Assembly: GCF_011694515.1 (NCBI RefSeq)
Contig: NZ_CP050192.1
Location: forward strand, 1,743,399-1,807,398
Origin: Mycobacterium sp. DL592
Lineage (GTDB): Bacteria > Actinomycetota > Actinomycetes > Mycobacteriales > Mycobacteriaceae
Reading direction: 5' to 3'
Length of the DNA stretch: 64,000 bases
The position numbers and the translations under genes are program-made. Below, piece after piece: positions 1 to 64,000 of the stretch. Below the pieces are notes generated by a model, which saw only the letters and a program-made list of their open reading frames with translations, was not told the origin of the DNA and did not search any database. Numbering within the stretch: the stretch's first letter is position 1; every line of letters begins with the position of its first letter.

Positions 1-43
1 CCGGCACGACGACGACCGCGACAAGCAGGCGGTGGCGAAATGA
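1..43 (+). CDS. 3' end of an unidentified upstream gene (partial)
   Basis: The window opens inside a frame that closes at a TGA at 41-43. Only a charged tail, RHDDDRDKQAVAK, is visible, so no family can be named. Its stop overlaps the ATG of the next short frame (ATGA at 40-43), which suggests it is the first visible gene of a tightly packed operon with the genes that follow. Confidence 0.4.
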   Translation, partial: RHDDDRDKQAVAK

Positions 44-204
44 GCGGTCGCACTCGACTGTTCTTCTCCGCGATCCGTAGTGGATGGCTCACTGCCACAA
101 CACCTCCGCGCGAGCTGAAGCAACCGGAGAGCATCGAACTGAGCTGGCTCAACGAAGCGACGTTGGTGGGCATCTCGGTCCCGCCGCCAAGGAGCAAGAA
201 ATGA
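40..204 (+). CDS. Small 54-residue ORF coupled to both neighbours
   Basis: This frame begins at an ATG overlapping the upstream stop (ATGA at 40-43) and ends in a TGA overlapping the GNAT ATG (ATGA at 201-204). Stop-start overlap at both ends is typical of real genes in mycobacterial operons. The product starts MSGRTRLFFSAIRSGW and ends VGISVPPPRSKK. It has no signal peptide, membrane segment or motif I recognise. By my count 39 of 54 third codon positions are G or C, somewhat lower than in neighbouring genes, which argues for caution. The competing possibility is that the GNAT gene starts upstream in another frame, but that would lose both couplings. Confidence 0.4.
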   Translation: MSGRTRLFFSAIRSGWLTATTPPRELKQPESIELSWLNEATLVGISVPPPRSKK

Positions 205-1190
205 CACTGCTCGACATTTCGGTGACAGGTAGTTGGTCGGTCAACCCGATCGCACCCACCGACCATCCGCTGATCGCCGACTTTCTGGCGACCACTCCCG
301 GACTGGGTGGCCGCAAGTTCGCCGCCGACTCCCGCGATGTGGCCGAGCAGCTGGACGGGGCCTTCCAGACGCGTGTCGTGCGCGACAGTCGCGGCCGGGT
401 GCGCGGGTACGCGGCGGTGCATCACCCGCACGGTGAACAGCCCGAGATCCTCGGTGACTTCGCGTTCGGCGGCGAGGTGCCCTCCGACATCGTCGACGAT
501 GTCATCGGGCTGACAGTTCGCCGCTTCGAACGCGAATCGGCGGCCATCGCAGGGTCGTTCTTCCGCGTCATCCTCGGCGACGACCAGACCGACGTGATCG
601 ATGCCCTCAAACGGCGGGGTGCCGTGCGAGAGGCCCAGTTCGTCGGTACTCGCAAGCCGTTGCATACCGAGGATGAGGATGCGTTGGAGCAGTACCGCAT
701 TCCGGGCATCACGGTGATCGGCTGGCCCGAGATCATCAGCCGCGGGCTGGGCGAGCAGGTGCGCCAACTCCAGCATGCGACCTTCCTGGAGCACTTCGGC
801 AACATGTCGAAGACGCCCGAGGACTGGCAGCACCACATTCACAGCCGATCATTCACACCGGATTTCAGCAATGCCGCGGTGGATGACAGTGGCGAGGTCG
901 TCGGCTACGTGTTGGGCTCCACCTACACCTCGGGGACAGCACCGGGCGAGGAGCGCAGCGCTCACACCGACTACATCGGTGTCCGGCCCGACCAGCGCAA
1001 GCATGGAATCGGCGAGCTCCTGCTGCGCAAGATCTGGCTGGCCGCGTTGCGCCGCGGACTGACCGCTGCCTCGCTAGGCACCGATATCAACAACCGCAGC
1101 AAGGCCCATCTGCTCTACCGGCGCCTCGGCTATGTCACGGTGTCGCATCAGTCGGCTTACCGGATCGATACCGCAGGGGCGCAGTCATGA
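201..1190 (+). CDS. GNAT family N-acetyltransferase
   Basis: A 329-residue protein whose C-terminal half has the acetyl-CoA binding signature of the GNAT fold: a beta strand YIGVRPD followed by QRKHGIGELL at about residues 258-273, then a YRRLGY-type end. The N-terminal half looks like a second, degenerate GNAT-like domain, as in two-domain family members. It would transfer an acyl group from acyl-CoA to an amine; the substrate cannot be read from sequence. I chose the ATG at 201 because it overlaps the preceding stop; an ATG at 84 would add residues unlike the family. The gene overlaps the following flavin monooxygenase by ATGA at 1187-1190, so the two are probably translated together and may act on the same compound. 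Confidence 0.8.
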   Translation: MTLLDISVTGSWSVNPIAPTDHPLIADFLATTPGLGGRKFAADSRDVAEQLDGAFQTRVVRDSRGRVRGYAAVHHPHGEQPEILGDFAFGGEVPSDIVDDVIGLTVRRFERESAAIAGSFFRVILGDDQTDVIDALKRRGAVREAQFVGTRKPLHTEDEDALEQYRIPGITVIGWPEIISRGLGEQVRQLQHATFLEHFGNMSKTPEDWQHHIHSRSFTPDFSNAAVDDSGEVVGYVLGSTYTSGTAPGEERSAHTDYIGVRPDQRKHGIGELLLRKIWLAALRRGLTAASLGTDINNRSKAHLLYRRLGYVTVSHQSAYRIDTAGAQS

Positions 1191-2422
1191 CCGAATCCAC
1201 GACTTATCTTGCTGTTCCGACGGCGTCGGACACCGATCTGTCCTCAGCGTTCGGCCCGATCTTCGACAAGATCGCCGAGGCCAGTGTCGAACGTGAACGC
1301 GACCGGGTGTTTCCCTACGAGCAGGTGCGCTGGCTCAACGACGCCGGCTTCGGGACGCTGCGCATTCCGGCGACCAACGGCGGGTTCGGTGCCTCCCTGG
1401 AGCAGACGTTCCAGCTGCTGGCCGACCTGGCCGCCGCCGACTCCAACGTCGCGCATGTCTGGCGCAATCATCTGGCCTTTGTCGAGGACAGGCTCAACGC
1501 TGAGGTCACCGACGGCAACGACACCTGGATCAAACGCTTCCTCGGTGGCGAGTTCGTCGGCGGCGGATGGACCGAGGCCAACAATGTTCCGCTGGCCAAC
1601 CTGACGACGACGATCACCGCCGAGGACGACCACTGGTTGGTCAGCGGCGCGAAATACTATGCGACAGGTAGCCTTTACGCGGACTGGCTCGACGTCCTCG
1701 GGCGTGGTGATGACGGCGAACTCCTGACGGCGCTGGTCCGCAGCGACGATGTCGGCGTCACCCTCGTCGACGACTGGGAGGGATTCGGTCAGCGCACCAC
1801 GGCCAGCGGTACCGCACGCTACGAGCGGGCGCGCGCCGACCGTGGGGACGTGTTCCCGGCGACCGACCGGTTCAGCTATCAGGGCCACTTCTATCAGAAC
1901 GCGATGCACTCGGTGCTGACCGGAATCGCCAAAGCCGCACTGCGGGACGGGTCGACGGCATTGACCGAGCGGATCAGGAATTATCCGCAGGGCCTGACCC
2001 CGGTCCCGGCCGCCGACCCCCAGCTACTTCAGGTGATCGGTGAGGTGTCGGCCGATGTGTTCGCAGCGGAGTCCGCGCTCGCGCGCAGCAGCCGTGCCCT
2101 GGACCGGATCGTCGAAGGCAGGATCAGCGGTGACCCCGCCGATGCGCGTCAGCGTCTGATCGACGCGGAGGTCGCCGTCGACCAGGCACAGCTGGTCATC
2201 ATCGCCGCTGCGTTGTCGGCCACCACGCACGTCTTCGATGCACTCGGGGCCTCCGGGGTGTCCGAACGGCTGGGACTGGACCGGCATTGGCGTAACGCGC
2301 GGACGCTGGCCTCGCATAATCCGCGGGTGTACAAGGCCCGGATCCTCGGTGACTGGCTGATCAACCGTGCCGATCCGGTGGCCGACCTGGCGTCACTGGG
2401 CCGTGGCGGGCAGGGCAACTGA
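1187..2422 (+). CDS. Flavin-dependent monooxygenase of acyl-CoA dehydrogenase fold (DszC/SfnB-like)
   Basis: A 411-residue protein with the full acyl-CoA dehydrogenase fold: helical N-terminal domain, middle flavin-binding beta domain (about residues 120-230, with GAKYYATGS) and C-terminal four-helix domain. Near the end it has DRHWRNARTLASHNP (from about residue 365), which I associate with group D flavin monooxygenases such as DszC and SfnB rather than with true dehydrogenases. Such enzymes use reduced flavin from a partner reductase to oxygenate organosulfur or amine compounds. No flavin reductase lies nearby. It is translationally coupled to the GNAT gene. The second paralogue at 6584-7816 shares the same motifs. 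The substrate is unknown; a sulfur compound is my inference from family and from the nearby sulfur genes. Confidence 0.75.
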   Translation: MTESTTYLAVPTASDTDLSSAFGPIFDKIAEASVERERDRVFPYEQVRWLNDAGFGTLRIPATNGGFGASLEQTFQLLADLAAADSNVAHVWRNHLAFVEDRLNAEVTDGNDTWIKRFLGGEFVGGGWTEANNVPLANLTTTITAEDDHWLVSGAKYYATGSLYADWLDVLGRGDDGELLTALVRSDDVGVTLVDDWEGFGQRTTASGTARYERARADRGDVFPATDRFSYQGHFYQNAMHSVLTGIAKAALRDGSTALTERIRNYPQGLTPVPAADPQLLQVIGEVSADVFAAESALARSSRALDRIVEGRISGDPADARQRLIDAEVAVDQAQLVIIAAALSATTHVFDALGASGVSERLGLDRHWRNARTLASHNPRVYKARILGDWLINRADPVADLASLGRGGQGN

Positions 2423-2472
2423 GCCAGCCACCCGAGCCGACGTTGTGTCCAGCAACGGTGCACACTTTCGGT

Positions 2473-3225
2473 GTGACATCTGCTGAGCCTTCGCCGCCCG
2501 CCCTGTCGATCAAGGGGTTGCGCAAGGTCTACCGCGGGGGCTTCACCGCAGTCGACGGCCTGGACCTGGAACTGCCCGAGGGCACCATCTTCGGTCTGCT
2601 GGGACCCAACGGAGCCGGCAAGACCACGCTCATCGGCTCGGTGTGCAACATCGTCAGTCCGACCGACGGTCAGCTCCGGGTCTTCGGCCACGATCACACC
2701 ACCCGGGCCGCGCGTCGCCTGATCGGGTTGGCAGAACAGGAGATCAACCTCGACCGATTCCTGTCGGTCCGCCAGCTGCTCGTGTACCACGCCGGCTATC
2801 ACGGGATCGGGCGCGCGACGGCGCGCCGCCGCGCCGACGAGTTGCTGGAGCTTTTCGAGCTGGGGCACAAGAGCACCGCGCGGGCCTACGAACTCTCCGG
2901 CGGTATGCAGCGCCGGTTGGTGCTGGCGCGCGCATTGATGCACCGGCCGCGGTTGCTGATCCTCGATGAGCCCACCGCCGGTGTCGACGTTGCGCTGCGC
3001 ACCGAGATCTGGCGGCTGACAAAGGAACTCAACGCAGGCGGAACGACGATCCTGCTGACGACCCACTACCTCGAGGAAGCCGAGACTCTCTGCGACGAGT
3101 TCGCTCTGATCGTGGCCGGCCGGATCGTCGATCGGGGCTCGGCGGCCACACTGCGCCGACGGCACCGGGCACGCGACATCTCCGAGGTCTACCACCGGGT
3201 CATCAGCCGCGAGGGTGCCCGATGA
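2473..3225 (+). CDS. ABC-2 type exporter ATPase (YadG-like)
   Basis: The ATP-binding subunit of an ABC exporter of the YadG/DrrA type. It shows Walker A (GPNGAGKTT), a signature ELSGGMQRRLVLARAL, Walker B (LLILDEPTAGVD) and the H-loop (LLTTHYLEEAE), so the cassette looks active. The start is uncertain: a TTG at 2443 and GTGs at 2458 and 2473 are in frame. I prefer the GTG at 2473 (250 residues) because the family usually has only a short tail before the first beta strand. The stop overlaps the permease start (3222-3225), so the two form a single transporter. The cargo is not evident. Confidence 0.85.
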   Translation: MTSAEPSPPALSIKGLRKVYRGGFTAVDGLDLELPEGTIFGLLGPNGAGKTTLIGSVCNIVSPTDGQLRVFGHDHTTRAARRLIGLAEQEINLDRFLSVRQLLVYHAGYHGIGRATARRRADELLELFELGHKSTARAYELSGGMQRRLVLARALMHRPRLLILDEPTAGVDVALRTEIWRLTKELNAGGTTILLTTHYLEEAETLCDEFALIVAGRIVDRGSAATLRRRHRARDISEVYHRVISREGAR

Positions 3226-4004
3226 GCAGCTCCCGAGTGGCATTCGAGCGGGCGCCGTTTCTGTGGTTGGCCGAGCGGGAGATCCTGCGCTTCCTCAACA
3301 TCTGGCAGTACACGATTGTCGGGCCCGTACTGTCCACCATCCTGTTCGTCATCGTGTTCGGTTCGGCTCTGGGCAACCACGTGGACGGAATCGCCGGAAT
3401 TCCCTACGGACAGTTCATCGTTCCCGGTCTGTTCGCCCAGGCCATCGTCAACGTCGGATTCTTCAACGGCACGACGAGCCTGTTCGAGGCCCGTCGCGAC
3501 AAGTACATCCATGATGTGTTCGCCAGCCCACTGCGATGGTGGGAGATCAACGCGGCACTGGTGACCGGGGGGCTGGCCCGCGGCACGATCGTCGGTGCCG
3601 CAGTGCTGGCGATCGCCCTGCCGCTGACCCACACCGCCGGTGTGGCCCGTCCGGTTGTCTTCGCCCTCGGGACGCTCGGGGTTCTGGTGGTCGCGGCACA
3701 GACCGGCGTGATCGCCGGCAGCCTGGCCAAGTCGCTGGACCACGTCTACTCGATGGAGTCGATCATCCTGCTGCCCTTGGGCTTCCTCGGGGGCGTCTTC
3801 TATTCGGTGCGGCAGCTGCCCCATGTCTGGGATCTGCTGAGCCGGGTCAATCCGGTCTTCTGGCTGGTGCAGGTGGAGCGCATCGGGCTTCTCGGAGATG
3901 CCGATGTCAGCGCCGGTGCGGCGCTGGCCGTGGTGTGGGCGCTTGCGCTGGGCCTGTCGGTGTGGTCGGCGGTGATCTTCGGGTCTGACCAGCTCAAGGC
4001 CTGA
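3222..4004 (+). CDS. ABC-2 type exporter permease (YadH-like)
   Basis: A 260-residue membrane protein with about six hydrophobic segments. QFIVPGLFAQAIVN and LGFLGGVFYSVRQLP match the conserved ABC-2 permease positions of E. coli YadH, where one finds QFIVPGL and YLGGVFYS. It pairs with the ATPase immediately upstream, which it overlaps by ATGA. Together they should form a homodimeric exporter of a lipid, drug or other amphiphile; the substrate is unknown. The gene converges on the ANTAR gene after only nine bases, with a short inverted repeat (4005-4020) at the junction. Confidence 0.85.
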   Translation: MSSSRVAFERAPFLWLAEREILRFLNIWQYTIVGPVLSTILFVIVFGSALGNHVDGIAGIPYGQFIVPGLFAQAIVNVGFFNGTTSLFEARRDKYIHDVFASPLRWWEINAALVTGGLARGTIVGAAVLAIALPLTHTAGVARPVVFALGTLGVLVVAAQTGVIAGSLAKSLDHVYSMESIILLPLGFLGGVFYSVRQLPHVWDLLSRVNPVFWLVQVERIGLLGDADVSAGAALAVVWALALGLSVWSAVIFGSDQLKA

Positions 4005-4013
4005 CCGGTAGCG

Positions 4014-4280
4014 CTATCGGGTGGCGAACGTCGTCGGGCGGGCGGCGAGCAGATCGGCCCACAGGTCGAACGCCTCGGCCTGATGGGGTACCGACTGGTC
4101 GACGGGTCCGGCGATGGCGACCAGCGCGCGGGCGATCGCGCCGAGGCCGACCCCGGTCCGGTGGACGGCGGCGACCAGCTCGGCGAACGCCTCCCGCTCC
4201 GAGCAGCCGCGCAGGCCGACCAGAATGCCGGTCGCCAGATCGATGACTCGGCGCGAGGTGTCAACGTAGCGGTAGCTCAT
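4014..4280 (-). CDS. ANTAR-domain protein
   Basis: An 88-residue protein made up mostly of an ANTAR RNA-binding domain. Residues 10-60 (VIDLATGILVGLRGCSEREA and onward) follow the family pattern of an alpha-helical bundle with the conserved IDxAxGILM-like and GCSxxEAF positions. ANTAR proteins bind paired hairpins in nascent RNA and prevent transcription termination. In mycobacteria such proteins are often small and partnerless. I chose the ATG at 4280; a longer frame upstream gives glycine/histidine-rich residues unlike the family. The gene stands alone, convergent with the exporter and divergent from the oxygenase. Its RNA target is not visible here. Confidence 0.75.
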   Translation of the reverse strand: MSYRYVDTSRRVIDLATGILVGLRGCSEREAFAELVAAVHRTGVGLGAIARALVAIAGPVDQSVPHQAEAFDLWADLLAARPTTFATR

Positions 4281-4423
4281 GGGTTCATCGTCGCGGTGGC
4301 CGCGGTCGCGGGACAAGAGATCGGTGCACGATGATCCGAGGTGGATTCCGCCGTGTCGACCTGCTTCAGACCCGTGTAGTTCTCGTGAAGGCCCGTGGCG
4401 GTGCCCACCGCCGGTCCCGCACA

Positions 4424-5425
4424 ATGGCGCACGTGCTCCCCGTACTCGACCTGAGGCAGGCCGACGGCAATCCGCAGGCGTTTCGGTCGCGGTTGCGCGA
4501 GGCCGCCCACGACTTCGGTTTCTTCTATCTGGTGGGCCACGGGGTCGACGACGAGCAGGCCCGGCAGGTGCTGGCGCTGGCGCGAGAGTTCTTCGCGCTG
4601 CCGGCCGATGTTAAAGCCGAGATCAGCCAGCTGAAAAGCCCCCAGTTCCGGGGCTACTCGCGCCTCGGTGGTGAGCTGACCAACGGCAAAGTCGACTGGC
4701 GTGAGCAGATCGACATCGGTCCGCAACGCCCGGTGATCGACGGCGCGACGGGCTACTGGCGGCTGCAGGGCCCCAATCTGTGGCCGTCCTCGCCGCCGGG
4801 CTTTCGGGCGGCGTTCGAAGCCTGGGACGCCAGCCTGTCCGCGTTGGGTCTGCGGTTGTTGCGGCACTGGGCGGCCTCACTGGGGGCCGCCGAGGACACC
4901 TTCGACGCGGCTTTCGCCGACCGGCCCGCAACCCTGATAAAGGTGGTCCGGTACCCGGGGCGCGACGACTATCGGCAAGGCGTTGGTACGCACAAGGATT
5001 CGGGCGTTTTGACCCTACTGCTATTGGAGCCCGGATCCACCGGCCTGCAGGTCGAGCTCTCCGATGGGCAGTGGCTCGACGCCCCGCCGGTGCCCGGCGC
5101 CTTCGTCGTCAACATCGGGGAGCTACTCGAGGTCGCCACCGGTGGATATCTGCGCGCCACCCGCCACCGGGTGCTGGCGCCGGAGCCCGGCACCGATCGG
5201 GTGTCCATCCCGTACTTCGTCAACCCCGGTCTGGACGCGACCATCCCGATCATCGCGTTGCCGCCCGACTTGGCGGCCCGCTCCCGGGGTGTGGAGGCCG
5301 ACCCGGACAACCCCATCTTCAACACCTACGGCGAGAACGCGTGGAAGTCGCGGACCCGAGCGCACCCCGACGTGGCTGAACTGCACCACGGGATCAAACC
5401 CGCAGGGCCGGCCGCGGCATACTGA
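4424..5425 (+). CDS. 2-oxoglutarate/Fe(II) oxygenase, isopenicillin N synthase family
   Basis: A 333-residue non-haem iron oxygenase. The N-terminal DIOX_N domain (LDLRQADGN then FGFFYLVGHGVDD) is followed by the double-stranded beta helix. Iron ligands can be read as the His and Asp of THKDSGVLTLL and a later His in LRATRHRV, and RVSIPYFVNP supplies the 2-oxoglutarate-binding Arg-x-Ser. The catalytic set is therefore complete. The family hydroxylates or oxidatively cyclises small molecules. The start is the ATG at 4424 (MAHVLPVLDL); an ATG at 4331 would add an arginine-rich tail without family support. The gene stands alone between the divergent ANTAR gene and the LysR gene downstream. Confidence 0.85.
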   Translation: MAHVLPVLDLRQADGNPQAFRSRLREAAHDFGFFYLVGHGVDDEQARQVLALAREFFALPADVKAEISQLKSPQFRGYSRLGGELTNGKVDWREQIDIGPQRPVIDGATGYWRLQGPNLWPSSPPGFRAAFEAWDASLSALGLRLLRHWAASLGAAEDTFDAAFADRPATLIKVVRYPGRDDYRQGVGTHKDSGVLTLLLLEPGSTGLQVELSDGQWLDAPPVPGAFVVNIGELLEVATGGYLRATRHRVLAPEPGTDRVSIPYFVNPGLDATIPIIALPPDLAARSRGVEADPDNPIFNTYGENAWKSRTRAHPDVAELHHGIKPAGPAAAY

Positions 5426-5484
5426 TTTCTTCGTGTTGAGCACAACCATGGGCGGGTGCGGCCCCCGGCGCTAGCTTGAACAGG

Positions 5485-6438
5485 GTGTTCGATGTGCGCC
5501 GGCTGCGGGTCCTGCAGGAGGTTGCCCGGTGCGGTTCGCTGTCCGGTGCAGCGGCCACCCTGAACTACACGACCTCGGCTGTATCGCAACAGATTTCGGC
5601 GCTAGAACGCGAACTCGCAGCGACCTTGTTGGTGCGTGGTCCGTCGGGTGCTCAAGTCACCGCCGCGGGCACCAGGCTGCTCGAGCACGCCGAGCGGATC
5701 CTCGACGCCATTGACGCCGCCGAGCGCGACCTCACCCGACTGGCCACGGCAGCGCCCGCTGTCGTGCGGGTCGCGTCGTTCACCAGTGCGGCCGCGGCGA
5801 TCCTGCCCCGCGCGCTGGCGAGGTTTCGCAGCCGCTACCCGGGCACCGACGTGGAGATCGTCGACGCCGATCCGGACGACGGCGTCGCCCTGCTTGCCGC
5901 CGGGGGAGTGGACGCAGCGATCATCACCGAAGTCCCCGGCGAACGCAGTCAGTACCCGCACGTGGTGGCCGTCCCGGTGTACGACGACGAGTTCTTCGTC
6001 GTCCTGCCGTCCGATCACCGACTCTGCGCGGCAGCTGAAGTGCCGCTGCCGGCCCTGGCCACCGACCAATGGGTGGTGAGCTCGGCGACCGGGACCTGTC
6101 CGGATACCCGGGTGTTCCACAATGCCTGTCGCCAAGCCGGTTTCGCGCCCTCAGTGACCTTCCGCGCGGAGGATTACGCCACCGTGCAGGGTTTGGTGGC
6201 CGCCAACTTCGGGGTGTCACTGGTGCCCTCGCTGGCGGCCTCCGGATCGCGATCGGACGTGGCGGTACGACGGGTCGCCGGCCGGCGACCGGTACGGCGG
6301 ATCGCGGTGGCGACTGCCGAGCCGCCCGGGCGTGGAACGGCACTGGCAGCGCTGGTCGCCCTCATCCAGGCAGTTGGTGCGCGGCTTGCCGCCGACGAGG
6401 TGTACAGCATTCCTGCACACCCGTTCAGCGTCGCTTGA
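5485..6438 (+). CDS. LysR-family transcriptional regulator
   Basis: A typical LysR protein of about 317 residues. The N-terminal winged helix (VRRLRVLQEVARCGSLSGAA, then TTSAVSQQISALE) is followed by the two-lobed periplasmic-binding-protein-like effector domain. The start could be the GTG at 5485 or a TTG at 5476. It lies 145 bases upstream of the SfnB-like monooxygenase, MetE-like protein and SatP-like transporter on the same strand, and is the obvious candidate regulator of that cluster. LysR proteins usually act divergently, so same-strand placement makes this an inference. Confidence 0.88.
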   Translation: MFDVRRLRVLQEVARCGSLSGAAATLNYTTSAVSQQISALERELAATLLVRGPSGAQVTAAGTRLLEHAERILDAIDAAERDLTRLATAAPAVVRVASFTSAAAAILPRALARFRSRYPGTDVEIVDADPDDGVALLAAGGVDAAIITEVPGERSQYPHVVAVPVYDDEFFVVLPSDHRLCAAAEVPLPALATDQWVVSSATGTCPDTRVFHNACRQAGFAPSVTFRAEDYATVQGLVAANFGVSLVPSLAASGSRSDVAVRRVAGRRPVRRIAVATAEPPGRGTALAALVALIQAVGARLAADEVYSIPAHPFSVA

Positions 6439-6513
6439 CACCGGCTCGCCCCGCCAATTCTCCGCCTAGCATTCCTGGTCATCAACCCGATCGCCGAACC
6501 GCATAGGTGACCA

Positions 6514-6567
6514 ATGAGATTCCCGCACAACCGATGTCCCATCCACCCCCATCCACCGCACATCTAG
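6514..6567 (+). CDS. Possible 17-residue upstream ORF before the SfnB-like gene
   Basis: A tiny frame encoding MRFPHNRCPIHPHPPHI ends at a TAG (6565-6567) three bases before the AGGAG of the next gene. Its His/Pro-rich composition and its stop next to the ribosome site are what a regulatory leader peptide might look like. No clean minus-10 box or ribosome site precedes it, so it may equally be chance. Confidence 0.25.
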   Translation: MRFPHNRCPIHPHPPHI

Positions 6568-6583
6568 CCAGGAGTGAATTGCC

Positions 6584-7816
6584 ATGACCACCGCCCAAAC
6601 CTCAGCCCCGGTGCTGCACTCGGCCGACGAGGCCCTCGCGGTCGCGCACCTGCTTGCCGCCGACATCGGCGCCGGTGCCGTCCAACGGGAGATCGACGGC
6701 GTGCTTCCCGTCGAGCAACTCCGCCAGGTGGGGGCTTCGGGGCTGCTGGGCATCATCGTGCCTGCCGAACACGGCGGGCCTGATCTTCCACGGTCGACGG
6801 CGGTCGAGGTCTTGCGCATCCTGTCCCGGGCCGACTCCGCGGTCGGTCAGCTGCTGCTGTCCCACTACGTGCTGTCGGCGGCGATTCGCGGACTGGGTCA
6901 AAATGATCCTGCACCAAGGATTTTCGCCGATGTACTGGCCGGTGCCCAATTGGGTAACGCGAGCGTGGAGCGTGGGACCCGGACCTCGGTGGACAGACTC
7001 ACCACGGTGCGGCGGCGGTCGGAGGGGGGATGGGTGCTCGACGGCACGAAGTACTACGCCACCGGCTCGCTCGGTGCGACCTGGATCGCTGTCGCGGCGC
7101 GCATCCCCGGCACCGATCCGGCACACGGGGCGACGGTCTTCGTCCGGCCCGAGGACGTCGGTGTCGCACTGCATCTGGACAAGTGGTCGTCCTTCGGCCA
7201 GCGTGGCACGGCCAGCGGCGAGGTGGTTTTCGACGGCGTGGTGGTCGACGACGAGTTCGTGATCGACGAGGGACCCGATCCCGACCCGGTCACATCGGAC
7301 CCGTCTGTTCTCGGTGCGTTCGACCAAGCCCTGCACGCCGCAGTGGACATCGGAATCGCGCGGGCAGCGTTGGAGGACGGCGCCGAGTTCGTCCGCACCA
7401 CCAGCAGGCCATGGTTCGAGGCCCAGGTCGACTCCGCGGCCGACGAGCCGCACGTCATCCGGCGGTTCGGCGAACTGACGGCGCGGCTGTTCGCATTGGA
7501 GGCACTGCTGGCGCACGGTGCCGGACTGGTCGACGACGCACTGGCTGAGGCGGAGCTGACCAGGGATTCCGCGGCCGCGGCCTCACTGCAGGTCGCCGCG
7601 GCGAAGGCGCTGGCCCAGGAGTTCGCCGTGGAGATCGCCAGCGGGGTGTTCGAACTCGCCGGCGCCTCGGCGACCGACCGCCGTCACGCCCTGGATCGGC
7701 ACTGGCGCAATATCCGAGTGCATTCCCTGCACGACCCGGCCCGGTGGAAGTACGTCCACCTCGGCAATCACACGCTGCACGGCACCCGTCCGCCGCGCCT
7801 CGGCGTTCTCTTGTAA
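6584..7816 (+). CDS. SfnB-like flavin monooxygenase of acyl-CoA dehydrogenase fold
   Basis: A 410-residue relative of the enzyme at 1187-2422. It has the same three-domain fold, GTKYYATGSLGATW in the flavin-binding middle domain, FGQRGTASGEV, and DRHWRNIRVHSLHDP from about residue 371. These point to the DszC/SfnB group of flavin-dependent monooxygenases, not to fatty acid beta-oxidation. SfnB proteins are known from dimethyl sulfone and organosulfur use. An AGGAG lies nine bases before the ATG. The MetE-like gene follows after 24 bases with its own AGGAG, and the SatP-like transporter next, so the three form a likely operon. A partner flavin reductase is missing from the window. Confidence 0.8.
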   Translation: MTTAQTSAPVLHSADEALAVAHLLAADIGAGAVQREIDGVLPVEQLRQVGASGLLGIIVPAEHGGPDLPRSTAVEVLRILSRADSAVGQLLLSHYVLSAAIRGLGQNDPAPRIFADVLAGAQLGNASVERGTRTSVDRLTTVRRRSEGGWVLDGTKYYATGSLGATWIAVAARIPGTDPAHGATVFVRPEDVGVALHLDKWSSFGQRGTASGEVVFDGVVVDDEFVIDEGPDPDPVTSDPSVLGAFDQALHAAVDIGIARAALEDGAEFVRTTSRPWFEAQVDSAADEPHVIRRFGELTARLFALEALLAHGAGLVDDALAEAELTRDSAAAASLQVAAAKALAQEFAVEIASGVFELAGASATDRRHALDRHWRNIRVHSLHDPARWKYVHLGNHTLHGTRPPRLGVLL

Positions 7817-7840
7817 ACCTGTTTTCTCACAGGAGTTTTC

Positions 7841-8887
7841 ATGACCAAGTTCTATGTCACCGGCAGTATCAACGTCCCTACCGTCGAGGATGCCTTTCGG
7901 CTCGTGGGCGCTCGGCTACAACCCGGCGTGAGCAGGGTTCCCGACGGGGAGCCCGGTGACCGGGCCAACTGGGTGTTCACCCAGGCGGATCACTTCCTGA
8001 ACAACCCGACCCTGGACGTGGTCGGCGACCGGGCCAGGGTTCGGCCCGGCGTCGCAGTGAGTTTCGGCCCCGTCGACTACCACAGCATCGCCGCGGAGTC
8101 CTATGCGAAATTCCGCCAGGCCCGCGAAAGTGGGGTGCTGCAGGAGGGCTCGCGATTCCTGGTGTCGATCCCGACCCCCTTCAACGCGGTGAACTCGTTT
8201 GTCGAGTTCGACGATCGGGTCGAGGTGGCCGCCGCCTACGAGCAAGCCCTGCGGCACAGTGTCGATGCCGTGCAGGACGCGATCCCGCCCGCGGACCTTG
8301 CCATCCAGTGGGATCTGCCGACGGAACTGGCAACGATCGAGGGCTGGTTCGAGAACCCCTATGACGGTTTCGAACCGATCTTCGCCGCCACTGCGAGGGT
8401 GGCTGACTGGGTACACGACGACGCCGAATTGACGTTCCATCTGTGCTACGGCGACTCCAAGTTCGGGGCCTCGCCGTTCATGGGGGAGCCGCCCAACGCC
8501 GAGGCCGCCGCCCGCGGTGGACGGCACATCCTGCCGCGCGATGCCTCGACGATCGTGGCGGTATCCAACGGTCTGTCGCGGCACGTCTCGCGCCGCATCG
8601 ATGCGATCCAGGCCGCGACGGTGGCCGCGTGGACTAAGCGTGCGCACTGGCAGCCGCTGGCTGACCTCGCCCTGGAACCGGAGACGGAGTTCTACCTCGG
8701 CCTCCTGCATGCCGAGGACGGTGCACAGGGGGCCGCCGCCCGCGCGGCGGTGGCGGCGGAGTTTCTCCCCGATTTCGGCCTGTCGACCGAATGCGGTCTC
8801 GGGCGGCACTCGGCCGAGCAGCTGGAGGCGGTGCTGGTGGCCTGGCAGCAGTACACGGCCGCCCACGAACCGGCCCTGGCCGGGTGA
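7841..8887 (+). CDS. MetE-like (cobalamin-independent methionine synthase superfamily) protein
   Basis: A 348-residue TIM-barrel protein of the UROD/MetE-like superfamily. In MetE the catalytic zinc is held by a His-x-Cys, a Glu and a later Cys. Here HLCY places His200 and Cys202, and TECGLGR places Cys318, so a metal site appears to be kept, although the protein has less than half the length of MetE. It could move a methyl or alkyl group to or from a thiol. It sits between an organosulfur-type monooxygenase and a small carboxylate transporter, so a role in using a methylated sulfur compound is plausible but unproven. It has its own AGGAG and I do not recognise a characterised orthologue. Confidence 0.65.
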   Translation: MTKFYVTGSINVPTVEDAFRLVGARLQPGVSRVPDGEPGDRANWVFTQADHFLNNPTLDVVGDRARVRPGVAVSFGPVDYHSIAAESYAKFRQARESGVLQEGSRFLVSIPTPFNAVNSFVEFDDRVEVAAAYEQALRHSVDAVQDAIPPADLAIQWDLPTELATIEGWFENPYDGFEPIFAATARVADWVHDDAELTFHLCYGDSKFGASPFMGEPPNAEAAARGGRHILPRDASTIVAVSNGLSRHVSRRIDAIQAATVAAWTKRAHWQPLADLALEPETEFYLGLLHAEDGAQGAAARAAVAAEFLPDFGLSTECGLGRHSAEQLEAVLVAWQQYTAAHEPALAG

Positions 8888-8912
8888 CCGCGTCGAGACT
8901 AGGAGAGACGTC

Positions 8913-9545
8913 ATGACCGATACCGTCATCGCACCCGAGGTCGAGCGAATTGCGGTCGCGGACACCATCACACGCGAACCCCAGGGCAATCCCGGGGTAC
9001 TGGGGCTTCCGTTGATCATCGCCGGAGCGCTGGGCCTGGGATTCACCAACACCGGGATCATCACAGCAGGCTCGGCCGCCGTGCCGATCCTGCTGTCGGC
9101 CACCACGGTGGGACTGCTGATCACCACGATCTGGTCGGCGGCACTGCGACAGAACGTCAATGTGACCGTCTACGGGGTGTTCTTCGGTTTCTACGGAAGC
9201 TATTCGGTTCTGTCGCTGGGATTCACCCACGATTGGTTCGGCATTCCGGCAGCCGCCGTCCAGGACACCACGGCCTTGTGGCTGGCCAGCTGGTTGCTGA
9301 CCATCGGTCTGCTCACCGTGCTGACGCTACGGCTGCCGTGGACATACCCGCTGTTGCTGGCGATCGTCGACGTCGCGTTGATCCTGCTTCTGATCGGAAC
9401 GCTGACAGGTAGCGACGTGGCGACGAAGGCGGGTGGCTGGTTCGTATTCGCCTTCGTGGCCTTCGTCGTCTACTTCTATGTCGCAACCCTGTGGGAGGAG
9501 ACCGGAGGGCGCGCGCTACCGCTGGGCCGGCCGCTGGTCAGCTGA
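8913..9545 (+). CDS. GPR1/FUN34/YaaH (SatP) family transporter
   Basis: A 210-residue membrane protein with six predicted helices. NPGVLGLPLIIAGALGLG near residue 26 corresponds to the NPxPLGL signature of the acetate/succinate channel family, and NVTVYGVFFGFYGSYSVL follows in the expected place. The start is the ATG at 8913, behind AGGAGAG at 8901; a longer open frame upstream only reflects overlap with the MetE-like gene. It is the last gene of the monooxygenase/MetE-like cluster and may import its substrate or export a short-chain acid product. Its last 30 bases overlap the 3' end of the convergent efflux gene. Confidence 0.8.
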   Translation: MTDTVIAPEVERIAVADTITREPQGNPGVLGLPLIIAGALGLGFTNTGIITAGSAAVPILLSATTVGLLITTIWSAALRQNVNVTVYGVFFGFYGSYSVLSLGFTHDWFGIPAAAVQDTTALWLASWLLTIGLLTVLTLRLPWTYPLLLAIVDVALILLLIGTLTGSDVATKAGGWFVFAFVAFVVYFYVATLWEETGGRALPLGRPLVS

Positions 9546-10766
9546 CGTGCGGCCGCCGCTGAGATAGGCGGCCATCGCCAGGACCGACAGTGTCACCATC
9601 ACCACCGCCAGCGGTAGCGCGGTGTGCTCGCCACCGAGACCGACGAGCGGAGAGACCGCCGCCCCAAGCCCGAACTGCACGGCGCCCAGGCCCGCCGAGC
9701 CTGCGCCGGCAGCACGCGGGACTGCGGACAGTGCCAATGCGGTGGCGTTACCGAGGATCAGGCCCTGGCAGGACACGGCCACGAAGATCGGAATGGCGAT
9801 CGTCCACGCCGGCGCACCAGTGAGCACGAGGCCCAGCAGGGTCAGCGTCGCCGCCAGCGTCAGGCCGAGGCCCGCACCGAGCAGCTTTCGGCTGGAGATG
9901 CTCGCAGTCAGGCGCGCGGACAGCGCGCTCACCGCGGTGAGTCCCAGCGCATTGACGGCGAACGCGATGCCGTACTGCATCGGGGTGAGGCCGAGCATCA
10001 CCTGGTAGACGAACGGCGAGGCCGAGATGTAGGCCATCATCACCGCGAAACCGAAGCCGAACGCCAGCGTATTGCCGATGTAGGTGCGTGACCGCAACTC
10101 GTGCCACGGTGAGACACCATCGGCGGCATGCGCTTTCAGGGCGGCTCGGCGTTCCTTGGGATGCGATTCGCGCACCAGTGCGACAGTTGCGACGAACATC
10201 GCCACGGCGATGCCGCCGACGACCCACAGGATGCCGCGCCAGCCGACCGGACCCACCAGCAGCCCGCCGGCGAACGGGGCGACGACCGGGGCGATGCCGC
10301 CGACGATCATCATCAGGCTGAAGGCCCGTGCCGCAGCCTTTCCGGTCGCGAGGTCGGAGATGACGGCCCGGCCGATGACCATGCCGGCCGCGCCGGTGAA
10401 CCCCTGCGCGAAGCGTGCCGTGACCAGGATGCCGACGGTCGGGGCCATCGCCGCCACCGCGCTGGCGACCACACACAGCAGGGTGCCGACGACCAGCGGG
10501 CCGCGCCGTCCGATCCGGTCCGAGAGCGGCCCGAAGGCGAGCTGTCCGAAGGTGAGGCCGAGCAGGAATGCGGTGAGCGTCAACTGGACGGCGGTGGCAC
10601 TGGCGTGCAGTTCGACCGTCATCTCCGGGAAGGCGGGCAGGTACAGGTCGGTGGCCACCGGGGCGACGGCCGACAACAACGCCAGCACCAGAAGCAGCCA
10701 GGGCGATATCGATCTGTCGCGCTGGGCAGTCTGGGTCGGCTCGGTCACGGCGGTCGTCATGTCCAT
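9516..10766 (-). CDS. Bcr/CflA-type MFS drug efflux transporter
   Basis: A 416-residue major facilitator with 12 predicted helices. The first helix is followed by DLYLPAFPEM, typical of the Bcr/CflA drug-resistance branch, and the A-motif GPLSDRIGRRGPL lies between helices 2 and 3. It probably exports a toxic compound by proton antiport. It is divergent from the MarR gene at 10833, and their shared intergenic gap holds an AT-rich inverted repeat, so MarR repression is likely. Start choices are the ATGs at 10766 and 10760. Confidence 0.88.
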   Translation of the reverse strand: MDMTTAVTEPTQTAQRDRSISPWLLLVLALLSAVAPVATDLYLPAFPEMTVELHASATAVQLTLTAFLLGLTFGQLAFGPLSDRIGRRGPLVVGTLLCVVASAVAAMAPTVGILVTARFAQGFTGAAGMVIGRAVISDLATGKAAARAFSLMMIVGGIAPVVAPFAGGLLVGPVGWRGILWVVGGIAVAMFVATVALVRESHPKERRAALKAHAADGVSPWHELRSRTYIGNTLAFGFGFAVMMAYISASPFVYQVMLGLTPMQYGIAFAVNALGLTAVSALSARLTASISSRKLLGAGLGLTLAATLTLLGLVLTGAPAWTIAIPIFVAVSCQGLILGNATALALSAVPRAAGAGSAGLGAVQFGLGAAVSPLVGLGGEHTALPLAVVMVTLSVLAMAAYLSGGRTSADQRPAQR

Positions 10767-10782
10767 CCTTGAAGCTAGATAA

Positions 10783-10810
10783 TTATGATGTAATAACTAT
10801 GTAATCATAA
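10783..10810. promoter_or_regulatory. Candidate MarR operator in divergent promoter
   Basis: The gap between the efflux gene and the MarR gene is strikingly AT-rich for this genome. It contains TTATGAT (10783-10789) and its exact inverse ATCATAA (10804-10810), with further partial symmetry between the arms. The size and position fit a MarR dimer site controlling both genes. Confidence 0.6.
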
Positions 10811-10832
10811 CCAACTCCGTTAGGATTTGTCC

Positions 10833-11258
10833 ATGGAGAGTGAGCTGGCCGACCTCGCCGAGGTGATCCTCGTCGTCGCCCGCGAGATCCGGATGGGGAT
10901 GGAACCCGACACGGTGCTGACGCCATCGGAGGCGCACGTCATGCGCTATATCGACGACCACCCGGGGGCGGCGCCCAGCGACGTCGCCAGGTTCACCGGC
11001 CTGCAGCGCAGCAACCTCAGCACCGCCCTCAAAGGGCTCGAGCGCCGCGGATTCGTCGAACGCCGCGCCGACGTGCACGACGCCCGCGGAGTCAACCTCT
11101 TCCCGACCACGCTTGCCGCCGACAACCTGACCCGACTGCGCAGCCAGTGGGCCCGGCAGATGTCGATCGCGTTCGGTGACGATCTGCGGGATGTGGCGAC
11201 CGTCAAGAACCTGCTGGATCGCGCCGAGGCGCGGCTGCTGGCCGACCGCCTGGGCTGA
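10833..11258 (+). CDS. MarR-family regulator
   Basis: A 141-residue winged-helix protein: TPSEAHVMRYIDDHPGAAPS leads into the recognition helix GLQRSNLSTALKGLERRGFV and the wing RADVHDARGV. Flanking helices would form the dimer and ligand pocket. The start is the ATG at 10833; a TTG at 10827 is in frame. It is divergent from the Bcr/CflA pump, an arrangement in which MarR proteins usually repress the pump until a drug-like ligand binds. Confidence 0.85.
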   Translation: MESELADLAEVILVVAREIRMGMEPDTVLTPSEAHVMRYIDDHPGAAPSDVARFTGLQRSNLSTALKGLERRGFVERRADVHDARGVNLFPTTLAADNLTRLRSQWARQMSIAFGDDLRDVATVKNLLDRAEARLLADRLG

Positions 11259-11266
11259 CCCGCTAT

Positions 11267-11324
11267 ATCCGGCTGTTTGTAGGCCATCCGCCTACATCCG
11301 GCTATTTGTAGGCCATCCGCCTAC
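11267..11324. repeat. Two tandem 29-bp repeats, each a hairpin, at a convergent junction
   Basis: Two abutting 29-bp copies (11267-11295 and 11296-11324) differ at one base. Each contains TGTAGGC, a five-base loop CATCC and GCCTACA, giving 7-bp stems at 11278-11296 and 11307-11325. They sit between the stops of marR and the GH15 gene, and the second reaches into the GH15 stop codon. There is no U-tract, but paired hairpins between converging genes suggest a bidirectional terminator or an mRNA-end stabiliser. Confidence 0.6.
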
Positions 11325-13333
11325 ATCGGCGCGTTGGCCGGCTGGAACACCCCGGTGCTGTCCGCCTCTTCCTCGGCACGAATCACGTGCACGACGGCGT
11401 TGATCAACGCCAGGTGTGTGAAGGCCTGCGGGAAGTTGCCCAGGTGCCGCCCTGTCCGCGGCTCGATCTCCTCGGCATACAGATGCAACGGGCTGGCGAA
11501 GGACAGCAGTCGCTCGCACAGATGGCGCGCCCGGCTGACCTCGCCGATCTCCACCAGCGCCGACACCAGCCAGAATGAGCAGATGGTGAAGCTGCCCTCC
11601 TCGCCGGACAGCCCGTCGTCGGTCTCCTCGACGCGGTAGCGCAGCACCAGCCCGTCTTCGGTGAGCTCGTCGGCGATCGCCAGCACCGTCGCCCGCACCC
11701 GCGGATCGTCGGACGGCAGGAACCGCACCAGCGGGACGAGCAGCAGGGAGGCGTCCAGGGCGTCGTCGCCGTAGCGCTGGGTGAGGACCCCACGCTTGTC
11801 GACCCCGTTGGTCAGGATGTCGGCCTTGATCTCCTCGGCGATCGCCCGCCACTGCTGGGCGTAGCTCTTCTCGCCGACGAGTTCGGCCAGCTTCGAGCCG
11901 CGGTCCAGGGCCACCCAGCACATCACCTTCGAGGAGGTGAAGTGCTGCGGTTCCCCGCGCACCTCCCAGATCCCGCGGTCGGGTTCCTTCCAGTGCTTGA
12001 TGGCCTCTTCGACCTGCTCCTTGAGCACCGGCCACAACTGATCGGAGATCTGCTCGCGCGACTTGGCATGCAGGTACACCGAGTCGAGCATGGTGCCCCA
12101 GATGTCGTGCTGGCGCTGGTTATAGGCCCCGTTCCCGATGCGCACCGGCCGGGCGTTGTCGTAGCCGGAGAGGTGATTGAGTTCCTCTTCGACCAGTTCA
12201 CGCTCGCCGCCGACGGCATACATCACCTGCAGCGGATGGCGTTCGCCGTTGTTGGCACCCGACACGTCGGCGATGAAGGAGAAGAAGTCGTCGGCCTCGC
12301 GGTCCAGACCCAGGGTGTAAAGCCCCCACAGCGCGAAGGTCGAGTCACGTACCCAGGCGTAGCGGTAGTCCCAGTTCCGTTCCCCCTGCGGTGTCTCGGG
12401 CAACGAGGTGGTGCTGGCCGCCAGCAGGGCGCCGGTGGGCGAGTAGGTCAGCCCCTTGAGCGTGAGCGCACTGCGCTGCAGATACGACCGCCACGGGTGG
12501 TCCGGGAAGTCTCCGATGTTGATCCACTGCCGCCACGCCTCGCTGGTCTGCCACATCTTGTCGGCGGCCTCGTCGTAGGTCTGCGGCGACGGATGCTTGG
12601 ACCACGACAGCGCGACGAAGATGTTGTCGCCCTCTTTGAGCCGGGTGCGGGCCCGGGCCTCCCGGCCTTCCAGACCGATGCGCAGGTTGGTCGTCAGCCG
12701 CAGGGTCGGATGCGCGTCGGGATCCTTGCGGGCCCGGGCGATGGCCTCGCCGTAGGCGTTGGCCGAGTACTCCCAGGTGGCGTTGACCCGGGCGTAGTCG
12801 AACGACGGCTCGCAGTTCATCACCAGTTCGACAGTGCCGCTGACGCATTTCACGGTGCGCAAAAGGATGTGCTCGGCGTCCCAGTCCATCGGGGTGCGAC
12901 GGTGTGTGCGCGACCGGGTGTCGATGTCGTGCCAGGGACCCATGACCAGCGCGTCGCGCACGATCACCCAACCCGTGTGGGTCTGCCAGGTGGTCTCGAG
13001 GATCAGGCTGCCGGGCAGGTAGCGGCGCGCGGCCGGAACCGACACGCCGTAGGGCCCGAGCCGGAAGTGCCCGGCGCCGCGGTCGAGGATGGCGCCGAAG
13101 ACGCTGGGGGAGTCCGGCCGCGGGACGCATAGCCACTCGACGGCGCCCGCCGAGGAGATCAGGCAGGTGTTCTCGCAATCCGACAGGAAGGCGTAGTCGG
13201 CGATCGGCGGGAACGGGTTACGCAGTGGCCCGCCCGGGGTGTACGGCACCGGGGCAGTGGCAGACAGCGGCGTCGGCGTCTGGTAGGCCGGCACGGCTGT
13301 GTCCTCGTCCGCTGGCTGGGCTTGCAGAACCAT
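11321..13333 (-). CDS. GH15 family trehalase/glucoamylase-like hydrolase
   Basis: A 670-residue protein matching the mycobacterial Rv2402-type GH15 enzyme, which has been characterised in mycobacteria as a phosphate-dependent trehalase. The N-terminal beta-sandwich (IADYAFLSDCENTCLI) is followed by the alpha/alpha barrel. ERNWDYRYAWVRDS is the family signature of the active site, WEVRGEP probably carries the general acid, and a second acidic cluster EEGSFTICSFW fits the catalytic base region. There is no signal peptide, so it should act on cytosolic trehalose. The first 45 residues are proline-rich and look disordered. It stands alone and its promoter faces the small membrane-protein genes. 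Confidence 0.88.
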   Translation of the reverse strand: MVLQAQPADEDTAVPAYQTPTPLSATAPVPYTPGGPLRNPFPPIADYAFLSDCENTCLISSAGAVEWLCVPRPDSPSVFGAILDRGAGHFRLGPYGVSVPAARRYLPGSLILETTWQTHTGWVIVRDALVMGPWHDIDTRSRTHRRTPMDWDAEHILLRTVKCVSGTVELVMNCEPSFDYARVNATWEYSANAYGEAIARARKDPDAHPTLRLTTNLRIGLEGREARARTRLKEGDNIFVALSWSKHPSPQTYDEAADKMWQTSEAWRQWINIGDFPDHPWRSYLQRSALTLKGLTYSPTGALLAASTTSLPETPQGERNWDYRYAWVRDSTFALWGLYTLGLDREADDFFSFIADVSGANNGERHPLQVMYAVGGERELVEEELNHLSGYDNARPVRIGNGAYNQRQHDIWGTMLDSVYLHAKSREQISDQLWPVLKEQVEEAIKHWKEPDRGIWEVRGEPQHFTSSKVMCWVALDRGSKLAELVGEKSYAQQWRAIAEEIKADILTNGVDKRGVLTQRYGDDALDASLLLVPLVRFLPSDDPRVRATVLAIADELTEDGLVLRYRVEETDDGLSGEEGSFTICSFWLVSALVEIGEVSRARHLCERLLSFASPLHLYAEEIEPRTGRHLGNFPQAFTHLALINAVVHVIRAEEEADSTGVFQPANAPM

Positions 13334-13353
13334 TCAGACATCATCGACCGCGC

Positions 13354-13368
13354 AGACGCCTGGCGTCT
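13354..13368. promoter_or_regulatory. Perfect 15-bp palindrome upstream of the GH15 gene
   Basis: AGACGCC-T-GGCGTCT is a perfect inverted repeat 21-35 bases before the GH15 start codon, overlapping the expected minus-35 position if that mRNA is leaderless. It also lies about 77 bases before the small membrane gene. It could be an operator; the regulator is unknown. Confidence 0.4.
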
Positions 13369-13431
13369 ACTTGTAGGCCGAACCGTAACTTTGCTGCTCA
13401 CGCAGATCGCAACTGTTTTGCGGCGTCGGCA

Positions 13432-13437
13432 TAAGGT
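13432..13437 (+). promoter_or_regulatory. Minus-10 element of a leaderless small-gene transcript
   Basis: TAAGGT fits the mycobacterial TANNNT minus-10 box and is followed by seven bases and then the GTG at 13445. That spacing places transcription start on the first base of the start codon, so the mRNA is probably leaderless. Confidence 0.5.
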
Positions 13438-13444
13438 GGGGAAC

Positions 13445-13639
13445 GTGACCGGGATCCTGAGTTGGTGGGACGGCGTTGAGTTGTGGCTCTCCGGGCTCGG
13501 GTTCGTCCTGCAGGTGATCATCGTGATGCCGGTGGTTCTGGCGCTGGCCTACGGGATCGCCGTCACAGTTGACGTGCTGCTGGGCAACGGCATCAAGGCA
13601 CTGCACTGGATTCGCCGCGGCGACAGGCAGCGCCGATGA
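13445..13639 (+). CDS. Small membrane protein (Rv2401A-like)
   Basis: A 64-residue protein with a tryptophan-bearing amphipathic start (SWWDGVELWLSGLGF), one long hydrophobic helix (FVLQVIIVMPVVLALAYGIA) and a basic tail (WIRRGDRQRR). Size, topology and position between the GH15 gene and the sulfate importer match the small membrane gene Rv2401A of M. tuberculosis. The GTG start is supported by the minus-10 box seven bases upstream. Its stop overlaps the ATG of a 28-residue membrane peptide. Function is unknown. Confidence 0.65.
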   Translation: MTGILSWWDGVELWLSGLGFVLQVIIVMPVVLALAYGIAVTVDVLLGNGIKALHWIRRGDRQRR

Positions 13640-13722
13640 GCGGAATGCCCCGATCCCGGGTGACTCTGGCCCTGGTGGCGCTGCTGATCCTCGTCGTCGT
13701 CGTGTGGTTGTTGAACCGCTGA
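13636..13722 (+). CDS. 28-residue single-helix membrane peptide
   Basis: An ATG overlapping the previous stop (ATGA at 13636-13639) opens a 28-residue frame: a short basic start MSGMPRSR, then a continuous hydrophobic helix (VTLALVALLILVVVVWLL) and NR. The composition is exactly that of a single-span membrane microprotein, and the stop-start overlap suggests co-translation with the 64-residue membrane protein. The two may form a small membrane complex. Function is unknown. Confidence 0.55.
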   Translation: MSGMPRSRVTLALVALLILVVVVWLLNR

Positions 13723-13753
13723 CGGCCCGAGTCGCCCTGCGTCGGAACTCTGT

Positions 13754-13759
13754 TAAGCT
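13754..13759 (+). promoter_or_regulatory. Minus-10 element for the leaderless cysteine leader
   Basis: TAAGCT (TANNNT) is followed by seven bases and the ATG at 13767, so transcription of the sulfate importer operon should start at the A of the leader peptide start codon. Confidence 0.6.
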
Positions 13760-13766
13760 TCGCGCC

Positions 13767-13859
13767 ATGCAATCGGCGACCGGTTACGGCGAGGGCCACA
13801 TCTTGGCCCTCATTGCCGTCGGTGCTTGCGCCGTTGCTGATGTTGCTTGTTGTCGCTGA
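13767..13859 (+). CDS. Leaderless cysteine-codon leader peptide (attenuator) for subI-cysTWA
   Basis: A 30-residue frame beginning MQSATGYGEG and ending VGACAVADVACCR. Its three cysteine codons (TGC, then adjacent TGT TGT) lie in the last twelve residues. It ends 119 bases before subI, and its minus-10 box makes it leaderless. Short leaderless frames ending in cysteine codons have been reported as cysteine-responsive attenuators of sulfur operons in mycobacteria. The expected mechanism is that ribosomes pause here when charged Cys-tRNA is scarce and change the folding or fate of the downstream leader RNA, raising importer expression. The peptide itself is unlikely to act. The following region can form a small stem (ACGGG/CCCGT, 13936-13956), whose role is unclear. 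Confidence 0.7.
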   Translation: MQSATGYGEGHILALIAVGACAVADVACCR

Positions 13860-13978
13860 CACCCCTGCCCGTCTGCGGTTTGGTGTCGGTATTGGTCACG
13901 GCAATTCGCTCATGACACAACGCCATTCCGTTGCCACGGGTTCGATCCCTCCCCGTTCCGCAATGAGAAAGGCCCCCA

Positions 13979-15019
13979 ATGAAGAGAGTCACCTCGATCC
14001 CCAGCCGCTGGCGCGCGGCGGCGGCGCTTGCCGTCACCGCGACCGTGCTCGCCGCGTGCGGCGGCGGCTCCAGCGACGTCGCAGGCGGTACTAGCGGCGC
14101 CAAAGCCGACACCACGCTGACGCTGGTCGCCTACGCGGTGCCGGAACCCGGCTGGAGCAAGATCATTCCGGCCTTCGCGGCCACCCCGGACGGCAAGGGT
14201 GTCGCGGTCACGACGTCCTATGGCGCTTCCGGTGACCAGTCGCGCGCGGTGGTGGACGGCAAGCCCGCCGACATCGTCAACTTCTCCGTCGAGCCCGACG
14301 TCACCCGACTGGTGAAGGCCAACAAGGTCGCCGCCGACTGGAACGCCGACGCGACTAAGGGTATCCCGTTCGGTTCGGTCGTGGCCATCGTCGTCCGCAA
14401 GGGCAACCCGAAGAACATCAAGACCTGGGACGACCTGCTGGCACCCGGTGTTGAGGTCGTCACCCCGAGCCCGTTGAGCTCGGGTTCGGCCAAGTGGAAC
14501 CTGCTTGCGCCCTACGCCGCCAAGAGTAACGGTGGCCAGGACCCGCAGGCCGGCCTGGACTTCATCAGCAAGCTGGTCAGCGAGCACGTCAAGACCCGCC
14601 CGGGCTCGGGCCGGGAGGCCACCGACGTGTTCCTGCAGGGCACCGGTGACGTGTTGTTGAGCTACGAGGACGAGGCCATCAACGTCGAACGTCAGGGCAA
14701 GGATGTCGAGCACTTCATCCCGCCGCAGACCTTCAAGATCGAGAACCCGGTGGCAGTCGTGACCACCGGCGCCCATCAGGACAAGGCGACCGCGCTGAAG
14801 AACTTCCTGTACACCCCGGAGGGGCAGAAGATCTGGGCCGAGGCCGGCTTCCGCCCGGTCGACCCCAAGGTTGCCGCGGACTTCGCCAGTGACTTCCCGG
14901 CACCCGCGGAGAAGCTCTGGACGATCGCTGACCTGGGTGGCTGGAAGACAGTGGATCCCGCGCTGTTCGACAAGGACAATGGCTCCATCACCAAGATCTA
15001 CAAGCAGGCCACTGGATGA
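13979..15019 (+). CDS. subI: Sulfate-binding lipoprotein SubI
   Basis: The 346-residue substrate-binding protein of the sulfate/thiosulfate ABC importer. The signal peptide ends in the lipobox LAAC, so the mature protein is lipid-anchored outside the membrane. The body is a class II periplasmic-binding-protein fold of the Sbp/CysP type, with GASGDQSRAVVDGKPADIVN and SPLSSGSAKWNLLAPYA typical of sulfate-binding residues. A GAGAAAGG ribosome site precedes the ATG. The stop overlaps cysT by ATGA, so subI-cysT-cysW-cysA is one operon. It is preceded by the cysteine-codon leader. Confidence 0.92.
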   Translation: MKRVTSIPSRWRAAAALAVTATVLAACGGGSSDVAGGTSGAKADTTLTLVAYAVPEPGWSKIIPAFAATPDGKGVAVTTSYGASGDQSRAVVDGKPADIVNFSVEPDVTRLVKANKVAADWNADATKGIPFGSVVAIVVRKGNPKNIKTWDDLLAPGVEVVTPSPLSSGSAKWNLLAPYAAKSNGGQDPQAGLDFISKLVSEHVKTRPGSGREATDVFLQGTGDVLLSYEDEAINVERQGKDVEHFIPPQTFKIENPVAVVTTGAHQDKATALKNFLYTPEGQKIWAEAGFRPVDPKVAADFASDFPAPAEKLWTIADLGGWKTVDPALFDKDNGSITKIYKQATG

Positions 15020-15897
15020 CAGCAGCTGTCGAGCCGAATCCTCAGGTGGTCCGTCCCGAGCTCACCGGTGGTGACTCGGGCGGGCCGCCCGGCTTCCGGT
15101 CCCGCAGGCACGGCACCACCCGGCTGCGGGTCGGTGCCGCGTCGATCTGGCTGAGCGTCATCGTCCTGCTTCCCTTGGCGGCCATCGTCTGGCAGTCCGC
15201 CAAGGGCGGCTGGGCCGCCTTCTGGGCCGCGGTCACCTCGAACGCCGCGTTGGAGTCGTTCCGGGTGACGCTGACCATCTCGATCGGGGTCACGCTGATC
15301 AACGCGGTGTTCGGCTTGCTGGTGGCCTGGGTCCTGACCCGCGACGACTTCCCCGGCAAGCGGCTGGTCGACGCGGTGATCGACCTACCGTTCGCGCTGC
15401 CCACCATCGTCGCGAGCCTGGTGATGCTGGCGCTGTACGGCCCGAACAGCCCGGTCGATCTGCATCTGCAGCACACCAAGTGGGGTGTGGGTATCGCCCT
15501 GCTGTTCGTCACGCTGCCGTTCGTGGTGCGCTCGGTTCAGCCGGTCCTTCTCGAACTCGACCGTGAGGTCGAGGAGGCGGCGGCCTCGCTGGGCGCCAAC
15601 AACAGGACCATCTTCCTACAGGTGATCGTCCCCGCACTGTTGCCGTCGTTGCTGTCCGGTGCCGGGCTGGCGTTCTCCCGCGCCATCGGCGAGTTCGGAT
15701 CGGTGGTGCTGATCGGCGGCGCCGTGCCAGGTGAGACCGAGGTGTCCTCACAGTGGATTCGCACCCTGATCGAGAATGACGACCGGACCGGTGCGGCAGC
15801 GATTTCGATTGTGCTGCTGCTGATCTCGTTCGTCGTGCTGTTCATCCTCCGTACGATCGGGTCACGGGCAGCCAAACGGGAGGCCTTGGCGTCATGA
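15016..15897 (+). CDS. cysT: Sulfate ABC transporter permease CysT
   Basis: A 293-residue inner membrane permease with six predicted helices after a polar 40-residue N-terminus. The cytoplasmic EAA loop that docks on CysA is clear: EVEEAAASLGANNRTIFLQV followed by PALLPSLLSG. It forms the heterodimeric channel with CysW. The gene overlaps subI and cysW by ATGA at both ends, consistent with fixed subunit ratios. Confidence 0.93.
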   Translation: MTAAVEPNPQVVRPELTGGDSGGPPGFRSRRHGTTRLRVGAASIWLSVIVLLPLAAIVWQSAKGGWAAFWAAVTSNAALESFRVTLTISIGVTLINAVFGLLVAWVLTRDDFPGKRLVDAVIDLPFALPTIVASLVMLALYGPNSPVDLHLQHTKWGVGIALLFVTLPFVVRSVQPVLLELDREVEEAAASLGANNRTIFLQVIVPALLPSLLSGAGLAFSRAIGEFGSVVLIGGAVPGETEVSSQWIRTLIENDDRTGAAAISIVLLLISFVVLFILRTIGSRAAKREALAS

Positions 15898-16706
15898 CTC
15901 CATCACCGTTGGTGCGGTACCTGGCCCGCTACACGGCGCTGGCCTACATCCTGGTTCTCGTGCTCGTTCCGGTCGGGCTGATCCTGTGGCGCACCTTCGC
16001 CCCCGGCTTCGGTGCGTTTTTCGGATCGATCACCACCCCGGCCGCCTTGTCGGCGTTGCAGGTGTCGCTTCTGGTGGTGGCGATCGTCGTGCCGCTGAAC
16101 GTCATCTTCGGCGTCCCGACCGCACTGGTGCTGGCGCGCAACAAGTTCCGTGGCAAGTCCGCTCTACAGGCGATCATCGACCTGCCGTTCGCGGTGTCGC
16201 CGGTGGTCGTCGGCGTGGCCCTGATCCTGCTGTGGGGCACGGCCGGGGTGTTCGGCTTCGTGGAGAACAGCCTCGGCTTCAAGATCATCTTCGGCTTCCC
16301 GGGCATCGTGCTCGCCAGCATCTTCGTCACCGTGCCGTTCGTGATCCGGGAAGTCGAGCCGGTGCTCCATGAACTCGGGACCGACCAGGAAGAGGCCGCC
16401 GCGACGCTGGGATCGAGTTGGTGGCAGACGTTCTGGCGGATCACCCTGCCGTCGATTCGGTGGGGCCTGACCTACGGCATCGTGCTCACCGTGGCCCGGA
16501 CCCTCGGCGAGTACGGCGCCGTGATCATGGTGTCCTCCAACCTGCCCGGTAAGTCCCAGACGCTGACCCTGTTGGTGTCCGACCGCTACACCCGCGGCGC
16601 CGAGTACGGCGCCTACGCCGTATCGACTCTGCTGATGGCGGTGGCGGTCATCGTCCTCGTCGTTCAAGTCGTGCTCGACGCGCGGCGCACTCAGGCTGCC
16701 GAGTGA
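15894..16706 (+). CDS. cysW: Sulfate ABC transporter permease CysW
   Basis: The second channel subunit, 270 residues with six predicted helices. Its EAA loop reads [20 protein letters not shown] followed by [10 protein letters not shown]. The overlap with cysT (ATGA at 15894-15897) and the 22-base gap to cysA keep the importer in one transcript. Length and motifs are normal for the family. Confidence 0.93.
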
Positions 16707-16728
16707 GCCAGACAAGAATGGAACTGTC

Positions 16729-17754
16729 ATGACCACCAATGCGATCACCGTCAGCGGCGCCAACAAGCGTTACGGCGATTTCGTCGCTCTCGATAACATC
16801 GACTTCGTAGTGCCCTCCGGGTCACTGACGGCCCTGCTGGGCCCCAGCGGCTCGGGCAAGTCGACCCTGCTACGAGCGATCGCCGGCCTAGACCAGCCGG
16901 ACACCGGTACCATCACCATCAACGGCCGCGAAGTCACCAATGTGCCGCCGCAGCGCCGGGGGATCGGGTTCGTCTTCCAACACTACGCCGCCTTCAAACA
17001 CCTGACCGTGCGGGACAATGTCGCGTTCGGACTCAAGATCCGCAAGGTCGCCAAGCCGGAGATCAAGGACAAGGTCGACAATCTGCTCGAGGTGGTGGGG
17101 CTGGCGGGATTCCAAAACCGTTATCCCAACCAGCTTTCCGGCGGTCAGCGCCAACGCATGGCGTTGGCCCGGGCCCTTGCGGTCGACCCCGAGGTGCTCC
17201 TGCTCGACGAGCCGTTCGGCGCGCTGGACGCCAAGGTCCGCGAGGACCTGCGGACATGGCTGCGCCGGTTGCACGACGAAGTCCACGTGACGACGGTGCT
17301 GGTGACTCACGACCAGGCCGAAGCGCTCGACGTGGCCGACCGGATCGCAGTGCTCAACAAGGGCCGCATCGAGCAGGTCGGCTCACCGACCGAGGTGTAC
17401 GACAGTCCCGCCAACGCGTTCGTCATGTCCTTCCTGGGCACCGTGTCGGCGCTGAACGGAATCCTGGTGCGTCCGCACGATATTCGGGTGGGCCGCAGCC
17501 CGGACTTGGCCATCGCGGCTGGCGACGGCACCGCGGAGTCCACCGGTGTCATACGGGCCACCATCGACCGCGTGGCCTACCTCGGCTTCGAAGTCCGGGT
17601 GGAACTGACCAGCGCCACCAACGGTGCACCGTTCATCGCCCAGATCACCCGCGGCGACGCCGAGGCGCTTGGCCTTAAGGAAGGTGACACCGTCTACGTG
17701 CGGGCCACCCGGGTGCCGCCGATCGCCGGTGAAGTGCAGGTCGCGGCGAGTTAG
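16729..17754 (+). CDS. cysA: Sulfate ABC transporter ATPase CysA
   Basis: The 341-residue ATPase that powers the SubI-CysTW importer. It has Walker A (GPSGSGKST), signature ([15 protein letters not shown]), Walker B ([12 protein letters not shown]) and H-loop ([11 protein letters not shown]), then a C-terminal TOBE-type regulatory region from about residue 235. It corresponds to cysA1 (Rv2397c) in M. tuberculosis. Its TAG overlaps by four bases the stop of the convergent che1 gene, so the importer and reduction operons meet tail to tail. Confidence 0.93.
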
Positions 17755-18455
17755 GCCGCGGCCCGCTGCGCCACCGCCAGGTCGAACCGGTCCAGCACCG
17801 TCTGGGCGACCAACGGATGTGCGCCCAGTGGCGCTGCCATCACAATGCCTGCGGCACCGGCAATCTCGGCTACCCGGTCGGTGATACGGCCGGGCGCGAT
17901 GAACCACGGCGCCAGGACCACCCGGCTCGCGCCACGCCCCCGTAGAAGTTCGACGCCGTCGAGCACCGAGGGCTGCGGGCCGGTGGCATAGGCAACCTGC
18001 ACGCCCGCCCACCGGGATCCGTCGGCCAGGGCATCGCCCAGTGTCGCCGTTCGGGCGTTGGCCTGTGCGTGCGACGAACCGACCGCCACGACCAGCACCC
18101 CCACGTTCTCGGCGTCACCGGGGATTCCGGCCTGCGCCAGGCGTTCACGCATGACCTCTACGAGGCGGGGGTCCTCACCCAGCGTGTCCGCTTGCAGCAC
18201 GTCGGCGCCCGCGTCGGCGATCATCTCCGGTATGTCGACCCGGGCGTGGTACGCGCTGGCCAGCAGCAGGGGAGTGACGACGGCAGGCCCATTGGTCGCG
18301 CGCAATGCGTCGCGAAGATTCGGAGAGTTCTTCTCGCAGAACGCCACTGATACGTCCAGCGCGGGACGCAGCAGCCGGATCTGCTCGGCGACGGCGTGCG
18401 TGGTCGCCGCGGAACGCGGATCAGCGCTGCCGTGCGCGGTCAGGAGCAGCTTCAC
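17751..18455 (-). CDS. che1: Sirohydrochlorin chelatase (CbiX/Che1-like)
   Basis: A 234-residue CbiX/SirB-type chelatase with the N-terminal metal-site motif [12 protein letters not shown] and a second, related half ([16 protein letters not shown]). It should insert iron into sirohydrochlorin, making the sirohaem that NirA needs. The GTG at 18455 overlaps the cysH stop (GTGA) and is preferred; an ATG at 18473 would add MRTSRF. It is the last gene of nirA-cysH-che1, the order of Rv2391-Rv2393 in M. tuberculosis, so the operon supplies both enzyme and cofactor. Confidence 0.85.
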
Positions 18456-19165
18456 GAAACGTGAAGTCCGCATTCGGTTTTGGCCGAACCGAGCCAACGG
18501 CCGCTGCGCGGGTCGGCGCCGTCGACCGGCTTGGCCGTGCACGGCGCGCAGCCGATCGAGGGGTAGCCCTCGTCGACGAGCGGGTTGACCAGCACACCGT
18601 TGGCGTCGATGTAGGCCTGCATGTCCTCGTCGGTCCACGCCGCGAGCGGATTGACCTTCACCAGGCCGAACGCTTCGTCGAAGGAGATCAGGGGTGCGTT
18701 GGCGCGGGTGGGTGACTCCACCCGGCGAATCCCGGTCACCCAGGCCGAATAGCCTTGCAGCGCTTTACGCAGCGGCGTCACCTTGCGCAGGCGGCAGCAC
18801 TCGTTGGGATCGCGGGCGAAGAGGTCCTTGCCCAGCAGCCGATCCTGCTCGGCGACACTGTGCTCGGCGGTGACGTTGACCACGGTGATGTCGTAGACGG
18901 CTTCGACGGCGTCGCGGGTGCCGATGGTCTCGGCGAAGTGGTAGCCGGTATCGAGAAAGAGCACGTCTACCCCGGGGCGGACTTTGGCGGCAAGGTCGAC
19001 CAGCACGGCGTCCTGCATATTGGAGGCCACCACGTAGCTACCGGCGAAATGCTCGTCAGTCCAGGCCAGGAGTTCGGCGGCGCTGGCTCCGTCCAACTCG
19101 GCGGCCCCGCGCTCCGCCAGTGTCCGCAGGTCAGTCTCGGTCATCTCATGCACCCCAATGGTCAT
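18452..19165 (-). CDS. cysH: Adenylyl-sulfate (APS) reductase CysH
   Basis: A 237-residue assimilatory reductase. The paired cysteine motif ECCRLRKV and a later IGCAPC provide four cysteines for a [4Fe-4S] cluster, which marks the protein as an APS rather than PAPS reductase. The catalytic cysteine is in the C-terminal ECGLH. The nucleotide-binding region includes LFLDTGYHFAET. It reduces APS to sulfite using thioredoxin. The start overlaps the nirA stop (ATGA) and the stop overlaps che1, so the three genes are translationally coupled. Confidence 0.94.
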   Translation of the reverse strand: MTIGVHEMTETDLRTLAERGAAELDGASAAELLAWTDEHFAGSYVVASNMQDAVLVDLAAKVRPGVDVLFLDTGYHFAETIGTRDAVEAVYDITVVNVTAEHSVAEQDRLLGKDLFARDPNECCRLRKVTPLRKALQGYSAWVTGIRRVESPTRANAPLISFDEAFGLVKVNPLAAWTDEDMQAYIDANGVLVNPLVDEGYPSIGCAPCTAKPVDGADPRSGRWLGSAKTECGLHVS

Positions 19166-20835
19166 CGCAAATCAGCCTCGTCAGCGCGCAGCGCCCACTG
19201 GGCGAAACGCTCACCGTCGTGTCTTTGTTTCACGAAGTTGCGCACGACCCGCTCGATGTAGTCGCCCAGCTCGCTGGAGAGCACCTTGTGCTGACGCAGC
19301 TTGCGGCCGAAAGCGCTGTCCAGGCCGAGGCTGCCGCCCAGGTGAACCTGGAACCCTTCCTCCGGTCCGTTACCCTCGTCGACCATCTGTCCCTTGAACC
19401 CGATGTCGGCGATCTGGATGCGGGCGCACGAGTTGGGGCAGCCGTTGATGTTGATGGTCACCGGCACGTCCAGCCCCGCGTTGATGTCCTCGAGGCGCTT
19501 CTCCAAATCGGGCACCAGGCTCTGGGCGCGCACCCGCGTCTCGGCGAAGCTGAGCTTGCAGAACTCGATTCCGGTGCAGGCCATCAGGTTGCGCCGCCAG
19601 TGCGACGGCCTCGACGGCAGACCGAGCGCGTCGAGACCGGCCCGCAGCTCGTCCAACTTGTCGTCGGGGACATCGAGGATGACCAGCTTCTGGTACGGGG
19701 TGAACCGGACCCGGTTGGAGCCCGCGGCCTCGGCCAGGTCGGCGACTGCGGTCAGGATCGTGCCCGAGACGCGGCCCGCGATGGGCGCGACTCCGACGGC
19801 GTTGAGACCGTTCTTCAGCCGTTGTACACCGACGTGGTCGATGGGGCGGACGACGGGCTCGGGTGCCGGGCCGTCGATCAGCGGACGCTTGAGGTATTCC
19901 TGTTCGAGAACTTCCCTGAATTTTTCGATACCCCAGTCCTTGATCAGGAACTTCAGCCGGGCCTTTGCGCGCAACCGCCGGTAGCCGTAGTCGCGGAACA
20001 CGCTGACCACCGCTTCCCAGACATCGGGCACCTCGTCGAGGGGAACCCAGGCGCCCACCCGCTGGCCCAGCATCGGGTTGGTCGACAGGCCGCCGCCGAC
20101 CCACAGGTCGAAACCGGGGCCGTGGTCGGGATGGTTGACCCCGATGAACGCCACGTCGTTGACCTCGTGCACTACGTCCTGCAGACCGCTTATGGCGGTC
20201 TTGAACTTGCGCGGCAGGTTCGAGTACTCCTTCTTGCCGACGTAGCGGCGGACGATCTCGTCGATCGCGGGGGTGCCGTCGAGAACCTCGTCGACGGATT
20301 CGCCGGCCAGCGGCGAGCCGAGCACCACCCGGGGGCAGTCCCCGCACGCCTCGGTGGTCTGCAGGCCGACCTCGTCGAGCCGGCGCCAGATCTCTGGCAT
20401 GTCCTCGACGCGAATCCAGTGGTACTGCACGTTCTCGCGGTCGCTGATGTCGGCGGTATCGCGGGCGAACTCGGTAGAAATGCCGCCGAGGGTGCGTAGC
20501 GCGGCGGTGGTCAGCGCGCCGCCGTCGCTGCGGACCCGCAGCATGAAGTATTCGTCCTCGAGCATGTCGGTGTTCTCGTCACCGGTCCAGGTGCCGTCAT
20601 AGCCGGGCTTGCGCTGGGTGTAGAGGCCCCACCAGCGGAAGCGGCCGCGCAGGTCGCCCTTATCGATGCTGTCGAAGCCGTTCTTGGCGTAGATGTTCTC
20701 GATGCGCTCCCGCACATTGAGCGGGTTGTCGTCCTTCTTGCTCTGCTCGTTCGCGTTGAGCGGCTCGCGATAGCCCAGAGCCCACTGGCCTTCGCCCTTG
20801 GGCCGCTTCTGTGTGGCCTTGGTCGGCTGACTCAT
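19162..20835 (-). CDS. nirA: Ferredoxin-dependent sulfite reductase NirA/SirA
   Basis: A 557-residue sirohaem/[4Fe-4S] enzyme that reduces sulfite to sulfide. Cluster cysteines are in CTGIEFC and NGCPNSC. Tyr72 and Cys164 have the same 92-residue spacing as the Tyr-Cys cross-link reported in the M. tuberculosis enzyme (Tyr69-Cys161), so that modification is probably present. The ATG at 20835 follows GAGGAG at a good distance. That ribosome site lies in a hairpin, and 117 bases further upstream ends a cysteine-codon leader peptide, so translation is probably tuned by cysteine supply. It heads the nirA-cysH-che1 operon. Confidence 0.95.
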   Translation of the reverse strand: MSQPTKATQKRPKGEGQWALGYREPLNANEQSKKDDNPLNVRERIENIYAKNGFDSIDKGDLRGRFRWWGLYTQRKPGYDGTWTGDENTDMLEDEYFMLRVRSDGGALTTAALRTLGGISTEFARDTADISDRENVQYHWIRVEDMPEIWRRLDEVGLQTTEACGDCPRVVLGSPLAGESVDEVLDGTPAIDEIVRRYVGKKEYSNLPRKFKTAISGLQDVVHEVNDVAFIGVNHPDHGPGFDLWVGGGLSTNPMLGQRVGAWVPLDEVPDVWEAVVSVFRDYGYRRLRAKARLKFLIKDWGIEKFREVLEQEYLKRPLIDGPAPEPVVRPIDHVGVQRLKNGLNAVGVAPIAGRVSGTILTAVADLAEAAGSNRVRFTPYQKLVILDVPDDKLDELRAGLDALGLPSRPSHWRRNLMACTGIEFCKLSFAETRVRAQSLVPDLEKRLEDINAGLDVPVTININGCPNSCARIQIADIGFKGQMVDEGNGPEEGFQVHLGGSLGLDSAFGRKLRQHKVLSSELGDYIERVVRNFVKQRHDGERFAQWALRADEADLR

Positions 20836-20842
20836 GAAATGT

Positions 20843-20861
20843 GCTCCTCATGTCAAGGAGC
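20843..20861 (-). promoter_or_regulatory. Hairpin masking the nirA ribosome-binding site
   Basis: In the nirA mRNA, GCTCCT (20861-20856) is perfectly complementary to AGGAGC (20848-20843) across a seven-base loop TGACATG. The 3' arm is the Shine-Dalgarno sequence of nirA. The hairpin should block initiation unless upstream events disrupt it, which fits attenuation through the cysteine leader. Confidence 0.6.
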
Positions 20862-20951
20862 TGACGTTCGGACTGCGCTGATCACCGGTGAGCTGTTCCG
20901 GCGGCGCAGATCCGTCGGCCAGCTGAAGTACGAGCGGGCGGGTCTACGGCG

Positions 20952-21044
20952 TCAAACCAAACAACAACAGGTACAGACGCGCTTGAAATCGACATGGCGC
21001 CGAGCCACCAGTACACCGTTACGCAGTGTCTGAGGTGCAGCCAT
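20952..21044 (-). CDS. Leaderless polycysteine leader peptide for nirA-cysH-che1
   Basis: A 30-residue frame starting MAAPQTLRNGVLV and ending ARRHVDFKRVCTCCCLV. It has four cysteine codons, three of them consecutive TGT, just before the stop. RRHVDxxRV matches a motif I recall from actinobacterial sulfur-gene leader peptides. A minus-10-like CAGAAT lies seven bases before the ATG, so the mRNA should be leaderless. Ribosome stalling at the cysteine run during cysteine shortage would alter folding of the 117-base spacer, including the hairpin over the nirA ribosome site. The 302-base gap 20836-21137 otherwise holds only this element and the hemW promoter. Confidence 0.75.
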   Translation of the reverse strand: MAAPQTLRNGVLVARRHVDFKRVCTCCCLV

Positions 21045-21051
21045 GCGCGCC

Positions 21052-21057
21052 ATTCTG
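21052..21057 (-). promoter_or_regulatory. Minus-10-like element of the nirA leader
   Basis: On the minus strand CAGAAT precedes the leader ATG by seven bases, the same spacing as TAAGCT before the subI leader. It deviates from TANNNT at the first base, so it is a weaker match. Confidence 0.4.
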
Positions 21058-21137
21058 CCACGAACGCTCGCGATACCTCTAACCGGGCCAGATTTGTGCT
21101 CGCGATGAGTAAAACTAGGGTCTGCGACACTGACAGC

Positions 21138-22559
21138 ATGTCGGTCCGACCCGTTCCGGCCGTTGTGCCCGAGCTCACTGCCGCCCGGGGCACGGCGTTC
21201 GGCATCTACGTTCACGTGCCTTTTTGCGCCAGCCGCTGCGGGTATTGCGACTTCAACACCTACACCGCCGGGGAACTCGGCGGTGCCACCCCGGAGGGCT
21301 GGCTCGTCGCCGCCCGGGCCGAACTCGCGCTGGCCGCCGAGATGCTCGGCGACGTGACGATCGACACGGTCTTCGTCGGGGGCGGCACGCCGTCGCTGCT
21401 CGGTGGCGCCGGCCTCGCGGCCGTACTGGACGCGATCCGCGCCCACTTCCCGCTGGCCGCCGGCGCCGAGGTCACTACCGAGGCGAACCCCGAGTCGACG
21501 TCGGCGGCGTTCTTCGACCAGATCCGCGCTGCCGGCTATACGCGGGTGTCGCTGGGCATGCAGTCCGCGGTGCCCAGGGTTCTGGCGACGCTGGACCGGA
21601 CCCATTCCCCGGGGCGGGCGCTGCAGGCGGCGGCGCAGGCGCGGGCGGCCGGGTTCGAGCACCTGAACCTCGATCTGATCTACGGCACACCGGGGGAGTC
21701 CGACGACGACCTGCGGCAGTCGGTCGAAGCGGTGCTCTCCGCCGACGTCGACCACGTGTCGGCCTACGCACTGGTGGTGGAGGAGGGGACCGCGCTGGCA
21801 CGGCGGGTTCGGCGCGGCGAGGTCACCCGGCCCGACGACGACGTGCTGGCCCACCGTTATGAACTCCTGGACTCGTGGTTGTCGGCGGCGGGCTTCGACT
21901 GGTACGAGGTGTCCAACTGGAGCAAGCCCGGCGGTGAGTGCCTGCACAACCTTGGCTACTGGAACGGCGGCCAGTGGTGGGGTGTGGGTCCCGGTGCGCA
22001 CGGCTTCGTCGGCGACACCCGGTGGTGGAATGTCAAGCATCCCAACGCTTATGCGGAGCGGCTCAGCGAAAAGCTCATGCCGGTGGCCGATTTCGAGCGC
22101 CTCGGTGCCCATGACCGCCACGTCGAGGATGTGCTGCTGCGGATTCGGTTGAGCAGCGGTCTGCCGCTGGAGGTTCTCACCGACTCGGAACGGGCACGGG
22201 CCGGGCAGGCGGTGTCCGACGGTCTGCTGACGCGCAACGCCGACCGGCTGGTGCTGACCCCGCGGGGCAGGCTGTTGGCCGACGCCGTGGTGCGTGACGT
22301 CCTCGACGAACTAGTACTGGGCGCCGGTCCCGGCGTCCATGTCGTAGACCCGCGCGTGCAACACGGTGCGGTTCCGCAGGGCCGCGCGCACCGCCCGGTG
22401 CAGGCCGTCTTCGAGGTAGACCACGCCGTGCCACTTGACCGCATGGGGGAACAGGTCGCCGTAGAACGTCGAGTCTTCCGACAGCAACCGATCCAGCGCC
22501 AGCACGGTGGTGGTCGTGACGAGCTCGTCCAGGCGGATCTGTCGCGGCGGGATCTGTGA
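21138..22559 (+). CDS. hemW: Radical SAM HemW-like protein with an abnormal C-terminal extension
   Basis: A HemW/HemN-type radical SAM protein: FGIYVHVPFCASRCGYCDFN carries the CxxxCxxC cluster motif close to the N-terminus, followed by the SAM-binding GGGTPS and the C-terminal HemN domain (WSKPGGECLHNLGYWNGGQW). HemW proteins act in haem handling. The start ATG at 21138 follows a TAGGGT minus-10 box at about 21117. The family usually ends near residue 390, just after LLADAVVRDVLDEL. Here no stop occurs and the frame runs about 83 codons more, antisense through the convergent gene at 22311-22625. The extra residues are Arg/His/Gln-rich and look like antisense translation. A lost stop, a frameshift or a sequencing error could explain this. 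Confidence 0.85.
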   Translation: MSVRPVPAVVPELTAARGTAFGIYVHVPFCASRCGYCDFNTYTAGELGGATPEGWLVAARAELALAAEMLGDVTIDTVFVGGGTPSLLGGAGLAAVLDAIRAHFPLAAGAEVTTEANPESTSAAFFDQIRAAGYTRVSLGMQSAVPRVLATLDRTHSPGRALQAAAQARAAGFEHLNLDLIYGTPGESDDDLRQSVEAVLSADVDHVSAYALVVEEGTALARRVRRGEVTRPDDDVLAHRYELLDSWLSAAGFDWYEVSNWSKPGGECLHNLGYWNGGQWWGVGPGAHGFVGDTRWWNVKHPNAYAERLSEKLMPVADFERLGAHDRHVEDVLLRIRLSSGLPLEVLTDSERARAGQAVSDGLLTRNADRLVLTPRGRLLADAVVRDVLDELVLGAGPGVHVVDPRVQHGAVPQGRAHRPVQAVFEVDHAVPLDRMGEQVAVERRVFRQQPIQRQHGGGRDELVQADLSRRDL

Positions 22560-22625
22560 CCAGTCACGGTAGGTCAGCCCGTGCTCCGGATACGGCTTAC
22601 CTTCCCGGACGCCCTTGAAGATCAT
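22311..22625 (-). CDS. Conserved small mycobacterial protein (Rv2375-like)
   Basis: A 104-residue protein beginning MIFKGVREGKPYPEHG, with VTTTTVLALDRLLSEDSTFY and a basic second half (DGLHRAVRAALRNRTVLHAR). Its place next to hrcA and its length match Rv2375 of M. tuberculosis. It is a soluble protein of unknown function, with no motif I can assign. Most of its coding strand is overlapped by the abnormal hemW extension; codon pattern and conservation favour this gene as the real one. Confidence 0.7.
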   Translation of the reverse strand: MIFKGVREGKPYPEHGLTYRDWSQIPPRQIRLDELVTTTTVLALDRLLSEDSTFYGDLFPHAVKWHGVVYLEDGLHRAVRAALRNRTVLHARVYDMDAGTGAQY

Positions 22626-22760
22626 CGACGTGCCGTCCCGAGCGCAACCCCCAGGCCTGGCGTCAACATTTGAGCAAGGCTAGTCGCTGCCTGACGGAAT
22701 GCCAGTGCTGGGCGAACTTCGATGCGCCGGTGACCGAGGTGTGACGCGCTGGGACGCGCG

Positions 22761-22787
22761 GTGGCACTCTCCGGCTGTGGGTGCTAA
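22761..22787. promoter_or_regulatory. CIRCE operator for HrcA
   Basis: GTGGCACTC - nine bases - GGGTGCTAA matches the CIRCE consensus TTAGCACTC-N9-GAGTGCTAA at 15 of 18 arm positions with exactly nine bases between. It lies just upstream of the minus-10 box of hrcA, so HrcA probably represses its own operon. Confidence 0.8.
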
Positions 22788-22805
22788 TTGTGCAGATGAT
22801 GGCCG

Positions 22806-22811
22806 TAAAAT
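22806..22811 (+). promoter_or_regulatory. Minus-10 element of the hrcA-dnaJ2 operon
   Basis: TAAAAT fits TANNNT and lies 18 bases after the CIRCE element, so the operator covers the minus-35 region. GGAGGTG at 22823-22829 is the ribosome site for hrcA. Confidence 0.6.
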
Positions 22812-22835
22812 GGAGACGACTTGGAGGTGTACCAG

Positions 22836-23867
22836 ATGGGAAGTGCTGACGACCGTCGCTTTGAGGTGCTCCGTGCCATCGTCGCCGACTTCGTCGCGAC
22901 CCAGGAGCCGATCGGTTCCAAGGCCCTGGTCGAGCGACACAACCTCGGCGTATCCAGTGCCACGGTGCGCAACGACATGGCCGTGTTGGAGGCCGAGGGA
23001 TACATCGCCCAGCCACACACCAGCTCCGGCCGGGTGCCCACGGAGAAGGGCTACCGCGAGTTCGTCAACCGGCTTGACCAGGTCAAGCCGTTGTCGTCCT
23101 CGGAGCGGCGCGCGATTCTGCAGTTCCTGGAGTCCGGGGTCGACCTCGACGACGTGCTGCGCCGCGCGGTGAAGCTGCTGGCCCAGCTCACCCGGCAGGT
23201 CGCGATCGTGCAGTACCCGACGCTGTCCAGCTCGACCGTGCGCCACCTCGAAATCGTCTCGCTGACCCCGGCGCGGCTGCTGATGGTCGTCATCACCGAC
23301 TCGGGCCGGGTCGACCAGCGCATCGTCGAACTCGGAGACGCCATCGACGAGCACCAGCTGGCGCAGCTGCGGGAACTGCTGGGCCAGGCGCTGGACGGCA
23401 AGCGCCTGGCGGCGGCCTCGGTGGCCGTGGCCGACCTGGCGGCCCGGCTCGACGGGTCCGGCGGTCTGGGTGACGCGGTGGGCCGGTCGGCGACGGTGCT
23501 GCTGGAGTCGTTGGTCGAACACAACGAAGAGCGGCTGCTGATGGGTGGCACCGCGAACCTGACCCGCAATACCGCTGATTTCGGCGGATCGCTGCGCACG
23601 GTGCTCGAAGCGCTCGAGGAGCAGGTGGTGGTTCTTCGGCTGCTCGCCGCCCAGCAGGAGGCGGGTAAAGTCACGGTGCGTATCGGTCACGAAACCGAGG
23701 CCGAGCAGATGGTCGGTACCTCGGTGGTGACCACGACCTACGGCAGCTCGAACACGGTGTACGGCGGCATGGGTGTGCTGGGGCCAACGCGGATGGACTA
23801 TCCGGGAACTATTGCCAACGTCGCGGCGGTTGCGACGTATATCGGCGAGGTTCTCGGCGGCCGATAA
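22836..23867 (+). CDS. hrcA: Heat-inducible transcription repressor HrcA
   Basis: A 343-residue repressor. The N-terminal winged helix ([14 protein letters not shown], then [20 protein letters not shown] and the wing [13 protein letters not shown]) is followed by a GAF-like domain. HrcA binds CIRCE and needs GroEL for activity in other bacteria. The ATG at 22836 is chosen because GGAGGT precedes it correctly; an in-frame TTG at 22821 lacks that support. A CIRCE site lies 49-75 bases upstream, indicating autoregulation. dnaJ2 follows 39 bases later. Confidence 0.94.
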
Positions 23868-23906
23868 GCGGTTCGAGCCGATAACTAGATTTTCGAAAGG
23901 TCAAGG

Positions 23907-25049
23907 GTGGCACGCGACTACTACGGCTTGCTCGGGGTGAGCAAGGGCGCCAGCGATCAGGAGATCAAGCGCGCCTATCGGAAGCTGGCCCGCGAGCTGC
24001 ATCCCGACGTCAACCCCGACGAGGAAGCCCAGCACAAGTTCAAGGAGATCAGCGCCGCCTACGAGGTGCTCTCCGATCCCGAGAAGCGGCGCATCGTCGA
24101 CCTCGGTGGCGACCCGCTGGAGAACGGCGCGGCGGCCAACGGCTTCAGCGGCTTTGGTGGCTTAGGCGACGTGTTCGAGGCGTTCTTCGGCGGTGGTACC
24201 GGATCGCGTGGCCCGGTCGGCCGGGTGCGGCCCGGGTCGGATTCGCTGCTGCGGATGCGGCTGGATCTGTCCGAGTGCGCGACCGGCGTGACCAAGCAGG
24301 TCACCGTCGACACCGCCGTGTTGTGCGACATCTGCCAGGGCAAGGGCACCCACGGCAACTCGACCCCGACCACCTGTGACGTCTGCGGTGGGCGCGGTGA
24401 GGTGCAGACCGTTCAGCGCTCGCTGCTCGGCCAGGTCATGACGTCCCGCCCGTGCCCCCAGTGTCGCGGGGTCGGTGAGGTCATTCCGGATCCGTGCCAC
24501 CGCTGCGGCGGCGACGGACGGGTTCGGGCCCGCCGCGACATCAGCGTGAAGATCCCCGCCGGCGTCGGCGACGGCATGCGGGTGCGGCTGGCCGCCCAGG
24601 GTGAAGTCGGACCCGGTGGCGGGCCGGCAGGCGACCTCTACGTCGAGGTTCACGAGCAGCCGCACGACATCTTCGTGCGCGACGGCGACGACCTGCACTG
24701 CACCGTGTCGGTGCCGATGGTCGACGCGGCGCTAGGCACCACCGTCACCGTCGACGCGATCCTCGACGGGCTCACCGAGATCACCATCGCGCCCGGAACC
24801 CAGCCGGGTTCGGTGACCACGCTGCGCGGCCATGGTATGCCACACCTTCGCTCCGGTGTTCGCGGTGATCTGCACGCCCACATCGAGGTCAGCATCCCGA
24901 CCAAACTGGATGCCCGCGTCAAGGAACTTCTGACCGAGGTCAAGACCCGAAGCCACGAAGAGGCTGCGGTCCGCTCCGCGCACGCGCAGAGCGCCAACGC
25001 CGGGGGCGGCCTGTTCAGCCGGCTGCGGGAAACCTTCAGCGGCCGCTGA
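23907..25049 (+). CDS. dnaJ2: Chaperone DnaJ2
   Basis: A 380-residue type I J-protein. The J domain ([20 protein letters not shown]) includes the LHPDV (HPD) motif needed to stimulate DnaK. A Gly/Phe-rich linker, four CxxCxGxG-type zinc repeats ([32 protein letters not shown]) and the C-terminal substrate-binding domain follow. The GTG start has AAAGG upstream. It is in the CIRCE-controlled hrcA operon and four bases before rsmE. Confidence 0.94.
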
Positions 25050-25053
25050 CGCG

Positions 25054-25812
25054 GTGGCCGACACGCTGTTCTACACCGACGCCGTCCCGGCTGTCGGCGC
25101 CAGCGCCGTCGTCGAGGGTGACGAGGGTTTTCACGCCGCCACGGTGCGCCGCATCCGGCCCGGTGAAGTGCTCGTGCTCTCCGACGGTGCGGGAGCGCTG
25201 GCCCGGTGCGAGGTCGAATCAGCGACCAAGCGCGGCCTGACGGCCACCGTGCTGCAGCGGTGGTCCGCGCCGCGACCGGTGCCCGAAGTGACCGTCGTGC
25301 AAGCCATTCCGAAGTCTGAGCGTTCGGAGTTGGCCGTCGAACTGGCCACCGAGGCCGGTGCGGACGGCTTCATCGCCTGGCAGGCCGCCCGCTGCGTGGC
25401 CCGCTGGGACGGCGACCGTGCCGAGAAGGGGCTGCGGCGCTGGCATGCGGTGGCCCGCTCGGCTGCCCGGCAGTCCCGCCGGGCGTGGATCCCCGACGTC
25501 AGCGGCCCGGTCACCACGGCGGCCTTGGCCGAGCTGGTCGCTGACCGGGTCGCCGCCGGTGCGGTGGTGCTGGCCCTGCACGAGTCTGCCACCGTGCCGC
25601 TCGCCGAAATTCCTGTGGCGCAAGCGGATTCAATTCTGCTGATCGTCGGACCGGAGGGCGGGATCAGCGACGGCGAGCTCGCCGACCTGGCGGCCGCGGG
25701 TGCCCGGACGGTCCGGCTGGGCCCGACGGTGCTCCGCACCTCCACGGCGGCAGCGGTGGCCCTGGGCGCCCTCGGCGTGCTCACGCCGCGGTGGGCGGCG
25801 CCGTCGTCATGA
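25054..25812 (+). CDS. rsmE: 16S rRNA (uracil-1498-N3)-methyltransferase RsmE
   Basis: A 252-residue SPOUT methyltransferase. An N-terminal PUA-like domain leads into the knotted domain, with [20 protein letters not shown], the SAM-binding [15 protein letters not shown] and [13 protein letters not shown] near the end, all typical of RsmE. It methylates U1498 in the ribosomal decoding region. It starts with GTG four bases after dnaJ2, so it is the last gene of that operon, as in M. tuberculosis (Rv2374c-Rv2372c). Confidence 0.92.
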
Positions 25813-25816
25813 CCGG

Positions 25817-26995
25817 TCACAACTCGGTGGGTGCGTTCCCCAGCCGGGCATAGATCGACGCCGCTTCGGCCCTGTTGGTCGCATGCAACTTACGCAGCAC
25901 CCGCTTCACGTGGGATTTCACGGTGCCCGGTGTGATCACGAGTTCGTCGGCGATCTGCTGGTTGGTGCGCCCGTCGGCCATCAGCCGCAAGACCTCGACC
26001 TCGCGGCGGGTCAGCATCTGATTGACCCGCGAGGTCATGGTGGCCAGCATCCGGCTGGCCGGGCTGCGCACCGCAGGCTCGACCTTGCGCAATTCCAGGT
26101 CGGCGTCCTGCACGGCCTGCGCCGCCTTCTCGGCGGTGGCCAGCGCGGTGCGGACCTCGGCATGCTGGCGGCGCATCCGCTCGACCAGGACGGTCCGCTC
26201 GAAGGCATAGCCGAACCCTTCGGCGAAGGCCCACACCGTGTCGCGGTCGATCTCGTCGACCGTGCGCCCGCTGTACAACCGGTCGGCGTGCAGGAACCCG
26301 ATCACCCGGCCGGTCGGCATCACCGGCGCGGCGACGTAGGAGCGGGTCAGGGAGAAGTCGATGATCGGCCGGTTGACCCTCGGGTCGTTGCGGGCGTCGC
26401 GAACGATCGCCGGCGCGTGCCGGCGAATCATCTGTGTTTCCAACAACATATGGTCCAGTGGCGGTGACACCGACTGGGCGAAGGCCACCATTTTCTCGGC
26501 GCCTTCGACGTCGTCGCCGAAGTACGCCGACTCCATCACCATGCGGCCGTCGTGCACCCGGAACAGCACCGCCCGATCGAAACCGCAGCATTCGACGAGC
26601 TCACGCGGCGCGCGGTCGACGATGGCCGCGACCTCGTCCACGGCCCGCAGCTTGCTCAGCCCATCTTGAACCTGCAGCAGCGCCGTGGCCCTCCGGCGCG
26701 CACCGTCCTCGATCAGCTGGCGTTCGAGCAGCGAGAGGTCCAGCACGGCTTCCAGTGCGGCCAACGCCCGCTCGTCGCCGAGAGCCTCCAGGGCGTCCCG
26801 GACGATGGCGGCTTGGGCGTCAACGGTTTCGGCCACCGCGGTGATCGGATCGCCGCCTGGCTCCACGGTGCCGGCCCGGCACGCCTCGGCGTAGCGACGG
26901 GACACCGGGCTCAGGGGTGCGGGCTTCGATGCCCACCCGGGATGGTCGCCGTCGGCGAGTGCGCTGAGGGACAAAGGTTCGCTGACAAGGCTCAC
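25817..26995 (-). CDS. GAF-domain LuxR-family transcriptional regulator
   Basis: A 392-residue regulator. The middle carries a GAF-type sensor domain (about residues 110-260, VEAAIVD-like strand then FDRAVLFRVHDGRMVMESAY). A short coiled region leads to a C-terminal LuxR helix-turn-helix (LTRREVEVLRLMADGRTNQQ, then ITPGTVKSHVKRVLRKL). There is no receiver domain, so the signal is presumably a small ligand. The start is unclear; the GTG at 26995 avoids overlap with the divergent P450 gene, and an ATG at 27070 is also in frame. It probably controls the P450/SnoaL pair. The block separates rsmE from phoH, which are closer in related genomes. Confidence 0.8.
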   Translation of the reverse strand: MSLVSEPLSLSALADGDHPGWASKPAPLSPVSRRYAEACRAGTVEPGGDPITAVAETVDAQAAIVRDALEALGDERALAALEAVLDLSLLERQLIEDGARRRATALLQVQDGLSKLRAVDEVAAIVDRAPRELVECCGFDRAVLFRVHDGRMVMESAYFGDDVEGAEKMVAFAQSVSPPLDHMLLETQMIRRHAPAIVRDARNDPRVNRPIIDFSLTRSYVAAPVMPTGRVIGFLHADRLYSGRTVDEIDRDTVWAFAEGFGYAFERTVLVERMRRQHAEVRTALATAEKAAQAVQDADLELRKVEPAVRSPASRMLATMTSRVNQMLTRREVEVLRLMADGRTNQQIADELVITPGTVKSHVKRVLRKLHATNRAEAASIYARLGNAPTEL

Positions 26996-27113
26996 AGTGC
27001 GTCGATCGTCGCACCGGTTCGCGGCCTGCGGTGGCAAATCCGCCCGCTCGGGGGCAGAACTGACCTCCATCGGGAGATCGACCCGCCGTATCGGCTGCCG
27101 CGACGCTGGTGGC

Positions 27114-28352
27114 ATGACCTTGACGACGACATCGGCACTGCACCAGCTGACCACCCCGGAGGGCGTGGCCAACCCCTATCCGCTCTTCGAGCACCTGCGC
27201 GAGGTCTCACCGGTGCCCGGCTACCGGGACTGGCCGCCCGGCACGGTGCCCGGAGCCGACGAACCCGTGACGGCATGGGCGCTGTTCCGCTACGACCAGG
27301 TCTTCGCCGCGGCGCGGGACAACGAGACGTTCTCCTCCCGCGATCCCATCCAGGAGGCCTCGTCGGCGCCCAGTCTGATGCTGGTCAACACCGACCCGCC
27401 CGCGCACACCGGGGAGCGCAAACTCGTCAGCCAGGCGTTCTCGCCGCGGCGCATCCGCCGGCTCGAAGGCTGGCTCACCGATCTGGTGCCGGCCCTGCTC
27501 GCCGAGTTCGACGACCGTACCGGCGACGGTGACCGCGACGTGATGGAGTTCGCCGCCGAGGTGCCCACCCGCGCGATGGTCCGGCTGCTGGGCCTGCCCG
27601 ACGGTGACCACATCCGGTTCAAGAACTGGGCCAACGCCTTCATGCTGTCCTCGGCGATGACACCCGAGGAGCGGATGGCCAGCAACGCCGAAATGGTGGC
27701 GGCGTTCGCCGAGCGGGTCGTCGAGCACAGCGCACGCCTTGGCGAGGACCAGGACGTCGAAGAGGCCGAGGACCTGATCTCGGCGCTGCTGCGCGCCGAA
27801 CTCGACGGGCAGCGCCTGACGGCCGAACAGATCGTGCGGTTCTGCGTGACGCTGGTGGTCGCGGGCAGCGAGACGACGACCTACCTGATCGGCAGCGTCC
27901 TGCACGCGCTGGCACGGGAGCCCGCAGTGGCCGCCCGCCTGCGGTCCGACCGGTCGTTGGTGAGCACGTTCATCGAGGAGGTCGCGCGGCTCACCGGTCC
28001 GCAGCGACTGTTCCGGATCGCCACCCGCGACGTCGAGATCGGCGGGGCCACCATCCGCAAGGGCGAATGGGTCGCGCTGTTCTTCGGGTCGGCCAACCAC
28101 GACCCGGCCGTCTTCGACGATCCCGAGCGCCTGGACCTCGACCGGCCCAACATCCGTCAGCACATGGCCTTCGGCCAGGGTCTGCACTTCTGCCTGGGCG
28201 CACCGCTGGCCCGGCTGGAGGTGCTCGCAGTGGTCAACGCGGTGCTCGACCGCTACCCGACGATCGGGTTGTCCGAGGAACCGGGGGAGCGGCAGACCGC
28301 CAGCCTGCTCACCCACGGCTTCGTCCGGCTCCCGCTGCAGCTGGCCCGATGA
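27114..28352 (+). CDS. Cytochrome P450
   Basis: A 412-residue soluble bacterial P450. The oxygen-activating I-helix reads VVAGSETTTY, the K-helix ExxR is in FIEEVARLTG, and the haem loop AFGQGLHFCLGAPLA places the ligand cysteine at 360. All key residues are present. The ATG at 27114 gives the usual N-terminus (HQLTTPEGVANPYPLFEHLR). It overlaps the SnoaL-like gene by ATGA and is divergent from a GAF/LuxR regulator. No ferredoxin gene is adjacent. The substrate is unknown; a lipid, terpene or xenobiotic is typical in this genus. Confidence 0.92.
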   Translation: MTLTTTSALHQLTTPEGVANPYPLFEHLREVSPVPGYRDWPPGTVPGADEPVTAWALFRYDQVFAAARDNETFSSRDPIQEASSAPSLMLVNTDPPAHTGERKLVSQAFSPRRIRRLEGWLTDLVPALLAEFDDRTGDGDRDVMEFAAEVPTRAMVRLLGLPDGDHIRFKNWANAFMLSSAMTPEERMASNAEMVAAFAERVVEHSARLGEDQDVEEAEDLISALLRAELDGQRLTAEQIVRFCVTLVVAGSETTTYLIGSVLHALAREPAVAARLRSDRSLVSTFIEEVARLTGPQRLFRIATRDVEIGGATIRKGEWVALFFGSANHDPAVFDDPERLDLDRPNIRQHMAFGQGLHFCLGAPLARLEVLAVVNAVLDRYPTIGLSEEPGERQTASLLTHGFVRLPLQLAR

Positions 28353-28756
28353 GCGAACGGCGCAATATCGCGAACACCAGGGCGATCTACACCGCCGTTC
28401 CCGCCGGTGACCTCGAGACCGCGGTGAGCCTGCTGGATCCCGAGGTCCGCATCACCTACTACGGCAGCGACGCGATCCCATATGCCGGCGACTACCATGG
28501 CATGGCCCGCGCGCTGGAGTTCTTCGCGACGGTGGCCGAACACATCCAGATCGTGGCCATGGAGCCCTGGCTGTTCATCCCCGACGGCGACAACCTGGCG
28601 GTCTGGGGCCACCAGAAGTTCCTGCGGCCGTCCACCGGGCACACCTGGGAATCGGAGTTCGCCCACATCATCACGTTGCGCGATGGCAAGTGGCTGCACT
28701 TCCGGGACTTCATGAACTCGGCGCTGACCCACGATGCGTTCACCCGAACGCGGTAA
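28349..28756 (+). CDS. SnoaL-like (NTF2-fold) protein
   Basis: A 135-residue alpha+beta cone protein of the SnoaL/NTF2-like superfamily: NTRAIYTAVPAGDLETAVSL and then FAHIITLRDGKWLHFRDFMN follow the usual pattern. The ATG overlaps the P450 stop. Such proteins act as small isomerases, cyclases or hydrolases. Coupling to the P450 suggests it binds or rearranges the same substrate. The stop codon overlaps the probable minus-10 box of the phoH operon. Confidence 0.75.
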   Translation: MSERRNIANTRAIYTAVPAGDLETAVSLLDPEVRITYYGSDAIPYAGDYHGMARALEFFATVAEHIQIVAMEPWLFIPDGDNLAVWGHQKFLRPSTGHTWESEFAHIITLRDGKWLHFRDFMNSALTHDAFTRTR

Positions 28757-28759
28757 ACT
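28754..28759 (+). promoter_or_regulatory. Minus-10 element of the phoH operon
   Basis: TAAACT fits TANNNT, overlaps the stop of the SnoaL-like gene and lies 53 bases before the phoH GTG. It probably drives phoH-ybeY-corC-cdd-like-era. Confidence 0.4.
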
Positions 28760-28812
28760 GGGCGCTCACTACGTCCGACCAGGGAACCCAGGAAGCAGGC
28801 TTCGAAGACCAC

Positions 28813-30906
28813 GTGACGCCCCGCGAGACGACCGCTGCCTCGCAAGTGCGCAGCAGCATGACTGTTCCGCCCGACCTCGTCGTGGGCCTGCTGGGTTCCG
28901 CTGACGAGAATCTGCGTGCGATAGAGAAGAGCCTCACGGCCGACGTCCACGTTCGCGGCAACACCGTGTCGATGGCCGGTGAAGCCGCCGACGTGGCGCT
29001 GGCCGAGCGGGTCATCTCCGAGCTCGTCGCGATCGTCGCCGGCGGGCAGAGCCTGACGCCCGACGCGGTGCGCCGCAGTGTGGCGATGATGTCGGGTGCG
29101 GAGAACGAATCGCCGGCCGAGGTGCTGAGCCTGGACATCCTGTCGCGGCGCGGCAAGACCATCCGGCCCAAGACGCTCAACCAGAAGCGCTACGTCGACG
29201 CCATCGACGCCAACACCATCGTGTTCGGAATCGGCCCGGCCGGCACCGGCAAGACTTACCTGGCGATGGCTAAAGCCGTCAGCGCGCTGCAGACCAAGCA
29301 GGTCACCCGCATCATCTTGACCCGTCCGGCGGTGGAAGCCGGTGAGCGCCTTGGCTTTTTGCCGGGCACGCTCTACGAGAAGATCGACCCGTATCTGCGG
29401 CCGCTGTACGACGCGCTGCACGACATGATGGATCCCGACGCCATCCCGAAGCTGATGACGGCAGGGGTGATCGAGGTTGCGCCGCTGGCTTTTATGCGGG
29501 GCCGGGCGCAGCCCCTGTCGACGAATGTCTTGACTCCGTCCGGTTTCCGGCCGATCGGTGAACTTGAGGTCGGCGACTTCGTCATCGGCTCGGACGGTCG
29601 GCCAACCGAGGTGCTCGGTGTCTATCCGCAGGGCTACAAGGAGATTTATCGAGTCTTCACCCAGGACGGCTCGTCGACTCTCGCGTCGGGAGATCACCTC
29701 TGGTCGGTCTACACCGCAAGTGATCGGCGGCGTAACCGGCCCGCCCGGGTTCTGGAAACCAAGCAGATGATCGGGAATTTGCGGACCGCACACCAGCACA
29801 GGTATGAACTGCCGCTGCTCGATAAGCCCGTCGCTTTTGAATCGCGACCAGTGCCGCTCGACCCGTACGCCTTGGGCCTTCTGTTGGGCGACGGTTGCTT
29901 CAGTTGCCGCGCCACCCCGACCTTCGCCACCACCGATCCCGAGCTGGCCCAGGCGCTGACCGATCTCATCCCCGGAATCCAAGCGCGGCAAAAGACCGAG
30001 GTCGACTACGTCCTGAACAGGATCCGGAAGCCGGGTGAAGTCATCACTATCGAGAACCCCGTCACCGGCGCGATGCGCCTGTTGGGGCTCGACGGCAAGC
30101 GCTCGAATACCAAGTTCGTCCCCAAGGACTACCTGCTCAACTCGGCTGACGTGCGGCTAGCGGTCTTGCAGGGACTGCTGGACACCGATGGCGGTCCCGT
30201 CACTCAACAGGCCCGCACCTGTCGGATTCAATACACGACGGTCTCTGACCGCCTGCGCGGTGACGTTGTCTTCCTCGTCCGGTCGCTGGGCGGTGTCGTG
30301 TACTGCCGCACGCGAAAAGCGGAGGGCCGCAAACCCGGCCTCGCACGTGGCAGGGAGGTCCACTACCGATCCGATGCACACGTTCTGGACATCCGATTGC
30401 CCGAGGGTCTCGCGCCTTTCCGATTGGCGCGTAAGGCTGCGAAGTACAACGTGACTGGGGGCGGCCACCCTAAGCGATTCGTCGATCGGATCGAATCTGC
30501 CGGCACAGAGGAGGCCGTCTGCATCCGGGTTGCGGCCCAAGACTCGTTGTATGTCACGGAGGACTTCCTTCTGACGCACAACACCCTGAACGACGCGTTC
30601 ATCATCCTCGACGAGGCGCAGAACACCACCGCCGAGCAGATGAAGATGTTCCTCACCAGGCTGGGGTTCGGCTCGAAAATCGTTGTCACAGGCGATGTTA
30701 CGCAGGTCGATCTGCCCGGGGGAGCTACCTCGGGTCTACGCGCGGCCGCGGAGATCCTCGACGGCATCGACGACATCCACTTCGCCCAGCTCACCTCCGC
30801 CGACGTGGTGCGCCACCGGCTGGTCTCCGAGATCGTCGACGCCTACGCGAAAGCCGAGCAGCCGGGCATGATGAACCGGGCGCAGCGGCGCTCGCCCAGA
30901 CGTTAG
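28813..30906 (+). CDS. phoH: PhoH-family ATPase precursor containing an intein
   Basis: A 697-residue precursor. After splicing, a 338-residue PhoH protein remains: N-extein residues 1-231 and C-extein from the Thr at 30583. The Walker A GPAGTGKT is at 141-148, and the downstream [11 protein letters not shown] supplies Walker B. PhoH proteins are RNA-linked ATPases, often next to ybeY. The GTG at 28813 fits homologues, which begin close to MTPRET. The intein interrupts the conserved MRGR-TLNDAF, near the nucleotide-binding core, so unspliced protein should be inactive. It heads the conserved phoH-ybeY-era gene string. Confidence 0.93.
29506..30582 (+). mobile_element. Class 3 intein with LAGLIDADG homing endonuclease in phoH
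   Basis: An in-frame 359-residue insertion that starts with Ala ([13 protein letters not shown]) instead of Cys or Ser and ends THN before extein Thr. Class 3 inteins lack the first nucleophile and use a Trp-Cys-Thr triad. All three are here: Trp66 in GDHLW (block B), Cys339 in AVCIRV (block F) and Thr357 in LLTHN (block G), with the usual block B His64 and terminal Asn359. A homing endonuclease is embedded with both LAGLIDADG helices: ALGLLLGDG (122-130) and LLDTDGG with Asp226/Asp228. It therefore looks competent for splicing and homing. Base composition appears slightly less GC-rich than the exteins, as expected for a mobile element. Confidence 0.88.
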
Positions 30907-30921
30907 GCGGCGGCCGAGAAC

Positions 30922-31458
30922 ATGAGCATCGAGGTATCCAACGAATCCGGCCTCGACGTTTCCGAAGAGGAACTGATCAGCGTCGCGCGGTTCGTCATTC
31001 GCAAGATGAACGTCAACCCGGCCGCCGAGCTGTCCATGGTGCTGCTGGACACCAACGCCATGGCCGACCTGCACATGCGCTGGATGGACCTGCCCGGGCC
31101 CACCGACGTCATGAGCTTCCCGATGGACGAGCTCGAACCCGGCGGCCGGCCCGACTCACCGGAGCCCGGGCCGGCGATGCTCGGTGACATCGTGCTGTGC
31201 CCGGAGTTCGCCGCCGGCCAGGCCGAGTCGGCCGGCCACACCCTGGGTCAGGAGCTGGCGTTGCTCACCGTGCACGGCGTACTGCATCTGCTGGGCTACG
31301 ACCACGCCGAACCGGACGAGGAAAAAGAGATGTTCGCCCTGCAGCGGCAGCTGCTCGAGGAGTGGGTGGCCGACCAGGTCGAGTCCTATCACTCCGAGCG
31401 CCAGAACGAGAAGGACCGGCGACTGCTCGACAAGTCACGGTATTTCGACGAACCGTGA
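30922..31458 (+). CDS. ybeY: Endoribonuclease YbeY
   Basis: A 178-residue UPF0054 metalloprotein. The zinc motif [11 protein letters not shown] is complete. YbeY acts in 16S rRNA 3'-end maturation and ribosome quality control. It starts 15 bases after phoH, and the pair is conserved through bacteria. Its stop overlaps the GTG of the corC-like gene (GTGA at 31455-31458). Confidence 0.94.
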
Positions 31459-32747
31459 CCGGAATCGTCCCGCTGCTCGGCGCGATCGCGCTCATCGCGC
31501 TGGGCGGACTGTTCGCGGCGATAGACGCCGCCATCAGCACGGTGTCGGTGGCCCGCGTCGAGGAACTCGTGCGCGACGAACGGCCCGGGGCGCTGCGCCT
31601 GGCCCGGGTGATGGCCGAACGGCCGCGCTACATCAACCTTGTCGTGCTGCTGCGGATCGCCTGCGAGGCGGCGGCCACCGTGCTGCTGGTGGCCTTCCTG
31701 TGGGACGACCTGGGTCTGACGTGGGGTCTGGTCGGTGCCGCCGCCATCATGACGGTGGCCAGCTTCGTGGTGATCGGGGTGGGCCCGCGCACCATCGGCA
31801 GGCAGAACGCGTACACCATCGCCCTGGTGTCCGCGGTTCCGCTGCAAGCGATTTCGGTGCTCCTGACCCCCATCAGCCGGCTGCTGATCCTGCTCGGTAA
31901 TGCCGTCACGCCCGGCCGCGGCTTCCGCAACGGCCCGTTCGCCTCGGAAATCGAACTGCGCGAGGTCGTCGACCTGGCACAGCAGCGCGGCATCGTGGCC
32001 GACGACGAACGTCGCATGATCCAGTCGGTGTTCGAACTCGGGGACACCCCGGCCCGCGAGGTGATGGTCCCGCGGACCGAGATGGTGTGGATCGAGTCCG
32101 ACAAGACAGCCGGGCAGGCCACCTCGCTCGCGGTGCGCAGTGGGCACTCCCGGATCCCGGTGATCGGCGAGAACGTCGACGACGTCGTGGGCGTCGTCTT
32201 CCTCAAAGACCTTGTCCAGCGCACCTACTACTCCGCCAACGGCGGACACGACACCGCCGTCTGCGACGTCATGCGCCCAGCCGTCTTCGTGCCGGACTCC
32301 AAGCCGCTCGACGACCTGCTGCGGGAGATGCAGCGCGACCGCAACCACATGGCCCTGCTCGTCGACGAGTACGGTGCCATCGCCGGGCTGGTCACCATCG
32401 AGGATGTCCTCGAGGAGATCGTCGGCGAGATCGCCGACGAATACGACACCCACGAGGTGGCACCCGTCGAGGAGTTGGACGACAACAGATTCCGGGTGTC
32501 GGCGCGGCTGCCGATCGAGGACGTCGGCGAGCTGTACGACGTCGAGTTCGAAGAGGACCTCGACGTCGACACCGTCGGTGGACTGCTGGCCCTGGAGTTG
32601 GGCCGTGTTCCCCTGCCCGGAGCCGAAGTGGTGTCGCACGGTCTACGGCTGATCGCCGAAGGCGGCCGCGACCACCGCGGCCGGGTGCGGATCGAAACCG
32701 TCCTCGTCAGCAGGACGGAACTGGAGAACGAGGTAACCGATGAGTGA
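31455..32747 (+). CDS. CNNM/CorC-family membrane protein (HlyC/CorC, Rv2366c-like)
   Basis: A 430-residue protein. The N-terminal DUF21 domain has about four membrane segments (residues 1-140). Two CBS domains follow ([10 protein letters not shown] to VFLKDLV, and [10 protein letters not shown] to [20 protein letters not shown]), then a CorC/HlyC C-terminal domain. Members take part in magnesium or cobalt homeostasis; some are called haemolysin-like. The GTG start overlaps ybeY and the stop lies inside the next gene, so it is in the phoH-era operon. Confidence 0.88.
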
Positions 32748-33057
32748 GCTCGACGCGGAAGACGCCAAACTGGTGGTGCTCGCACGAGGGGCGATGGCCC
32801 GTGCCGAAGCCCCGCAGGGAGCGGCGGTGCGCGACCTCGACGGCCGCACCTACGCCGGGGCACCGGTCACGCTGGCCGCGCTGGGCCTGACCGCGCTGCA
32901 GGCCGCGGTGGCCGCCGCGGTATCCAGCGGGGCAACGGGTTTGGAGGCCGCGGTGCTCGTCGGCGGATCCGCGGACGACCCCGGTGTCGCGGCGGTGCGC
33001 GAGCTCTCGCCTGACGCTGCGGTCATCGTCACCGACCGCGCCGGGACACCGCAATGA
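32740..33057 (+). CDS. Degenerate cytidine deaminase-like protein (Rv2365c-like)
   Basis: A 105-residue protein whose pattern follows a cytidine deaminase: [20 protein letters not shown], a helix where the zinc motif belongs, then [20 protein letters not shown]. The zinc ligands (normally CAE/HAE and PCxxC) are replaced by Leu, Gln and small residues, so it cannot deaminate in the normal way. Gene order supports the ancestry: Bacillus carries phoH-ybeY-dgkA-cdd-era-recO, and this gene is in the cdd position. It overlaps corC by eight bases and era by ATGA. A structural or nucleotide-sensing role is possible. Confidence 0.65.
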
Positions 33058-33956
33058 GCGAATTCCATTCCGGTTTCGTCTGTTTCGTCGGCCGGCCCAA
33101 CACCGGCAAGTCCACCTTGACCAACGCTCTCGTCGGCTCCAAGGTGGCGATCACCTCCAACCGCCCGCAGACCACCCGGCACACCATCCGCGGCATCGTG
33201 CACCGCGAGGAGTTCCAGATCGTCCTCGTCGACACCCCGGGTCTGCACCGGCCGCGCACCCTGCTGGGCAAGCGGCTCAACGACCTGGTGCGCGACACCT
33301 ATTCGGAAGTCGACGTCATCGGCCTGTGCATCCCCGCCGACGAGCCGATCGGCCCCGGCGACCGGTGGATCTACGAACAGATCCGGACCGTCGCACCCCG
33401 AACCACCTTCGTCGTCATCGTCACCAAGATCGACAAGGTCACCAAAGAGAAAGTGGCCGAACAGCTCATCGCCGTGCACGAGCTCGTCGGCGACACCGCC
33501 GCCGAGATCGTTCCGGTGTCGGCCAGCACGGGCGAACAGGTCGACCTCCTCATCGATGTCCTGGCCGCGCAGCTGCCACCGGGGCCGGCGTTCTACCCCG
33601 ACGGCGAGCTCACCGACGAGCCCGAGGAGGTGCTCATGGCCGAGCTCATCCGGGAAGCCGCACTCGAAGGTGTGCGCGACGAGTTGCCGCACTCACTGGC
33701 CGTGGTGATCGAGGAGATCGAGCCCAGGGAAGGCCGTGACGACCTCATCGACGTGCACGCCGTGCTCTACGTCGAGCGCGACAGCCAGAAGGGCATCGTG
33801 ATCGGCAAGGGCGGGACCCGACTCAAAGAAGTCGGCACCGCCGCGCGCACGCAGATCGAGAAACTGCTCGGCACCAAGGTGTACCTGGATCTTCGGGTCA
33901 AGATCGCCAAGAACTGGCAGCGCGACCCCAAACAGCTTGGGCGGTTAGGCTTCTAG
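33054..33956 (+). CDS. era: GTPase Era
   Basis: A 300-residue ribosome-assembly GTPase. G1 is GRPNTGKST, G3 DTPGLHRP and G4 VTKIDKV (TKID in place of the usual NKID). The C-terminal KH domain has VIGKGGTRLKEVG, which binds the 3' end of 16S rRNA. It overlaps the deaminase-like gene by ATGA. The last 12 bases overlap the convergent amidase gene. Confidence 0.94.
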   Translation: MSEFHSGFVCFVGRPNTGKSTLTNALVGSKVAITSNRPQTTRHTIRGIVHREEFQIVLVDTPGLHRPRTLLGKRLNDLVRDTYSEVDVIGLCIPADEPIGPGDRWIYEQIRTVAPRTTFVVIVTKIDKVTKEKVAEQLIAVHELVGDTAAEIVPVSASTGEQVDLLIDVLAAQLPPGPAFYPDGELTDEPEEVLMAELIREAALEGVRDELPHSLAVVIEEIEPREGRDDLIDVHAVLYVERDSQKGIVIGKGGTRLKEVGTAARTQIEKLLGTKVYLDLRVKIAKNWQRDPKQLGRLGF

Positions 33957-35402
33957 ATCCTTGACGACCGGGGTGTTCCACCACACCGCCGGCTGTTTGT
34001 CGGCCCACCCGTTGATGGCCTCCAGTTCGGCGGCCAGCGAGACCAGCAGCGGTTCGCTGTTGGCCGGTCCCATCAGCTGGACACCGATCGGCAGACCGTC
34101 GGCGGTGAAACCGGCCGGGATGCTGATCGACGGCCAGCCCAGCACGTTCCACGGGAACGTCACCGGGCACGCGGCGATCATGGCCCGGTCGGTGCCCGTC
34201 GGTCCGAGGTCGTCGAACATCCGCGCCGGGGGCGGCGGCTGCGCGGTGGTCGGCGCCAGCACCACGTCGACGGCGTTGAATATCGCGCCCACCCGGCGCT
34301 GCAGCGCCGGCTCGCTGCGGCGCGCCCAGCGCAGCATCGACCCCGACAACAGTTGCCCCATCCGCAGATTCGCCTCGGTGCGGCGGTCGAAGGTGACGTC
34401 CTCGCCGAGCCGGTCGGCCCACTCCAGCAGCCCGGCGGTCGACCTCGGCAGGAAGCTGAGCGGCAGCCGCAGCCCGTAGTTCGGGTTGCCCGCCATCACG
34501 GTGTGGCCCAGGTCGGTCAGCTGGTCGCCGATGGTCTGCATGGCGGACCGGATCTCGGGGTGCAGCTTGGCGCCGAACACGGTGTAGGGAAACCGGGTGG
34601 ACATCGCGACGCGCAGCGCACCCGGCGCGACACCGACATGGTCGGAGATCCGTACCGGAGGCGGCTGGTGCGGATCGTCTTCGACATTGCCCGAGCAGGC
34701 GTCGAGCACCAGCGCGGCATCGGCGACGGTCCGGGCCAGCACACCGTTGACGGTGATGCCGTTGAACGGCTCGCGCAGCGGCCAGGTCGAGATGCGGCCA
34801 CGCTGCGGCTTGATGCCGACCAGATGTGTCCACGCCGCGGGCACCCGCACACTGCCGGCTCCGTCGGAGCCGATGGCCGCGGCCACCAGGCCGGCGGCCA
34901 CCGCGGCGGCGCTGCCGCCCGAGGAGCCGCCCGGGGTGTGCTTGCGTGACCACGGGTTCCGGGTGTGCCCGAACGCCGGGCCACTGGTGAACGGCCACTG
35001 GCCCAGCTCGCAGCAGTTGGTCTTGCCGACGATCACCGCACCGGCGGCCCGCAGGCGGCGGACCACCTCGGCGTCCTGTGTGGCGGGGCGGATCCGCCCG
35101 GCGGTGCCGAAGGAGGTGGGCACGCCCGCGATGTCGACGTCGTCCTTGACGGCGATCGGAACTCCCAGCAGGGCGGCCTGCTCACCGGCGGCGCGCCGGT
35201 GATCGGCCTCGGCGGCCTCCGCGAGTGCGCTTTCGGTGAGCACCACCCGGAAGGCATTGAGCGTCGACTGGCTGACGGTGATCGCATGCAGGGACCGCCG
35301 TACCAGTTCGGCAGAGGTCACCGCGCCGCTGGCCAACTGGTACAGCTGCTCGGAGACGGTCGGAAACCGTGTCGACCTGCTCGGATTCACATTCACAGAC
35401 AT
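33945..35402 (-). CDS. amiA2: Amidase (AmiA2-like)
   Basis: A 485-residue amidase-signature enzyme. The Ser-cisSer-Lys triad can be read: Lys in VPIAVKDDVDIAG, Ser in TPGGSSGGSAAAVAAG and the nucleophile in IGSDGAGSVRVPAA. It hydrolyses an amide of unknown identity. It sits between era and recO on the opposite strand, as Rv2363 (amiA2) does in M. tuberculosis. It has no signal peptide. Confidence 0.88.
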   Translation of the reverse strand: MSVNVNPSRSTRFPTVSEQLYQLASGAVTSAELVRRSLHAITVSQSTLNAFRVVLTESALAEAAEADHRRAAGEQAALLGVPIAVKDDVDIAGVPTSFGTAGRIRPATQDAEVVRRLRAAGAVIVGKTNCCELGQWPFTSGPAFGHTRNPWSRKHTPGGSSGGSAAAVAAGLVAAAIGSDGAGSVRVPAAWTHLVGIKPQRGRISTWPLREPFNGITVNGVLARTVADAALVLDACSGNVEDDPHQPPPVRISDHVGVAPGALRVAMSTRFPYTVFGAKLHPEIRSAMQTIGDQLTDLGHTVMAGNPNYGLRLPLSFLPRSTAGLLEWADRLGEDVTFDRRTEANLRMGQLLSGSMLRWARRSEPALQRRVGAIFNAVDVVLAPTTAQPPPPARMFDDLGPTGTDRAMIAACPVTFPWNVLGWPSISIPAGFTADGLPIGVQLMGPANSEPLLVSLAAELEAINGWADKQPAVWWNTPVVKDLEA

Positions 35403-35467
35403 CGCGACGTCGAGACTAACGGCGCGGGTCCCTGTGGTTGTCGCATTGCGGTGCGAAACTGGCTTTC

Positions 35468-36289
35468 ATGCGGCTGTACCGGGACCGGGCGGTCGTGCTG
35501 CGCCAGCACAAGCTCGGTGAGGCCGATCGCATCGTCACCTTGCTGACCCGCGACCACGGTCTGGTCCGCGCGGTGGCCAAGGGTGTCCGGCGTACCCGCA
35601 GCAAGTTCGGTTCCCGGCTGGAGCCGTTCGCGCATATCGACGTGCAACTACATCCCGGCCGCAACCTGGACATCGTCACCCAGGTGGTGTCCATCGACGC
35701 GTTCGCCACCGACATCGTCAGCGACTACGGCCGCTACACCTGCGCGTGTGCGGTTCTGGAGACCGCCGAGCGGCTGGCCGGTGAGGAACATGCACCGGCT
35801 CCTGCGCTGCACCGGCTGACCGTCGGGGCGTTGCGGGCGGTCGCCGACGGCGGCCGCCCCCGCGAACTGGTCCTGGACGCCTACCTGTTGCGGGCCATGG
35901 GGATCGCCGGCTGGGCGCCCGCGCTGACCGAATGTGCCCGCTGCGCGGCGCCGGGACCGCATCGCGCGTTCCACATCGGTGCAGGTGGCAGCGTATGCAT
36001 ACACTGCAGGCCGTCCGGGTCGACGACCCCGCCGCAGGCGGTGCTGGAACTGATGTCGGCACTGCACGACGGTGACTGGGAGGTGGCGGAGGCCTCGACG
36101 CCGTCGCATCGCAGCCATGCCAGCGGCTTGGTCGCTGCTCACCTGCAGTGGCACCTGGAACGCCAGCTGCGAACGCTGCCATTGGTGGAGCGCGTCTACC
36201 GGCAGCCCGCTACCCACGGTAAGGAGATGTTCAGGCAGGATGTGCCCCATGGCGATGAACCGGGTGACCAGCTCGTGGCGGGGGGCTAA
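35468..36289 (+). CDS. recO: DNA repair protein RecO
   Basis: A 273-residue recombination mediator. The OB fold ([20 protein letters not shown]) is followed by a helical domain with a zinc site, CARCAAPG and CIHC. RecO helps load RecA with RecR. The start is the ATG at 35468; an in-frame ATG 30 bases earlier adds MSHCGAKLAF without family support. Its 3' end overlaps the start of uppS by about 40 bases. Confidence 0.93.
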
Positions 36290-37163
36290 CCGCAGGCGGA
36301 AGGAACAATTCCCCCAGCTGCCCCCGGCGCCCGACGATTACCCGACGTTCCCCGACACTTCGAGCTGGCCGGTTGTTTTTCCGGCGTTGCCTCCGGCGCC
36401 GGATGGCGGCCCGTGCAGGCCGCCTCAGCACACCTCCAAGGCGGTGCCGCCGGCGATCCCCGCCGACCAGATGCCCAAGCACGTCGCCGTGGTGATGGAC
36501 GGCAACGGCCGCTGGGCCACTCAGCGGGGGCTCAGTCGCACCGAGGGCCACAAGATGGGCGAGGCGGTGCTCATCGACATCACCTGCGGGGCCATCGAGA
36601 TCGGCATCAAACATCTGACCGTGTATGCGTTCTCCACCGAGAACTGGCGCCGCAGCGCCGACGAGGTCCGCTTCCTGATGGGGTTCAACCGCGAGGTGGT
36701 GCGCCGTCGCCGCGAGAACCTCGACATCATGGGTGTGCAGATGCGCTGGGTGGGTTCGCGGGCGCGGATGTGGCGCAGCGTCATCAAGGAATTCGACATC
36801 GCCGAGAACATGACGACCGACAACGACGTCATCACCGTCAACTACTGCGTCAACTACGGCGGCCGGGCCGAAATCGCCGAAGCCGCAAAGCAGATCGCGC
36901 GCGACGCGGCCGCCGGCCGGATCGACCCGGAGCGCGTGGACGAGACCACGATCTCCGAGCACCTGCACCGCCCCGACATCCCCGATGTCGACCTGTTCAT
37001 CCGGACATCGGGGGAGCAGCGGTCCAGCAACTTCATGCTGTGGCAGGCCGCCTACGCCGAATACGTCTTCCAGGACAAGCTGTGGCCGGACTACGACCGC
37101 CGCGACCTGTGGGCGGCGTGCGAAGAGTACGCCGAACGTAACCGGCGCTTCGGGCGCGCCTAG
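36249..37163 (+). CDS. uppS: Decaprenyl diphosphate synthase (UppS family, Rv2361c-like)
   Basis: A cis-prenyltransferase of about 304 residues that makes the decaprenyl lipid carrier for cell-wall synthesis. Conserved regions include [10 protein letters not shown] (catalytic Asp), [14 protein letters not shown] and [15 protein letters not shown] proline-rich N-terminal extension ([18 protein letters not shown]) is shared with the M. tuberculosis long-chain enzyme. In-frame ATGs at 36240, 36249 and 36255 are possible starts; all overlap recO. It is translationally linked to recO and followed three bases later by the Rv2360c-like gene. Confidence 0.92.
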
Positions 37164-37166
37164 CCC

Positions 37167-37553
37167 GTGGCTCTCGCCGAACGTCTTGCCGAGGCACTCA
37201 CCGACGTCATGCCCGTCGAGGTCGAGGAGGACGGCGCGCTGACGGTGCGCCACGACGGCACGTTCGCCTCGCTGCGGACGGTCACGATCGCCGAGGACAT
37301 CGTGATGGTGTCGGTGACCCAGGTGCTTGCCTGGGATCTGCCACTGACCGCCGATTTACGCAAACGCGTTGCCGCCCAAGCACAGTCGACGATGCTGGGA
37401 ACGGTGACGCTGGTCGAGCAGCCGGGCAAGCGCGGTGATGTGATGCTGCGCTACAACTTTCCCGGTGACGGCCTGGAGAATCATGCGTTGAGCACGCTGG
37501 TGTTGATGGTGCTCGCCGGCGGGGTCGACGCGCGGGCCGCTCTGACCGGCTAG
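37167..37553 (+). CDS. Conserved hypothetical protein (Rv2360c-like, YbjN-like fold)
   Basis: A 128-residue soluble protein, GTG start, three bases after uppS. The alternating pattern (LTVRHDGTFASLRTVTIAED, then LRYNFPGDGLENHALSTLVL) resembles the YbjN/type III chaperone-like fold, but I cannot assign a function. Its place after uppS and convergent with zur equals Rv2360c in M. tuberculosis. Its stop overlaps the zur stop by four bases. Confidence 0.7.
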   Translation: MALAERLAEALTDVMPVEVEEDGALTVRHDGTFASLRTVTIAEDIVMVSVTQVLAWDLPLTADLRKRVAAQAQSTMLGTVTLVEQPGKRGDVMLRYNFPGDGLENHALSTLVLMVLAGGVDARAALTG

Positions 37554-37966
37554 GGCGTGCAGTCGGCGCAGGTCCCGAACAACTCGATGGTGTGATTGAC
37601 ATCGGAAAAGCCGTGCGCCTGAGCAACTTCGGCGGCCCATGCCTCGACCTCGCGGCCGCTGACCTCCACCGTCGAGCCGCAGTGCCGACACACGAGGTGG
37701 TGGTGGTGATGTGGCGCCGAGCAGCGCCGGTACATCGACTCACCGGTATCGGTGCGGACCATGTCCACCAGGTCGGCCGACGACAGTGACTGCAGTGTGC
37801 GATAGACCGTCGTCAGGCCGATGTTTTCGCCGCGGCGGCGAAGCTCGTCGTGCAGATCCTGGGCCGAGCGGAATTCCTCGACGGAGTCGAGCAGGGCGAT
37901 GATGGCCGCCCGCTGGCGGGTGGCGCGCACGCCTGCTCCGGCGGAGCGCACCTCGGCCTTGGTCAC
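37550..37966 (-). CDS. zur: Zinc uptake regulator Zur (FurB)
   Basis: A 138-residue Fur-family repressor. The winged helix (TRQRAAIIALLDSVEEFRSA, GLTTVYRTLQSL) precedes a metal-binding domain with HHHHH, CRHC and a C-terminal CADC, the structural zinc cysteines. In mycobacteria it represses zinc uptake and alternative ribosomal protein genes when zinc is plentiful. The GTG at 37966 overlaps the smtB stop (GTGA), so both are expressed from the zinc-responsive smtB promoter. Confidence 0.92.
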   Translation of the reverse strand: MTKAEVRSAGAGVRATRQRAAIIALLDSVEEFRSAQDLHDELRRRGENIGLTTVYRTLQSLSSADLVDMVRTDTGESMYRRCSAPHHHHHLVCRHCGSTVEVSGREVEAWAAEVAQAHGFSDVNHTIELFGTCADCTP

Positions 37967-38298
37967 GCGTGGTCCTCGCCGGAGTGGGTGATCGCAGCGA
38001 CGACGATCTCGGCCAGGTGATGGTCGACGAGCCGGTACATCACTTCGCGTCCGGACCGTTCGCCGGCGACGACACCCGCGGCCTTGAGGATCCGCAGGTG
38101 CTGGCTGACCAGCGGCTGCGGCACGTCCAGGGCGTCGACGAGCTCGTGCACGCAACGCTGAGACTCGCGCAGCTGCATCACGATGGCGATGCGCACCGGC
38201 GCGGCCAGCGCCCGGAGCAACTCACCGGCGCGGTCCAGCAGGTCGGCGGGCAGTTGCGGCGATGCATCGACATCAGTCCAATTGGAAACGGTTTTCAT
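37963..38298 (-). CDS. smtB: Zinc-responsive ArsR repressor SmtB
   Basis: A 111-residue ArsR/SmtB regulator. The helix-turn-helix is VPQPLVSQHLRILKAAGVV, and the C-terminal helix DHHLAEIVVAAITHSGEDH carries the alpha-5 zinc-binding Asp/His residues. It represses the smtB-zur operon until zinc binds, after which Zur accumulates. I choose the ATG at 38298; an ATG at 38316 would overlap the operator-like palindrome. Confidence 0.9.
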   Translation of the reverse strand: MKTVSNWTDVDASPQLPADLLDRAGELLRALAAPVRIAIVMQLRESQRCVHELVDALDVPQPLVSQHLRILKAAGVVAGERSGREVMYRLVDHHLAEIVVAAITHSGEDHA

Positions 38299-38307
38299 AT
38301 AGCACCC

Positions 38308-38335
38308 AGAATACATGCGCAGTTGTGCATTTCAA
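38308..38335 (-). promoter_or_regulatory. smtB-zur promoter with operator in the spacer
   Basis: On the minus strand TTGAAA (38335-38330) and TATTCT (38313-38308) are separated by 16 bases. The spacer edge holds ATGCGCAGTTGTGCAT (38315-38330 on the plus strand), an inverted repeat with one mismatch per 7-bp arm. The minus-10 box lies nine bases before the ATG, so the leader is very short. A repressor there would directly block RNA polymerase; SmtB itself is the likely binder. Confidence 0.65.
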
Positions 38336-38382
38336 CGACGGCGCACAACCGCCGGGCAAACAAGGCGGCATCCGCGGGTCGC

Positions 38383-38388
38383 TAGGCT
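38383..38388 (+). promoter_or_regulatory. Minus-10 element of glyS
   Basis: TAGGCT fits TANNNT and lies 49 bases before the glyS GTG. The same hexamer precedes tRNA-Asn at 45773. AAAGGAG at 38414-38420 is the glyS ribosome site. Confidence 0.5.
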
Positions 38389-38431
38389 AGGGAACTATTG
38401 CCCACCGACAGACAAAGGAGTGACACCCATC

Positions 38432-39814
38432 GTGGCGTCCGTGATCGATAGCGTCGTCAACCTCGCCAAGCGGCGTGGCCTGGTCTACCAGTCCGGCGAG
38501 ATCTATGGCGGCACCAAGTCTGCGTGGGATTACGGCCCGCTGGGCGTCGAACTTAAGGAGAACATCAAGCGGCAGTGGTGGCGGTCGGTGGTCACCAGTC
38601 GCGACGACGTCGTCGGCCTGGACAGCTCGATCATCCTGCCGCGCGAGGTGTGGGTGGCCTCCGGCCACGTCGAGGTCTTCAACGACCCGCTCGTCGAGTG
38701 CCTGAACTGCCACAAGCGGCACCGCCAGGACCACATGCAGGAGGCCTACGCCGAGAAGAAGGGCCTTTCAGACCCTGACTCGGTGCCGATGGCCGACATC
38801 ACCTGCCCCGACTGCGGCACCAAAGGGCAGTGGACCGAGCCGCGCGACTTCAACATGATGCTCAAGACCTACCTCGGCCCGATCGAGACCGAGGAGGGCC
38901 TGCACTACCTGCGCCCCGAGACCGCACAGGGCATCTTCGTCAACTTCGCCAACGTGGTCACCACCTCGCGCAAGAAGCCGCCGTTCGGCATCGGCCAGAT
39001 CGGCAAGAGCTTCCGCAACGAGATCACCCCCGGCAACTTCATCTTCCGCACCCGCGAATTCGAGCAGATGGAGATGGAGTTCTTCGTCGAGCCCGACACC
39101 GCGCGCGACTGGCACCAGTACTGGATCGACACCCGCCTGCAGTGGTATATCGACCTCGGCATCGAGCCGGAGAACCTGCGGCTGTTCGAGCATCCCAAGG
39201 AGAAGCTGTCGCACTACTCCGATCGCACCGTCGACATCGAGTACAAGTTCGGCTTCCAGGGCAACCCGTGGGGTGAGCTTGAAGGCATCGCGAATCGCAC
39301 CGATTTCGACCTCAAGACGCATTCGCAGCACTCCGGTACCGACCTGTCGTTCTACGACCAGGCCAACGACATCCGTTACGTCCCCTACGTCATCGAACCC
39401 GCAGCGGGACTTACCCGTTCGTTCATGGCCTTCCTGGTCGACGCCTACGCCGAGGACGAGGCGCCCAATGCCAAGGGTGGGGTGGACAAGCGCACGGTGC
39501 TGCGCCTGGATTCGCGGCTGGCGCCGGTAAAGGCGGCAGTGCTACCGCTGTCGCGGCACGCCGACCTGACACCGAAGGCCAAGGACCTGGCCGCCGAGCT
39601 GCGCAAGTATTGGAATATCGAGTTCGACGACGCCGGCGCGATCGGGCGGCGCTACCGCCGCCAGGACGAGATCGGCACACCCTATTGCGTCACAGTCGAT
39701 TTCGACACGCTCGAGGATTACGCGGTCACGGTGCGTGAGCGCGACCACATGACCCAGGAGCGCATCGGTATCGACTCGGTGGTCGACTACCTGGCGACGC
39801 GGCTGAAGGGCTAG
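38432..39814 (+). CDS. glyS: Glycyl-tRNA synthetase
   Basis: A 460-residue class II homodimeric glycyl-tRNA synthetase. The opening [18 protein letters not shown] is diagnostic. Motif 2 ([19 protein letters not shown]) and the glycine-specific [11 protein letters not shown] are intact. A zinc-type insertion has CLNCHKRH and CPDCG. The GTG at 38432 is preferred with AAAGGAG upstream; a GTG at 38420 is in frame. The last codons overlap the convergent TPM gene by four bases. Confidence 0.94.
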
Positions 39815-41829
39815 AACCGCCCGCCACCGCCGAGCATGCCGCCCCCGGACGAGCCCTGGGAGCCGCCGTAGGTGGTCGACGTCCAGCCGCCGCCACCGCC
39901 GAAGCCGCCGCCGCGCGAGCCGCCGGACAGGATGTTGCCGAGGATGATGCCGCCGATCACCGCGCCCATGTCCGACGAACGGCCAACGCCGCCATAGCGA
40001 TTCATGTAGGCGCGCTGGGCCACCTGCACGTCGTTGTTGGCCAGCTGCTGGGCTTGGGCGGCCAACAGTGACGCGCCGTTCGCGTGCGCGATGGCCTCGG
40101 TGATGTTGGACTTCTGCTTGGACTGGGCGGCCTCTAGTTGCCGCACCGCCTCGTTGAGCCGGGTACGTGCCTCCGGGCCGATGCTGCCGCGGCGGGTGTC
40201 GACGTAGTCCGACACCGAACGCACCCGCGACTGCGCGGTGAACAGGGCCTGGTCGTAGGACCGGCTGAGCCGCTCGGCGGCCTCCCGCTCCTCGGCCACC
40301 GCGGCCAGCAACCGGTCCAGGTGCGCGTCGGCCTCGGTCAGTTGGGTGAACGCGCCGAGCGGGTCGGCCGCGCCGGTGCTCTGGGCCGCGGTGACCGCCT
40401 TCACCGCGACGTCGCGCGCGGCGGACAGTTCGGGGGCGTTGGCCAGCTCGCCCTGGGCCAGTTGGGCAGCGGCCTGGTTGATGCCGTTCTGGATGTCGGC
40501 GATCGCCGCGGGCAGGGTGCTCACCGCTTTGCGGATGTCGCTGGCCGCGCTGTCCACCGCGTCGAGCATCGACGTCGCTTGCTGCAGAGCCGATTCCGCA
40601 CCGCGAACCGAGTCGACCAGTTCGGACTGCTTACCGGCCACCGGCTTGGCCACCAGCTCGCGGCCGCGGGAGATCGACTCGTCGGCGAAGGCCACCCGCT
40701 CCTTGGCCGCATTGACGTTGCGGGCCACCGACGCCAGGGCCGAGTCGGCGAACTCGCTGTGCAGCTGGGTCAGTTTCTGCTGCGAGGGTTCGATACGCGC
40801 GGTGACGTCGACCAGCTGCTGGGTCAGCGCGTCGAGGCGGTCCGGTGCGTTGATCACCAGATCGCGCAGCTGGTGGAACGACTGGGTCTGGGTGTCGAGT
40901 TCACGGTTGGCCCTGGCCGCGGCGACGACCACCCGGGTCAGCAGGTCCCGGCGCTCGGTCGGGGTTTCGGGGACGTCGTCGTCGAGCTGCTGGCGCACGT
41001 TGAACGCCTGCTTGAGGGTGATCCGGGCGTTCTCGACGGCCTTGGCAAACGGCTCGGTGTCCTTCGGGCCGAATTCCTCGACGGCCAAATCCAGTTCGTT
41101 GCTGCTGGTGCGGACGGCGTTGTCGACGTCGACGACGATCGAGCGGGACAGCTCGTCGAGAGCGTCGATCGGCACGGTGGCCAGTGCATTCGGATCGGTC
41201 GGATCGACCCGCTTGGCTGCCGCGACTTCGGCTTCGTGGCGCTTGCGCTTGCGATGCCGGCTCCACAGGATCAGCAGCGCCACGGCCAGCACCAGGATCG
41301 CCGCGATGATCAGCACCGGCACCCACGAAATGCTGGCCGCCGCCGTGCCGCCGCCGGCCGCTCCGAGCGTGCCCAGGGCGTTGGCGGCGGCGATCGCCGA
41401 GCCCGCCCAGTCGTTGGAGCGGAGGGCAGGCTCGATCCGGTCCCGGCGGATGTCGTCGACCTTGGTGGAGCTGCCGCCTGCCGCCGCCGAAGGCACCAGG
41501 AACGAATACGACCGGTCCTGGGTGGCCACCGCGAGGATGGCGTCCTCATCCCCCAGATCGCTGATTCGGCGGGTGTCCTGCGCCCACGACATGGCGCCCT
41601 TGGGCGCGAACGAATCCACGAAGACGACCCACAGCCGTACGTGCCGGTCGGCGTAGAGCTGATCGACGGCCTTCTGCACATCGGTGATCTGCTTGTCGGA
41701 GAGCACGCCCGCGTTGTCGGTGACGTAGTCGGGCAACCGGAACGGCGGCTCGGCGGTGGCGGCCGGTGCCACCAGGGTCGCGGCCGCCACGATGACGGCG
41801 AGCAGGCTGAGCAGACGAGCGATGCGCAT
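39811..41829 (-). CDS. TPM-domain membrane protein (Rv2345-like)
   Basis: A 672-residue envelope protein. A signal peptide (residues 1-26, ending ATAEPP) precedes a TPM domain (about 30-150, [20 protein letters not shown]) and one membrane helix (about 165-187). A long alpha-helical region with heptad-like Ala/Leu/Gln content follows to about 590, then a Gly/Ser-rich tail ending [14 protein letters not shown] domains occur in photosystem repair factors and bacterial envelope proteins. The long coiled region facing the cytoplasm suggests a scaffold role. It matches Rv2345 by architecture and by its divergent position to dgt. Function is unproven. Confidence 0.85.
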
Positions 41830-41862
41830 GAGGGTCAAATGTAGCTGGCAGACTGTGCCTCG

Positions 41863-43110
41863 GTGACGACGAATCAGCAGGGCCGCTATGACGAGGCCGA
41901 TCACGAACGGGTGGTGACCGAGCCACCCAAGGCGGCGGGGCTGCCCGGGACCAGTGCCGAGCATCGCAGCGAGTTCGCCCGGGACCGGGCCCGCGTGCTG
42001 CACTGCGCTGCGCTGCGCCGGCTGGCCGACAAGACCCAGGTGGTCGGGCCGCGGGAAAGCGAGAACCCGCGCACCCGGCTGACCCATTCGCTCGAGGTCG
42101 CCCAGATCGGCCGGGGTATGGCCATCCCGCTGGGCTGCGACCCCGACCTGGTCGACATGGCCGGGCTGGCCCACGACATCGGGCACCCGCCCTACGGGCA
42201 CAACGGCGAACGCGCCCTCGACGAGTTCGCCGCCTCGTGCGGCGGTTTCGAGGGCAACGCACAGAACTTCCGCATCCTGACCCGCATCGAGCCGAAAGTG
42301 CTTGACGCCCAAGGGCGCAGCGTCGGTCTCAACCTGACCCGCGCGGGGCTGGACGCGGTGACGAAGTACCCGTGGTTCCGCGGTGAGCGTGGCCGCAAGT
42401 TCGGTTTCTACGAAGACGACCGCGAACTGGCCGACTGGGTGCGTGGCGGCCTGCCCGAGCAGCGGCCGTGCCTGGAGTCTCAGGTGATGGACTGGGCCGA
42501 CGACGTGGCCTATTCGGTGCACGACGTCGAGGACGGCGTGGTCTCGGGCCGCATCGACCTGCGCGTCCTCGCCGACGACGACGCCGCCGCGACGCTGGCC
42601 CGGCTGGGGGAGTCGGACACCATCGCCGCCGACGATCTGGAGGAGGCCGCCGGGCGGCTGTCCCGGTTGCCGGTGGTCGCCGCCGTCGGCAAATACGACG
42701 GGACCCTGACCGCGTCGGTGGCCCTCAAGCGGCTGACCAGCGAGCTGGTGGGCCGGTTCGCCTCGGCCGCGATCGCGCTGACCCACCAGACCGCCGGGCC
42801 GCAACCGCTGGTGCGCTACCAGGCCGACCTTGCGGTGCCCGCCACCGTGCGCGCTGAAGTCGTGGTGCTCAAGACGCTTGCGCTGCAATTCATCATGTCC
42901 GATCCGCGGCACCTGGAACTGCAGGCCCGCCAGCGCGATCGCATCCACGCGGTGGCGCACTGGCTGCTGGCCGGAGCGCCCGCGACGCTGGATGCCATCT
43001 TCGTCCCGGCCTTCAACGACGCCGCCGACGACGGCGCTCGGATGCGGGTCGTCGTCGACCAGATCGCCTCCTACACCGAGGGCAGGCTCGAGCGGATCGT
43101 GGCGCTCTAG
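41863..43110 (+). CDS. dgt: dGTP triphosphohydrolase-like protein (Dgt)
   Basis: A 415-residue HD-superfamily enzyme that removes triphosphate from dNTPs. Metal ligands are visible in [27 protein letters not shown] and the later YSVHDVEDG. The GTG start is 34 bases from the divergent TPM gene. dnaG follows directly, a pairing that joins nucleotide pools with primer synthesis in actinobacteria (Rv2344c-Rv2343c). Confidence 0.92.
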
Positions 43111-43113
43111 ACT
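43108..43113 (+). promoter_or_regulatory. Possible minus-10 element for dnaG
   Basis: TAGACT overlaps the dgt stop and lies six bases before the ATG at 43120. If used, the dnaG mRNA is leaderless and starts at that ATG rather than at the GTG at 43114. Confidence 0.35.
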
Positions 43114-43119
43114 GTGCCG

Positions 43120-45048
43120 ATGGCCGGTGGCGTGAGCGGGGGCGGAGATCGGAAGGGCCGCATCTCCGACCGTGATATCGCCGCCATCCGGGAGCGGGTA
43201 CGCATCGAGGACGTCGTCGGCGACTACGTGCAGCTGCGCCGGGCCGGCGCGGACTCGATGAAGGGTCTGTGCCCGTTCCACGACGAGAAGTCGCCGTCGT
43301 TCCACGTCCGGCCCAACCACGGCCACTTCCACTGTTTCGGCTGCGGCGAGGGCGGCGACGTCTACGCATTCCTCCAGAAGATCGACCACATCAGCTTCGT
43401 CGAGGCAGTGGAGATGCTGGCCGATCGCATCGGCTATACCGTCACCTACAGCGGCGGCGGTACCAGCGTGCAGCGCGACCGCGGAAGCCGCAGCAGGCTG
43501 ATCGCCGCCAACGCTGCAGCCCAGGAGTTCTACACGGCAGCGCTGGAGTCCGACGAGGCCGCGCCTGCGCGAAAGTACTTGACGGAGCGCAACTTCGACG
43601 CCGCCGCGGCCCGCCAGTTCGGGTGCGGCTTCGCGCCGTCGGGCTGGGATTCGCTGACCAAGCACCTCATCCGCAAGGGCTTCGAGTTCAAGGAACTCGA
43701 AGCCGCGGGGCTTTCTCGTGAGGGCAGGCGCGGACCGATGGACCGCTTCCACCGCAGGCTGCTGTGGCCGATCCGCACGGCCAGCGGCGAAACCGTCGGC
43801 TTCGGCGCCCGCCGCATCTTCGACGACGACACCATGGAAGCCAAGTACGTCAATACCCCGGAGACGGTGCTCTACAAGAAGTCCAACGTGCTGTTCGGCA
43901 TCGACCTGGCCAAGCGCGATATCGCCAAGGGACACCAGGCGGTTGTCGTCGAGGGCTACACCGACGTGATGGCGATGCACCTGGCCGGCGTCACCACCGC
44001 GGTCGCGTCCTGCGGCACCGCGTTCGGCGATGAGCACCTGTCGATGCTGCGGCGGCTGATGATGGACGACAAGTTCTTCCGCGGCGAGCTGATCTACGTC
44101 TTCGACGGCGATGCTGCCGGCCGGGCGGCCGCCCTCAAGGCGTTCGAGGGTGAGCAGAATCTGGCCGGGCAGAGTTTCGTGGCGGTCGCCGCCGACGGGA
44201 TGGACCCGTGCGATCTGCGACTGGCGCACGGCGACGGCGCGCTGCGCGACCTGGTGGCCCGCCGCACTCCGCTGTTCGAGTTCGCCATCCGCACCGCACT
44301 GGCCGAGCACGACCTCGACCTCGCCGAGGGGCGGGTGTCGGCGTTGCGCCGCTGTGTGCCGATGGTGGCCCAGATCAAAGACCCGACGCTGCGTGACGAG
44401 TACGCCCGGCAGCTGGCCGGCTGGGTGGGCTGGGACGACGTGGCCCAGGTGATCGCACGGGTTCGTGAGGAGGCCGGCCACAAGCCCGGCGCGCGGGACA
44501 ACCGGCGCCAGCCCGCGCGGCCCAAATCCTCTGCCGAGGCCGTGGCGGTGCGGCCCGATCCGCGCGACCCGACGCTCTGGCCCCAACGGGAGGCGCTCAA
44601 GGCGGCGTTGCAGTATCCGGCGCTGGCCGGGCCCATCTTCGACACCCTGACCGTCGAGAGCTTCACCCATCCCGGCTATGCCGCGGTGCGGTTGGCGATC
44701 GAGGCTGCCGGGGGAACGTCGTCGGGGATCAGCGGCGGACAGTGGATCGACGCGGTCCGCGAGCAGAGCGGCTCCCCGGCTGCACAGGGCCTGATCACCG
44801 AGCTCGGCGTGGAGGCGATCCGGGTCGACGAGGAGGAGAAGCTGCCCCGCTATATCGGCGGCGTGCTGGCCCGGCTGCAGGAAGTTTGGGTCGGACGGCA
44901 GGTCGCCGAGGTCAAGTCCAAGTTGCAGCGGATGTCGCCGGTGGAGCAGGGAGACGAATATCACGCATTGTTCGGCGACCTGGTGGCGCTGGAGTCGTAT
45001 CGGCGCAGCCTGCTCGAGCAGGCCAGCGGCGACGACCTCACTGCGTGA
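43120..45048 (+). CDS. dnaG: DNA primase DnaG
   Basis: A 642-residue primase. The N-terminal zinc ribbon is CPFHDEKSPSF with HFHCFGCGEGGD. The catalytic TOPRIM core shows VVVEGYTDVMAMH and YVFDGDAAGR. The C-terminal third (after a basic linker near residue 465) is the helicase-interacting domain. A GTG at 43114 is in frame; the ATG at 43120 is preferred because a minus-10-like TAGACT would make it leaderless. It probably is also transcribed with dgt. Confidence 0.94.
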   Translation: MAGGVSGGGDRKGRISDRDIAAIRERVRIEDVVGDYVQLRRAGADSMKGLCPFHDEKSPSFHVRPNHGHFHCFGCGEGGDVYAFLQKIDHISFVEAVEMLADRIGYTVTYSGGGTSVQRDRGSRSRLIAANAAAQEFYTAALESDEAAPARKYLTERNFDAAAARQFGCGFAPSGWDSLTKHLIRKGFEFKELEAAGLSREGRRGPMDRFHRRLLWPIRTASGETVGFGARRIFDDDTMEAKYVNTPETVLYKKSNVLFGIDLAKRDIAKGHQAVVVEGYTDVMAMHLAGVTTAVASCGTAFGDEHLSMLRRLMMDDKFFRGELIYVFDGDAAGRAAALKAFEGEQNLAGQSFVAVAADGMDPCDLRLAHGDGALRDLVARRTPLFEFAIRTALAEHDLDLAEGRVSALRRCVPMVAQIKDPTLRDEYARQLAGWVGWDDVAQVIARVREEAGHKPGARDNRRQPARPKSSAEAVAVRPDPRDPTLWPQREALKAALQYPALAGPIFDTLTVESFTHPGYAAVRLAIEAAGGTSSGISGGQWIDAVREQSGSPAAQGLITELGVEAIRVDEEEKLPRYIGGVLARLQEVWVGRQVAEVKSKLQRMSPVEQGDEYHALFGDLVALESYRRSLLEQASGDDLTA

Positions 45049-45063
45049 CAACTGTGATCACGG

Positions 45064-45069
45064 TATGGT
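45064..45069 (+). promoter_or_regulatory. Possible minus-10 element of the small secreted-protein gene
   Basis: TATGGT fits TANNNT and lies 34 bases before the ATG at 45104; CGAAAGG at 45091-45097 is a plausible ribosome site. Confidence 0.35.
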
Positions 45070-45103
45070 TAACACGCTGCCTGTCTCCGGCGAAAGGTCA
45101 GAT

Positions 45104-45421
45104 ATGACTACCGCAAATACTCGTGCCCGGCGTATCGCCGCCTTCGGCGCGCTCGCCGTGGCCGCGGCTGCGGTGCCGGCTCTGGCGGCGCTGACCGATG
45201 CCAGCACCTCGAGCACCTCGGCCACCGGCACCTGCCTGGCCTGGGTCGGCTCGCGCAACGACGGCCAGTGCATCTCGTACTCCAACGGCACGCCTACCTA
45301 CATCGGCACGCCGCAGCTCGGTGTGTACGGCCCCGATGCAGGGTCGATGCCCGGTGGCGGTATCGGCGTGACCACAGGTCCGCTGATGCCGGGTCAGACC
45401 ATCAGCATCCCGCTGGGCTAG
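45104..45421 (+). CDS. Small secreted protein (Rv2342-like)
   Basis: A 105-residue protein with a clear Sec signal: basic start MTTANTRARR, hydrophobic AAFGALAVAAAAVPALAAL and a likely cut after ALA. The mature part is Ser/Thr/Gly-rich with two cysteines (GTCLAWVG and GQCISYSNG) that may form a disulfide. It follows dnaG as Rv2342 does in M. tuberculosis, though it is longer than I recall that protein to be. Function is unknown. Confidence 0.65.
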   Translation: MTTANTRARRIAAFGALAVAAAAVPALAALTDASTSSTSATGTCLAWVGSRNDGQCISYSNGTPTYIGTPQLGVYGPDAGSMPGGGIGVTTGPLMPGQTISIPLG

Positions 45422-45430
45422 GTTCTCCGC

Positions 45431-45682
45431 TCACTTCGCTTCAGGCCGCCGTGGTTCCACCACGGTGGTCTCGGCGTCGATCTCGGTCAACGTCACCATC
45501 TTCGGATCCGGGTCCGGCGAGACCCGGTCGGCAATCTTGCGACGACCCGCATCGAGCACTGTCTTGGTGGCGGGATTCTCGGTGAGCGCACGATAGGTAC
45601 CCACGATCTGCTCGTAGCGACGTCGTCCGGCTTTGGTGCCCAACACGTAGCCCACGCCCAGTACGGCCAGATACCGAATCAC
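45431..45682 (-). CDS. Small conserved membrane-anchored protein
   Basis: An 83-residue protein with a short N-terminal hydrophobic stretch (IRYLAVLGVGYVLG) followed by TKAGRRRYEQIVGTYRAL, an arrangement seen in many actinobacterial YtxH-like proteins, and an acidic tail. The GTG at 45682 follows a strong AGGAAGGGAG ribosome site. It probably sits at the membrane with most of the chain in the cytoplasm. Function is unknown. Confidence 0.65.
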   Translation of the reverse strand: MIRYLAVLGVGYVLGTKAGRRRYEQIVGTYRALTENPATKTVLDAGRRKIADRVSPDPDPKMVTLTEIDAETTVVEPRRPEAK

Positions 45683-45772
45683 TGCGCTCCCTTCCTCGGC
45701 TGGTCTCCACCATCCTGCCTGACGCGGGTGGGTGGATGCCCGTCCACCCGTTTTGGCGTCGAGGGTCCCCGG

Positions 45773-45778
45773 TAGGCT
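45773..45778 (+). promoter_or_regulatory. Minus-10 element of tRNA-Asn
   Basis: TAGGCT fits TANNNT and lies 52 bases before the mature tRNA end, giving a 5' leader for RNase P. The minus-35 region is not obvious. Confidence 0.5.
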
Positions 45779-45830
45779 AGAGTCACTCTCCGGTCCGCGT
45801 CAGCGCAAGCGCGCCTGGCCGGGAAGTCAG

Positions 45831-45903
45831 TCCCCTGTAGCTCAATTGGCAGAGCAGCCGACTGTTAATCGGCAGGTTGATGGTTCGAGTCCATCCGGGG
45901 GAG
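45831..45903 (+). tRNA. asnT: tRNA-Asn (anticodon GTT)
   Basis: The 7-bp acceptor stem TCCCCTG/CGGGGGA closes a full cloverleaf. The D-arm holds TAGCTCAATTGGCAGAGCA, the anticodon loop CTGTTAA has GTT at 45864-45866, and the T-arm contains GGTTCGAGTCC. The discriminator base is G. The 3' CCA is not encoded (GCA follows), as is common in actinobacteria. Its place near dnaG and Rv2342 equals asnT of M. tuberculosis. Confidence 0.97.
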
Positions 45904-45921
45904 CACACACGACCAGTGTGG

Positions 45922-46185
45922 CTACAGCCACAGATACAGGCCCGACAGCAGGGCCCACAACGCCACGCAGTAGACCTCGAAGACCGTTCGCAGCGGTATC
46001 GGCGCGTGGCGCAGTTCCATGAAGTCCAGGCCGACCAAGCGCACCTTCACCGCGGCGATACCCAGCACGGCCACCACGACCACCGAGCCGGTGCCGTGTT
46101 CGGCCCCCAGCGCCCACGACGCGCACGTGGCGGCCACCAGGATCAGCCAGCTCACGCGGGCGCGCACAGGGATCAGAGACAGCAT
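45922..46185 (-). CDS. Cytochrome c oxidase subunit IV-like membrane protein
   Basis: An 87-residue protein with three predicted helices (SWLILVAATCASWALG, VVVVAVLGIAAVKVRLVGLD and VFEVYCVALWALLSGLYLWL). VKVRLVGLDFMELRHAP matches the prokaryotic subunit IV/NorF pattern. The ATG overlaps the stop of the subunit III-like gene. The pair resembles NorE/NorF or CoxIII/CoxIV accessory subunits, yet no subunit I or II gene is in the window. Confidence 0.7.
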   Translation of the reverse strand: MLSLIPVRARVSWLILVAATCASWALGAEHGTGSVVVVAVLGIAAVKVRLVGLDFMELRHAPIPLRTVFEVYCVALWALLSGLYLWL

Positions 46186-46772
46186 CAGCTCACCAGGTAC
46201 AGCAGCGGGAACAGGACGATCCACAACAGGTCGACCAGGTGCCAGAAGCACCCGCCGCCCTCGATCACGGCGAGCCTGGTTGCAGACAGGTCGACCCGGC
46301 GGGTCTGGGTGAGCAGGAGCACCAGCACGACGATGCCGATGAGCACGTGCAGCAGGTGCAGTCCGGTCAGGATGAAGTAGTACAGGTAGAAGTGGTTGTC
46401 GCCGGGGGTATGTCCGTCGCTGGCGAGCAGCACGTACTCGGTGATCTTGAGGGCCACGAACATCACGCCGCAGCCGATCGCGGCCAGCAGGGCGCGGGCG
46501 GCGATCGCACGGGCGCCGGTGCGGATCGCTCCCACCGCGGCGACCACGAACAGCGAGCTGGTGAGCAGGACCAGTGTGTTGACCAGTCCGATGTTGAGGT
46601 GCAGGGTCTTGCGGGCAATGTCGAAAATGACTGGCGCCTTTGATCTTTCGACCATGAAGGTGGCGAAGAACACCGCGAAGACCAGCATGTCGCCGAACAG
46701 GAACACCCACGTGCCCTGCTCACCCGGGATGCGGCGGGGGGCCGGCGGCGCCGAGCCGCCGACCGCCGTCAC
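46185..46772 (-). CDS. Haem-copper oxidase subunit III-like protein
   Basis: A 195-residue membrane protein with five predicted helices. PGEQGTWVFLFGDMLVFAVF and FYLYYFILTGLHLLHVLIG, then GGCFWHLVDLLWIVLFPLLY, are hallmarks of CoxIII/NorE. It lacks the two N-terminal helices of full CoxIII, typical of NorE-type proteins. The GTG start overlaps the preceding stop (GTGA at 46769-46772). It probably assembles with an oxidase or nitric oxide reductase encoded elsewhere. Confidence 0.8.
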   Translation of the reverse strand: MTAVGGSAPPAPRRIPGEQGTWVFLFGDMLVFAVFFATFMVERSKAPVIFDIARKTLHLNIGLVNTLVLLTSSLFVVAAVGAIRTGARAIAARALLAAIGCGVMFVALKITEYVLLASDGHTPGDNHFYLYYFILTGLHLLHVLIGIVVLVLLLTQTRRVDLSATRLAVIEGGGCFWHLVDLLWIVLFPLLYLVS

Positions 46773-47470
46773 GGCGCCTCGGCCCGCTGCTGGGCCTTGA
46801 TGCCGCGCAACAGCACGTAGGTGGTGGTGAACATCCAGACGGTCAGGGCGGCGCCGGGGATGTAGAACGCGAACACGCCCGACCAGGCCAGCGGTCCGTC
46901 GTTGAACACCACGACCACACACCCCGGCAGCGACAGCAGCGCCACCCAGAGGTTGAGGTAGCCATACCACCGCGGGAAGGTCAACGGATCGGTCTTGTCG
47001 ATGAACGAGGCGATCGCCAGCACGATGTTCTGCATGATGATCGTTCCGACGATGCCGATGAACATCAGCCAGAACACGTCGTTGAGCGCCATGGTGATCT
47101 CGGCAGGGCGGGTCTCCGGCCGGAACGCGGCGGCCGCCATCACCAGGAACGGAAACAGCAGGGCGGGAACGAAGATCACCGCGGCGAACAGCTGGGTGAC
47201 CGTCAGCATGCCCCAGTGGCCCTCGACGCGGCGGATGCGCAGCACGATGGTCGCCAGGAACGGCAGCGCGATCACCGACGTCAGCAGGCACCCGGCGACG
47301 CCGATCCGGATCCAGATCTTGTGGTCGACGTAGAAGTCGGCGACCTCCTGGGCCGACCACACCGGTGACATCGGCGGAAACATCCGCGCCAGCCCCGACA
47401 TACACGTCCCGTAGAGGATCAACATGATCGTCCCGGACCAGGCACCAATCCGCTGCAGCGTCAGTTCCAC
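46769..47470 (-). CDS. Seven-helix membrane protein of oxidase-like module
   Basis: A 233-residue protein with about seven hydrophobic segments, including SGTIMLILYGTCMSGLARMF and WVALLSLPGCVVVVFNDGPL. I do not recognise an assigned family. It is translationally coupled to the subunit III-like gene and lacks the six-histidine pattern of a catalytic subunit I. It may be an assembly factor or electron-entry subunit of the same complex. The AT-rich inverted repeat at 47500-47521 precedes it. Confidence 0.6.
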   Translation of the reverse strand: MELTLQRIGAWSGTIMLILYGTCMSGLARMFPPMSPVWSAQEVADFYVDHKIWIRIGVAGCLLTSVIALPFLATIVLRIRRVEGHWGMLTVTQLFAAVIFVPALLFPFLVMAAAAFRPETRPAEITMALNDVFWLMFIGIVGTIIMQNIVLAIASFIDKTDPLTFPRWYGYLNLWVALLSLPGCVVVVFNDGPLAWSGVFAFYIPGAALTVWMFTTTYVLLRGIKAQQRAEAP

Positions 47471-47499
47471 GCCGGGAAGGCTACTGGGATATCACTCGC

Positions 47500-47521
47500 G
47501 TTTTGTCAAAAATGTCAAAAC
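47500..47521. promoter_or_regulatory. AT-rich inverted repeat upstream of the oxidase-like module
   Basis: GTTTTG and CAAAAC flank a ten-base centre; on the minus strand it contains two TTGACA hexamers nine bases apart. It abuts the stop of the acyl-CoA oxidase-like gene and lies 30-51 bases before the start of the seven-helix gene, where a promoter and operator would be expected. Confidence 0.45.
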
Positions 47522-49450
47522 TCACTGCAAGTGTTCGGGGTGCAGCATCTCGGCGTACCGCAGCTGCTCCGGAATCCCGAAGCCGTCGACGAGCGCCTCG
47601 GCATACGGCCGCAGCGTCCGGCAGCGTTCGTTGATGCCCCGGGTGACGGCCTTGGCCCGCTCGGTGGACAGGAACCGATGCTCGATGAACCAGGCCTTGT
47701 CCTCGTCGAGCACCGTCAGCGCGTAGAGGTCGCAGACCATCTCCAGCACCCGGCGCGCCTCCCGCCCTTCAACCGACGTGGACTCGCAGGCGTCGATACC
47801 GGCGATGAACGCCTCCAGCACGATCCGGTCGATATGCGCCTGCGCGGTGTGCAGTACGTGGTCCTGGACGGCGTTGAACGCCTCGAACGCCGAGGACTCC
47901 TTGGACTTGCCCTGCAGGCGCCGCGCCACCGTCGAGAGCAGGTATTGCTCGCGGTCCTCGAACATCTTGACCTGGGTGCCGCGGTTGAACAGGCTGCCCT
48001 CCTCCTCGTTGTCCTGGCGGGTGTCGAGGATGGTCTGCATGATCGTCTCTGCCGCAGTCCTTTTCAGCACCCGGTCGCCGGCGAAGTTCGCGGCGAAGCG
48101 CACCCATTCGACCGGGCTCATGCCCTTGATGTCGTCGGCGTAGGCGGTCAACAGTTCCTTGGCGACCAACTGGGTGAGCACATGGTTGTCGCCTTCGAAG
48201 GTGGTGAACACGTCGGTGTCGGCGCGCAGCGCGATCAGCCGGTTCTCGGCGAGATAGCCCGCGCCGCCGCAGGCTTCGCGGGCTTCCTGGATGGCGGCGC
48301 TGGCATGCCAGGTGTTGGCGGCCTTGAGCCCGGCCGCCCGCGACTCCAGCTCGCGCTGCTCCTCGGCGTCGGGACTGTCGGAGGTCTGAAGGTCGTGCAA
48401 CCGGGCGACCAGCTCGTTCTGGGCGAACTGCAGCGCATAGGAGCGCGCGACGAGCGGGAAGAGCCGGCGCTGGTGCACCAGGTAATCCATGATCAGCACT
48501 TCGTTCTCGTCGTCGGGTGCGCTGAACTGCCTGCGCTGCAACGCATACCGCACCGCGATGTCCAAGGCGACCCGCGCTGCCGCCGCTGCGCTGCCACCGA
48601 CGGTGACCCGCCCGCGGATCAGGGTGCCCAGCATCGTGAAGAACCGGCGGTTCGGGTTCTCGATGGGCGAGGAGTAGGTGCCGTCGGGCGCGACGTCGGC
48701 GTACTTGTTGAGCAGGTTCTCCCGGGGAACACGGACCTGGTCGAACATGATCCGGCCGTTGTCGACACCGGGCAGCCCACCTTTGTAGTGGCAGTCCGAG
48801 GTGGTGATACCGGGCAGGTCGTTGCCGTCCTCGTCGCGCAGCGGTACGACGAAGCAGTGCACCCCGTGTCCTTCGCCGCTGGTGATCAGCTGCGCGAAAA
48901 CCGCTGCGACCCTTGCTGTTTGCGCCGCACCGCCGATGTAATCCTTGCGTGAGGACGGGGTGGGGGAGTTGATGACGAACTCCTGGGTGTCCGGATCGTA
49001 GGTCGCCGTGGTCTCGATGGACTGGACGTCACTGCCGTGACCGGTCTCGGTCATGGCGAAACAACCCAGGAGGTCCAGGTCGATGATCCGCTGCACGTAG
49101 GCCTGGTGGTGACGTTCGGTGCCCAGATTCTCGATGGCTCCGCCGAACAGACCCCACTGCACACCGGCCTTGACCATCAGCGACAGGTCCGACATCGCCA
49201 GCATCTCGATACGGGTGACCGCGGCGCCGACATCCCCGTTGCCGCCGTACTCCTTGCGGAAGCCGTCCTCGGCGGCGCCGGCGGCCGCCATGATCTTCAG
49301 CTGCTCGGCGACCTTGGCGCGGGCGATGACGGTGTTGGGTGTGTAGTGCGGCCGGAACACTTCCGTCGCCAGTTCGGCGCGGACGTCGTTCTTGACGTCG
49401 CGCCAGCGACCGTCGAGCGCATTGCGAAGATGCTCAGCAGTGGTAGTCAT
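47522..49450 (-). CDS. Acyl-CoA oxidase/dehydrogenase-family protein
   Basis: A 642-residue flavoprotein of the ACOX type, longer than ordinary acyl-CoA dehydrogenases because of an extra C-terminal helical domain. LLGCFAMTETGHGSDVQSIE is the flavin-binding middle domain, TFEGDNHVLTQLVAKELL the usual segment of acyl-CoA oxidases, and REACGGAGYLAENR precedes it. It should introduce the 2,3 double bond into an acyl-CoA. The ATG at 49450 is used; an upstream in-frame ATG at 49501 is less likely. It stands alone, divergent from the VIT transporter. Confidence 0.85.
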   Translation of the reverse strand: MTTTAEHLRNALDGRWRDVKNDVRAELATEVFRPHYTPNTVIARAKVAEQLKIMAAAGAAEDGFRKEYGGNGDVGAAVTRIEMLAMSDLSLMVKAGVQWGLFGGAIENLGTERHHQAYVQRIIDLDLLGCFAMTETGHGSDVQSIETTATYDPDTQEFVINSPTPSSRKDYIGGAAQTARVAAVFAQLITSGEGHGVHCFVVPLRDEDGNDLPGITTSDCHYKGGLPGVDNGRIMFDQVRVPRENLLNKYADVAPDGTYSSPIENPNRRFFTMLGTLIRGRVTVGGSAAAAARVALDIAVRYALQRRQFSAPDDENEVLIMDYLVHQRRLFPLVARSYALQFAQNELVARLHDLQTSDSPDAEEQRELESRAAGLKAANTWHASAAIQEAREACGGAGYLAENRLIALRADTDVFTTFEGDNHVLTQLVAKELLTAYADDIKGMSPVEWVRFAANFAGDRVLKRTAAETIMQTILDTRQDNEEEGSLFNRGTQVKMFEDREQYLLSTVARRLQGKSKESSAFEAFNAVQDHVLHTAQAHIDRIVLEAFIAGIDACESTSVEGREARRVLEMVCDLYALTVLDEDKAWFIEHRFLSTERAKAVTRGINERCRTLRPYAEALVDGFGIPEQLRYAEMLHPEHLQ

Positions 49451-49500
49451 ACGTGAAAGTAACCCGCTTGTTGTGCGCGCAAACGCCCTTGTGGCAAACA

Positions 49501-49512
49501 CAGGTAAACCTG
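49501..49512. promoter_or_regulatory. Small palindrome in the acyl-CoA oxidase/VIT divergent gap
   Basis: CAGGT-AA-ACCTG is a perfect 5-bp inverted repeat in the 101-base gap. A second, looser one, TTGTGCGCGCAA, lies at about 49470. Either may be an operator; both are short enough to be chance. Confidence 0.25.
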
Positions 49513-49551
49513 AGTCGATGTGACCTCGGCGGGCCGCGTTGAATAGCGGTC

Positions 49552-50286
49552 ATGCCTGAACAGACCGGGGGCGACACGCAGCCTGAGGTCGCCCTTCCCC
49601 ACGAGATCGACCACTCCCACGCCGATGTCACGGGCGGCTGGCTGCGTGCCGCCACGTTCGGCGCGATGGACGGACTGGTGAGCAACACCGCACTGATCGC
49701 CGGTGTCGCCGCGAGCGCCGGCGCGCAAACTGTCGTACTCAGCGGTGTCGCCGGCCTGCTGGCCGGGGCGTTCTCCATGGCGCTGGGCGAGTACACCTCG
49801 GTCACCACCGCCAACGAGCAGCTCGATTCCGAGGTGCGCGCCGAGCGGCTGGCCTTCGAGCGTCATCCGCATGCCGAGCAGGTCGAACTCGTCGCCATGC
49901 TGATGGACATGGGGATGACCGAGCCGACGGCCCGCGCCGCCGCCGAGGAGATCCACCTCGACGAGGACAAGGCCGTGCACTTCCACATCACCCAGGAGCT
50001 CGGCGTGGACCCGCGGGAGAAGCCGTCGGCCATGGTCGCGGCGGTGTCGTCGTTCCTGTTGTTCGCGATCGGCGCCATCGTCCCGCTGCTGCCTTACCTC
50101 TTGGGGGCCGAGTCGTTGTGGCCGGGCCTGGTGTGCGGCGGGGCCGGCCTGCTGGTGGCCGGCGCGGTGGCGGCGCGTTTCACCAAGGGCTCGCTGTGGT
50201 TCGGCGCCGGACGGCAACTGGCATTCGGCGTGGTGGCCATCGCCGCGACCTACACCGTCGGAAAGCTCATCGGCACGGTCGTGTGA
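49552..50286 (+). CDS. VIT/CCC1-family iron or manganese transporter
   Basis: A 244-residue membrane protein with five predicted helices. GGWLRAATFGAMDGLVSNTA and GAFSMALGEYTSVTTANEQL are family signatures. The acidic/histidine segment between helices 2 and 3 (EIHLDEDKAVHFHI) is the cytoplasmic metal-binding domain. The N-terminal His/Asp stretch (HEIDHSHADV) may also bind metal. Bacterial members export or store ferrous iron or manganese. Confidence 0.9.
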   Translation: MPEQTGGDTQPEVALPHEIDHSHADVTGGWLRAATFGAMDGLVSNTALIAGVAASAGAQTVVLSGVAGLLAGAFSMALGEYTSVTTANEQLDSEVRAERLAFERHPHAEQVELVAMLMDMGMTEPTARAAAEEIHLDEDKAVHFHITQELGVDPREKPSAMVAAVSSFLLFAIGAIVPLLPYLLGAESLWPGLVCGGAGLLVAGAVAARFTKGSLWFGAGRQLAFGVVAIAATYTVGKLIGTVV

Positions 50287-50298
50287 TTTCGGCTGAGA

Positions 50299-51147
50299 TC
50301 AACGGCATTTGGCGACCACCGCGTGCGCGAACCGTTCGATCGGCGCGCGAAAACGCTCGACGTCGGTGCCGGTTTCGATACCCGGTTCGGTCACCCAGGG
50401 CGCACACATCACCGCAGTGATGCCGATGTCCTCGGCGCGTTTGTACAGATCGGGCGACGGCCGCTCCAGCAGCGCCACCATGATGTCGAAAGGTTCGCCG
50501 CTGCGGCCGAATTCGCGCCGCAGGGCAGCCAGCTTCTCGACGAAGGTCACCGCGCCGTCCCAGCTGTAGGCCGTGCCTATCCAGCCGTCACACAGCCTTG
50601 CCGCACGGCGCAGCGCTGCCGCGGACTCGCCGCCGCACCAAATCGGTATCGGTTGTGGGGGATGGGGTTCGATCATCATCTCCGGTACCTGGTAGTAGGT
50701 GCCGTCCCACGACACCCAGCCGCCCTGCCACAGGGCGCGCAGCGCCGGAATCATCTCGTCCAGGCGCTTGCCCCGGTTGGCGAAGTCCTGTCCCAGTAGC
50801 TCGTATTCCTCACGCATCCAGCCGATTCCGACACCGAGAGACACCCGCCCCTCCGAGAGCGCAGCGGCTGTGGCCACCTGCTTGGCCACTTCCAGCAGCG
50901 GGCGGGCCGGTGCGACGTAGATCGCGTTGGAGAACCGCAGCCGGGTGGTCACCGCTGCCATCGCGCCGATCAGCACCCAGCTGTCCGGCCACGGTGTCTC
51001 GGGCGCCCAGCCGGGCTCACCGCTGGGTGAGGGATATGCAGAACGCAGGACCCGCGGATAGATCAGATGGTCGGCACAGATCATGCCGTCGTAGCCGGCC
51101 TCGTCAACCATCCGGGCCACCGCGGGGGCCTCGGCCGGCCGCTTCAT
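50299..51147 (-). CDS. LLM-class F420-dependent oxidoreductase
   Basis: A 282-residue luciferase-like TIM barrel: MICADHLIYP, GWAPETPWPDSWVLIGAMAA and GVGIGWMREEYELLGQDFANRG are typical of the mycobacterial F420 branch. The first strand appears cut off at the ATG at 51147. The in-frame codons just upstream read TKQFWCGTPF, which looks like the missing first strand, and a GAGGAG lies before them. No ATG, GTG or TTG occurs in frame there; an ACG does. A lost or non-standard start is possible. It follows the MFS gene by 58 bases. Confidence 0.8.
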   Translation of the reverse strand: MKRPAEAPAVARMVDEAGYDGMICADHLIYPRVLRSAYPSPSGEPGWAPETPWPDSWVLIGAMAAVTTRLRFSNAIYVAPARPLLEVAKQVATAAALSEGRVSLGVGIGWMREEYELLGQDFANRGKRLDEMIPALRALWQGGWVSWDGTYYQVPEMMIEPHPPQPIPIWCGGESAAALRRAARLCDGWIGTAYSWDGAVTFVEKLAALRREFGRSGEPFDIMVALLERPSPDLYKRAEDIGITAVMCAPWVTEPGIETGTDVERFRAPIERFAHAVVAKCR

Positions 51148-51205
51148 GAACGGGGTACCGCACCAGAACTGCTTCGTTCTCCTCGGGTCCGGCCCCGTGG
51201 TGCGG

Positions 51206-52417
51206 TCAGCTGTCGCTGCCCACCGTCACGGCGGTGGCCTGGTCGGTGATCTCGTCGAGTTCATCATGGTGGGTGTCGATACCGCTCAGATGTCGACTCG
51301 TCGCGGCGAGCACGCCCGCGCCCGCCAGCACCGCACCGGCACCTACCCAGAACGGCACGTGCGCGCCGAAGCGCTCACCGAGAACGCCGGCCAGCCAGGG
51401 TGCCGCCGCCGCGCCGCCGAACCGCACGAAGCTGTAGGCCGCCGACGCCACCCCGCGCTCGACCGGGGCCGCCTTCATGACCGTCTCGGTGATCAGCGTG
51501 TTGTTGATGCCGATGAACAGGCCCGCCACCACCACACACGCGGCGAGCACAGCTTTGTGGTCGGTGCCCAACGCCATGACCGCCAGCACCGACGACATGC
51601 AGAGCAGGTTCGCCAGCAGGGTCGGCACGGTGCCGAACCGGACCTGCAGCCGGGGAGCCACCACCACCGAGGTGAAGGCCAGCGCCAGCCCCCAGCCGAA
51701 GAAGATCAGCCCGATCTGGTGTGCAGTCATGTTGAGCGGGAACGGGGTGAACGCCAGCAGGGTGAAGAACCCGAAGTTGTAGAGCAGCGCGGTGATGGCC
51801 ACCCCGAGCAGGCCACGGTGGCGCAGTGCCCGGAACGGATCGGCCAGCGTGGTGGCCCGTTGCGGACGCGGCGTCTCCGGCAGCAGCACGGCCGTGACCA
51901 CCAGCGCCACCGCCATCAGCACGGACACCCCGAAGAACGGTCCGCGCCAGGAGATCGACCCCAGCACACCGCCGACCAGTGGGCCCACCGCGATGCCCAG
52001 TCCCAGCGCAGCCTCGTACAGGATGATCGCCTGGGCCACCGAGCCGCGAGCCGAGCTGACGATGGTGGCCAGTGCGGTCGCGATGAACAGCGCGTTGCCC
52101 AGTCCCCACAGTGCCCGCCAGCCGACGATTCCCATGACGGTGTCCGACATACCGGCCAGCCCGGCCCCGGCGATGATGATCACCAGGCCCAGCAGCAGTG
52201 TGCGTTTGGGGCCGATCCGGCTCGACACCACGCCGGTGATCAGCATGGCCATGCCCATCACCGCCATGTAGCTGGTGAACAACAGCGACACCTGTGACGG
52301 TGTGGCATTAAGGTTGTCGGCGATCGGTTTGAGGATCGGGTCGACGAGTCCGATGCCCATGAAGGCGACGACGGACGCGAAGGCAACGGCCCAAACAGCC
52401 TTGGGTTGGCGCCACAT
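51206..52417 (-). CDS. MFS transporter
   Basis: A 403-residue major facilitator with 12 predicted helices: AFASVVAFMGIGLVDPILKP starts helix 1, and the A-motif region is GVVSSRIGPKRTLLLG. The C-terminal tail is His/Asp-rich (IDTHHDELDEITDQ). It is probably a drug or metabolite exporter. The adjacent MarR gene, 35 bases upstream on the same strand, likely regulates it. Confidence 0.85.
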   Translation of the reverse strand: MWRQPKAVWAVAFASVVAFMGIGLVDPILKPIADNLNATPSQVSLLFTSYMAVMGMAMLITGVVSSRIGPKRTLLLGLVIIIAGAGLAGMSDTVMGIVGWRALWGLGNALFIATALATIVSSARGSVAQAIILYEAALGLGIAVGPLVGGVLGSISWRGPFFGVSVLMAVALVVTAVLLPETPRPQRATTLADPFRALRHRGLLGVAITALLYNFGFFTLLAFTPFPLNMTAHQIGLIFFGWGLALAFTSVVVAPRLQVRFGTVPTLLANLLCMSSVLAVMALGTDHKAVLAACVVVAGLFIGINNTLITETVMKAAPVERGVASAAYSFVRFGGAAAAPWLAGVLGERFGAHVPFWVGAGAVLAGAGVLAATSRHLSGIDTHHDELDEITDQATAVTVGSDS

Positions 52418-52451
52418 GAGTGGCCCCTCCTCACTATGTCGGTGCGGTCAG

Positions 52452-52904
52452 TTACGAACGGGGAGAAGCGTCGAGATCGCCGAGGAGGCGGTGCAGGGCA
52501 CCGACGGCGTCCGACAGAACGGCGCGGTCCTCCTCGGACAGCCGCGCGATACGCGGATCGATCACCGCGGCGCGATCCGCGCGAACCTGAGCCAGGACAC
52601 GCTGGCCCTGCGGCGTGATGCGGATCCGCACCGCGCGCGCGTCGTCGGGATCGGCCGTGCGGGCCACCAGCCCCGCATCCTCGAGTCGGCGAACCTGGGT
52701 GGTCATCGTCGGCTGCGAGCAGTGGTCGAGTTCGGCCAGATCCGAGATCCGGGCCTCGCCCTGGTCGTCGATGGTGCTCAGCAGCCGAGCCTGCGCCCAC
52801 GGCAACGGCAGTCTGATGCGCTGGGTGGCCAGCCGGTTCAACTTGGCGACGACGCTGAGCAGTTCGGAACCCAGGCCAGTGGTCTGTGGCGGCGTCGAAC
52901 TCAT
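52452..52904 (-). CDS. MarR-family regulator
   Basis: A 150-residue winged-helix regulator: [20 protein letters not shown], recognition helix [19 protein letters not shown] and wing [12 protein letters not shown]. It is co-oriented with the MFS gene and divergent from the ECF transporter gene. A perfect inverted repeat begins 13 bases before its start. The position next to the Rv2326c-like transporter gene is shared with Rv2327 of M. tuberculosis. Confidence 0.85.
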
Positions 52905-52916
52905 GGGTACATATTT

Positions 52917-52933
52917 ACATAGATTTACTATGT
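52917..52933. promoter_or_regulatory. Candidate MarR operator
   Basis: ACATAGATTTACTATGT is a perfect inverted repeat with 6-bp arms around ATTTA, in an AT-rich patch just upstream of the marR start. It may control marR-MFS and perhaps the divergent ECF gene. Confidence 0.55.
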
Positions 52934-53014
52934 TGTGACGCCAGGTGGGCCGTGGGTTTCCTCACAGACAGGTCGCAACCGGGGCCCGGGCGCGCCGACT
53001 GGCAGAATCGGGAG

Positions 53015-55084
53015 ATGACCGCGACGCGACCGGGGGCGCTCCAGGACCCTCCCGACTCCGCGTCGCAGGCACCTGCCAACCGATCGATGACGCCCGTCGA
53101 GATGGCGCACGCGTCGGTGATGGCCGCCCTTGCTGCGGCGTTGTCCATCCTGTCGGTGGTGATCCCGTTCGCCGGCGGCCTGTCGCTGCTGGTGACCGTT
53201 CCAATGGGTCTGCTGGGCTACCGCTACCGGCTGCGGGTGCTCGTCGCGGCCACCTTCGCCGGCAGCGTCATCGCGTTCCTCATCGGCGGCATCGCCGGTT
53301 TCATGGTGGTGCTCAACTGCGCCTACGTGGGCGGACTCACCGGCATCATCAAGCGTCGCAAGCGCGGAACGCCGACGGTGATCGCGGTCTCGGTGGTGGC
53401 CGGGGTGATCTCCGGGCTGTTCATCATCGCCGCGCTGACCGTGCTGGCCCGGCTGCGCACCCTGACCTTCGATGCGATGACCGCCAATGTCGACGGCGTG
53501 GTGTCGGTGATGTCGCGCTTCGAACCGTTCCGGCCCGCCGCCCAGGACTTCCGAGCATTCTTCGGCACCGCGCTGCAGTACTGGCCGCTGATCATCATGG
53601 TGTACGCGATCTTGTCGATCATGGTCGTGACGCTGGTCGGCTGGTGGGCGCTGTCGCGGGTCCTGGAACGGCTGCGCGGCATCCCTGATGTCCACAAGTT
53701 GGAGGCCCCGTCCGACTCGGGTCCCGTCGCGCCGGTGCCGGTCCGGCTGGTCGACGCGCGCTTCCGCTACCCGGGCGCCGACCACGACGCACTGCGGCCG
53801 CTGTCGATGACTGTCGAGGCCGGTGAGCACGTGGCCATCACCGGTGCCAACGGCTCCGGCAAGACCACCCTCATGCTGCTGCTGTCCGGTCGGCGGCCCA
53901 CGTCGGGCACCCTGGAGCGCCCGGGCGCGGTCGGACTCGGCCAGGTCGGTGGGACGGCGGTGATCCTGCAGCACCCGGAGAGCCAGGTGCTGGGGACCCG
54001 GGTCGCCGACGACATCGTCTGGGGTCTCCCGCCGGGAACGAAGACCGACGTGTCCACCCTGCTCGCCGAGGTCGGGCTGACCGGTATGGAGGAGCGTGAC
54101 ACCGGCGGACTGTCCGGCGGCGAATTGCAGCGCCTGGCGGTGGCGGCCGCGCTGGCCCGTCAGCCCTCGATGCTGATCGCCGACGAGATCACCAGCATGG
54201 TCGACCAACAAGGCCGGGAGGGTCTGCTGAGCGTGCTGTCGGGTCTGACCGAACGGCACCGCATGGCGCTGGTGCAGATCACCCATTACGCCAACGAGGC
54301 CGACATCGCCGACCGGATCGTCAACCTCAGCGAGTCGCTGGACAACACCACGATGGTCGACAGCGCCGACGCGCCGACCACCACGGCAGCTGCACACGCA
54401 CCGCGCGGCGGCGCACCGGTGTTGCAGCTGGACAACGTCTGTCACGAATACGCCCAGGGCACACCGTGGGCCAAGTCCGCACTGCGGGATGTGAGCTTCA
54501 CCGTCCGTGAAGGCGAGGGCCTTCTCATCCACGGCGGTAACGGTTCAGGCAAGTCGACGCTGGCCTGGATCATGGCCGGGCTCATCGCCCCGACCTCCGG
54601 TTCGTGCCTGGTGCGCGGCCGGCCCGCCGGTGAGCACGTGGGCGAGGTCGCGATCGCCTTCCAGGCCGCGCGCCTGCAGCTGATGCGCGCCCGCGTCGAC
54701 CTGGAAGTTGCATCAGCAGCAGGCTTTTCACCTGACGACAAGGCCCGCGTCGCCTCGGCCCTTGCCAACGTCGGCCTCGACGCCTCGCTGGCGCGCCGCC
54801 GCATCGACCAGCTGTCCGGCGGGCAGATGCGCCGCGTGGTGCTGGCCGGCCTGCTGGCCCGCTCGCCGCAGGCGCTGATCCTCGATGAACCGCTGGCCGG
54901 TCTGGACGCCGCCGCCCAGCGCGGGCTGCTGCGCCTGCTGACCGACCTGCGCCGTAACACCGGGCTGACCGTCGTGGTGATCTCGCACGACTTCGTCGGG
55001 CTCGAAGAATTGTGCCCGCAGACATTGCATCTCGACGACGGGGTCCTGGCTGCGGCTCCCACCGCTGCGGGAGGGATGGCATGA
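53015..55084 (+). CDS. ECF-type transporter: fused membrane component and two ATPases (Rv2326c-like)
   Basis: A 689-residue fusion. Residues about 25-225 form a membrane domain with five or six helices ([20 protein letters not shown] onward) resembling DUF2232/S-component proteins. Two ABC ATPase domains follow. The first has GANGSGKTT (about 280), [11 protein letters not shown] and [11 protein letters not shown]. The second has GGNGSGKST (about 508), [12 protein letters not shown] and [11 protein letters not shown]. The first Walker B reads LIADE, a usual variant in ECF ATPases. With the EcfT gene that overlaps it, a complete energy-coupling-factor importer is encoded by two genes. The substrate, probably a vitamin or metal, is unknown. 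The ATG at 53015 is chosen; in-frame starts upstream exist. Confidence 0.85.
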
Positions 55085-55899
55085 CGTCCACCCGTCAGCG
55101 TCGTCCCGTCGTCCTGCTGCGCCCGACGCCGGGAACCTCGACGATCCACGAACTGTGGGCGGGCACCAAGATCCTTGTCGTCCTGGCGCTGTCGGCCCTG
55201 CTCGCGTTCTACCCGGGTTGGGTGCCGATCGCGTTGGTCACCGTCCTGGTCGCCGTCGCCCTCTGGCTGGCCCGGGTGACGTGGGGTGTGTTGCCGACGA
55301 TCCCGAAGTGGTTGTGGCTGTTGATCCTCCTCGGCGGCGTCACCGCGGCCCTGGCAGGTGGCAGTCCCGAGGTCCACATCGGCCCGATCACCATCGGTCT
55401 GCACGGACTGCTGAATTTCCTGCGGCTCACCGCGGTCTCCTTCCTTCTGATCGCACTGGCCGGCTTGGTGTCGTGGACGACGAATGTCGCCGACGTCGCG
55501 CCCGCCGTGGCCAAACTGGGCCGCCCGTTCAAGGTGTTCCGAATCCCGGTCGACGACTGGGCGGTGGCATTGTCGTTGGCGCTGCGGTCTTTTCCGATGC
55601 TGCTCGACGAGTTCCGGATGATGTATGCCGCGCGGCGGCTTCGGCCCAGCCCCGTGCTGACCAGCCGGCGGGCGCGCCGGCGCCGCTGGTCCATCGAGAT
55701 CGTCGACCTGCTGGCCGCGGGCATCACCGTGACATTGCGCCGCGCCGACGAGATGGGTGATGCGATCACCGCGCGCGGCGGCACCGGCCAGATCGCCGCG
55801 GCACCGTCGGGCCCGCGCCGGGCCGACTGGGTGGCGCTCGCCGTCACCGCCGCGGTGTGTGTCCTGTCGGTCGGGCTCGAGCTGATCGTCCTGGGCTAG
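55081..55899 (+). CDS. ECF transporter transmembrane component EcfT (Rv2325c-like)
   Basis: A 272-residue membrane protein of the EcfT/CbiQ family with about five helices. The two cytoplasmic Ala-Arg-Gly type coupling motifs appear as YAARRLRPS and [10 protein letters not shown]. It couples ATP hydrolysis in the upstream fusion protein to substrate movement. The ATG overlaps the preceding stop (ATGA), and the stop overlaps the convergent uspC stop by four bases. Confidence 0.88.
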
Positions 55900-57167
55900 C
55901 GGTTCGCCGCGTCGTTGGCGGCACGCTGCGCGGTGGCCAGCGTCTCGGCGACCGAGGCTCGGCCCAGGAACATCTCGTCGAAGTAGGGCTTGATCGCCTG
56001 GTAGCCGGCGGCGAACCCGGCCCCGCCGGGCGCGGCGATCCGCGGTCCGTCGAGCACCCGGAAGAACGGGGTGACGTCGACGCCCTTGGCCGACCAGTAG
56101 TCGAAGTACACCTGCTGGGCCGGCAGCACCGCCGGGATCGCCGCACCGCGCCTGCCGACGTATTCGTTGCCCTCCCGACTGCCCAGCCAGGCCAGCACCT
56201 GCCGGACCGCATCGGGGTGCCGGCTGGCCGGATTGCCCGCAGCGGCAATGCCATTGGTGACACTGACCCGTCCCGCCGGCCCGATCGGGAGCATCGCGAC
56301 ACCCCAGCGGAACCGGGCCTGCTCGGCGATCTGGGCCAGGTTGTAGGTCCCGGACTGGAACAGCGCCATCCGCCCGGACAGGAACTGGTTGCGGGAGAAG
56401 TCGCCGTTGCCGTTGGTGTCCGACGCCGGCGGTGCGACCCGGTCGGCGTTGATCAGGCCGACGACGTAGCGGAATGCCTCGGTGGCTTGGGGATTGTCGA
56501 ACGCGAACCGGTCGCCGTCGGCGAACACCCCGCCCGCCGAGCCGATGTAGTTCAGGTAGATGCCCTGTAAATCGTTGGCGGCGTTGTACGCCCACTGGCG
56601 GCCGTGGGTGAGGCGCGTGAGCAACGGCCGCAGCGTGTCGACGGCCGGGTCGGGATCCCAGCGCAGGCTGTCCAGCTCGGCGGGATCGACGCCGTCGGCG
56701 GCCAGTAGATCGGCGTTGTAGTACAGCGCGATACCCGCATCGGTCAGCTGCGGCACCCCCCACAGTGTGCCGTTGCGGGTGAACTGGGCGACCACCGAGC
56801 CATCCCAGTCCGGGCTCGGTGTGACGGCCAGCAGGCGGTTGTTGTCGGCGTATTCGGCGAAGTAGGCGTTGTTGATCCAGAAGATGTCGTCGGCCCCGCC
56901 GCCGGCCACGTCGGTGCGCAGGGTGTCGAAGTAGCTCGCGTAGGCGACGACGTTGGTGCGGACCTCGATGTCGGGATGGGTGCGGCTGAATTCGGCGAAG
57001 GAGTCGCGGTAGGCGGCGGCCACCTGGGGGTCCCACAGACGCACCGTGACCACGGTCTTGCCGCTGGGTTCGCCGGTCCGCCCCAGCACCCACACGCACG
57101 CCGCGAGTACCAGCGCGACGGACAGCAGGGTCGCCAGCATGAGCGTCGATACGCGCGGCCGGCTCAC
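55896..57167 (-). CDS. uspC: Amino-sugar ABC transporter binding lipoprotein UspC
   Basis: A 423-residue extracellular solute-binding protein. The signal peptide ends in LVLAAC, a lipobox. The body is a family 1 sugar-binding fold with [20 protein letters not shown] and [13 protein letters not shown]. It corresponds to UspC (Rv2318), reported to bind amino sugars that may come from peptidoglycan. The GTG start overlaps the uspB stop (GTGA). No ATPase is in the cluster; a shared ATPase elsewhere is expected. Confidence 0.9.
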
Positions 57168-57976
57168 TTGAGACCCGTCACCACGATGGAGCGCACGATG
57201 TGTCGCTGGAACGCCAGGAACAGCACCAGCAGGGGGACGATCGCGACGGTCGTCGCGGCCATCACCAGAGTCCACTGCGCGTTGTACTGCGACTGCAGGC
57301 CCGCCGTCGCCACCGTCAGCACCCGCCACGTGCCGCCGCTGGTGATGACCAGCGGCCACATGAACGAATTCCATTGACTCACAACAGTGATCAGGGTCAG
57401 CGTCGCCAGGATCGGCTTGCTCGCCGGGAGCACCACGTGGACGATCACATCGAGGGTGTTGGCCCCGTCGAGCCGCGCAGCATTGATCAGATCACCCGGG
57501 ATGGCCCGAAAGTACTCCCGCAGCAGGAAGATCGCGTACGGCGAGCCGAACACGAACGGCAGCACCAGCGCCCAGAAGGTGTTGCGCAAACCGAGTTGGG
57601 CCATCATCAGGTACAGCGGGACCACCGTCACCGTCGCGGGAACCATCAGCGTGGCGATGTACACCCAGAACAACGCGTCGCGACCTCTGAACTCCAGCCG
57701 GGCGAACGCGAAAGCGGCCAGCACCGAGAACGTCAGCTGGGCCAGCGTGATGATCGCCGTCATCAGCGCGGTGACGGCCAGTGCCCGGCCGAACCCGGCG
57801 TCGCCGAGTGCACCGTAGTTGGCCAGCGTCGGCGGGCGCGGAAGCGACAGCGGCGTGCCCGTGGCGAACTGTTCGGCGGAGGTGAACGACGTCAGCAGCC
57901 CAAGACCGAAGGGCGCCAGGGTGATCACCGCACCGGCCAGCAGTGCAAGGTAGACCACCGCGTTACGTAACGTCAT
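57164..57976 (-). CDS. uspB: Sugar ABC transporter permease UspB
   Basis: A 270-residue MalG-type permease with six predicted helices. The EAA loop is INAARLDGANTLDVIVHVVL. It pairs with UspA as the channel for UspC-bound substrate. It overlaps uspA by 14 bases and uspC by four, so the three are coupled in the order uspA-uspB-uspC. Confidence 0.92.
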   Translation of the reverse strand: MTLRNAVVYLALLAGAVITLAPFGLGLLTSFTSAEQFATGTPLSLPRPPTLANYGALGDAGFGRALAVTALMTAIITLAQLTFSVLAAFAFARLEFRGRDALFWVYIATLMVPATVTVVPLYLMMAQLGLRNTFWALVLPFVFGSPYAIFLLREYFRAIPGDLINAARLDGANTLDVIVHVVLPASKPILATLTLITVVSQWNSFMWPLVITSGGTWRVLTVATAGLQSQYNAQWTLVMAATTVAIVPLLVLFLAFQRHIVRSIVVTGLK

Positions 57977-58844
57977 AGCTGACCCGGCGCCGGAAGTAGA
58001 GGTGCTGGACGATCGTCGCGCCGACCAGGATCACGAACAACACCAGAGCCATGACCGCGGCCCGCCCGATCGCCGCCGCGCCGAACGCCTCGGCGTAGAT
58101 GCGGTGGGCCACCAGGTCGGTGCGCCCGGCAGGCCCGCCGCCGGTGAGCGCGTAGACGGTGTCGAACACCTGCGCGGCGCTCACGATGCCGGTGACCGAG
58201 ACGAAGAACAGCGTCGGGCGCAGCATCGGCAGCGTCACATGCCAGAACCGCTGCCAGCCGGTTGCGCCGTCCAGACGCGCGGCGGCCTGGATCTGCGGCG
58301 GGATCGCCAGGATGCCGGCCAGGAAGAACAGCGTCACATAGCCGACGTTGGTCCACACCGTCACCGCCGAGACCACCGGAAGGGCCAGCCCCGGGTCGGT
58401 CAGCCATTCGACGGGCCGGCCCAGCAGTGTGCTGACCGCACCGTCGGTCGGCGCCAGAATCCAATGCCACAGCACCGCCACCGCCAGCGGCGAGCACACC
58501 CATGGCAGCACGTAGAGGGTGCGGAACATGCCGCTGCCGGGCAGCTCGCGGGCCAGCAGGGAGGCGGCCACCAACCCGAGGACGATCTGCACGGGGACCA
58601 CGATCGCGATGAACGCCAGGGTCACCAGCAGCGAGTTGCCGAACCCCGGATCGGTCAGCACCGAACGCCAATTCTGCAGTCCCACATAGCGGATCGGGCC
58701 GAGCAGATCCCAGCGGTGAACGCTGAGCCAGACCACCACCAGCATCGGTAGCAGCAGGAAGCAGACCACCCCGAACAGGCTGGGCGCCAGCAGCGCGTAG
58801 CCCAGCAGGCCCGAGCGCCGACGACGGATGGTCACGCCAGTCAT
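57963..58844 (-). CDS. uspA: Sugar ABC transporter permease UspA
   Basis: A 293-residue MalF-type permease with six predicted helices. The EAA loop reads QAAARLDGATGWQRFWHVTL. It is the first gene of uspABC and starts 38 bases from the divergent tldD gene. Length and motifs are normal. Confidence 0.92.
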   Translation of the reverse strand: MTGVTIRRRRSGLLGYALLAPSLFGVVCFLLLPMLVVVWLSVHRWDLLGPIRYVGLQNWRSVLTDPGFGNSLLVTLAFIAIVVPVQIVLGLVAASLLARELPGSGMFRTLYVLPWVCSPLAVAVLWHWILAPTDGAVSTLLGRPVEWLTDPGLALPVVSAVTVWTNVGYVTLFFLAGILAIPPQIQAAARLDGATGWQRFWHVTLPMLRPTLFFVSVTGIVSAAQVFDTVYALTGGGPAGRTDLVAHRIYAEAFGAAAIGRAAVMALVLFVILVGATIVQHLYFRRRVSYDVT

Positions 58845-58870
58845 TAAAGCCGGTGTGCGGGGTCGCCCGT

Positions 58871-58876
58871 TACGGT
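58871..58876 (+). promoter_or_regulatory. Minus-10 element of leaderless tldD transcript
   Basis: TACGGT fits TANNNT and is followed by six bases and the GTG at 58883, so the tldD mRNA is probably leaderless. This supports 58883 as the start. Confidence 0.5.
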
Positions 58877-58882
58877 GTAGCG

Positions 58883-60400
58883 GTGAGTTTTCGTGATGTC
58901 GACGCCGACTTCGTCGCTCTGCCGCGCCACCAGCTGGCCGACGCCGCGCTGACGGCGGCCCGCGCGGCCGGTGCCAGCTACGCCGACCTGCGAATTCATG
59001 CGATCACCACCGAGTTGGTGCAGCTGCGCGACGGTGAGCTGGAGACCGCGGTCACTGACCGCGAGATCGGCCTGGCGGTGCGGGTGATCGTCGACGGCAC
59101 CTGGGGGTTCGCCTCGCATGCCGAGCTGGCGCCGGAGGTCGCGGCCGAGACGGCGCGGCGGGCGGTGGCGGTGGCCACCACCCTGGCCGCGCTCAATGCC
59201 GAACGCATCGAGCTGGCCGCCGAGCCGGTGTACTCCGATGCCAGCTGGGTGTCGACGTACGCGGTCGACCCGTTCACCATCTCGACCGCCGACAAGATCG
59301 CCGTGCTGGGGGAGTACTCGGGGCGGCTGTTGGCATCCGACGGCGTCGACCACGTCTCGGCGATGGTGAACACCGTCAAGGAGCAGGTGTTCTACGCCGA
59401 CACATTCGGGTCGAGCATCACCCAGCAGCGGGTACGGGTGATGCCGATGCTGGAGGCGGTGGCCGTCGACGCCGCCGCGGGCAGCTTCGAGTCGATGCGC
59501 ACCCTGGCCCCACCCACCGCGCGCGGCTGGGAGGCGGTGGCCGGTGACGAGGTGTGGGACTGGACCTCCGAGCTGGCCGAGCTGCCGACCCTGCTGGCCG
59601 AGAAGACCAAGGCGCCCAGCGTGATCGCCGGACCCACCGACCTGGTGATCGACCCCACCAACCTGTGGCTGACGATCCACGAATCCATCGGCCACGCCAC
59701 CGAATACGACCGGGCCATCGGCTACGAGGCGGCCTATGCCGGGACCTCGTTCGCCACCCCCGACAAGCTGAACACCATGCGTTACGGCTCGCCGGTGATG
59801 AACGTGACTGCCGACCGCACCGTCGAATACGGTTTGGCCACAATCGGATACGACGACGAAGGCGTGGCCGCCCAGAGCTGGGATCTGGTGCGCGACGGCA
59901 TCTTCGTCGGCTACCAACTGGACCGGGTGTTCGCCCCCCGGCTGGGGCAGGCCCGCTCCAACGGGTGCTCGTATGCCGACTCCCCACACCATGTTCCGAT
60001 CCAGCGGATGGCCAACGTCTCGTTGCAACCGGGCACCGACAATCTGTCCACCGTGGACCTGATCAGCCGGGTGCGCGACGGCATCTACATCGTCGGTGAC
60101 AAGTCGTGGTCAATCGATATGCAGCGCTACAACTTCCAGTTCACCGGGCAGCGGTTCTTCCGGATCCGGGACGGCAAGCTGGACGGCCAGCTGCGCGACG
60201 TGGCGTATCAGGCCACCACGACGGACTTCTGGAACTCGATGGAAGCCGTTGGCGGGCCGCAGACCTGGCGACTGGGCGGGGCGTTCAACTGCGGTAAGGC
60301 CCAGCCCGGTCAGGTTGCCGCCGTCAGCCACGGCTGCCCGTCGGCCTTGTTCCGGGGTGTCAATGTGCTCAACACGCGTGAAGAATCGGGCCGCGCATGA
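58883..60400 (+). CDS. tldD: Metalloprotease TldD (Rv2315c-like)
   Basis: A 505-residue TldD/PmbA-family protease. The metal motif HESIGH (HExxxH) at about residue 267 is intact, and a later GCSYADSPHHVP contributes the remaining site residues. TldD works with TldE as a heterodimer that degrades unfolded peptides or matures modified peptides. The GTG at 58883 is supported by the leaderless promoter. It overlaps tldE by ATGA. Confidence 0.92.
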   Translation: MSFRDVDADFVALPRHQLADAALTAARAAGASYADLRIHAITTELVQLRDGELETAVTDREIGLAVRVIVDGTWGFASHAELAPEVAAETARRAVAVATTLAALNAERIELAAEPVYSDASWVSTYAVDPFTISTADKIAVLGEYSGRLLASDGVDHVSAMVNTVKEQVFYADTFGSSITQQRVRVMPMLEAVAVDAAAGSFESMRTLAPPTARGWEAVAGDEVWDWTSELAELPTLLAEKTKAPSVIAGPTDLVIDPTNLWLTIHESIGHATEYDRAIGYEAAYAGTSFATPDKLNTMRYGSPVMNVTADRTVEYGLATIGYDDEGVAAQSWDLVRDGIFVGYQLDRVFAPRLGQARSNGCSYADSPHHVPIQRMANVSLQPGTDNLSTVDLISRVRDGIYIVGDKSWSIDMQRYNFQFTGQRFFRIRDGKLDGQLRDVAYQATTTDFWNSMEAVGGPQTWRLGGAFNCGKAQPGQVAAVSHGCPSALFRGVNVLNTREESGRA

Positions 60401-61758
60401 TCCCCGCACAGCAGGTCGTGGAACTGGCGCTGGCCGCGGCCACGGTGGACGAGACCATCGTCATCGTCACCGACCGCGCCGAGGCCTCGCTGCGCTGGGC
60501 CGGGAACTCGATGACCACCAACGGTGTGTCGACCACCCGCTCCACCACGGTGATTTCCATTGTGCGAAAGGGCAATACGTCGCACACCGGGTCGATCCGC
60601 ACCAGTGACGTCGACCCGGCGGCGATCGGTGCCCTGGTGGCCGCCGCCGAGCAGGCCGCGCACGCTGCGCCCGAAGCCCGCGACAGCGCGGCGCTGTTGT
60701 CGGGCACCGGCACTCCCGGCGACTGGAACCATGCGGTGCCGGAGACCGGGGCCGAGGTGTTCGCCGACGTCGCCGAGTCGTTGGCGGGCGGGTTCACCGG
60801 TACCGATCGCCTCTACGGCTACGCCCACCACCTCGTCGAGACGACATTCCTGGCCACCTCGACCGGGCTTCGCCGTCGGTTCACCCAGCCCACCGGGACG
60901 GTGGAGATCAACGCCAAGCGCGCTCGCGCGAGCGCGTGGGCCGGGGTGAGCACGCCGTGGTTCGCCGATGTCCCGACCGATGCGATGCTCGACGACCTGG
61001 CGATGCGGCTGGGCTGGGCTCAGCGCACCGTCGAGTTGCCGGCCGGGCGGTACGAGACGTTGATGCCGCCGTCGACGGTGGCCGACATGATGATCTACCT
61101 CGGCTGGTCGATGGACGGCCGCGGCGCCCAGGAGGGACGCACCGCGCTGTCGGCGCCCGGCGGGGGCACCCGGGTGGGGGAGAAGCTCTCCGATCTGCCG
61201 CTGACGATGTACTCCGATCCGTTCGCGCCCGGACAGGAATGTGCGCCCTTCGTCGCGGCCACCAGCAGCTCGGAGCGAATCTCGGTGTTCGACAACGGAA
61301 TCGACATCGGCCGCGTCGACTGGATCCGGGACGGCGCCGTCAACGCGCTGGCCTATCCACGTGCCGCGGCCGCCGAGTTCGGCGTCGCGCCCGCGATGCC
61401 CGCGGACAACCTGCTGATGACCGGTGGTTCGGCCGACCTGGCCGACATGGTGGCCGCCACCGAGCGCGGACTACTGCTGACCACACTGTGGTACATCCGT
61501 ACCGTCGACCCGACGACGCTGCTGCTGACCGGGCTCACCCGCGACGGCGTGTACCTCATCGAGGACGGCGAGGTCACCGCCGCGGTCAACAACTTCCGGT
61601 TCAACGAGAGCCCGATGGACCTGCTGCGCCGGGCCAGCGAGGCCGGCGTTCCCGAGGCCACCCTGCCCCGGGAGTGGGGCGACTGGGCCACTCGCGCGGT
61701 GATGCCGACCTTGCGAATCCCGGACTTTCACATGTCATCGGTGAGCCAAGCGCAATAA
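60397..61758 (+). CDS. tldE: TldE/PmbA-family protein (Rv2314c-like)
   Basis: A 453-residue partner of TldD. It has the same overall fold (ASLRWAGNSMTTNGVSTTRS; FVAATSSSERISVFDNGIDI) but no HExxxH, as expected for the non-metal subunit. Translational coupling to tldD (ATGA) supports a heterodimer. No peptide-precursor gene was seen next to the pair, so general proteolysis is as likely as natural-product maturation. Confidence 0.92.
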   Translation: MIPAQQVVELALAAATVDETIVIVTDRAEASLRWAGNSMTTNGVSTTRSTTVISIVRKGNTSHTGSIRTSDVDPAAIGALVAAAEQAAHAAPEARDSAALLSGTGTPGDWNHAVPETGAEVFADVAESLAGGFTGTDRLYGYAHHLVETTFLATSTGLRRRFTQPTGTVEINAKRARASAWAGVSTPWFADVPTDAMLDDLAMRLGWAQRTVELPAGRYETLMPPSTVADMMIYLGWSMDGRGAQEGRTALSAPGGGTRVGEKLSDLPLTMYSDPFAPGQECAPFVAATSSSERISVFDNGIDIGRVDWIRDGAVNALAYPRAAAAEFGVAPAMPADNLLMTGGSADLADMVAATERGLLLTTLWYIRTVDPTTLLLTGLTRDGVYLIEDGEVTAAVNNFRFNESPMDLLRRASEAGVPEATLPREWGDWATRAVMPTLRIPDFHMSSVSQAQ

Positions 61759-61765
61759 TTCAGCT

Positions 61766-62608
61766 ATGACCGACGATGTCGATGCCGAGCTGAACTCCCT
61801 CGTCGTGCAGTCCCCGGCGGGCCAGCAACGGCTGGTGGGGTTGATCAGGTCGACGTGCGCGACCGCGCTGCAGCTCACACCGCTGCCCTCGGAGGTCGTC
61901 GTCACCCACCCCGAGTCGGACACCGAGAAGGTGGTGGCCGACTTCGCCGAGCAGTTCAGCGTGGACGTCTCCACGGTGTCCGAGGCGCAGCGAGCGGCGC
62001 TGACGGGCGCACTAGGGGCTACGACATTCGCCGTGGCGACGCAGATGTTCGTCGCCGACTTCCTGCCGCGGGTACGCACTGCGCTGGAGATCCTGGGTCT
62101 TCCGGTGCCGTGGCTGCCCGAGGAGCCGGTGTGGGACGTCCACGTCGACGCTACCGACGTAGTGTTCAACCGGCTGCTGCCCGGAATTGCCAGGCTGCGG
62201 GCGCTGGACCCGGTGACCTCCGAAGTGGTGCGGCTACGGGGCGCCGCCCAGCACAACTGCCGGCTGTGCAAGTCGCTCCGCGAAGGTAACGCGCTCGACG
62301 CGGGCGGGTCGGAGAGCCTGTACGAGGACATCGAGCACTACGAAGCCTCTGAGCGGCTCAGCGACGCCCACAAGGCGGCGCTGCGGTACGCCGACGCGCT
62401 GATCTGGTCACCGGCGCGGATCAGCCCGGCGGTGGCGGCGGGGGTGCGCAAGCATTTCTCCGACGAGCAGGCCCGCGAGCTCACGCTCGATGTCATGCGC
62501 AACGCGAGTAACAAGATCGCGGTGGCGCTGGCCGCCGATGCACCGCGGGTCGAGCAGGGCACCGAGCGGTATCTCATCGACGCCGACGGTCAGACACAGT
62601 TCGCCTGA
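61766..62608 (+). CDS. AhpD/carboxymuconolactone decarboxylase-like protein
   Basis: A 280-residue helical protein. The AhpD-like signature is in VVRLRGAAQHNCRLCKSLRE, with the CxxC redox pair, followed by SDAHKAALRYADALIWSPAR. The N-terminal half repeats the fold without the cysteines. The family includes alkylhydroperoxidases and decarboxylases; the CxxC favours a thiol peroxidase role. It follows tldE after seven bases. Its 3' end overlaps the convergent aldolase by 35 bases. Confidence 0.75.
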   Translation: MTDDVDAELNSLVVQSPAGQQRLVGLIRSTCATALQLTPLPSEVVVTHPESDTEKVVADFAEQFSVDVSTVSEAQRAALTGALGATTFAVATQMFVADFLPRVRTALEILGLPVPWLPEEPVWDVHVDATDVVFNRLLPGIARLRALDPVTSEVVRLRGAAQHNCRLCKSLREGNALDAGGSESLYEDIEHYEASERLSDAHKAALRYADALIWSPARISPAVAAGVRKHFSDEQARELTLDVMRNASNKIAVALAADAPRVEQGTERYLIDADGQTQFA

Positions 62609-63626
62609 GCACCCCGAGGGCGGCGTCGACATCCTCGTCGGTGGTGGCCCAGGAGCAGACGAAGCGCACGGCCGGTGCGTGTGGGTCTGGGACGTGCACG
62701 AGGAAGTGTTCCCGGACGGCGTGCAGGGTGTGCGGGTCGAGTTCGACAAAGATCTCGTTGGCGTCGGTGGGGGAGGCCAGCTGCAGCCCGAGGTCGGTCA
62801 TGCCGGTGGACAGCCGGGCCGCCATGGCATTGGCATGAGCAGCTGCGCGCAGCCAATCGCCGTCGGCAAGCATCGCCTCGAATTGCGCTGACACGTAACG
62901 ATGTTTGCTTGCCAGCTGACCGATCTGCTTCTGCACGAACTCGATTCCGGCGAAGTGTTCGGGACGGCGTACCAGGATGGCGTCGCCGAACAGCATGCCG
63001 CTCTTGGTGCCACCGAGGGTGACGACGTCGGCGTCGCCGACCGCCTCGGCAGGGGTAACGCCCAGGGCGGCAACGGCATTGGCGATGCGTGATCCGTCGA
63101 CGTGGACCAGCAGGTCGAGTTCGTGGGCGTGGTCGACGAAGGCCGCGATGGTATCGGGCTGCCAGACGCGGCCGTTCTCGGTGGACTGGGTGATGGTGAC
63201 GATGCGCGGCTGGGAGTGATGGACGTCGCCGCGGCGGGTGATGCGGCGGTCCAGTTCGGCCGGGTCGATGATGCCGTCGGCACTGGGCAGCGGCACCAGG
63301 CTCGCGCCGGAGACGCGGACCGGTCCGCCGGCCTCGTCGAGCAGGGAGTGTGCGATATCGCTGCAGAGAATTTCGTGCCAGGGGCGCACCGCCGATGCGA
63401 GCGCGACGATGTTGGCCCCGGTGCCGGTGAATGCGAACAGCACGTGCGCGTCCGGTGCGTCGAACGTCTTCTTGATCCGGCCGATGGCGCGCTTGGTGAT
63501 CGGGTCGGCGCCGTAGGACACGACAGCGCCGTGGTTGGCGGCCACGAGCGCCGCGATGGCCTTGGGGTGGGCCGGGGCGGCGTTGTCGGAGGCGAAGGCG
63601 GCGGACGTGTGCGGCACGGCATTCAT
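62574..63626 (-). CDS. Low-specificity threonine aldolase
   Basis: A 350-residue fold-type I PLP enzyme. The PLP lysine is in TLGGTKSGMLFGDA, the ring-stacking region is TGTGANIVAL, and LVHVDGSRIANAVAALGV supplies the PLP-pairing Asp. It should split threonine to glycine and acetaldehyde. The ATG at 63626 (MNAVPHTSAAFASDN) gives the normal N-terminus; the ATG at 63695 would overlap the divergent gene. Confidence 0.88.
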   Translation of the reverse strand: MNAVPHTSAAFASDNAAPAHPKAIAALVAANHGAVVSYGADPITKRAIGRIKKTFDAPDAHVLFAFTGTGANIVALASAVRPWHEILCSDIAHSLLDEAGGPVRVSGASLVPLPSADGIIDPAELDRRITRRGDVHHSQPRIVTITQSTENGRVWQPDTIAAFVDHAHELDLLVHVDGSRIANAVAALGVTPAEAVGDADVVTLGGTKSGMLFGDAILVRRPEHFAGIEFVQKQIGQLASKHRYVSAQFEAMLADGDWLRAAAHANAMAARLSTGMTDLGLQLASPTDANEIFVELDPHTLHAVREHFLVHVPDPHAPAVRFVCSWATTDEDVDAALGVLRRTVSDRRRR

Positions 63627-63693
63627 CGTTACATCCGCATTCGGGGTGAGTGAAAGGCTCGCCCGGATGGACGGCCGCTGGGAGACTGCGGGC

Positions 63694-64000
63694 ATGTCTG
63701 ACGCGCAGCCTTACAAGACGGACACCACCGCGGGGCTGGCGCCCCTGGCCGAGGAACTGGAGAAGATCGCGGCACTACTGGGGGTGAAGTCGGTGCTGGT
63801 GATGCGCTCCGAGCCGGACTCGATGGTGGTGGCCGCCACCGCGGGCGAAGCCACCCAGCACTACACCGTCGGCGCCGCAGGCAAGAAGGCCCTTGGTGAC
63901 GAGGCGAAGGTGCCGCTGTACTGCGAGCGGGTGGTCGACTCCGACAGCCCGGTGTTCGTCCGCGATTCCCGGGCGGACGCGACGTTCGCGGGCAACGAGG
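63694..64000 (+). CDS. GAF-domain protein, 5' part
   Basis: A frame opening at an ATG at 63694 (MSDAQPYKTDTTAGLAPLAE) and running off the window. The visible 102 residues form a GAF-like sensor domain (LGVKSVLVMRSEPDSMVVAA, then VPLYCERVVDSDSPVFVRDS). What follows, for example a GGDEF or kinase domain, cannot be seen. It is divergent from the aldolase across 67 bases. Confidence 0.7.
   Translation, partial: MSDAQPYKTDTTAGLAPLAEELEKIAALLGVKSVLVMRSEPDSMVVAATAGEATQHYTVGAAGKKALGDEAKVPLYCERVVDSDSPVFVRDSRADATFAGNE

Follow-up and report, generated by a model that had tools for sequence, protein, structure and literature searches.

The 64,000-nt stretch of DNA analysed here (the window) very probably carries the cysteine-responsive leader of a nirA-cysH-chelatase operon, the counterpart of the nirA/Msmeg_4527 leader. 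Its core is a putatively leaderless polycysteine small open reading frame (sORF; 20952–21044, minus strand) encoding an Ms4527A-type leader peptide, MAAPQTLRNGVLVARRHVDFKRVCTCCCLV, followed by TGA. The frame opens with ATG at 21044–21042, runs for 30 codons and closes with TGA at 20954–20952. The cysteine tract (20961–20975, minus strand) reads TGT ACC TGT TGT TGT, or C T C C C, within a terminal VCTCCCLV; all four Cys codons are TGT (20975–20973, 20969–20967, 20966–20964 and 20963–20961) and the last three are consecutive, which places a run of Cys codons near the C-terminus as in leaderless polycysteine attenuators. The first-pass annotation had described this 30-codon frame, with its VCTCCCLV ending, four Cys codons and three TGT in a row, and its coordinates are confirmed. 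It had also taken the frame for a Cys-codon leaderless attenuator of a known type, a reading borne out by the published nirA/Msmeg_4527 counterpart and by alignment to NCBIfam family NF042936. On sequence grounds this identity is well supported, because the leader has a published counterpart before the same gene.

In the account of Canestrari and colleagues, cysteine-responsive attenuators are said to consist of a leaderless sORF with consecutive Cys codons that controls the downstream genes. The window leader has the consecutive Cys codons and is predicted to share the leaderless start and the control of downstream genes with the attenuators of that study, which is cited for cysteine-responsive attenuation in M. 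smegmatis (Canestrari et al. 2020, as cited in PMC13236596, PMC9031893 and PMC9094748). Shell et al. (2015, PMC4633059) described a Cys-enriched leaderless sORF that precedes nirA/Msmeg_4527 in both M. tuberculosis and M. smegmatis, and the window leader resembles it in downstream gene, position, C-terminal Cys cluster and motif. The passages of that paper on the nirA/Msmeg_4527 leader describe no hairpin over the Shine-Dalgarno (SD) sequence, whereas the window leader has one. Candidate polycysteine leader peptides have also been put forward before mycobacterial cys operons (Seliverstov et al. 2005, PMC1262725); that study reports no conserved terminator hairpins and suggests Rho, and its section on cysteine contains no SD-sequestering hairpin. 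The eight leader peptides given in a reannotation of Streptomyces lividans include no cysteine leader. The cysteine sensor is of an already known kind and lies at a known place, this species carrying a published cysteine-sensing leader at the same position. The conserved RNA element between the sORF and the SD hairpin is less well described than the sensor, and the question narrows to how a ribosome stalled at the Cys codons would act on an SD sequence about 100 nt away.

The genes downstream of the leader resemble sulfite/nitrite reductase, APS/PAPS reductase and sirohydrochlorin chelatase, which supports the cysteine-leader reading. All three lie on the minus strand. The first, nirA (19162–20835), encodes a nirA-type ferredoxin-dependent nitrite/sulfite reductase of 557 aa whose best NCBIfam match, PRK09566 (319.1 bits), is below that model's cut-off of 594. 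The product of cysH (18452–19165), an adenylyl-/phosphoadenylyl-sulfate reductase, exceeds the cut-offs of both TIGR02055 (252.9 bits, cut-off 235.3) and NF002537 (275.4, cut-off 154). The sirohydrochlorin-chelatase-like protein (17751–18455; formerly annotated che1) matches NF033198 with 72.3 bits, below its cut-off of 120. The nirA stop and cysH start overlap as ATGA and the cysH stop and chelatase-like start as GTGA, so control exerted at the nirA ribosome binding site can reach all three genes.

Like the Ms4527A family of Cys-rich leader peptides (NF042936), the window sORF is directly upstream of nirA and in the same orientation. It aligns to model positions 3–20 of 21 with 43.2 bits (E 2.1e-11; a 33-aa version of the frame scores 42.9), and since this is 1.8 bits under the cut-off of 45 we regard it as an Ms4527A counterpart by position and alignment, not as a named member. 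One relative (L032) is above the cut-off with 49.0 bits. The window peptide ends in LV, while most relatives end in LP or LA.

Conservation of the leader peptide and its promoter

Relatives of the nirA locus came from two sources: 118 genomes of the genus, of which 116 gave a match, 30 loci being retained, and genome contigs, for which the best 80 among the matches listed were taken. The resulting set of 111 loci is partly redundant (the genome sets overlap, and L001 and L002 denote one locus); it yielded 102 distinct leaders, classed by locus list and spacing as 79 of Mycobacterium type and 23 of Nocardia/Rhodococcus type. Removal of near-identical sequences left 73 Mycobacterium leaders, from which 50 were picked by eye for an aligned SD arm to give alignment A1; figures from A1 lean towards structure, and all of the conservation statistics ignore the kinship of the sequences.

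A frame with the strict pattern RRH[VI]D precedes nirA in 106 of the 111 loci, which include the best 80 among the matches listed, and on this basis the sORF is not a chance frame. Among the others, L003, L005 and L021 have an RLH form in place of RRH, on the L098 contig nirA is preceded by only 112 nt, and in L051 no RRH[VI]D-like frame was found upstream of nirA. The titles of the hosts with a conserved sORF name Mycobacterium, Mycolicibacterium, Mycobacteroides, Rhodococcus, Rhodococcoides, Prescottella and Nocardia. Some Nocardia and Rhodococcus leaders have a reduced Cys run, for example VCSASCLP (L090, L097, L104) or VCSCLES (L109).

Upstream of the frame, a -10-like hexamer, CAGAAT (21052–21057, minus strand), stands 7 nt before the sORF ATG. 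The same signature, CA[CG]AAT (once CAGACT) placed 6–7 nt before an in-frame ATG or GTG, is present in 101 of the 102 distinct leaders, the window's included and L068 being the single exception, compared with none of 200 out-of-frame control starts. This promoter signature strongly backs the predicted leaderless transcription of the sORF.

Cys-rich leaders of other families occur elsewhere in the same genome. The window itself contains a second one, MQSATGYGEGHILALIAVGACAVADVACCR (13767–13859, plus strand), which lies before sulfate ABC transporter genes, has a -10-like TAAGCT at 13754–13759 and belongs to the Ms4533A family (NF042937, 47.4 bits, cut-off 31); the other short Cys-rich frames in the window were judged by inspection to be mostly antisense or out-of-frame chance frames. 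By inspection of the sequence, two more leaders precede a cysA2-like gene and a gene for an SsuA-like substrate-binding protein. The cysA2-like leader (L139; G000:C1:592752–592808, minus strand), which has six Cys codons in a row, matches the Ms5788A family (NF042933, 54.9 bits, cut-off 45), and the SsuA-like leader (L140, VTPALRSQLTRRLHIDLQRVIAAACCGLRGFARFR; G000:C1:559720–559773, minus strand) scores 22.6 bits against NF042934, below the cut-off of 27. A guess that NF042935 was another Cys leader family turned out wrong. A search of the genome with an RRH[VI]D-like DNA pattern gave 27 matches, among which the nirA leader was by inspection the only short Cys-rich leader; the cysA2-like and SsuA-like leaders escape this pattern and came from the NF042934 search.

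Three leaders before different genes have a related stretch in common: RRHVDFKRV in the window sORF (21044–20952), KRRAVDLCRV in the cysA2-like leader and RRLHIDLQRV in the SsuA-like leader. The stretch is thus kept across unrelated RNA contexts, suggesting a role for the peptide itself. Such a role might extend to the stall, with LVxRRHVDxKRVC acting in the exit tunnel to set or strengthen it beyond the effect of the Cys codons, a reading that we consider rather unlikely. It would fit the conservation of the residues around the pattern in 98 unique leaders, where L and V precede it in 98 each and are followed after it by R in 98, K in 96 and V in 94 (the R, R, H and D are fixed by the search pattern RRH[VI]D itself), and the synonymous variation in the codons of the conserved residues. 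Against this, three leaders carry RLH for RRH, the subI leader of the Ms4533A family in the same window does without the motif, and the same bases may have a function at the nucleotide level.

A hairpin over the nirA Shine-Dalgarno sequence

The nirA SD sequence, AGGAG, is spaced 8 nt from the nirA ATG (20835–20833) and falls within a hairpin (20843–20861, minus strand; strands 3 and 4) in which GCTCCT (20861–20856) is perfectly complementary to AGGAGC (20848–20843), just as first annotated. Two further G-U pairs extend the helix to 8 contiguous pairs in our scan. The spacing given at that time, 117 bases from sORF to hairpin, has to be corrected: the hairpin begins 90 nt past the sORF stop, and it is the nirA start that follows after 116 nt. 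An Rfam search of the window at the gathering score returned only a tRNA and no cis-regulatory RNA, and the two matches at 20860–20924 were both far below the gathering score, which offers no riboswitch or other Rfam family as an identity for the leader.

In the window sequence alone the SD hairpin is modestly surprising, because contiguous SD-covering helices of at least 6 and at least 7 pairs appear in 6.2% and 2.7%, respectively, of 2000 dinucleotide shuffles of the upstream sequence. The whole 259-nt leader folds no better than its shuffles (z -0.54). Among the relatives, an SD-covering helix of at least 5 pairs is found in 45 of the 50 A1 leaders (shuffles 16.4%) and in 10 of the 29 other Mycobacterium leaders (shuffles 10.4%). 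The selection of A1 by eye makes the pooled count, 55 of 79, the fair one for Mycobacterium. Among the Nocardia/Rhodococcus-type leaders such a helix occurs in none of 23 (shuffles 16.4%). We conclude that the SD hairpin is real in one large part of Mycobacterium and lineage-limited. The 24 Mycobacterium and 23 Nocardia/Rhodococcus-type leaders from which it is absent have kept the sORF, so the hairpin cannot be the universal output, and it seems that one sensor was kept while the output structure was remade around it.

In the alignment rows, L053, L058, L061, L071, L078, L086, L088 and L093–L096 have the sORF without a visible GCTCC/GGAGC hairpin, and rows of this kind include leaders of M. 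asiaticum, M. sherrisii and M. colombiense.

These counts bear on the proposal that the hairpin is incidental, or merely sets a constant low expression, with nirA responding to cysteine only via its promoter. The shuffle frequencies for the window sequence (6.2–2.7% for helices of 6–7 pairs or more) would allow for this, as would a modelled occupancy that hardly shifts with a ribosome present (see below). However, it is made improbable by the retention of the SD hairpin in 55 of the 79 Mycobacterium leaders, compared with 10–16% of shuffles, and by the cysteine attenuation reported for relatives (Canestrari et al. 2020, as cited).

Competing strands between the sORF and nirA

The intercistronic region contains further complementary strands which could compete with the SD hairpin. 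Strand 1 (20926–20951, minus strand) follows directly on the sORF stop and is able to pair with strand 2 (as partner of strand 1, CAGCTGGCCGACGGATCTGCG), the 1:2 duplex in the window having an energy of -19.0 (z -1.8). The AGCTGGC of strand 2 (20918–20924, minus strand), an anti-anti-SD strand, can instead pair with GTCAGCT of strand 3 (20859–20865, minus strand), part of which also belongs to the 5' arm of the SD hairpin; this 2:3 duplex has a z of -4.8 in the window. Compared with shuffled partners, the A1 duplexes gave mean z values of -2.53 (1:2), -2.65 (2:3) and -1.72 (3:4), with p <= 0.05 in 35, 39 and 21 of the 50 leaders, respectively. For 20 leaders outside A1 the means were -1.96, -1.41 and -0.22 (p <= 0.05 in 10, 7 and 3 of 20), the 3:4 duplex being no better there than shuffles. 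These tests used 70 of the 79 leaders, nine having been skipped by the anchor search, and some of the segment cuts are imperfect.

In A1, 99.1% of the cells of the outer 2:3 helix are paired, and base changes in all three helices mostly keep the pairs. Changes on both sides of a pair are few and within the range of shuffles (three pairs in 1:2, one in 2:3 and two in 3:4), and only the percentage of paired cells in 3:4 (84.9 versus 83.7) comes near the edge, a level reached by 14 of 500 shuffles. Controls in which the strands were slid carry little weight, because the structures were derived from the same sequences. The complementarity of the 1:2, 2:3 and 3:4 strands is therefore conserved, without covariation beyond shuffles. 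With that same limit on covariation, the leader has the two features of an SD-sequestering translation attenuator: a hairpin over the SD and a competing alternative helix.

A mechanism can be proposed for this arrangement. The transcript would start at the sORF ATG. With Cys-tRNA plentiful, ribosomes would run through the Cys codons and leave, after which strands 3 and 4 would pair over the nirA SD and nirA would be poorly translated. When cysteine is short, ribosomes would stall in the Cys tract and disturb the leader RNA, strand 3 being drawn during the stall into the long 2:3 hairpin (20924–20918 with 20865–20859) and the SD freed; we infer this step from the stalled ribosome to the shift from 3:4 to 2:3. 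Expression of cysH and the chelatase gene would then follow that of nirA by coupling at the ATGA and GTGA overlaps.

In translation attenuators of the ermC type, a ribosome stalled by the leader peptide frees the SD by strand exchange. In those systems stall site and masked strand overlap, whereas in the window leader about 90 nt or more separate the SD hairpin from the site of stalling. A ribosome at the last Cys codon is predicted to reach approximately to the end of the stop codon, some 90 nt short of the hairpin. Some intermediate strand must carry the signal.

We modelled the stalled ribosome by removing the RNA up to an assumed leading edge (P-site + 15 nt) and computing equilibrium pairing for 50 leaders, a treatment that covers neither kinetic folding nor pseudoknots. 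With no ribosome and 60 nt of the sORF included, the mean predicted probabilities were 0.56 for 1:2, 0.21 for 2:3 and 0.69 for 3:4, with the SD unpaired at 0.21; stalling the ribosome at the first or at the last Cys codon moved 2:3 only to 0.28 or 0.26 and the unpaired SD to 0.22. In the window the SD hairpin has a predicted probability of 0.99 when no ribosome is placed, and of 0.97 or 0.95 when one sits at the first or last Cys codon, the SD being unpaired at no more than 0.02 with a stall at the Cys codons. Only a mask reaching 15 nt past the stop shifts the window (2:3 at 0.34, SD unpaired at 0.10), and masked folding across 95 of the 102 leaders had similarly little effect. Equilibrium folding with a masked ribosome therefore fails to reproduce the switch. 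The earlier interpretation is partly supported: the type of attenuator holds well, and the toggling of this SD hairpin by stalled ribosomes is plausible, although equilibrium folding scarcely frees the SD. The switch may instead depend on the kinetics of folding, on pseudoknots or on a further strand.

The Cys tract and the inner hairpin

One candidate for such a strand is the Cys tract itself, whose codon usage is unusual. TGT accounts for 220 of the 297 codons at the four Cys positions of the 79 Mycobacterium leaders, whereas the nirA genes that go with them use it for 7% of 516 Cys codons. Position 13, the last Cys, is always TGT (79 of 79), and position 11 is TGT in 68 of 72 Mycobacterium leaders; Ser10 is AGC in 47 of 47 and Pro15 is CCT in 35 of 50. 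The His, Asp, Val and Pro codons of the sORF likewise drift from nirA usage, and part of the TGT bias is therefore relaxed usage, above which positions 11 and 13 stand out. The bias may reflect slower decoding or a contact made by the RNA.

A possible partner is an inner hairpin between the sORF and nirA (20883–20903, minus strand), in which CGCCGG and CCGGTG enclose the loop AACAGCTCA with a conserved CAGC (20895–20892). A CAGC-loop hairpin is present in 59 of the 79 Mycobacterium leaders (shuffles 9.5%) and 14 of the 23 Nocardia/Rhodococcus-type leaders (shuffles 17.1%), in a test framed only after the sequences had been viewed. The stems differ, examples being CGCCGG/CCGGTG, GGCGTGAG/CTCACGCC and GAGGA/TCCTC.

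Codons 12–14 (GYUGUC) could pair with GGACAGC of this hairpin, such that a stalled ribosome would break the contact and thereby free the 2:3 helix. The pairing is kept in 95.3% of A1 cells and has a mean predicted probability of 0.34 without a ribosome in the 48 of 50 A1 leaders with the element (above 0.3 in 20 of them), and a strand function would also suit the invariant TGT of the last Cys and AGC of Ser10. However, its probability in the window itself is 0.001, and synonymous codon nulls reach 0.198 and 0.220 against the real 0.341, the real value being higher in only 26 and 31 of 48 leaders. Moreover, duplexes of the Cys tract with downstream RNA show no excess over synonymous versions (group mean z -0.85 to +1.88; 76 of 79 leaders), and the pairing of tract and loop shows no covariation beyond shuffles. 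We treat the predicted contact as a lead only, and doubt that the tract works as an RNA strand in this way.

A broader and equally speculative conjecture joins these parts into one conserved RNA element of the Mycobacteriales, for which the Rfam search gave no match, comprising the CAGC-loop hairpin, the anti-anti-SD strand and, in part of Mycobacterium, the SD hairpin, together with Cys codons that contact the loop and a stall aided by RRHVDxKR. If true, the leader would read Cys-tRNA through RNA contact and peptide together and not by codon count alone.

Termination as a possible alternative output

The signal from the sORF might act on transcription instead, a ribosome stalled in it or released from it exposing or hiding a C-rich stretch before nirA such that Rho ends the transcript when cysteine is plentiful. 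Rho was suggested for mycobacterial cys leaders in 2005, in terms its authors called rather weak (PMC1262725). The intercistronic region is richer in C than in G (0.382 and 0.284 in 79 relatives; 0.36 and 0.28 in the window), and no U-tract follows the hairpin, so this is no intrinsic terminator; that candidate was rejected, TTTT from -12 to +6 of the start occurring in 0 of 79 leaders. Yet the conserved parts of the region are the complementary arms, and a later paper terms the cysteine genes of M. smegmatis regulated by translation attenuation. We consider Rho attenuation improbable here.

A side observation concerns the hemW frame (21138–22556, plus strand), which stays open for about 120 codons past the end of its HemW family match (residue 351 of 473). 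This extension overlies an antisense frame of 104 aa at 22311–22625.
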